In this document: positions 1-20,957 of the stretch, piece after piece
How positions within the stretch are numbered: the stretch's first letter is position 1
How the letters are laid out: each line of letters begins with the position of its first letter
Virus record (IMG/VR): IMGVR_UViG_3300046804_002588
Span: 1-20,957 of that record
Source: a virus
Length of the DNA stretch: 20,957 bases
Strand: one strand, 5' to 3'
Made by a program: the position numbers and the translations under genes
Notes under the pieces: model-generated
What the model was told of the DNA's origin: nothing
What the model saw: only the letters and a program-made list of their open reading frames with translations
The model's database searches: none

Positions 1-367
1 GTAGTCTATCTTTCAACAGATCTAGAGCTGCTTTTTGCCGTTGATATTCCAATCCTGACAAGCTTGCTTGAGCTTCTAAGTTTCTAGATTGATTTCTTAA
101 AGTAGTTTCCTGTGCTCTTAATGTCTTTAGAAGTTCTTCAGCCTGTTTTTTAGTGAGGTCATAAGTTCCTGCTTGCTTTAATCCTTTTTCTACTTTATCA
201 AAAGCTTTAGCAACCTCTTTAGCACTTCTAAGTATATCCTGATCAAAAGACTCTCCTGCTTTCTTAGCTGCTTTTTCTATTGCCTTTACCGTTTCAAGTA
301 AAGCCTGGGCTGCTGCCCTGCCTTTGTCAAAGCTCTCAAAATCTATATCAACGCCAGGTCTTGCCAT
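1..367 (-). CDS. Probable tape measure protein, N-terminal part (runs off the window)
   Basis: The first 122 residues of a longer protein are visible. They begin MARPGVDIDFESFDKG at ATG 365-367 and stay open to the window edge. The sequence is almost entirely charged/Ala-rich helix: Lys/Glu/Ala runs through residues 20-70, then Glu/Leu/Gln-rich segments typical of coiled coils. There are no cysteines and no signal peptide. It directly follows the gp26-like gene and its overlapping ORF, where long-tailed phages normally place the tape measure gene, whose product sets tail length and is packed inside the tube. A TATTTATA element lies 8 nt upstream of the start. The call rests on position and helical composition, not on a domain match; another coiled-coil tail protein is possible. 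Confidence 0.6.
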   Translation of the reverse strand, partial: MARPGVDIDFESFDKGRAAAQALLETVKAIEKAAKKAGESFDQDILRSAKEVAKAFDKVEKGLKQAGTYDLTKKQAEELLKTLRAQETTLRNQSRNLEAQASLSGLEYQRQKAALDLLKDRL

Positions 368-375
368 CTTTTAAT

Positions 376-383
376 TATAAATA
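376..383 (-). promoter_or_regulatory. TATTTATA element upstream of tape-measure-like gene
   Basis: The coding strand reads CTATTTATAATTAAAAG and then ATG; the 8-nt core ends 8 nt before the start codon. It lies in the 24-nt gap after the overlapping chaperone-like ORF. It belongs to the ACTATTTATAATAAA subtype also seen before the tube gene and the 99-aa gene. A promoter role is inferred from recurrence. Confidence 0.5.
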
Positions 384-391
384 GTAGTCCC

Positions 392-703
392 TTACTTTTT
401 AGGTTTAGGGACTACGTAATCAGGTACTGAGATTTTAGGTGAATGTTGTTTTAAAGTCTGAATACTGGTTTCTACAGTATCTTTTTCTTTACTCTCTTTC
501 AATTTTACGTAATGATCTAAGACTACGTTGTACGTATATCTTCTTAACCATACTGGCATATTGTATACTGTATTCCAATCATAACCTCCTTGTCCGTAGA
601 AAGCTATTTCATGAAGGTCTTGAAAGAGTTTAGCCCTATAGTTTGAGCTCAGGGTAAAAAAAGTTAATCCCGATTGGGAGATCAGCGACCTCCTCCTCGC
701 CAC
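392..703 (-). CDS. gp51-like / tail-assembly chaperone second ORF, probably expressed by frameshift
   Basis: The frame overlaps the last 68 nt of the gp26-like gene and is +1 relative to it. The only initiation-type codon near its 5' end is GTG at 701-703, just after a stop in the same frame and without a ribosome-binding sequence. The first 20 or so residues (ARRRSLISQSG...) simply shadow the gp26 reading. The protein-like part begins about RAKLFQDLHEIAFYG and includes NMPVWLRRYTYN, a pattern I associate with small gp51-like or tail-assembly chaperone proteins. No in-frame ATG occurs before that segment's NMPVW. I therefore infer that it is made as a C-terminal extension of the gp26-like protein. 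Its C-terminus is Lys/Pro-rich (VPKPKK). The next gene is the probable tape measure. The family name is tentative. Confidence 0.6.
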   Translation of the reverse strand: MARRRSLISQSGLTFFTLSSNYRAKLFQDLHEIAFYGQGGYDWNTVYNMPVWLRRYTYNVVLDHYVKLKESKEKDTVETSIQTLKQHSPKISVPDYVVPKPKK

Positions 704-1382
704 TTTCTAAAGTGAAGGTATAACGGGTATCTACATCCGGAGTTACTGCCGTGTAGTATTCTCTAAGAGCTCTTGCATCTCTTGATAAAAGGTAATTATC
801 AACAAATTCTCTAACGTCTTTTTCTTCGTAAGATCCGTTTATTGATGTAATTATATGTTTCAACCTTACTGTAGTAGAAGATACGTTATCTTTAGAAAGT
901 TTTTTTAATCCTTTCATTTCGTTTTCAATCTTCTCTTCATCATGCCCTGTTAAAAGTTTTAACGTAAGTTGATTACCTGAGAATGGTAGTTTAAAACTAA
1001 ATTCGTTATCTTTCGCTTTTTCGAAGTCTGGATGTAAAGGTTTACTTTCAAAAGTACTTAGATCTATCTTATGAGCAACTCCTCTATACTCTACTTCGTA
1101 TTCACTTCCGTAGGCTAAAATCCTTGCAGCCATCATAATAGCATTTCTATCTCCTACTAACAAATCTTTATACTCTACTTCAGATACGATCAAAGCTTTC
1201 AATACCTTCTCTATAGCGACTCCTTGTCTAATAAAGTTAGTATTTGTGAGAATATCTTCTTCTTTAGCTGTCATATACTTCATCTCTATAACTCCTTTAG
1301 AGAGAGGTGAGGTTTTAGGGTATAGAAGTCCTTTTGATGGTAATTCGACTGTCTCTGTCGGAAAACTAAACTTATTGTCCAT
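636..1382 (-). CDS. 26: T4 gp26-like baseplate/hub assembly protein (tail-assembly chaperone candidate)
   Basis: The 248-aa product opens MDNKFSFPTETVELPSKG, and the LPSKGLLYP motif near residues 14-22 is the hallmark of the T4 gp26-like family. A soluble alpha/beta body follows, with no membrane segment. In T4, gp26 is a hub-assembly factor needed for baseplate completion. Here the gene is the first of a new transcript: a terminator and a TATTTATA element lie immediately upstream, and the leader ACAATAAAAGATT is A-rich. It ends at TAG 636-638 inside an overlapping +1-frame ORF and precedes the probable tape measure gene. That arrangement mimics lambda G/GT/H, so a tape-measure chaperone role is a reasonable inference. 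Confidence 0.8.
   Translation of the reverse strand: MDNKFSFPTETVELPSKGLLYPKTSPLSKGVIEMKYMTAKEEDILTNTNFIRQGVAIEKVLKALIVSEVEYKDLLVGDRNAIMMAARILAYGSEYEVEYRGVAHKIDLSTFESKPLHPDFEKAKDNEFSFKLPFSGNQLTLKLLTGHDEEKIENEMKGLKKLSKDNVSSTTVRLKHIITSINGSYEEKDVREFVDNYLLSRDARALREYYTAVTPDVDTRYTFTLESGEEEVADLPIGINFFYPELKL
654..665 (-). promoter_or_regulatory. Candidate programmed frameshift site (seven-T run)
   Basis: In the gp26 frame the coding strand reads AAC TTT TTT TAC. A Phe-tRNA sliding +1 on the T run (or -2) would continue as ACC CTG AGC into the overlapping ORF. A shift is allowed only between about 709, where the second frame has a TAG, and the gp26 stop at 636-638. This run is the only obvious slippery stretch in that interval. 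A purine block AGGAGGAGG lies about 25 nt upstream, further than known SD-like stimulators usually sit. Confidence 0.5.
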
Positions 1383-1405
1383 AATCTTTTATTGTAACGT
1401 TTATA

Positions 1406-1413
1406 TATAAATA
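1406..1413 (-). promoter_or_regulatory. TATTTATA element upstream of gp26-like gene
   Basis: The coding strand reads CATATATTTATATATAAACG, starting about 9 nt after the U tract of the tail-tube terminator. The core ends 23 nt before the gp26-like start. Placement directly after a terminator supports a promoter for the gp26/tape-measure transcript. Confidence 0.55.
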
Positions 1414-1422
1414 TATGAAAAT

Positions 1423-1450
1423 AAAAAATCCTCTACAACTTGCAGAGGAT
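1423..1450 (-). terminator. Rho-independent terminator after the tail tube gene
   Basis: On the coding strand, ATCCTCTGCA (1450-1441) pairs with TGTAGAGGAT (1437-1428). This gives a 10-bp stem with one G-U pair and a 3-nt loop, followed by TTTTTT. An A/T run flanks the other side too, so it could also stop rightward transcription. It lies 29 nt past the tube stop codon. Confidence 0.85.
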
Positions 1451-1478
1451 CTTTTTTTAAATTTAGTAAAAAAATATC

Positions 1479-1967
1479 TTAGTAGTTCAATACACAGTAG
1501 TCCATTCCAAGTGTCACTGTAAGGTTAACTGCAGCTGCATCCGTATCCCAGTTATATTCACCAAAGTTAGCTGTTTTAATAAATGCTCCTTCTAGAATCC
1601 ATTGAGAAACGATATCACCTACAGGACCTAGTACGTTAACGGTACAACGCTTTTTATAGAAGTCAGAGTATCCATCACGTCCTGTTACTGATTCATGGTG
1701 AAGACGTACCCATTCCATTACTGCTTGAGCTCCTGATGGTGTGATTGGATCAAACAGAGTCAACGTAACATCACTCCAGTTAGCTCTTCCTTTAATCTTA
1801 CGGTATACGTTAATATGATTTAGCTTGATTTCACCTTGTTCTACAGTAATAGCAGACATCCCTTTAATCATGAAAGCAGGAATACCGTCTACTGTGAAAT
1901 AGAATCTGTTTGCTACCTTTGGTTCAAAAGGTGTAAACAGCATCTGATTTGAATCTAATATTGCCAT
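1479..1967 (-). CDS. 19: Tail tube protein (T4 gp19-like)
   Basis: The 162-aa protein has the size of T4 gp19 (163 aa) and its style of sequence. The N-terminus resembles a gp19 tube monomer (PKVANRFYFTVDGIPAFMIKG), the middle has INVYRKIKGRANWSDVTLTLFDP, and the end is beta-rich with NLTVTLGMDYC. Gp19 polymerises in hexameric rings around the tape measure to form the inner tube through which DNA passes. The gene sits directly downstream of the sheath gene in the standard 18-19 order and is followed by a strong terminator. The ATG at 1967 is preceded by an A/T-rich leader with a TATTTATA element 16 nt upstream, so the tube may be transcribed separately from the sheath as well as together with it. 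Confidence 0.93.
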   Translation of the reverse strand: MAILDSNQMLFTPFEPKVANRFYFTVDGIPAFMIKGMSAITVEQGEIKLNHINVYRKIKGRANWSDVTLTLFDPITPSGAQAVMEWVRLHHESVTGRDGYSDFYKKRCTVNVLGPVGDIVSQWILEGAFIKTANFGEYNWDTDAAAVNLTVTLGMDYCVLNY

Positions 1968-1983
1968 TTGTCTATTAGTTTAT

Positions 1984-1991
1984 TATAAATA
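1984..1991 (-). promoter_or_regulatory. TATTTATA element upstream of tail tube gene
   Basis: The coding strand reads CGACTATTTATAATAAACTAA; the core ends 16 nt before the tube ATG in the 38-nt sheath-tube gap. It is an ACTATTTATAATAAA-subtype copy. Confidence 0.5.
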
Positions 1992-2005
1992 GTCGTTGTT
2001 TAAAT

Positions 2006-4132
2006 TTATGCTGGGAATGTTGCTCCGGTGGGTAGTACGTTGAAATCTAGTAGAATGAATTCGGCAGTTTTAGTTGGCTGTAAGTAGATTTGACCTACAA
2101 GTTGATTTCTGTCGATTACATCTGCTGTATTATTAGTATCATCCATTACTACTTTGAAAGCATATAAGCCTTGTCTCTGCTGTACTGATTGTAGGTAAGG
2201 ATTAACCTGTGCAAGGAAAGCATCTCTAGTTGCCATTGTATTCTGTTCGAATACCAAGTTGTTAGCAATTTGAGAGATGTAGCTCTTAACTGCAATTAAC
2301 AATCTACGTACGTTTACTCGATCAAGTGCTGATGCTTGTTTCTGTAATGTTTTCTGTCCGTATACTACTACTCCTGTTCCAGGGAATGTAGCGATTGGGT
2401 TAACATTACCGACGTATAGAGTATCTCTGTCAGATTGAGAAAGTTTTCTTTCTGCTTGAATTGCTGCTGCTAGACCTCCTCTATTAATACCTGCAGGTGC
2501 AAACCATGGTTCAGATACGTTATCGGTGAAGGCATATACAGAAGGAATCAAAGTAGAAGCTGGTACCCATACAATCTTACCTGCATCTGGGTCTAATGTT
2601 TGGATCCAAGGCCAGTAAGTTGCTGCGTAGCTATTATTTAGAGTTGAAGCATTAGCTACTACAGTTCCTATATTTGCTCCGTAGTTAGCAACGTCTACAA
2701 CTGCTAAAGCATCTCCTCTATTTTGTGCTGTAGAGATTAGCTGATTCACTGCGCTAACGCTTGTAGAACCTTGTCCGTAGTTTACTCCTGGTATAGTGAT
2801 TACATTGTATTTGTAATCATCTGTGTTAGATAGTAAGTTAATAGATTGAGTGTATCTACCTGCTGTCAAACCTTGAATATTACCATCAGATACATTTTGG
2901 TACATGTTAGGTGTCGAGGTATATAGTCGACCTGTTGCACCTTCAAAGCATCCGGATGCTGCAAGAGGAATAGAACTGCTGTAAGAGTTACCTGCAGCGT
3001 TGTTATTTACTCCTCCGTTTGAGTTTAAGTAAGCTGGAGTTGCGTAGTTTACTCCGCTAACTCTTACGTATCTACTTTTATTTGTATAAGTCCCTACTGT
3101 CTGTACGTAAGTATTACCTGTTGTACTATCAGTTAAGACGTTAAATGTTTGATTACCGATTACAGATTCAATGTAATTAGGAGAATATGGATCTAAAGAT
3201 AAATTTGTCCATGTTTCTAATACTGTTGGATTTGAAGTAGTATCATTACCTTGTCTGATTAGTAGAGAGAATGTACCAGAAGCTGTGTCTGGAGCTACAA
3301 CCTGCCATCTTATATTGTTTGCAGATCCGGATACTAATAATCCATTAACTCCGTTAGATCCGCTATTATTCATTATATCTCCTTCACCTAGAGTTTCTAA
3401 AGTAAATGCTACCGCAGTTACTGGATCTGTTCCTCCTGTTAAAGTTCCAAGAGAAGTATATGTTCCAATAGGTACTACTGCATTAGAAAAATCAACTCCA
3501 TTGTAGGATGTTCCTGCTGCTCCTGCAGTTATTTTCATTGTTAATCCCGGTATATTCGCTGAACCAGAAAAAATACTAAGTATTGAAGTATTGATCTTAG
3601 TAACTAAGTTAGTGATTGAATCGTCTAAGTTACTTCCTGATTGAAAATAAAACTGAGGGGATGCATCAGGAGGTAAAAATCCTGCTGGCATGGATGTAAA
3701 CTTATAATCTACACCTCCGTACGGTAATCTATAAGTATATCCTGCGGAAAATTCGTATAATGTGTAGTCTAAATCCCCAGTTGTTGCTTTTGTACCTGCT
3801 ACTGCAATTTCATTATTACTTATTTGAGTGCTGGTTGCAGGAGTAAAATCTTCTGGTGTGATTCTAGTTACAAGTAAGGTATCTCCTCCGTTATTAAAGT
3901 AATTATATGCTGCTATTGAAGTGAAGTAAGAATAAGAAGCTCCACCGCTTGTAAATGTTCCTCCGAATTTGCTTAAATAATCTGAGTAAGTGGTTACAAG
4001 TGTTGGGATACCGACTCTACCTTTTACTGTTGGTCCAATAATAGCTGCACCTGCTGTGATAGGTCCTTGGGTTATAAACGATTGATCGTTTTCTCTAGCT
4101 AAGACTCCAGGAGATAATAAAGTTTCTGCCAT
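2006..4132 (-). CDS. 18: Contractile tail sheath protein (T4 gp18-like)
   Basis: The 708-aa product is somewhat longer than T4 gp18 (659 aa). The N-terminus MAETLLSPGVLARENDQSF and the GPITAGAAIIGPTVKGRVG stretch match the start of myovirus sheath proteins. The C-terminal domain (about residues 480-708) has the conserved sheath core, including WPWIQTLDPDAGK, VRRLLIAVKSYI and the closing IYLQPTKTAEFILLDF. The sheath polymerises around the tube and contracts to drive injection. Residues about 157-238 (3419-3664) form an inserted beta-rich module that resembles part of the neighbouring 583-aa lectin-like protein. The middle region up to residue 450 is Gly/Ser/Asn-rich and probably surface-exposed. 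The start has an A-rich leader and a TATTTATA element 15 nt upstream. Confidence 0.95.
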   Translation of the reverse strand: MAETLLSPGVLARENDQSFITQGPITAGAAIIGPTVKGRVGIPTLVTTYSDYLSKFGGTFTSGGASYSYFTSIAAYNYFNNGGDTLLVTRITPEDFTPATSTQISNNEIAVAGTKATTGDLDYTLYEFSAGYTYRLPYGGVDYKFTSMPAGFLPPDASPQFYFQSGSNLDDSITNLVTKINTSILSIFSGSANIPGLTMKITAGAAGTSYNGVDFSNAVVPIGTYTSLGTLTGGTDPVTAVAFTLETLGEGDIMNNSGSNGVNGLLVSGSANNIRWQVVAPDTASGTFSLLIRQGNDTTSNPTVLETWTNLSLDPYSPNYIESVIGNQTFNVLTDSTTGNTYVQTVGTYTNKSRYVRVSGVNYATPAYLNSNGGVNNNAAGNSYSSSIPLAASGCFEGATGRLYTSTPNMYQNVSDGNIQGLTAGRYTQSINLLSNTDDYKYNVITIPGVNYGQGSTSVSAVNQLISTAQNRGDALAVVDVANYGANIGTVVANASTLNNSYAATYWPWIQTLDPDAGKIVWVPASTLIPSVYAFTDNVSEPWFAPAGINRGGLAAAIQAERKLSQSDRDTLYVGNVNPIATFPGTGVVVYGQKTLQKQASALDRVNVRRLLIAVKSYISQIANNLVFEQNTMATRDAFLAQVNPYLQSVQQRQGLYAFKVVMDDTNNTADVIDRNQLVGQIYLQPTKTAEFILLDFNVLPTGATFPA

Positions 4133-4147
4133 GATTTATCTTTTAGT

Positions 4148-4155
4148 TATAAATA
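4148..4155 (-). promoter_or_regulatory. TATTTATA element upstream of tail sheath gene
   Basis: The coding strand reads CTTGATATTTATAACTAAAAG; the core ends 15 nt before the sheath ATG within a 47-nt gap. It shares the TTGATATTTATA form with the copies before PhoH and before the 166-aa gene. Confidence 0.55.
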
Positions 4156-4179
4156 TCAAGAACCTTGGCAAAAATTTAA

Positions 4180-5931
4180 TTAGTAATATAATAATCCGGA
4201 AGAGGAGGGCGGTACTTCAAACCATCCTGCAGCTGCGGAACTAGAATAGAAGTTGTTAAATACACTATAAGGTGCTATTGGTTCATTTGAAGGTTTTTTA
4301 TTTCCGTATCGAGCTTTTAAAACGTCGTAATGTTGTGCTATTTCTGCCTGTGTCAAAACTTTATTATAGATGTAAGTAGTTCCTAGCATTCCAATAGTAT
4401 GTGTTAGATCTCCTGCTTGTGATCCTATAGCTAAAGCATTCTGTACTGTGGAATTGATCTTGTAGTTAGTTATATTTCTAATAAACCAAGGTTCTGTAAA
4501 GTTACCAGTACCTACTCTATTAACCCCTCCTGCTAAAGGTGTTACAAGGTCTACTGTTCCAGTAGATCCGGAATATACTAATTTATATCCAGAGTTGGTA
4601 GTGTTGTAGGCTGTTCCGTTTGCTGATGCAGATATAGCAAAAGGCTGCCCTGCTATTCCTATAAATGATGATGTAAACCAAGCAGATAAAGTCGGACTAT
4701 TCTGTATCTTACTATTTAGATTTATCATCGTTTCTAGAAAATCTGATCCTGAAGGGAAGTAGAAATATCCTCCTGTAATTACATCAGCGGCTATAGTCGT
4801 CACTACGTCTGATGGATTACCTGATTTAGTCGGGAACATTCTAAAAGTTTTCGGGGAAAGTCCGCCGAAAGATGAGGTAAATATAAAAGCGTTTTTCCAT
4901 GTTGCTCCAGTGTCTATACCTCCTACCGTACTTATAGACGTTTCTATAGTGTTTACGTTAGTACTTCCTGTTGCTGGTGTTCCTGGTATTATCGTTGAGG
5001 TTGATGCAGATTCTGCCCATAAGTAAGCTCCGTTAGAGTATATAGATGCAGTTACCGTAGTTGTAGTTTTACGTAATGTAAAAGCTGCACAATTCCATGT
5101 ATCAGCTGTAGCATAAATTTCCTTACCTTTGAAAGCTGAAGCTTGTAATTGTCTATGTACGTAGGGGTAATTTTCCCAGGTAGTTTTTCTATCTGTGTAA
5201 TTTACCTGTATACTTGCACTAAAAGTTCCATCTCCGTTATTTATTGTCCGCCAGGTCATCGGTTGCTGTACTGTCAAAGAGTCTACACGTAAGACGTACG
5301 GTATAGTTTCAAAAGGAGTTCCTCCGGTACGGCTGGTATTCCATCCTCCTGCAAATACATTACCTATTCTAAATGTTTGTGAATCTCTAAAGTTGAAGGC
5401 TGCTGCACTTCCTCTACCTATATTTTGAATTCCGCTAGGTGTTCCTCTAACAAACATAAATCTTGTACTTTGTCCTGCGTTCAAGCCTGCAAATGGGTAA
5501 CTTATAGGTACAATAAAACCTGTATACCATACTAAAATAGTCATTTCATCTTGTATATTGTCTGCAAGATGGTTAAAAGCTGATCCGGAAATGAGGTAGT
5601 ATGTTTGCTGTGACATAGGATCGATAGCAGATGCTGTAGTAGCTATCGTGTAATTTCCTCCTGTAGGATAAGGGGCGGGAAGTACTGTTGCTCCGAGCCG
5701 TAAAATTATACCATTATCTGGGTAGGTAGTAAAACTTCCAGTACCTTTTATCAGGCGTGGAGGTATAACAACTCCGCTCGGGTTTGTAGAAGTTTTAGCT
5801 GTAAAGATTGTATCTTGTGGATCTACTACGAGTACTAATGCATCCTGTGCAGGAAGTGCTGGTCCTATATTAACCTTACCGCTTCCTGTTATAGAGATTT
5901 GTCCGTACTGTCCGTTTATCTTTATTGGCAT
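4180..5931 (-). CDS. Lectin-like (concanavalin/LamG fold) virion surface protein
   Basis: This 583-aa beta-rich protein has features of a concanavalin A-like jelly roll. About residues 125-165 (DEMTILVWYTGFIVP, then AGQSTRFMFVRG) look like one half. Residues about 510-543 (IGMLGTTYIYNKVLTQAEI, then LKARYG) are typical of the end of a LamG-type domain. Between them, residues about 389-471 form a module that resembles an insertion in the tail sheath. The C-terminus is Ser/Pro/Tyr-rich (PPSSSGLLYY). There is no signal peptide or membrane segment. Its start is 7 nt after the stop of the 427-aa gene, so the two are probably co-transcribed and co-translated. A glycan-binding decoration or fibre role is inferred from the fold and the position next to the sheath; no catalytic residues were recognised. 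Confidence 0.6.
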   Translation of the reverse strand: MPIKINGQYGQISITGSGKVNIGPALPAQDALVLVVDPQDTIFTAKTSTNPSGVVIPPRLIKGTGSFTTYPDNGIILRLGATVLPAPYPTGGNYTIATTASAIDPMSQQTYYLISGSAFNHLADNIQDEMTILVWYTGFIVPISYPFAGLNAGQSTRFMFVRGTPSGIQNIGRGSAAAFNFRDSQTFRIGNVFAGGWNTSRTGGTPFETIPYVLRVDSLTVQQPMTWRTINNGDGTFSASIQVNYTDRKTTWENYPYVHRQLQASAFKGKEIYATADTWNCAAFTLRKTTTTVTASIYSNGAYLWAESASTSTIIPGTPATGSTNVNTIETSISTVGGIDTGATWKNAFIFTSSFGGLSPKTFRMFPTKSGNPSDVVTTIAADVITGGYFYFPSGSDFLETMINLNSKIQNSPTLSAWFTSSFIGIAGQPFAISASANGTAYNTTNSGYKLVYSGSTGTVDLVTPLAGGVNRVGTGNFTEPWFIRNITNYKINSTVQNALAIGSQAGDLTHTIGMLGTTYIYNKVLTQAEIAQHYDVLKARYGNKKPSNEPIAPYSVFNNFYSSSAAAGWFEVPPSSSGLLYY

Positions 5932-5938
5932 GATAGTA

Positions 5939-7222
5939 TTATAAACTGTACCATGTATTATTACCGTCGCTTACATATCTAGATGCGCTCGTAGGTCCTA
6001 GTGATGCTATGCCGTTGATTGATCCGCCTGCAGCTGATACATTAACTGTTCCTGTGCTTGTGTTGCCATTTTTTACTATGTAATACCTACCTGGTCCTGT
6101 TGTATTAGGATTAGGTAGTGTTACGGGTCCTGTTGATACTATAATTAAATCTGTAATACCTGCTGTCTTTCCTGTTGTTACTACTATCGGTAAAGACATA
6201 CTACCGGAAGCAATGTTAAATGAACTTGACAAATTAGCATTTAATCCTGTTCCGTTTCCGCTAACCCCGAAATAATTAACTGTAGGGTTATATCCAACTT
6301 CTACAATCGGAATTCCAGATGGACTTTGTACAGATAAAATTGAATTAGTTACTGCATTTGTTACTTCAAAAGATCTACCGTTGCTATTTTCTACATAAAA
6401 TATAGATCCGGAAACTGTTGTTGGGTTTTTAACAGCTAAGTTTCCATTCTGTACATCTAAAGCTTCTCTAGGAGTCCAGGTATTAATACCGATCTGTCCT
6501 GATGAAGATATTGCAAAAGATCTACTTTGTGCATTAGTAGCTACTTTCATTACATACTCGTCACTTGACGATACTAGTAATGTAGCTGCACTTGGAGTGA
6601 AAGAAGGTAGAGATGTTATAAATGATCCTGAAAATAATGATCCAGTATTTACTGCTGTAGATGCTCCTATACCTACTCTAGGACTATTTGCTCCTAAAAT
6701 TAGATAATCTCTAAACTGGCTTCCTCCAAAAGTTAGAGAGTTTCCATTATTAATAGATTGTGTAAAGGAATGTGCGATTAGCCCTACACTTCCTGATCCT
6801 GTTACAATTGTACCTAAACTTCCAAAAGCTAAATTTTGACGTGCTAGTATATTAGAACCTGTCACTCTTAACCCTTGTACTTCTGTAGAAGCTGAGATAA
6901 AGCTTGAAGTTAAAGAAGCAGTTACGTAAAATCTATTAAATATACCTGCAGATCCTGTTGTATTTCCTACGATATATAATTCATTACTTGCAGTAATTCC
7001 ATTAGCCCCTATTAAACCTTGAGTAAATGTTGCTAACTTATTTGCAGTAATGCTTGTGCTGTCTACGTAAATTGTATTTGAAGCAACATCTAAAGTACCG
7101 GCAATAACTATATCGTTAGCAGTAGTTCCATCCAATGCATAGAGTATAGGTCTAACGTGTTCATATTCAACGATATTTCCCGTAAATATGGGATTGGTAC
7201 TGCCGGTACTTATTTTTGCCAT
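5939..7222 (-). CDS. Tail fibre / receptor-binding-type structural protein
   Basis: The 427-aa product is dominated by short beta-strand repeats with Thr-Gly-Ser, Ser-Gly-Ser and Asn-Gly turns (VTASLTSSFISAS, IVTGSGSVGL, SGSMSLPIVV), typical of trimeric phage fibres. The C-terminal part (about 380-427: PGRYYIVKNGNTSTGTV..., SRYVSDGNNTWYSL) resembles a module I associate with the ends of many marine-phage fibre proteins. A stretch around residues 235-260 (SSGQIGINTWTPREALDVQ) resembles the 'GIGT..P...LDV' motif of fibres that carry intramolecular chaperone-type tails, but no Ser-Lys chaperone dyad is evident. It lies between the 82-aa coiled-coil gene and the lectin-like gene with very short gaps, suggesting one operon. 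The receptor is unknown. Confidence 0.65.
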   Translation of the reverse strand: MAKISTGSTNPIFTGNIVEYEHVRPILYALDGTTANDIVIAGTLDVASNTIYVDSTSITANKLATFTQGLIGANGITASNELYIVGNTTGSAGIFNRFYVTASLTSSFISASTEVQGLRVTGSNILARQNLAFGSLGTIVTGSGSVGLIAHSFTQSINNGNSLTFGGSQFRDYLILGANSPRVGIGASTAVNTGSLFSGSFITSLPSFTPSAATLLVSSSDEYVMKVATNAQSRSFAISSSGQIGINTWTPREALDVQNGNLAVKNPTTVSGSIFYVENSNGRSFEVTNAVTNSILSVQSPSGIPIVEVGYNPTVNYFGVSGNGTGLNANLSSSFNIASGSMSLPIVVTTGKTAGITDLIIVSTGPVTLPNPNTTGPGRYYIVKNGNTSTGTVNVSAAGGSINGIASLGPTSASRYVSDGNNTWYSL

Positions 7223-7228
7223 GTTCTA

Positions 7229-7477
7229 TTAGTTCTTAATGAATTCTCCTGATTCCAATGAGATTGTTCCGTTTCCGTACTTAGTGCTCAATTCCTCATA
7301 GATCTCGTGTTCTTGCTTACGTAGCTCTGCTACTTTCACTTTTAAACTTTCTTTGTAAGTGTTTAGTTCCATAATTTGAACTTCTGTTACACCTACATTG
7401 GTAGTTAAAATGCCGAACTGTTCGCGAAGATCTTTGATTTTTTGCAACTCATCTTCTGTCAATTTGATGTTTTCCAT
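7229..7477 (-). CDS. Small coiled-coil protein of unknown function
   Basis: This 82-aa, highly charged protein runs as one long predicted helix or helical hairpin (ELQKIKDLREQFGILTTNVG, then ELNTYKESLKVKVAELRKQE) and ends in a short beta-like tail, GNGTISLESGEFIKN. I recall similar small helical proteins with a closing 'G.I.l.sGEF' from marine T4-like phage structural clusters, without a known role. It opens a short run of three genes (82, 427 and 583 aa). Its start is preceded by GATATTTATTAAAGAAAAG, a near-match to the recurring intergenic element. It could be a structural spacer, an assembly factor or a regulator; the sequence does not decide. Confidence 0.7.
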   Translation of the reverse strand: MENIKLTEDELQKIKDLREQFGILTTNVGVTEVQIMELNTYKESLKVKVAELRKQEHEIYEELSTKYGNGTISLESGEFIKN

Positions 7478-7490
7478 AATACTTTTCTTT

Positions 7491-7500
7491 AATAAATATC
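7491..7500 (-). promoter_or_regulatory. Variant element (GATATTTATT) upstream of the 82-aa gene
   Basis: The coding strand reads GATATTTATTAAAGAAAAGTATT and then ATG. It fills almost all of the 23-nt gap after the gp15-like gene and differs from the consensus only in its last base. It could start a transcript for the 82/427/583-aa genes. Confidence 0.4.
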
Positions 7501-9726
7501 TTATAAGTTTGAAGTTGTTTCTGTTAATATAATGATTTGAGATTTAGAAAGCAACTTTTTAGTTGCTAAAAGATCTTTTTGTATAACATCAGGAATTAAG
7601 TACCCGTTTAGTCTAATTGTAAATGTTGATTTAGAGACTCTATCTGTTCCTGAGGTTGGTACTTCTGTAACTGTTGTTATACTATCTATCATAGCTCTAA
7701 ACTTAAACCTTTCCGGATCTCCCCAATAGCTATCTGATGCATAATTCATAGCTTCTATGACTTTGTTCATCTGTTCTATGTAGTAAGTCATTATAGTACA
7801 GCTATAAGTAAGAGTTACGTAATCAGGTACCACTATAACATAGTTCTCTTTTACAGGTACTCTATTGTTTACTATATCAAAATTACTATATGCATTTTTT
7901 GAAGAATACTTCTTAGTAGATATTTGATAGAGGTTAGGGGAATTAGCGTCGAGCTTATTGCCAATCGTCCTTACCTTATCCAGACTATCTCTTTTAAACA
8001 TGATAAGGGGACACATGATCTTTCCATTCTTATCCCTATAGTATCCGTCTGCCTGTACTGCTTTCCATTTTTCAGGATTTCCATATATTACAGGAATTGA
8101 AATACGTTCTCCGTTTTGAATAACGAAAGGTTTTATGACGTTGTCTATATAGTACATTATAGACTGGTCAATATCTTCTATCCCTAGTGAGAATGGTTTT
8201 GTAGAGTCTCCTTTAAACGAAACATCTTGACCTCTGTTTATATTTACAGCATCATTAGGATTACCTGTAGCTTTATCATAAGGTTCCTGCCATTCTCTAG
8301 ATATCTCTCTTTGAGTTTTTGGAATAGGTTTTCCTACTTTTTTATTTGCTGCTCTTTTATTCGCTCTGTCAGTTTGTAATTCCGAATACGCTGAGGTTGG
8401 TTGTGCACTCTCAGGAATAAAAGGAGGTGTGGGAGTATTCTGCTCTACCGGATTTGAAAGCATTAATAGCCTAGATTCAAAAAGAGCAATACCCTCCGGT
8501 ATTACATTCGTATAAATTGTAGTATTAGTTTCCGTATCCCATACTGAATTTTGAGGATATCCTGCGTTTAATTGTCTTGCCCAGTTTTCATAAGTTTGCT
8601 GTAGAGAGAAGTTGAAAGGGATGGCTGCAGAAAATTTAGTTCCCATGAAATCCTCAGAGTAATTTAAATCTACTACATTATAATTTGTTCCGTTGAATCC
8701 TCCATTTCTATTCCAGGGGTTAAGTTTACTTTCTGCTGAAAATATAGGAAGTATTTTAGCTTGTCTTGAAGTGCCGCTGTATGCATTTGCTATATCGAGC
8801 ATTCTATGTAAACTTTCATCACCTCTTGTGTATGTGTAAAGTCCCCAATCCTCTCCTGTATTCGAACTGCTTACGTAAGTAGATACTAGCCACCTATCTG
8901 TATAGTTTACATACAGCTGTGGGTCTGTAGAACTGTAATTAGGACCTTTTCCTAAGTATATGTTTATTTCTAACGGAGTGTTTAACTGTGTTGTTTCAGG
9001 ATTTCTTAATTGTTGATTTGCATACCCTAAAACACCCTGTACTTCATATTTATCAGATTCTGGAGAGGCTTGCCACCATTCTACTTCTGTTGTTATACTG
9101 TTAAAGCTTCCGGATAAAAAATTATTACTTTCACACCATAGGTTATAATCTCGTATTTGATTTACCTGTGTTTGACCTGAATTGTAGCTATCCCATCCTC
9201 TTGCTGCGGAGATATGCTCTACACCATTCAGTTTAGCTTTAGCTATAAAATTCTTAAGCATTAACTTACCTGGAGCTGTTACTGTTCCAAGTCCGTTATT
9301 ACTCCAATCCATAAAGTTCAATTCGTAGAGAATTAAAGCATTTATGTTTTGAGTTTGACAAAAAGAAATTAATCTATTTTCTTCTCCGGTATTTCCTAAT
9401 ACTGATTGTGACTGGTTAGCGTAGATTATTGCTGTTGCAGGAGATCCTCCTCCCGGTGTTGGGAAAGTAACTGTTGGATTACTATAACCGGATCCTCTAG
9501 ATGCAACGAATAATCCTTCTGCTTGTCCAGTTCCTGTATTAATGTTAAGTACTACATTTCCTCCTGTACCTCCTCCTGTCAATGTTCCGGATACAAAAGG
9601 TTGAGTATACCCGGACCCGGAAGTTAATAAGGCAGGAGCTGCTAAAATCCCGTCTGTTCTCGCTATAAAAGGAGTTACGTATAGGAATCTTTTTTCTGTT
9701 GTTAACGGTGCTTGATTTGGATTCAT
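7501..9726 (-). CDS. gp15-like tail completion/sheath-stabiliser protein fused to a glycosidase-like barrel
   Basis: At 741 aa this is far longer than T4 gp15 (272 aa). The C-terminal part, about residues 515-741, looks gp15-like: SIMYYIDNVIKPFVIQNGER, ISIPVIYGNPEKWKAVQ, CPLIMFKRDSL, VPVKENYVIVVPDYVTL and a closing FTIRLNGYLIPDVI. Gp15 caps the tail and links it to the neck. Residues about 30-105 carry two GSGYT/GSGYS beta repeats rich in Gly. Residues about 109-425 alternate hydrophobic strands with helices like a TIM barrel (INALILYEL, VEHISAARGW, ITTEVEWW, LEINIYLGKG, WLVSTYV, AKILPIFSAE). The acidic pair Glu214/Glu216 after the fourth strand recalls glycoside hydrolases, but activity is only inferred. 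A Pro/Gln/Arg-rich linker follows (about 428-510). The stop of the gp14-like gene is 2 nt upstream of the start, and gene order 13-14-15 supports the gp15 call. Confidence 0.7.
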   Translation of the reverse strand: MNPNQAPLTTEKRFLYVTPFIARTDGILAAPALLTSGSGYTQPFVSGTLTGGGTGGNVVLNINTGTGQAEGLFVASRGSGYSNPTVTFPTPGGGSPATAIIYANQSQSVLGNTGEENRLISFCQTQNINALILYELNFMDWSNNGLGTVTAPGKLMLKNFIAKAKLNGVEHISAARGWDSYNSGQTQVNQIRDYNLWCESNNFLSGSFNSITTEVEWWQASPESDKYEVQGVLGYANQQLRNPETTQLNTPLEINIYLGKGPNYSSTDPQLYVNYTDRWLVSTYVSSSNTGEDWGLYTYTRGDESLHRMLDIANAYSGTSRQAKILPIFSAESKLNPWNRNGGFNGTNYNVVDLNYSEDFMGTKFSAAIPFNFSLQQTYENWARQLNAGYPQNSVWDTETNTTIYTNVIPEGIALFESRLLMLSNPVEQNTPTPPFIPESAQPTSAYSELQTDRANKRAANKKVGKPIPKTQREISREWQEPYDKATGNPNDAVNINRGQDVSFKGDSTKPFSLGIEDIDQSIMYYIDNVIKPFVIQNGERISIPVIYGNPEKWKAVQADGYYRDKNGKIMCPLIMFKRDSLDKVRTIGNKLDANSPNLYQISTKKYSSKNAYSNFDIVNNRVPVKENYVIVVPDYVTLTYSCTIMTYYIEQMNKVIEAMNYASDSYWGDPERFKFRAMIDSITTVTEVPTSGTDRVSKSTFTIRLNGYLIPDVIQKDLLATKKLLSKSQIIILTETTSNL

Positions 9727-9728
9727 TA

Positions 9729-10223
9729 TTACATCCTTTCTTTAGAGAGTCCTAACTTATCAGAAGGTATTAAATGTGCAGTAACTGTAATAGAAAAGTT
9801 TCTACCGAACTTATCTAAGTACCCTGTGTAAGCGTGTTCCGGATCTTTTCCTACTATAAATTGATTATCTGCTATAGTATCAATTTCAAAGTAGTTATCT
9901 AAGTATGTAAATACATCTCCAACTTCAGGATAGAGCTGTATATCCTTAAGGTCCTCCCTTAGAAAGTTAACAGTCATAGTGTGATTAACATCTGGTCCGA
10001 AATCTGTGCTATCCCAGTTCTGATCTACTTTAGAATTAAAGCAGCATATTAAGACAGGATCGTCATAGTAACGTACTCCTGCTGCCTCTCCGTAAAGGTT
10101 ACTTACTGTTTCTTTCAGTTTGAGTTTGTAATAACCTACCTGCTGTTCAATAATGTTCCATATTAACTCCCGGTTAATATTTGTCATTAAATCTACGTCC
10201 CGTTTTCCTCCAAATAGTGCCAT
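9729..10223 (-). CDS. 14: Neck protein (T4 gp14-like)
   Basis: The 164-aa product is shorter than T4 gp14 (256 aa) but has the same type of pattern. An N-terminal KRDVDLMTNINRELIWNII helix is followed by NLYGEAAGVRYYDDPVLI, a central beta segment, LYPEVGDVFTYLDNYFEIDT with the 'P..GD..y....fEI' signature, and a closing beta region. In T4, gp13 and gp14 form the neck that completes the head and receives the tail. The start codon overlaps the stop of the 118-aa gene (GTAATG), and its own stop is 2 nt before the gp15-like start, so translation of the three is probably coupled. The missing length relative to T4 appears to be internal and not a truncation, since both ends look intact. Confidence 0.75.
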   Translation of the reverse strand: MALFGGKRDVDLMTNINRELIWNIIEQQVGYYKLKLKETVSNLYGEAAGVRYYDDPVLICCFNSKVDQNWDSTDFGPDVNHTMTVNFLREDLKDIQLYPEVGDVFTYLDNYFEIDTIADNQFIVGKDPEHAYTGYLDKFGRNFSITVTAHLIPSDKLGLSKERM

Positions 10224-10579
10224 TACTTACTCAACTGTTTAATCGTTCTTTTTACAATATGTAGTTTTTTTAATCCTAAAATTCTTTTAATATTATCTCC
10301 TCCTGCAAAACAGTTTCTTTTAATTTTTTCTAAAGTAGTTTCCGGAGTGTCTTTATTAGATATGAACTTCATTTCAAGGAGAGTGTATTCATTAAGTTCA
10401 TCTCCTTTACCCGCTACTAATTCATTTTGACGTACTTTGATAAAGACTACTCCCTCCACCCCTCTAATCTCGTTTATAATTTCTGTTTTGTTGATTGTAG
10501 GGTCAGAAACCATTATAATCTTTACATAAAAAAGTTTATTTAGGTTTACTGAGCTTTCTAGTATATGTGTTAGTTTCAT
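10223..10579 (-). CDS. Unknown 118-aa protein between neck genes
   Basis: This small soluble protein has a pattern consistent with a beta-alpha-beta-beta-alpha-beta (ferredoxin/ACT-like) fold: strand KLFYVKIIMV, helix NKTEIINEIRG, strand VVFIKVRQN, strand YTLLEMKFIS, helix ETTLEKIKRNC, strand LHIVKRTIK. It is Lys-rich at the C-terminus. It lies tightly between the gp13-like and gp14-like genes: it starts 4 nt before the end of the intergenic gap and its stop overlaps the next ATG, so it is translated with them. A neck assembly or head-completion role is inferred only from context. An internal Met at residue 23 (IIMVSDP) is a possible shorter start but would remove the first strand. Confidence 0.7.
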   Translation of the reverse strand: MKLTHILESSVNLNKLFYVKIIMVSDPTINKTEIINEIRGVEGVVFIKVRQNELVAGKGDELNEYTLLEMKFISNKDTPETTLEKIKRNCFAGGDNIKRILGLKKLHIVKRTIKQLSK

Positions 10580-10582
10580 AGC

Positions 10583-11731
10583 TTATCCAATATAAATTGT
10601 AAACGGCACTTGTCCAAATTCTTGAGTTCTAAACTCTGCTTCATCTTTTCTTCTTTCTAGTAATGCTTTTCTTGAAGTCTCGTCAAGGAAAAGGCGAAGT
10701 CTTTCTATTAGAGCATTCTTCTCTGCTGTAGCAGCAGTTATTAAATCTCCTTGATTCAACGTTACAGAATCTCCGGGTATAGGTAGGGAAGTATACTTAC
10801 CTCTTACATATCCTAACATCTCTTTTACTAGTGCTAAAGTATATTCGAATATCCATTGTCTACCTACTGAGTTAATTGACATATAGGTCGGGTTAGCATA
10901 CGGTACTTTAGATATATCAGTAATTAAGTTATCTCCTGTTTGTAAACTTCCTGTAAATCTATCTGATTTAAGTATGTATTGGAAGAATAATCTTCTACTT
11001 TTTCCGTCTGGTATAGGGAATATACGCAGTTGATTATTTATTAATTCAAAACTGTAGTTAGATTTTCTTACCTGATCGTTAAATTCAATAGCTTGTATTT
11101 TCTGTAAGTCGTAATTGATAGGCATTAAGAGGAAATTTAAACCTGGGGAGTAGTTACCAAAGTCAAATGCATCCATTAATCCTTGTATGTCTACTCCAGT
11201 ACCCGCATAAGGGTCAAAGTAACGTACAATAGCAGGTGTGGATTCGTAGAAGATCCTTTTAATTTCTAAATCTCCTTGAGTTATTCCGCTAGCTGAAGCC
11301 CAGGCATTTAAGTCATACTGCTGCTGTCCTGATATGAGGTCAAGAGATCCGGTACGCCATGTTACTAATCCTCCTACTCCTGCTTCTGTACCGTACTGCT
11401 CTGATTGACGTATCAATACTCCCATATTAGGGTTTACTACGGCATTATTAAGTTCTATTTCAGTTGAACCTCCTTCTAACGATAGGTAATTCTCTCTAAC
11501 TTTATATGCATACATTTCATTACCGTATGTTGTAACGGCTTCTTCAAATGCTGTATAAAAGTTTATGTCCTGTAATTCTACATCTACTAAAGGGTATCCA
11601 AGTCTTTGTGCACAAAACCTTGCTACTCTATCTGCATCAAATTGAAATTGAGAATCGTAATCGTAGAAGCCGAAAGGTGTTTTTCCTGCTGAGAAGCTGG
11701 AACTCCCAGGCCATATAGATATAAATGCCAT
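10583..11731 (-). CDS. 13: Neck / head-completion protein (T4 gp13-like)
   Basis: The 382-aa product is somewhat longer than T4 gp13 (309 aa). Residues about 29-80 (FDADRVARFCAQRLGYPLVD, then INFYTAFEEAVTTYGNEMY) fit the helical start of gp13-like neck proteins, in which a 'RLG.P...vev' segment is followed by an acidic helix. The C-terminal part (about 285-382) has a helical stretch WIFEYTLALVKEMLGYVRGK, the region after which gp13-type proteins describe their last conserved block. Gp13 binds the portal and, with gp14, closes the filled head. The gene leads the 13-118aa-14-15 cassette. Its start codon lies inside a perfect 9-bp inverted repeat, and a TATTTATA element is 11 nt upstream. Confidence 0.78.
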   Translation of the reverse strand: MAFISIWPGSSSFSAGKTPFGFYDYDSQFQFDADRVARFCAQRLGYPLVDVELQDINFYTAFEEAVTTYGNEMYAYKVRENYLSLEGGSTEIELNNAVVNPNMGVLIRQSEQYGTEAGVGGLVTWRTGSLDLISGQQQYDLNAWASASGITQGDLEIKRIFYESTPAIVRYFDPYAGTGVDIQGLMDAFDFGNYSPGLNFLLMPINYDLQKIQAIEFNDQVRKSNYSFELINNQLRIFPIPDGKSRRLFFQYILKSDRFTGSLQTGDNLITDISKVPYANPTYMSINSVGRQWIFEYTLALVKEMLGYVRGKYTSLPIPGDSVTLNQGDLITAATAEKNALIERLRLFLDETSRKALLERRKDEAEFRTQEFGQVPFTIYIG

Positions 11732-11761
11732 CTTATTTTTGATATAAATATCTAAGATGGC
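11727..11761 (-). promoter_or_regulatory. Start-codon-burying inverted repeat at the gp13-like gene
   Basis: On the coding strand GCCATCTTA (11761-11753) is perfectly complementary to TAAGATGGC (11735-11727), and the right arm contains the gp13-like ATG. The 17-nt loop holds the TATTTATA element. If the transcript starts upstream of the left arm, the hairpin would hide the start codon. If it starts at the TATTTATA element, the left arm is absent and the start is free. Confidence 0.5.
11743..11750 (-). promoter_or_regulatory. TATTTATA element upstream of gp13-like gene
   Basis: The coding strand reads TTAGATATTTATATCAAAAATAAG and then ATG; the core ends 11 nt before the start. It lies within a 39-nt gap after the 573-aa fibre gene, at the head of the neck cassette. 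Confidence 0.5.
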
Positions 11762-11770
11762 ACTTACCTA

Positions 11771-13492
11771 TTAATTCAATGAGCTAGATCTCCACTGTCC
11801 TCCTAACCATACAAACATTGCAAATCCGTTTGAACCACTTCCGAATAGGAACTGTCCTTCTGATGCTTGGAATGATGGAGTAGGGGTTGTGAAAGATCCT
11901 GTAGGAGTTATTAAAGTTCCTGATACAAAGTTAAATGTTGATAGTGATCCGGACACTGTTAATGATCCGGTCATACTGCTATTACCTAACGTATTTGATG
12001 TACCTACTACGTTAAGTCCAGATTGTGATACTATCAATGATCCTGTTACATTGGTATTACCTAAAGATCCAGAATCTAAGTTAAGTGCAGAAAGTCTCAC
12101 ATACCCTGCTCCCATATCTCCTCCTCCGTATGGCTGGTATGCAGCTAAGAAGAAGTTAGGTGATGAAGATAAGTCTCCTACATAAGCAGTATTTGTTAAT
12201 ACTGTGGCATTTAGATTTAATGCTCCTCTTAATGTTAAGTTATCAGAATGTAATGTTACTGCAGATCCTGAAGCTATTAGTGAACCGGATATTGTTTGAT
12301 TTCCTATAAAGGTGTTGGATCCAGTAGTTACTAAGGTACTGTAGTTTGTAGTCTGTGTTACGTCTACCTGTATACTTCCGCTAACTAGGGAAGGTTTTCC
12401 TGAAACATTTGCAAAAGCTACAGAATTTGCAGATAGTGCACTACTTGCCCACGAAGATGTGCCGTTAAGACTTCCTGTAAAGCCGTTAAATGAGCTTACG
12501 GAGCCAGTGAACATATGTCCTGCAGTTCCTGCATAGTATCTTATTCCGGCATTTGTTACATTTTCTGTTACAAGATTAGCATATAACCCTTTAGATTGGC
12601 TTATTACTAGATCTGCATTCACAGTCTGTTGTGCTGTGAAGGTATTAGATCCTGTAGAAGCTAAAGTATAACGTACTGATTCAAATATTGGATCTGTTTC
12701 TGATCCTCCAATATGTGGAAATGGTGAAGTTCCAACCTGTCCTGAAGCTGAATCGTATGACATCATCCTGAGGGTTGTTCCTCCTAGTAGCGGTAATGCA
12801 TCTAAGTTAGCACTAATATACTCAGACCCTGTTATTGCTATGTTAGTTCCTTCTAGGTAAACGGTATTACCGTGTATAGTTAGTATATCGGATCCAGGGT
12901 TAATTACACTTCCTCCGTCTGTGGATAAAGTTAATCCATCTCCTCTTACCGAAATAGGCATACTGTAGTTCTCTCCTCCTAAGAACATGTTATTATCAGA
13001 ATGTCTATATTCCAAAAGGATGCCGTTAGCTCTATCAGTATACTGAGTTGCAGCATTGATAACAAATACCGGCCCTAATAATCCATCAGGGTCTCCGTCT
13101 TCGTATGTATGCCCTACCCATGCATTATAGGCTTGATCTGATCCATGATCTCCTCTCCATTGAGTAAGGAAATGTAGTCCACTTCCGGAAGCTGGTGTTG
13201 TATTTATATTACTTCCTAATCCAAATACGTTTATATTTCCTCCAAGATTACCTATACCTGTCGATCCGCTACTAAAAAACGTATCACTTGTTACTTCAGT
13301 TAGAAAAGTTTGAGTTGGGTACCCGCCTATATTTAATGCACTTTCTTCATCTACTGTAACAGTCCCTGATAGAGTGCTTGCACTATCGCTAGCTATAGCA
13401 CCTTTTAGGTAAAGTGATCCAGTGATCGTACTATTACCTGCAAGGATTGTTAAGGTATCTCTTGTAAAATTTAAAATTGGATATTGATTCAT
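11771..13492 (-). CDS. Gly-Ser-rich tail fibre protein
   Basis: This 573-aa fibre has repeated ITGSL, VSGSL and SGSLIASGS turns, with modules of the type 'NTFTAQQTVNADLVISQS' and 'NTFIGNQTISGSLIASGS' in the middle and C-terminal third. The motif GGSETDPIFESV also occurs, as ESDPVFNSF, in the upstream 1264-aa fibre, so the two genes share modules. The closing GFAMFVWLGGQWRSSSLN looks like a compact tip domain. Residues about 95-215 are aromatic/Asp/Gly-rich (THYEDGDPD-type loops) and may be an exposed head domain. No signal peptide or chaperone motif is seen. Transcription continues from the 1264-aa gene with a 25-nt gap and no terminator. It probably binds the host surface; the receptor is unknown. 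Confidence 0.65.
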   Translation of the reverse strand: MNQYPILNFTRDTLTILAGNSTITGSLYLKGAIASDSASTLSGTVTVDEESALNIGGYPTQTFLTEVTSDTFFSSGSTGIGNLGGNINVFGLGSNINTTPASGSGLHFLTQWRGDHGSDQAYNAWVGHTYEDGDPDGLLGPVFVINAATQYTDRANGILLEYRHSDNNMFLGGENYSMPISVRGDGLTLSTDGGSVINPGSDILTIHGNTVYLEGTNIAITGSEYISANLDALPLLGGTTLRMMSYDSASGQVGTSPFPHIGGSETDPIFESVRYTLASTGSNTFTAQQTVNADLVISQSKGLYANLVTENVTNAGIRYYAGTAGHMFTGSVSSFNGFTGSLNGTSSWASSALSANSVAFANVSGKPSLVSGSIQVDVTQTTNYSTLVTTGSNTFIGNQTISGSLIASGSAVTLHSDNLTLRGALNLNATVLTNTAYVGDLSSSPNFFLAAYQPYGGGDMGAGYVRLSALNLDSGSLGNTNVTGSLIVSQSGLNVVGTSNTLGNSSMTGSLTVSGSLSTFNFVSGTLITPTGSFTTPTPSFQASEGQFLFGSGSNGFAMFVWLGGQWRSSSLN

Positions 13493-13517
13493 ATTTTTAT
13501 TCTTTTCTATTTAAGTA

Positions 13518-16500
13518 TTAAACTCCATATCTAGCAGATTCACAAACCCATGCGTTACCTGATCCTGACATGTTTAAGTAGATGTATTTATATACTCCAT
13601 TTGGTATATTTTCTAACAGGTAACCGAATTGAAATACACTCGTAGTTGGATCTTCAATCAATGCATTTGCACAAGAGAAATTAGTTGTGCCTATGCCCTG
13701 TGGTGAACTAGCATTTTGAACTACAACTGTAAATGTAAGTCCATAGTCTGCAGATTGAGATCCTGGGAAGTGTATGGTTCTTCCAGCTAGTGAATATGAA
13801 GATTTGGCATGTACTACGTTAGATCCTGATGTAACAATAAAGCCGGTGCTAGTTTCTGTAACTTTCTTACGTACCATTCCTGCTTCGTATGATCCGGAGA
13901 GGAATGTTATCCTACTAGCATCGTTACCTGTAATCCCCGGTGCTACAGCTAGTTGTCCGAATATCTGATGGTACCCATTAGGTGAAGATGAAGAAATGTA
14001 TATACCTATGCCTCCCTGTACATTTAAAGGCCTTGCTAAGGTATTAGCCTGGTATATGTATAGTGCAGGTGCATCTATGTTAGAACTTGAAATAAATGTA
14101 CTGTTAATTATAGTATTTATTCCTGTTACTGTATTATCTTTAGCTACCGTGACGGTATTGCCGTACCCTCCTGCACTTGAAGATACATAAAGTGATCCTG
14201 TGATCTGTACCGTAGAAAATCCTCCAGAAGTAAATAATGTTTTATTAACTGAATCAAAAATCCAGTACCCGTCTTTATTTGCATTAATTGAAGAAGTTAA
14301 CATTCTTTCAAATCTACCTGTAGTAGGATTTATTGTAAGTACTACACTTTCAGATGCAAACGGTATAGATCCGGTAGCAACAAATAAACTGCCAGTTATT
14401 ACCTGTGTTCCTGTAAATGCGTTTGAAGCGGTAGTTGCAAAAGATCCGGTTTTGTTGTTTATAGATTGAGTATAATTATTGAGACTTGTAATAGTTGCGT
14501 TTACGCTTGAAGTGTAGTTTAAAATACTTGCGCTAAAGTTTAGAATGCTGCTGCTAAAGTTTAGAATGCTAGCACTAAAATTATTAATACTTGAAGTATA
14601 AGCATTAAAAGAAGATGTTGTAACAAATGAACTAGTAGTATTATTAATAGATTGAGTGTAGTTATTTAGTCCTGCTATTGTAGTATTGACGCTTGAAGTG
14701 AAGCTTAACATACTACTGCTAAAGTTCAAAATACTTGCACTAAAATTATTAATACTAGAAGTATAAGCATTGAAAGAAGATGTTGTAACAAAGGAGCCTG
14801 TTCTATTATTAATAGATTGAGTGTAATTGTTCAGGCCGGCTATAGTAGTGTTTACACTAGAAGTATAATTTAAAATACTTGCACTAAAGTTTAGAATGCT
14901 AGCACTGAAACTATTAATACTAGAAGTATAGTTATTAAATGAAGATGTAGTTACGAATGATCCTGTTAATCTATTTGGTAAGAATGAGCTTGAGAAACTA
15001 TTAAATACCGGATCTGATTCTATGAACTGTGCTCTTTGTAACTGTCCTGTTGAAGTATTTATAACTATGAGTTGTGGATTATTATTTCCAGAGCTTATTG
15101 TTGTACTAGGTACTCCTGAAAGTTGTAATATAGTAGATCCGGATATAGTCACGTTTCCTACTACCCTATGTGAAGAACCGCTAGCTGTTAAAGATCCGGA
15201 TATTGATACTGCTCCGGTAGAGGAGTTGTAGTTAAATCTTGTAGCACCTCCAAATGTTCCGTTATCGTTAAATTGTATGTTTTGATTAACACCTCCGGGG
15301 GATGTTGATCCACCACCGCCTCCTACCGCAATTGAAGATGTGTTCATCAACTGTATTTGACCGGTAGTAGGGTTATAAGTCAATACTGCACTTTGAGATT
15401 CAAATGGTAAATATCCTTGACCTGGCTGTACGAATAGGGATCCAGAGAATCTTACCTGTCCTGTATGTCCTTCTATAAGATTATGTCTATCTACTTCTGA
15501 TGTTCCATCTCCTAAAATCCACAGTGCTTGAGATCCTGACAGGTTGTATTTGCCTTGTGCATGTTGACCCTCTCCTGATGCTATTGTAAATAGTCCTTCT
15601 GCATGTGAAGCAAACCCGTTAGCTCTTGAACCGGAACCTTCAGCGTGAGAGTAGCTTCCATTAGTCATCGTGCTGTAGCCTTCAGTATGTGAAAATCCTC
15701 CGTTAGCTACCGTGCTGTAGCCTTCAGCATGGCTGTATTGTCCGTAAGCTCTAGTGTTGTATCCCTCTGCATGCGAATAAGGTCCGTTAGCTTGAGACTC
15801 GTTACCTTGTGCGTGGGAATAAGCGCCTTCTGCTAAGGTATTATACCCTTCAGCATGTGCTCCAGTTCCAGTAGCTTCTGTATACGCTCCATGTATAAAG
15901 GAGTAATCTCCTTTAGCTGCATTATAATTTGGAAATTGTGTATTGTTGGACTGTCCGAAAGCTACAGCGTAGAGTCCTGATGCTAATACATCAGTTCCTA
16001 CTTCTAATCTACCTGTCAATTTAACCTTTGGATTCACAGTTCCTGCAGTCGTCGTGTCATTATACCTGTATTGAAATGCGTATGCCAGGTTAGAAGCTCC
16101 TTGGAAAGTATTATTTTGATTAAACTGGATATCATAATTTGTACCTCCGGGAAGTGCTGATCCTCCTCCTCCTCCTCCGCCTAGTGCTGCAAGACCTACT
16201 TGAAATACTCCTGTTCCGGTATTACCAGATCCCGACTGTACTGCTAGGGCATAATCTGGTCTGTTTAATATAGGAAAAGTACTTTGACTTGCAAAGAATA
16301 GGACCTGGTCTAAAAAAAACTGGGATTGTGGAATATTATCTCTTGCTCCTGCAATACGTATTTGTTTTCTAGCAGCTAGAAGTATTTGAGAATCATTTGC
16401 ACTGGTTGCTGTATTGGGAGTATAATCGCTTAACTGAATTCCGGATACTATTGTAATATCTTGAGCTGCTTGTATAGTAGTCTGCCCTTGACCTATAGGT

Positions 16501-17312
16501 TCAAGAGTTCCTAAAATATAAATACCTCTTTTAGTGCTAAATTGCATTAATGCTATTTGATTTGTAAAATTAGTAGGAATATTCCTATTTGATAGTACTT
16601 GTAGTTGAAAAGACTTACCGTAATAATTGTTCGGATCATTGTTCCAATCGTCCATTACAAATCTTACACCTCTCAATGACATATCTCTCAGTACGGTTGT
16701 CGGTGTTCTATCATATCCGTAGAGATTTATCCCAGGAGCAGTAACGTTATTAAATCCAGATTCCCATGGATTAGATGCTCCTGCCTCGTAAGAGGTCATC
16801 CCCATACCTGAGCTGAAGATGGTTAGATTATTTCGGATATTGGTAGCGTAATTCCAATCCCTATCTATTATGATCGATCCTAATGCTGTAGCAGGATTCG
16901 CTGTAAGATTTCCTCCTATTACTAGTCCATTATTACCCGGTATATGTGTGATACCTCTTAACTGGTTAAAAGTAGATCCATCATTCTCAACTAAGAAAGA
17001 TCCAGATATAATTAAAGAAGGGTTAGGTGCAAAACTGGCATTATTACCTACAGGCCAAGTCCCTAGTCCGCTTGTTTCTCCTATTACTACTAATGAAGCA
17101 GAAGCGTAGTCGTAAACTGCTCTTAACTGTGGTGTTGTAGATAACGTAGCTGGATTAAAAGTTCGTATAATTCCTTGTGTTAGGATGTTTCTTTGTCCTA
17201 TTGGTATCAAAGACATAGATCCGGAGACACTTGCCGCTCCTTCTATTACGTTTTCAACTCCGGAAAGGAATGTTGTTTGTCGGAATAATCCACTGTATAT
17301 TGCACCGCTCAT
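13518..17312 (-). CDS. Giant fibre/adhesin with YadA-like head repeats and heptad stalk
   Basis: The 1264-aa protein is the largest in the window. Residues 1-375 are a beta-rich N-terminal region with Gly/Asn turns. A seven-Gly linker (about 376-383) and an IQFN..NTFQGA segment follow. Residues 468-593 are nine consecutive 14-residue repeats of the form 'YSHAEGYxTxAxG' (GYNTLAEGAYSHAQG, GYNTRAYGQYSHAEG), the repeat of YadA-type trimeric adhesin heads. A second Gly linker and a second IQFN..GTFGGA segment precede residues 784-955, a triple tandem repeat of 55-62 residues built of ILNFSAS-type heptads that would make a trimeric coiled-coil stalk. The C-terminus (about 1120-1264) is a compact beta tip ending in CESARYGV. 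A terminator and TATTTATA-like element lie upstream. It is probably a trimeric host-binding fibre. Confidence 0.75.
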   Translation of the reverse strand: MSGAIYSGLFRQTTFLSGVENVIEGAASVSGSMSLIPIGQRNILTQGIIRTFNPATLSTTPQLRAVYDYASASLVVIGETSGLGTWPVGNNASFAPNPSLIISGSFLVENDGSTFNQLRGITHIPGNNGLVIGGNLTANPATALGSIIIDRDWNYATNIRNNLTIFSSGMGMTSYEAGASNPWESGFNNVTAPGINLYGYDRTPTTVLRDMSLRGVRFVMDDWNNDPNNYYGKSFQLQVLSNRNIPTNFTNQIALMQFSTKRGIYILGTLEPIGQGQTTIQAAQDITIVSGIQLSDYTPNTATSANDSQILLAARKQIRIAGARDNIPQSQFFLDQVLFFASQSTFPILNRPDYALAVQSGSGNTGTGVFQVGLAALGGGGGGGSALPGGTNYDIQFNQNNTFQGASNLAYAFQYRYNDTTTAGTVNPKVKLTGRLEVGTDVLASGLYAVAFGQSNNTQFPNYNAAKGDYSFIHGAYTEATGTGAHAEGYNTLAEGAYSHAQGNESQANGPYSHAEGYNTRAYGQYSHAEGYSTVANGGFSHTEGYSTMTNGSYSHAEGSGSRANGFASHAEGLFTIASGEGQHAQGKYNLSGSQALWILGDGTSEVDRHNLIEGHTGQVRFSGSLFVQPGQGYLPFESQSAVLTYNPTTGQIQLMNTSSIAVGGGGGSTSPGGVNQNIQFNDNGTFGGATRFNYNSSTGAVSISGSLTASGSSHRVVGNVTISGSTILQLSGVPSTTISSGNNNPQLIVINTSTGQLQRAQFIESDPVFNSFSSSFLPNRLTGSFVTTSSFNNYTSSINSFSASILNFSASILNYTSSVNTTIAGLNNYTQSINNRTGSFVTTSSFNAYTSSINNFSASILNFSSSMLSFTSSVNTTIAGLNNYTQSINNTTSSFVTTSSFNAYTSSINNFSASILNFSSSILNFSASILNYTSSVNATITSLNNYTQSINNKTGSFATTASNAFTGTQVITGSLFVATGSIPFASESVVLTINPTTGRFERMLTSSINANKDGYWIFDSVNKTLFTSGGFSTVQITGSLYVSSSAGGYGNTVTVAKDNTVTGINTIINSTFISSSNIDAPALYIYQANTLARPLNVQGGIGIYISSSSPNGYHQIFGQLAVAPGITGNDASRITFLSGSYEAGMVRKKVTETSTGFIVTSGSNVVHAKSSYSLAGRTIHFPGSQSADYGLTFTVVVQNASSPQGIGTTNFSCANALIEDPTTSVFQFGYLLENIPNGVYKYIYLNMSGSGNAWVCESARYGV
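14448..14963 (-). repeat. Three tandem stalk repeats (165, 165 and 186 nt)
   Basis: Three in-frame copies start at 14963, 14798 and 14633, each beginning (G/S)SFVTTSSFN and ending NNYTQSINN. The third is 21 nt longer because it carries one extra heptad (NFSASIL). A partial fourth start (GSFATTASN) is at 14447. Inside each copy the ILNFSAS heptad recurs. The repeats encode residues 784-955 of the large fibre. Confidence 0.85.
15534..15911 (-). repeat. Nine 42-nt repeats encoding the YadA-like head
   Basis: This block is exactly 378 nt, nine units of 14 codons with the consensus (G/x)YSHAEGYxTxAxG. The copies are diverged at DNA level, so they are older than the stalk repeats. They encode residues 468-593 of the large fibre. 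Confidence 0.8.
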
Positions 17313-17328
17313 ACTTTATCTTTTTACT

Positions 17329-17336
17329 AATAAATA
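17329..17336 (-). promoter_or_regulatory. TATTTATT element upstream of the 1264-aa fibre gene
   Basis: The coding strand reads GTATATTTATTAGTAAAAAG, starting within a few nt of the U tract of the preceding terminator. The core ends 16 nt before the fibre ATG. It differs from TATTTATA in the last base. It could start the fibre transcript. Confidence 0.45.
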
Positions 17337-17338
17337 TA

Positions 17339-17366
17339 CAAAAAAACCCTACCGTTAAGATAGGGT
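17339..17366 (-). terminator. Rho-independent terminator after the 99-aa gene
   Basis: ACCCTATC (17366-17359) pairs with GGTAGGGT (17353-17346), giving an 8-bp stem with one U-G pair and a 5-nt loop, followed by a T tract. It lies 22 nt past the stop of the 99-aa gene and directly before the element of the large fibre gene. Confidence 0.8.
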
Positions 17367-17388
17367 CTATTTTTAATTTTGTGAACTT

Positions 17389-17688
17389 TTAAACTAATCT
17401 GATTGTTAAAAATGCTGAAGTGTTTGGAGCACCGTCCCAGTTTAAGTACATACCTCCTAATGGTACACCTCCAGCTGCTGCTGTTGTATCGTCTGTGAAA
17501 TAGAGACTTGAAGACATTTTGGGGAATAGTACATTACTTCCCGTAATCTCCATTGAAATCTGTCCAGGGTTACTGCAAACTGCAAAGCTTCCTGTCACGG
17601 CAGGTGCAGAAGTTAAATATAAAAAATTACCGTCTAACTCATCAATAGTTAATGCGGATCCTTTTGTGCTTCTTAGAATTAATCCCAT
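17389..17688 (-). CDS. Small Gly-Ser virion-type protein
   Basis: The 99-aa product starts MGLILRSTKGSALTIDELDGNFLYL. The 'G..LT..ELD.NF..L' start is one I associate with phage fibre and fibre-associated proteins. The C-terminal part, AAAGGVPLGGMYLNWDGA, then FLTIRLV, is a short beta tip of the type found at fibre ends. It is too short for a shaft, so it may be a minimal tip, a decoration protein or a remnant of a larger fibre. An A-rich leader and a TATTTATA element 12 nt upstream precede it, and a strong terminator follows. Confidence 0.65.
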   Translation of the reverse strand: MGLILRSTKGSALTIDELDGNFLYLTSAPAVTGSFAVCSNPGQISMEITGSNVLFPKMSSSLYFTDDTTAAAGGVPLGGMYLNWDGAPNTSAFLTIRLV

Positions 17689-17700
17689 TGTTTGTTTTAT

Positions 17701-17708
17701 TATAAATA
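17701..17708 (-). promoter_or_regulatory. TATTTATA element upstream of the 99-aa gene
   Basis: The coding strand reads GTAACTATTTATAATAAAACAAACA and then ATG; the core ends 12 nt before the start. It is the ACTATTTATAATAAA subtype and fills most of the 28-nt gap after the 166-aa gene. Confidence 0.5.
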
Positions 17709-17716
17709 GTTACTTT

Positions 17717-18217
17717 TTATGAAGATGCTATAACGTACTCCAGTTGTGCGGAGTATAAAAATTGATTTCCGTCGTAAGTTTTCGCCTTGATTACGTCAAA
17801 GGTGGTGAAGTCAGAATAGTACTGCTGATCTACATACGTCTCGGATACGTAATCTGTAGTGTTAGATGCATTAAATTGGCCATTGCTAAACATTATAGAC
17901 TTTGTGGCATCCAAGAAAAGAATGGTGCTCTCCAAGTCTTCTTTAACAAGGTATATCGATACACCGTAATCCTTACTTAAATTGGTTATCCTAATGTATT
18001 TCACAACTGATCTTACGAAAGATCCGGCTACTTGCGACTCTTCATCATCTACAAGTCGTAGAATCTCTATTCCTTTATTTTTAAAGTTATTAGATACCGT
18101 ATCTACATGTCTAACGATTTGATTAACTCCAGGTATAACTGTAGTTGTATTCATTATCATGTAATCATTAGATGGTAATTTTATACTTTCTTGTAGCTGT
18201 ATCTTTAAATCTGGCAT
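17717..18217 (-). CDS. Unknown 166-aa beta-rich protein
   Basis: The product has alternating short strands and no recognisable catalytic motif. Features include QIVRHVDTVSNNF, SVVKYIRITNLSKDYGVSIY, a strand pair STILFLDATKSIMF, and a closing FLYSAQLEYVIASS. The 'KYIRITNL' followed by 'YLV.......FLDAT' pattern resembles small virion proteins of marine T4-like phages that I recall without function. It sits between PhoH and the 99-aa gene, each preceded by its own TATTTATA element. It is probably a minor structural or decoration protein; this is inferred from position only. Confidence 0.65.
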   Translation of the reverse strand: MPDLKIQLQESIKLPSNDYMIMNTTTVIPGVNQIVRHVDTVSNNFKNKGIEILRLVDDEESQVAGSFVRSVVKYIRITNLSKDYGVSIYLVKEDLESTILFLDATKSIMFSNGQFNASNTTDYVSETYVDQQYYSDFTTFDVIKAKTYDGNQFLYSAQLEYVIASS

Positions 18218-18228
18218 CTTCTTTTTTG

Positions 18229-18236
18229 TATAAATA
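18229..18236 (-). promoter_or_regulatory. TATTTATA element upstream of the 166-aa gene
   Basis: The coding strand reads TTGATATTTATACAAAAAAGAAG and then ATG; the core ends 11 nt before the start. It fills the 23-nt gap after PhoH. A start site about 7 nt downstream would make a nearly leaderless mRNA. Confidence 0.55.
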
Positions 18237-18240
18237 TCAA

Positions 18241-18930
18241 TTAGTCTCGATAATCCTCGTATACCTTCAGGATAGGTTCTACTATCTCATGTCTATGGTT
18301 AGTCTTTAGTGTAATCACTCTTACTCCTCTAATATTCTCTTCTAGTCTGTTGAAGAATCCAATACCTGAATCTTTTTTATTTTTTAAATCAGTTTGAGAT
18401 AAATCTCCACAGAACATCATCTTTCCTCCCTTTCCTAAACGTCCTAAGACGAGTTCTGTTTGAGCATGTGTGATGTTCTGACATTCGTCTACGATAACTA
18501 CATTGTTTGGAAAAGTTCGACCTCTCATAAACGCAAATGGAACGATCTCAATAGTTCCGTCTGCTATCATCTTATCAATCTTCTCTTTATCGTATAGTAA
18601 GTATAGGTTTGCATAGATTGGAGCTAGCCATGGATCAAGTTTTTCTTTGATGTCCCCTGGTAGAAATCCTATCTCCTCCCTTGCTACAGTTGGTCTTGTA
18701 ATTACAATCTTTTCTGTGTCTTTCTTAAATAACATATCTAATGCTATCTGACATGCTAGAAGTGTTTTACCTGAACCTGCCATTCCTTTAAGAAGTGTGA
18801 TTGGGGTTTGAAGGACTATCTCTTTTGCTGCCTTCTGCTCATCGTTAAGATTAATCTTAAACTTGATTGGGTTTTTAGGTCTTCTCTTCTCAGCGAAGAT
18901 TGGATCTGTGTGATGGTTGCTAGTTGCCAT
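18241..18930 (-). CDS. phoH: PhoH-like P-loop ATPase
   Basis: The 229-aa product carries the PhoH-family core: Walker A GMAGSGKT at residues 49-56, the conserved ITRPTVAREEIGFLPGDIKE around 77-96, Walker B VVIVDE with CQN at 144-152, and MMFCGDLSQTDL at 171-182. PhoH proteins are cytoplasmic ATPases with helicase-like folds; their role in phages is unresolved. A longer reading from ATG 18975 (244 aa) is possible, but its extra 15 codons would be the TATTTATA element itself. ATG at 18928-18930, giving MATSNHHTDPIF, is therefore chosen. The gene stands alone among virion genes: a terminator and an element lie upstream, and another element follows its stop. Confidence 0.92.
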   Translation of the reverse strand: MATSNHHTDPIFAEKRRPKNPIKFKINLNDEQKAAKEIVLQTPITLLKGMAGSGKTLLACQIALDMLFKKDTEKIVITRPTVAREEIGFLPGDIKEKLDPWLAPIYANLYLLYDKEKIDKMIADGTIEIVPFAFMRGRTFPNNVVIVDECQNITHAQTELVLGRLGKGGKMMFCGDLSQTDLKNKKDSGIGFFNRLEENIRGVRVITLKTNHRHEIVEPILKVYEDYRD

Positions 18931-18960
18931 TGAAACGTTATTTAGTAGTCGTAACTCTAG

Positions 18961-18968
18961 TATAAATA
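18961..18968 (-). promoter_or_regulatory. TATTTATA element upstream of phoH
   Basis: The coding strand reads TTGTTGATATTTATACTAGAG, immediately after the T tract of the capsid-gene terminator; the core ends 30 nt before the chosen phoH start. The direct terminator-element adjacency strongly suggests a promoter for a new transcript. Confidence 0.6.
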
Positions 18969-18973
18969 TCAAC

Positions 18974-18998
18974 AAAAAAGGGGACCGAAGCCCCCTTT
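18974..18998 (-). terminator. Rho-independent terminator after the major capsid gene
   Basis: On the coding strand AAAGGGGGC (18998-18990) pairs with GTCCCCTTT (18985-18977) around a UUCG tetraloop, a 9-bp stem with one G-U pair, followed by TTTTTT. It lies 23 nt after the gp23 stop and is the strongest terminator in the window, as expected behind the most expressed gene. Confidence 0.92.
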
Positions 18999-19021
18999 CT
19001 AAGAATTAGATTAAGTTACTA

Positions 19022-20728
19022 TTAGATAGTGTTCAAGCCAGATACATAGATCTTAGCGTAGAATTCAGGTCTCAACATCTTCTTAGCGTAGCGAGTCAAT
19101 AGACCTTTACGTGGAGTGAAGGTGTTTGGATCGTACACTAGAGGAGTCATGATTAATGGAATGTAAGGAGCAAATACAGCACCAGTTTCCAAGAATTGAG
19201 AACCACGGAAACCTAACAAGATGGTGTTTTCATTCATGTAAGGATTCTTGTACACTTTGTAACGACCGTTCATCTGACCTACTTTCTGTACTCCGAAAGC
19301 ATAGTTCATTTTTTCAGTGTTACCATTCACATCAGCAGCAAATCCAGGAATTGATTCCAAGATAGTAGATACTGTAGGAGATACTACCATGAAGTTAGCA
19401 CCACCGCGAAGAGTCAACTGGTGAATCTTGTTAGACAACTTCTGGATCTTAGTACCAAGAGTTTGGAACCATTGACCTTGAGAGTTGTAGAATCCAAGGC
19501 TTTGAGTGAAGTCAGAGCCGTTAGAGTTCAAAGTAGTGTTGTTGATAGCAGACCAGTACTCAGTACCTGCAGCAGCATCCAAAATCAACATGTCAAGGAT
19601 TTCCAAATCAATCTCAAGAGAAACGTACTCAGACATCATTGAAGTCAATTCAGCTTCAGCATCGATGTTCTGGTAAGCGTTCAAATCTTGAGCGAATTCA
19701 GGAGTCCATACAGCTTTCAATTTCTTGGTCTTAGCTACGATAGCTTGAGATTGCATCTGTACGTTGATCTCCGGAATACCGATGGTAGCAGTACCGCCGA
19801 TACCGGTAGCAGTTGTAGCACTTGGAGTAGAGTAGGTTGGAAGTGATTGTGTACCTGGATCTTCGAAGTCACCACGTGCATTATCTGCAGTCTTCTTAGA
19901 GTAGGTCAATACCACATTTGCAGAAGAAGCAGCAATGTTAGCTTGAGAAGCAGTAACGTAGAAGTTCAAAGTAGCATTACCATCGTAAGAGAAGAATGCG
20001 TTCAAGTTAGTAGCAGCAGTTACGGATCCGGATACAAGAGTGAAAGAACGGATAGCTTCTAGATCTGCTACACCAGCAAAACCTGTGAAAGAAGCAGTAG
20101 TAAATGCAAATTTCTTAATCTCATTTCTAGCAGCAGAAGCAGAAAGAGAAGAATCGTAGTTTACATCTGACCAAGAAGCAGAAGTAATTGTTAATGCTGT
20201 AGCAGAAGTAGCTAGTGCGAAAGTAGCAGATTGTGAAAATACGTTAGTAGAGTAAGAGAAACGACCAGCTCCATACAAACCGCCATTTGTAGCGTTAGTA
20301 GAGAAAGGATATTGACCGTTAGTACCGCCGCCGTACATTGAGTTACCTGCAGTGAAAGGAGATTTAGTAGTTCCGTATTGGAAATCCAAGAAGAATACTA
20401 GTCCAGATGGTAAGTTCATAGGTTGTACAGAAACGAACTCTTTAGAAGCGATCTGTCCGAACACCTTACGTACCAATGGAAGTGCAATACCTGCCCACTG
20501 CTCACCAGTACCTGTGGTGAAAGAAGCACCAGTACCGGTATTAGAAGATTCAACAACAAGTTGCTTGGCTTGGTTCTCAAGCATCATAGCCATGTTGTTA
20601 CGATTGATTTCGCCATCTAGGCCTTCAAGTAAGCCAGTTTTAGCCCACTTGGTTGCTAATCTAGCTGCATCTGATTGCAAGCTTTTCCAAGGATTAGCTG
20701 ATTCAAGTAATGATTGAATTGTGCTCAT
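19022..20728 (-). CDS. 23: Major capsid protein (T4 gp23-like)
   Basis: The 568-aa product is longer than T4 gp23 (521 aa). The N-terminus up to about residue 60 is the expected cleaved propeptide: helical, with RNNMAMMLENQAKQLVVES matching the 'LLENQ' region before the T4 cleavage site. Glu60-Ser61 is the likely cut by a gp21-type protease. FVSVQPMNLPSGLVFFLDFQYG (about 97-118) matches the 'VQPM..P.G.vF' signature of gp23, and the C-terminal half (ARGDFEDP, AVWTPEFAQDLNAY, LGFRGSQFLETGAVFAPYIP) continues in the family pattern. Residues about 155-300 form an Ala/Ser/Thr-rich insertion. Codons look optimised (many aac, ttc, aag), as expected for high expression. The leader is A-rich with no Shine-Dalgarno. 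Confidence 0.95.
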   Translation of the reverse strand: MSTIQSLLESANPWKSLQSDAARLATKWAKTGLLEGLDGEINRNNMAMMLENQAKQLVVESSNTGTGASFTTGTGEQWAGIALPLVRKVFGQIASKEFVSVQPMNLPSGLVFFLDFQYGTTKSPFTAGNSMYGGGTNGQYPFSTNATNGGLYGAGRFSYSTNVFSQSATFALATSATALTITSASWSDVNYDSSLSASAARNEIKKFAFTTASFTGFAGVADLEAIRSFTLVSGSVTAATNLNAFFSYDGNATLNFYVTASQANIAASSANVVLTYSKKTADNARGDFEDPGTQSLPTYSTPSATTATGIGGTATIGIPEINVQMQSQAIVAKTKKLKAVWTPEFAQDLNAYQNIDAEAELTSMMSEYVSLEIDLEILDMLILDAAAGTEYWSAINNTTLNSNGSDFTQSLGFYNSQGQWFQTLGTKIQKLSNKIHQLTLRGGANFMVVSPTVSTILESIPGFAADVNGNTEKMNYAFGVQKVGQMNGRYKVYKNPYMNENTILLGFRGSQFLETGAVFAPYIPLIMTPLVYDPNTFTPRKGLLTRYAKKMLRPEFYAKIYVSGLNTI

Positions 20729-20760
20729 TTTTTTCTTTGTTTTTTTGTTTTACTTTAAAA

Positions 20761-20957
20761 TTATAGTCCTGCGAGCTTTTTCATACGTGCAATCACAGCG
20801 TCGGTTTCAATAGTTGCTTGTTTACCTGCCACGCTAGAAGCTTTGGATGCAAAGCCCATTGATTCTTTGATTGGAGCTTTAGTAGTAGAAGTAGCTTGTG
20901 CGGTAAGTGAAGTCACTAAAGACTCATAAACCAATTTAGCTTCTTTTACTGTTCCAG
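20761..20957 (-). CDS. Probable prohead scaffold protein, C-terminal part (gp22-like)
   Basis: The last 64 residues are visible, ending VIARMKKLAGL and TAA at 20761-20763; the start is outside the window. The segment is helical and Ala/Lys/Ser/Thr-rich (KEAKLVYESLVTSLTAQATS, AVIARMKKLAG), consistent with the C-terminal end of a prohead core protein, and contains SMGFASKASSVAGK. It precedes the gp23-like gene by 32 nt with no terminator between, matching the T4 order 22-23. The gp22 name rests on position and composition, not on a recognised domain. Confidence 0.6.
   Translation of the reverse strand, partial: GTVKEAKLVYESLVTSLTAQATSTTKAPIKESMGFASKASSVAGKQATIETDAVIARMKKLAGL

What the first reader, a model, noticed from the sequence alone, without database searches (positions are those of the whole stretch)
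620..720. Probable programmed frameshift joining gp26-like and gp51-like ORFs ahead of the tape measure
The second ORF overlaps the gp26-like gene by 68 nt in the +1 frame. It has only a GTG start directly after an in-frame stop, and its conserved-looking part begins after the gp26 stop. A seven-T run (AAC TTT TTT TAC) lies in the overlap. The order (short ORF, overlapping extension, tape measure) is the lambda G/GT/H layout. If true, T4-like gp26 and gp51 would be tail-assembly chaperones of the G/GT type.
Basis: partly seen in the sequence, partly recalled or inferred. Interest (0 to 1): 0.78.

Follow-up and report, generated by a model that had tools for sequence, protein, structure and literature searches.

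The report
Frameshift-made tail chaperone in T4-like phages
This virus, and hundreds of relatives in sea and fresh water, appear to make a long version of a tail-building helper protein by having ribosomes slip forward one base at a fixed TTT-TGG-CCT site; phage T4, the textbook member of this group, uses two separate genes instead.

Summary
On the minus strand a gp26-like gene (636-1382; PF12322, the family of T4 gp26 and gp51) overlaps a +1-frame ORF (392-703) by 68 nt, just before the tape measure gene. In 151 distinct junctions from three IMG/VR scans, 146 encode the second domain in the +1 frame and 145 of these carry (U/C)UU-U at the shift point, nearly always UUU-UUU-UGG-CCU (window: UUU-UUU-UAC-CCU). 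The new-frame protein is conserved from its first residue, dN/dS is 0.13 before the first common ATG, and about a third of loci have no usable start codon. Variants that break the T run (UUU-CUU-UGG, UUC-UUU-UGG) speak against polymerase slippage and -2 shifting. In the rare loci where the second domain has its own start, the site has decayed. The product is a G/GT-type tail assembly chaperone; the second ORF matches only the C-terminal domain of gp51. T4 has two separate genes on opposite strands; P-SSM2, HTVC008M, Cr30 and phiM12 carry the domain in the -1 frame at the same Phe-Phe codons. What is new here is a +1 version with a very conserved shift cassette. No wet-lab proof exists.

The parts
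636..1382 (-). gp26-like gene (short product, TAC-N or 'G'), 248 aa, ATG start, TAG stop at 638-636
   Evidence: PF12322 T4_baseplate E=2.5e-6 and phrog_150 baseplate hub E=1.1e-10; T4 gp26 and gp51 hit the same two families; AF2 model pLDDT 91.6
657..662 (-). Shift site codons TTT TTT. Proposed P-site codon is 659-657, re-pairing to 658-656; next +1 codon is ACC 655-653
   Evidence: Equivalent codons are (U/C)UU-U in 145 of 146 +1 junctions; codon usage there is fixed
651..656 (-). 3' part of the conserved cassette: TAC CCT here, TGG CCT in most relatives
   Evidence: CCT in 63 of 63 non-redundant relatives; TGG CCT in 192 of 201 loci that carry the site
392..655 (-). +1-frame extension (T domain, like the C-terminus of gp51), 87 codons plus stop, read after the shift
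   Evidence: Conserved from first residue; dN/dS 0.13 in this frame against 1.3 and 1.8 in the other two; hhalign to T4 gp51 C-terminus plus -1-class T domains, probability 96.3, E=2e-9
392..703 (-).
   Evidence: Upstream +1 peptides are unconserved, and in 35 of 201 loci the +1 frame is closed within 12 nt of the site
690..698 (-). GAG GAG GAG, part of a synonymous-site-constrained block about 30 nt upstream of the shift site; role unknown
   Evidence: GAG at the two constrained positions in 36/41 and 45/46 relatives although GAA is the common Glu codon; not a constant feature of the Mel-JY01 group
2..367 (-). 5' end of the presumed tape measure gene (runs off the window)
   Evidence: Position and coiled-coil-like sequence only; the gene in this place in Flavobacterium phage immuto is annotated tail tape measure protein
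1479..1967 (-). Tail tube gene (gp19-like), upstream neighbour
   Evidence: phrog_4542 tail tube E=7.6e-22; PF06841 E=1.9e-5, below its curated cut-off

Best explanation
The locus encodes a tail assembly chaperone pair of the lambda G/GT type. Most ribosomes end at 636 and make the short gp26-like protein. A fraction, paused with tRNA-Phe on UUU (659-657), slip forward one base onto the overlapping UUU and continue with ACC in the +1 frame, making a 329-residue fusion whose added domain resembles the C-terminus of T4 gp51. By analogy with lambda, the many short copies coat the tape measure protein and the few long copies recruit the tail tube subunit. The +1 shift at (U/C)UU-U is inferred from strong comparative evidence; the chaperone role is inferred from homology and gene order; the shift efficiency and the binding partners are not tested.
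For: +1-frame T domain in 146/151 distinct junctions, 52/54 and 8/8 binned genome loci, some only 35-39% identical. P-site codon YUU followed by U in 145 of 146. The six codons with the strongest synonymous bias out of 155 conserved gp26 codons all surround the site, and TTT TTT is 100% fixed. T domain conserved from its first residue and dN/dS 0.13 upstream of the first common ATG. 57/145 junctions have no NTG start upstream in the +1 ORF; 64/201 have none upstream or in the first 20 codons. Shift-prone class already known: UUU_Ynn, and CUU_U with minority UUU_U in release factor 2 (PMC5009743). Where the T domain has its own start (L098, L103, L239), the site is TTC TTG TAT, TTC CTT TGG CCA or TTC TTC TGG. 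Same family as T4 gp26/gp51.
Against: No protein or ribosome-profiling evidence. No conserved RNA stem and no well-spaced Shine-Dalgarno-like stimulator was found, so what sets the efficiency is unknown. The window itself has UAC instead of UGG and a possible GTG start at 703. Relatives are not independent, so counts overstate the number of separate events. The match of the G model to the HK97 chaperone 2ob9 is weak (probability 0.57, E=0.59).
Confidence: 0.9

Rival explanations
1. ORF2 is a separate gene started at its own GTG, TTG or rare codon (or by re-initiation after the gp26 stop), giving free T protein and no fusion.
For: The window has GTG at 703. Two small lineages (L098/L103 and the L239/L240 homing-endonuclease case) do have T with its own ATG.
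Against: Upstream starts are neither conserved in place nor present in 57/145 junctions. The second +1 codon is CTG in 161/201 but CTA, CTT or CTC in 38, so a CTG start is not conserved. The common ATG at +100 nt is the M of YNMP inside the domain, is Leu in many relatives, and sequence before it is under strong purifying selection. It does not explain the fixed TTT TTT codons.
Confidence: 0.06
2. RNA polymerase slippage on the seven-T run makes a mixed mRNA population, rather than ribosomal slippage.
For: Seven Ts in the window and in most relatives.
Against: Independent lineages keep the +1 frame with the run cut to three or four Ts (TTTCTTTGG in 10 loci, TTCTTTTGG in 10 loci). The bases GG-CCT 3' of the run are conserved too.
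Confidence: 0.02
3. Ribosomal -2 frameshift, as in phage Mu, instead of +1; it reaches the same frame.
For: Seven Ts allow -2 re-pairing in the window; -2 is used by Mu (PMC5009743).
Against: In TTT-CTT-TGG and TTC-TTT-TGG the -2 positions read TTC and TCT, poor partners for the P-site tRNA, while +1 re-pairing remains good in all variants (sequence).
Confidence: 0.02

Closest known systems
Lambda G/GT tail assembly chaperones (and the wider -1 class)
   Same: Short ORF plus overlapping extension between the tail tube gene and the tape measure gene; long form made by a programmed frameshift near the end of the short ORF (PMC5009743)
   Different: Lambda shifts -1; here +1. The protein family is PF12322, not lambda G.
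T4 gp26 and gp51 (Vladimirov, Gautam and Davidson 2022, seen through citing papers PMC10274946 and PMC12846349)
   Same: Same family for the short form; the gp51 C-terminal domain aligns with the T domain; the junction falls at the same place
   Different: T4 makes short and long forms from two full genes on opposite strands; no frameshift
T4-like phages with the T domain in the -1 frame (P-SSM2, HTVC008M, Cr30, phiM12, phiW-14)
   Same: Same two domains, overlap at the homologous Phe-Phe codons, T-rich site
   Different: -1 direction, at sites such as AGT TTT TTY or GAT TTT TTY; no UGG-CCU cassette
+1 shift of bacterial release factor 2 (CUU_UGA_C)
   Same: Same shift tetranucleotide class YUU_U
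   Different: Here the A-site codon is UGG (or UAC/UUC) not a stop, there is no close Shine-Dalgarno element, and the purpose is a fixed protein ratio rather than autoregulation
Halorubrum virus HSTV-2 tail gene (very likely +1, PMC5009743)
   Same: +1 shift in a myovirus tail assembly gene pair
   Different: Archaeal virus; relation to this family not tested here

Membership tests
G/GT-type tail assembly chaperone | Two overlapping ORFs between tail tube gene and tape measure gene | tested here: met
   Window order tube 1479-1967, G 636-1382, T 392-655, next gene from 367; same order in immuto and Mel-JY01; the window's tape measure gene is cut and named by position
G/GT-type tail assembly chaperone | Conserved frameshift site near the end of the short ORF, extension has no conserved start of its own | tested here: met
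   (comparative only)
G/GT-type tail assembly chaperone | Short form homologous to a known chaperone | tested here: met
   PF12322 and phrog_150 with T4 gp26 and gp51. Fold match to HK97 chaperone 2ob9 weak
G/GT-type tail assembly chaperone | Fusion protein made at a fixed low ratio | not testable with these tools
   Needs protein data
G/GT-type tail assembly chaperone | G binds tape measure, T binds tail tube subunit; both absent from virion | not testable with these tools
   Needs binding assays and virion proteomics
T4 two-gene strategy | Two full-length PF12322 genes, one with the C-terminal domain | tested here: not met
   T4 and CP220 show it; immuto, Mel-JY01, LR756508 and RM378 have one gp26-like gene each. 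The window is only a 21 kb fragment, so this was tested in relatives, not in the window's own virus
T4-like -1 frameshift class | T domain in the -1 frame | tested here: not met
   T domain lies in the +1 frame; the -1 frame around the gp26 stop is open for only 14 codons in the window

The most novel reading that the evidence does not exclude
The block YUU-UGG-CCU is a self-contained +1 recoding signal, acting without a stop codon, RNA stem or close Shine-Dalgarno element, and it has been held almost letter for letter across a very large T4-like virus group, including viruses of Bacteroidota. Within one homologous chaperone family the direction of frameshift has switched between -1 and +1 at the same Phe-Phe codons, and has been replaced by two separate genes in T4.
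Probability: 0.45. Interest if true: 0.72.

Novelty: new variant of a known kind. Interest (0 to 1): 0.6.

Why it matters
T4 was listed as the exception to the rule that long-tailed phages make their tail chaperones by frameshifting (PMC5009743). These relatives show that the same T4 protein family is expressed by three routes: +1 shift, -1 shift and two genes. That makes the evolution of the T4 arrangement testable. The nearly invariant UUU-UGG-CCU block is also a clean natural subject for studying +1 shifting. Deposited annotations of immuto and Mel-JY01 truncate or separate the second domain, so such tail genes are probably often misannotated.

Tried and rejected
Conserved RNA structure around the site: RNAalifold gave none in any window tested. 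A Shine-Dalgarno stimulator: GAGGAG is conserved in the close group but lies about 30 nt upstream, too far for the usual role, and is not a constant feature of the Mel-JY01 group. A CUG start for ORF2: rejected, the codon varies at its third base. ORF2 as full gp51: rejected; only the C-terminal domain matches. Pfam and PHROGs on ORF2 alone gave only weak matches. Structure search with the T domain gave no significant match. Scans seeded with SP-15 and RM378 found only those phages themselves. The 2022 T4 chaperone paper is not held, so its treatment of divergent T4-like phages could not be checked. The genome search of the window's own record shows only that it is a 21 kb virus fragment; its PF12322 search there found nothing, although hmmscan of the translated gene passes the cut-off.

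Full report
OBSERVATION. The minus strand carries a gp26-like ORF (636-1382, 248 aa) and a second ORF (392-703) that overlaps it by 68 nt in the +1 frame. Around the site the minus strand reads ATT AAC TTT TTT TAC CCT GAG CTC AAA CTA TAG in the gp26 frame. The second ORF has one NTG upstream of the site, GTG at 703, one codon after an in-frame stop. The next gene starts at 367, in the place of the tape measure gene of Flavobacterium phage immuto. A gp19-like tail tube gene (1479-1967), a sheath gene (2006-4132) and a gp23-like capsid gene (19022-20728) place the fragment among T4-like myoviruses. The record is a 20,957-base virus contig.

FAMILY. The first ORF matches PF12322 (E=2.5e-6) and phrog_150. 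T4 gp26 and T4 gp51 both match the same two families over most of their length, and gp51 carries an extra C-terminal part. ORF2 has no significant match on its own. A profile of its relatives aligns with a profile made of the gp51 C-terminus and the T domains of P-SSM2, HTVC008M, Cr30, phiM12 and phiW-14 (hhalign probability 96.3, E=2e-9). So 'gp51-like' is right for this domain only.

COMPARATIVE EVIDENCE FOR A +1 SHIFT. Three IMG/VR scans, together with phage relatives, gave 151 distinct junctions. In 146 the T domain lies in the +1 frame, and 145 of these have [TTT/TTC/CTT][TTT/CTT]T there: TTT TTT TGG CCT in 121, TTC TTT TGG CCT in 9, TTT CTT TGG CCT in 5, TTT TTT TTC CCT in 4, TTT TTT TAC CCT in 3 (the window's own type) and CTT TTT TGG CCT in 3. 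A fourth scan added 54 junctions, 52 of them +1. Eight loci binned with Flavobacteriales, Winogradskyella, WOR-3 and other genomes, down to 35% identity, all read +1, seven at TTT TTT TGG CCT and one at TTT TTT TTC CCT.

SYNONYMOUS CONSTRAINT. Among 155 conserved gp26 codons in 63 non-redundant loci, the six with the strongest departure from normal codon choice are GAC245, GAG231, CCT244, GGG238, AAC240 and GAG230, all within about 15 codons of the site. TTT241 and TTT242 are 100% fixed among Phe codons. The GAG GAG and GGG part is specific to the close group; YTT TGG CCT is shared by nearly all.

TRANSLATION OF THE NEW FRAME. The new-frame protein is conserved from its first residue (GLTPEYR..F.QIHEIVFHGxGGYDWxTVYNMPIWLR). 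Over codons 7-32, upstream of the first common ATG, dN/dS is 0.13 in the +1 frame against 1.3 and 1.8 in the other two frames (pairs are not independent). 57 of 145 junctions have no ATG, GTG or TTG in the +1 ORF upstream of the site. 64 of 201 loci have none there nor in the first 20 codons, and nine of those lack even a rare start codon. The 201 loci were chosen for having the site, so their motif counts are descriptive.

WHICH KIND OF SHIFT. The T run is broken in separate lineages (TTTCTTTGG, TTCTTTTGG) while the +1 frame is kept, which speaks against polymerase slippage. In the same variants a -2 slip would re-pair poorly, whereas +1 slip stays good. UUU_Ynn and CUU_U are known +1-prone sites in bacteria (PMC5009743). 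No conserved RNA stem was found, so what stimulates the shift is open.

NATURAL CONTROLS. In L098 and L103 the T domain is a separate ORF with its own ATG, and the site reads TTC TTG TAT CCT and TTC CTT TGG CCA. The nearest relatives of L103 (64-69% identical) keep the +1 overlap with TTT CTT TGG CCT. In L239/L240 a GIY-YIG-like ORF has landed at the junction, the site reads TTC TTC TGG and the T domain has its own ATG. The site is thus lost or altered when the shift is no longer needed.

WIDER T4-LIKE PHAGES. T4 genes 26 and 51 are on opposite strands, and CP220 also has two genes. P-SSM2, HTVC008M, Cr30, phiM12 and phiW-14 have the T domain in the -1 frame at the homologous Phe-Phe codons, and Stenotrophomonas phage RAS14 has it at AGT TTT TTT ATC. 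RM378, SP-15, LIS04 and GXN1 have a +1-frame downstream ORF that looks like a T domain; these four were judged by eye, since RM378 and GXN1 did not match the profile and SP-15 and LIS04 were not tested with it. immuto, Mel-JY01, LR756508 and RM378 each have a single gp26-like gene.

STRUCTURE. The G part folds with confidence (pLDDT 91.6). Its best matches are predicted T4-like baseplate hub proteins; among solved structures the match with the highest probability is the HK97 tail assembly chaperone 2ob9, not significant by E-value. The T part is predicted helical (pLDDT 79.9).

PRIOR KNOWLEDGE. Frameshifted tail chaperones are long known, in -1, -2 or +1 direction in different phages, with T4 named as an exception (PMC5009743). 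A 2022 study identified the T4-like chaperones; citing papers say some T4-like phages carry separate short and long genes (PMC10274946) and that others have poly-T -1 sites (PMC12846349). I found no report of the +1 class described here, but the library lacks most subscription papers. The finding is therefore a new variant of a known kind. The chaperone function, the shift efficiency and the binding partners remain inference.

Noticed in passing
L239 and L240, from 2697 on: A GIY-YIG homing-endonuclease-like ORF (MVGIYKIISPSNKIYIGQS...) is inserted exactly at the gp26/T junction; the downstream T domain has its own ATG and keeps a remnant of the gp26 end (NVPLGLNLF) in frame.
   Followed up: partly
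L001:3722-3964 (immuto) and L002:3746-3982 (Mel-JY01): Deposited annotations truncate the T domain or list it as a separate hypothetical protein; the fusion is not annotated.
   Followed up: yes
L190:2426-3486 (Stenotrophomonas phage RAS14): A T-like domain overlaps the gp26-like gene in the -1 frame at AGT TTT TTT ATC, a likely -1 site in a jumbo phage annotated only as hypothetical proteins.
   Followed up: partly
L304 (CP070664.1, candidate division WOR-3, 2.8 Mb contig): A chromosome-scale metagenome assembly carries a gp26 relative with the exact TTT TTT TGG CCT site, so it may hold a T4-like provirus or a joined viral contig.
   Followed up: no
window 690-698 (-) and relatives: GAG GAG is strongly preferred over GAA GAA about 30 nt upstream of the shift site in the close group; the cause is unknown.
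   Followed up: partly
window 11771-13492, 13518-17312 (-): Long proteins rich in TGS/SGS-type repeats, probably tail fibre or virion surface proteins; no functional match was sought.
   Followed up: no

Follow-up and report, generated by a model that had tools for sequence, protein, structure and literature searches.

In phages T4 and XM1, the tail terminator forms a hexameric ring at the top of the tail, and the C-terminus of the XM1 protein enters the sheath (PMC10457771), which would leave the N-terminus as the freer end. Carbohydrate-related domains near this position are known from the 936 lactococcal phages, whose neck passage structure proteins carry host-binding carbohydrate-binding modules (PMC6669499).

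The window analysed here, a stretch of 20,957 nucleotides, is a 21 kb fragment of a phage genome. One of its genes encodes a protein that combines a gp15-type tail terminator with a glycosidase-like TIM barrel. This architecture, first proposed in an annotation made from the DNA alone, is supported by sequence comparison, synteny, the predicted fold of a homologue and the way the invariant acidic residues fall on strand 4 and strand 7 (Table 1). As in the 936 phages, a domain of carbohydrate-active type is found on a neck structural protein, here as read from the genes alone. However, the 936 phages have collar fibres with carbohydrate-binding modules, whereas the window encodes a complete barrel, candidate catalytic residues included, on the tail terminator itself. 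Domains of this type on neck proteins of virions are known already; the one encoded here lies on the tail terminator and comes from a barrel family that is in none of the libraries searched. The one literature library searched gave no paper describing a glycosidase joined to a tail terminator.

Table 1. Positions of the fusion gene, its parts and its neighbours in the window
Feature	Residues	Position	Strand	Basis
Fusion gene, 741 aa		7501..9726	-	Single open frame, no internal stop
Putative strand 1, KRFLYVTPF	11-30	9637..9696	-	By-eye comparison with HRGLYFSPY (L017) and IRGLYVS (L056)
GSGY beta-repeat pair, inserted after strand 1 and before helix 1	31-105	9412..9636	-	Motif positions and homologues
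Rest of predicted (beta/alpha)8 barrel	106-430	8437..9411	-	Family comparison and models
Glu214-Val-Glu216, end of strand 4, candidate acid/base		9079..9087	-	Invariant glutamates
Tyr284, end of strand 6		8875..8877	-	Invariant
Glu332 of ILPIFSAE, end of strand 7, candidate nucleophile		8731..8733	-	Invariant
Pro-rich linker, then a stretch (KPIPKTQREI) that aligns where unfused gp15 genes begin	431-470	8317..8436	-	
T4 gp15-type tail-terminator core	471-741	7504..8316	-	Homology and synteny
gp14-position neighbour, 164 aa		9729..10223	-	By synteny, counterpart of the gene that precedes gp15 in relatives; name from gene order only
gp13-position neighbour, head-tail adaptor		10583..11731	-	phrog_211
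Tail sheath, gp18-type		2006..4132	-	
Tail tube, gp19-type		1479..1967	-	

The tail-terminator half

From about residue 457, the C-terminal ~285 residues are shared with T4 gp15 (PDB 3J2M, 4HUD, 4HUH), with Flavobacterium phage immuto (53% identity) and with stand-alone genes of ~295 codons on 14 IMG/VR contigs, L001-L014 (53-60% identity); two more distant phages reach 33%. A profile of eight gp15-type proteins had T4 gp15 as its sole match in the PDB, aligned as two collinear pieces at E 0.0023, and no gp15 family in PHROGs was returned for this half. Judged by homology, the C-terminal half is a T4 gp15-type tail terminator. The likeness to T4 gp15 suggested in the first-pass annotation thus stands, although the stretch concerned is longer than the ~225 residues given there.

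Gene order points the same way. T4 gp15 and its unfused homologues share with the window the order gp13, gp14, gp15, sheath and tube, which is kept in relatives; in the window, gp15 sits between the gp14-position gene and the sheath gene, but three extra genes precede the sheath. In the 12 contigs with upstream sequence, unfused gp15 starts right at the end of the preceding gene, with MADKIRKPVPKNQREI or close variants that align to KVGKPIPKTQREI in the window. In L008, gp15 begins at the contig edge, again with this start, and the contig of L013 ends short of it. Every relative in which the start is covered is without the N-terminal barrel half, in contrast to the window protein, and the sequence before the gp15 core is variable among relatives. 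The gp15-type protein of phage immuto (L016, 11869-13260) is decorated at the opposite end, where it carries a C-terminal extension of ~150 residues.

The fusion gene itself has the features of an ordinary coding frame. Its ATG lies 2 nt past the stop of the gp14-position gene and follows a ribosome-binding-like stretch, AAAGAAAGGA. Base composition at third codon positions is low and similar throughout the 741-codon frame and the neighbour genes, as expected of a genuine long frame. Residues 425-523 contain no ATG, GTG or TTG codon, so the gene cannot easily yield a free gp15.

A rare family of barrel proteins

The N-terminal half has no sequence match in Pfam, PHROG, NCBIfam or the PDB. Searching IMG/VR with degenerate DNA patterns identified three further members of its family (L017, L056 and L054), all on viral contigs. 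L017 is a free protein of 331 aa with a signal-peptide-like N-terminus (by eye), and L056, with 256 aa, is the smallest member. L054 (2-1231) has at least 409 aa, with a Pro-Thr-rich linker before the barrel and a different beta domain apparently inserted after strand 4; its gene is cut by the contig end, so it may be a fusion too. No gp15-type match was found on the contigs of these three.

The patterns were derived from a seed alignment of the window with designed artificial variant rows. These rows were kept out of the evidence, and natural sequences served to confirm each homologue. The spacing pattern LG[ND]-YDL-ExEFWN gave 50 matches, among which L054 and L056 are the true new members and most others apparently represent one unrelated gene. 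The PIFSAE pattern gave L017 plus chance matches only. Exact-peptide scans with the barrel alone returned nothing from IMG/VR or a bacterial genome collection, a further scan of that collection with degenerate patterns found no barrel relative, and tblastn of the barrel against phages and plasmids gave insignificant matches only. The family is described in none of the libraries searched.

On sequence comparison, membership of the window's N-terminal half in this family is solid. It matches L017 with E 3e-9 over 331 residues (hhalign: probability 96%, E 3e-9), and shuffle tests of the barrel half gave Z 17.8 against L017 and Z 13.9 against L056, compared with about -1 and 0 for the gp15 half used as a control. 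The tie between L054 and the window, as judged by shuffle tests and hhalign, runs via L017 and L056 alone, with a direct Z of 1.8 and an L017-L054 Z of 13.9. Identities among the four members are near 25%, and the signature of the family reads LGNxxxEN ... TExEFW ... YV ... PIFSAE.

The predicted fold is clearest in L056. Modelled with a five-row alignment that included the window, it shows all eight beta-alpha units (pLDDT 80, pTM 0.83), while the model of window residues 1-455 is of low confidence (pLDDT 43, pTM 0.41) and has a strand/helix alternation as in a barrel. By family membership and the L056 model, the N-terminal half is a predicted (beta/alpha)8 barrel, in line with the earlier proposal of a glycosidase-like barrel in the ~400 residues before gp15; neither a barrel-free prediction nor placement in a purely structural neck family was obtained.

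With VIA-align, the best solved match of the L056 model was Cwp19 of Clostridioides difficile, a GHL10 barrel (PDB 5OQ2, 5OQ3), at Z 15.2 and 3.5 A over 228 residues, followed by GH66, GH5, GH20, GH18 and GH1 at Z 13-14. The matches were mostly glycoside hydrolases, with homocitrate synthase close behind at Z 13.4, so the fold alone does not fix the chemistry. The top Foldseek matches were likewise a mixture of barrel enzymes. For the low-confidence window model, the VIA-align list was headed by an alpha-glycosidase and otherwise made up largely of GH1 and GH10, but scores of Z 5.5-7 carry too little weight to be used.

The window protein has GSGY at positions 37 and 78, and the GSGY[T/S] form is found nowhere else in the window, which bears out an earlier remark on a pair of beta repeats near the N-terminus. 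The repeats are absent from L017 and L056, in which a short hairpin joins strand 1 to the LGN helix, and tblastn of the GSGY segment against phages gave no match. Strand 1 is IRGLYVS in the L056 model; that of the window was not placed by the automatic alignment. Because the repeats lie between RFLYVTPF and the LGN helix, where L056 has its hairpin, they form an insert in the loop between strand 1 and helix 1. With strand 1 matched by eye, this would put the pair on the catalytic, substrate-binding face of the barrel.

Candidate catalytic residues

When the family alignment is placed on the strands of the L056 model, Glu214, Glu216, Tyr284 and Glu332 are invariant in all four members. In most members strand 4 ends in TExE[F/W]W, and strand 7 runs into PIFS[A/S]E. 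The acidic TTEVEWW motif, which had been noticed after the fourth strand, aligns with TELEFW at L056 residues 110-115, at the C-terminal end of strand 4 (107-112), so that both Glu214 and Glu216 map to the strand end.

The same strand 4, 6 and 7 positions hold active-site residues in GH42, and the strand 4 and strand 7 glutamates are the catalytic pair in GH5, while a Gly replaces the strand 7 Glu in GHL10 (PMC5765458). Cwp19 shares with the window family the acidic residue on strand 4 and the Tyr on strand 6, but at only 14-15% identity, and the family has an invariant Glu in place of the GHL10 Gly. Given the match to GH42 at all three positions and to GH5 at strands 4 and 7, the family looks like a two-glutamate glycosidase, with a modelled layout nearer to these enzymes than to Cwp19.

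Clan GH-A (GH5, GH42, GH1, GH10) shares with the family the (beta/alpha)8 fold, the glutamates on strands 4 and 7 and the Tyr on strand 6, but there is no detectable sequence similarity. In this clan, an Asn typically precedes the acid/base Glu of strand 4. The family lacks this Asn (the window reads Thr213-Glu214-Val215-Glu216), and the DxDxE of GH18 is also absent from strand 4, where the members have VVTELE, LLTEYE, FNKENE and ITTEVE. For these two reasons, the family was filed neither in clan GH-A nor in GH18. Pfam gave no glycoside hydrolase match for the window, L017, L056 or L054, nor did NCBIfam for the window or L017. A comparison by hhalign with E. coli DigH, which we take to be a GHL10 protein, and with ChiA, each as a single sequence, gave no match.

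Genomic neighbourhood

Between gp15 and the sheath gene, where relatives such as L001 have a gap of only ~60 bases, the window carries three genes on the minus strand (4180-7477; 82, 427 and 583 aa), a possible adhesion cassette. Two of them look fibre-like or lectin-like, and the 583-aa product has a weak LamG-like match. The lineage appears to add adhesive modules beside gp15, and this favours a glycan-related role. Relatives of the 82-aa protein are found at other positions in L010, L033 and L034.

Other genes were noted near the neck genes of the window and its relatives. Between its PhoH and gp13 genes (11771-17312, minus strand), the window encodes two long, fibre-like proteins rich in Gly and Ser, of 573 and 1264 aa, the longer with AEGYxTxAxGxYSHAEG repeats like those of trimeric autotransporter heads. 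In L009, the neck cluster is broken by an HNH-endonuclease-like gene (by eye; 6707-7462) directly ahead of the gp14-position gene, and in L034, a 484 kb uncultured phage, a TnpB-like gene (by eye; 694-2016) lies just upstream of the neck genes.

Possible functions of the fusion

The explanation that we favour, at about even odds, is that a terminator has gained a glycoside-hydrolase-like barrel that is displayed at the neck and cleaves host-derived polysaccharide. The tail terminator would have acquired an N-terminal (beta/alpha)8 domain with GSGY modules in its first catalytic-face loop. If it assembles as the hexamers of T4 and XM1 do, as many as six barrels would ring the neck, where they could bind and cleave surface or matrix polysaccharide of the host by a retaining two-glutamate mechanism, with one strand 4 Glu as acid/base and Glu332 as nucleophile. 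The GSGY modules might serve as substrate-gripping or shielding lids. Action on glycans might then aid passage of the virion through glycan layers, or its hold on them, beside receptor binding by the baseplate. As the relatives are without the barrel half, this phage may show six glycan-processing or glycan-binding domains at its neck. An enzyme function of the barrel half is likely; that it acts on host surface glycans is our hypothesis. Against this explanation, TIM barrels serve many reactions, and a long distance separates the neck from the cell surface. Its fullest form, in which a new family of active glycosidases, rare in phages, sits on the terminator so that six enzymes ring the neck and cut host or matrix glycans, is more tentative, and we consider it somewhat improbable as a whole.

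In the closest rival explanation, the barrel could be a dead or never-catalytic carbohydrate-binding decoration that gives weak adhesion at the neck, like concanavalin B and chitinase-like lectins, and inactive barrels are indeed among the top structural matches (concanavalin B and XAIP, each Z 13.7; tamarind chitinase-like lectin, Z 12.9). The inserted genes next to gp15 also look adhesive (the weak LamG-like match lies at 4180-5931). Binding-only descendants usually lose catalytic residues, however, whereas all four divergent members, the window included, retain both glutamates of strand 4 together with the Tyr of strand 6 and the Glu of strand 7. We regard pure binding as unlikely, despite the precedent of neck-mounted carbohydrate-binding modules in the 936 phages (PMC6669499). 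The barrel might instead hydrolyse peptidoglycan or cell wall, either after being brought into the envelope or during assembly or lysis, and not act on exopolysaccharide. This would agree with the best structural match, as Cwp19 is reported to lyse Micrococcus cells (PMC5765458), and with the signal-peptide-like N-terminus of the free L017 protein. Yet a tail-terminator ring does not enter the cell when the tail contracts, the Gly of Cwp19 at the strand 7 position implies a different chemistry, and the comparison with the single DigH sequence gave no match. We consider this role quite improbable.

Slightly less probable still is an incidental fusion by stop loss, with the barrel as a passenger that is cleaved or tolerated and a normal gp15 encoded elsewhere in the genome. 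A 21 kb fragment leaves room for a second gp15, and the variable N-terminus before the gp15 core looks permissive. Against this, conservation of the fused gp15 equals that of its free counterparts, a Pro-rich linker joins it to the barrel, residues 425-523 have no internal start codon, and third-position composition is similar over the whole frame.

Implications

In phages, the usual places to look for depolymerases and glycosidases are tail spikes, fibres and baseplates. If a catalytic-type barrel is indeed carried by a tail terminator, the neck would be added to these as a site of glycan processing. The fusion would also mark an insertion point on gp15, and the barrel would define a new protein family with clear residues to mutate. 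It would offer a way to test directly if host glycans are acted on by neck decorations or only bound by them.
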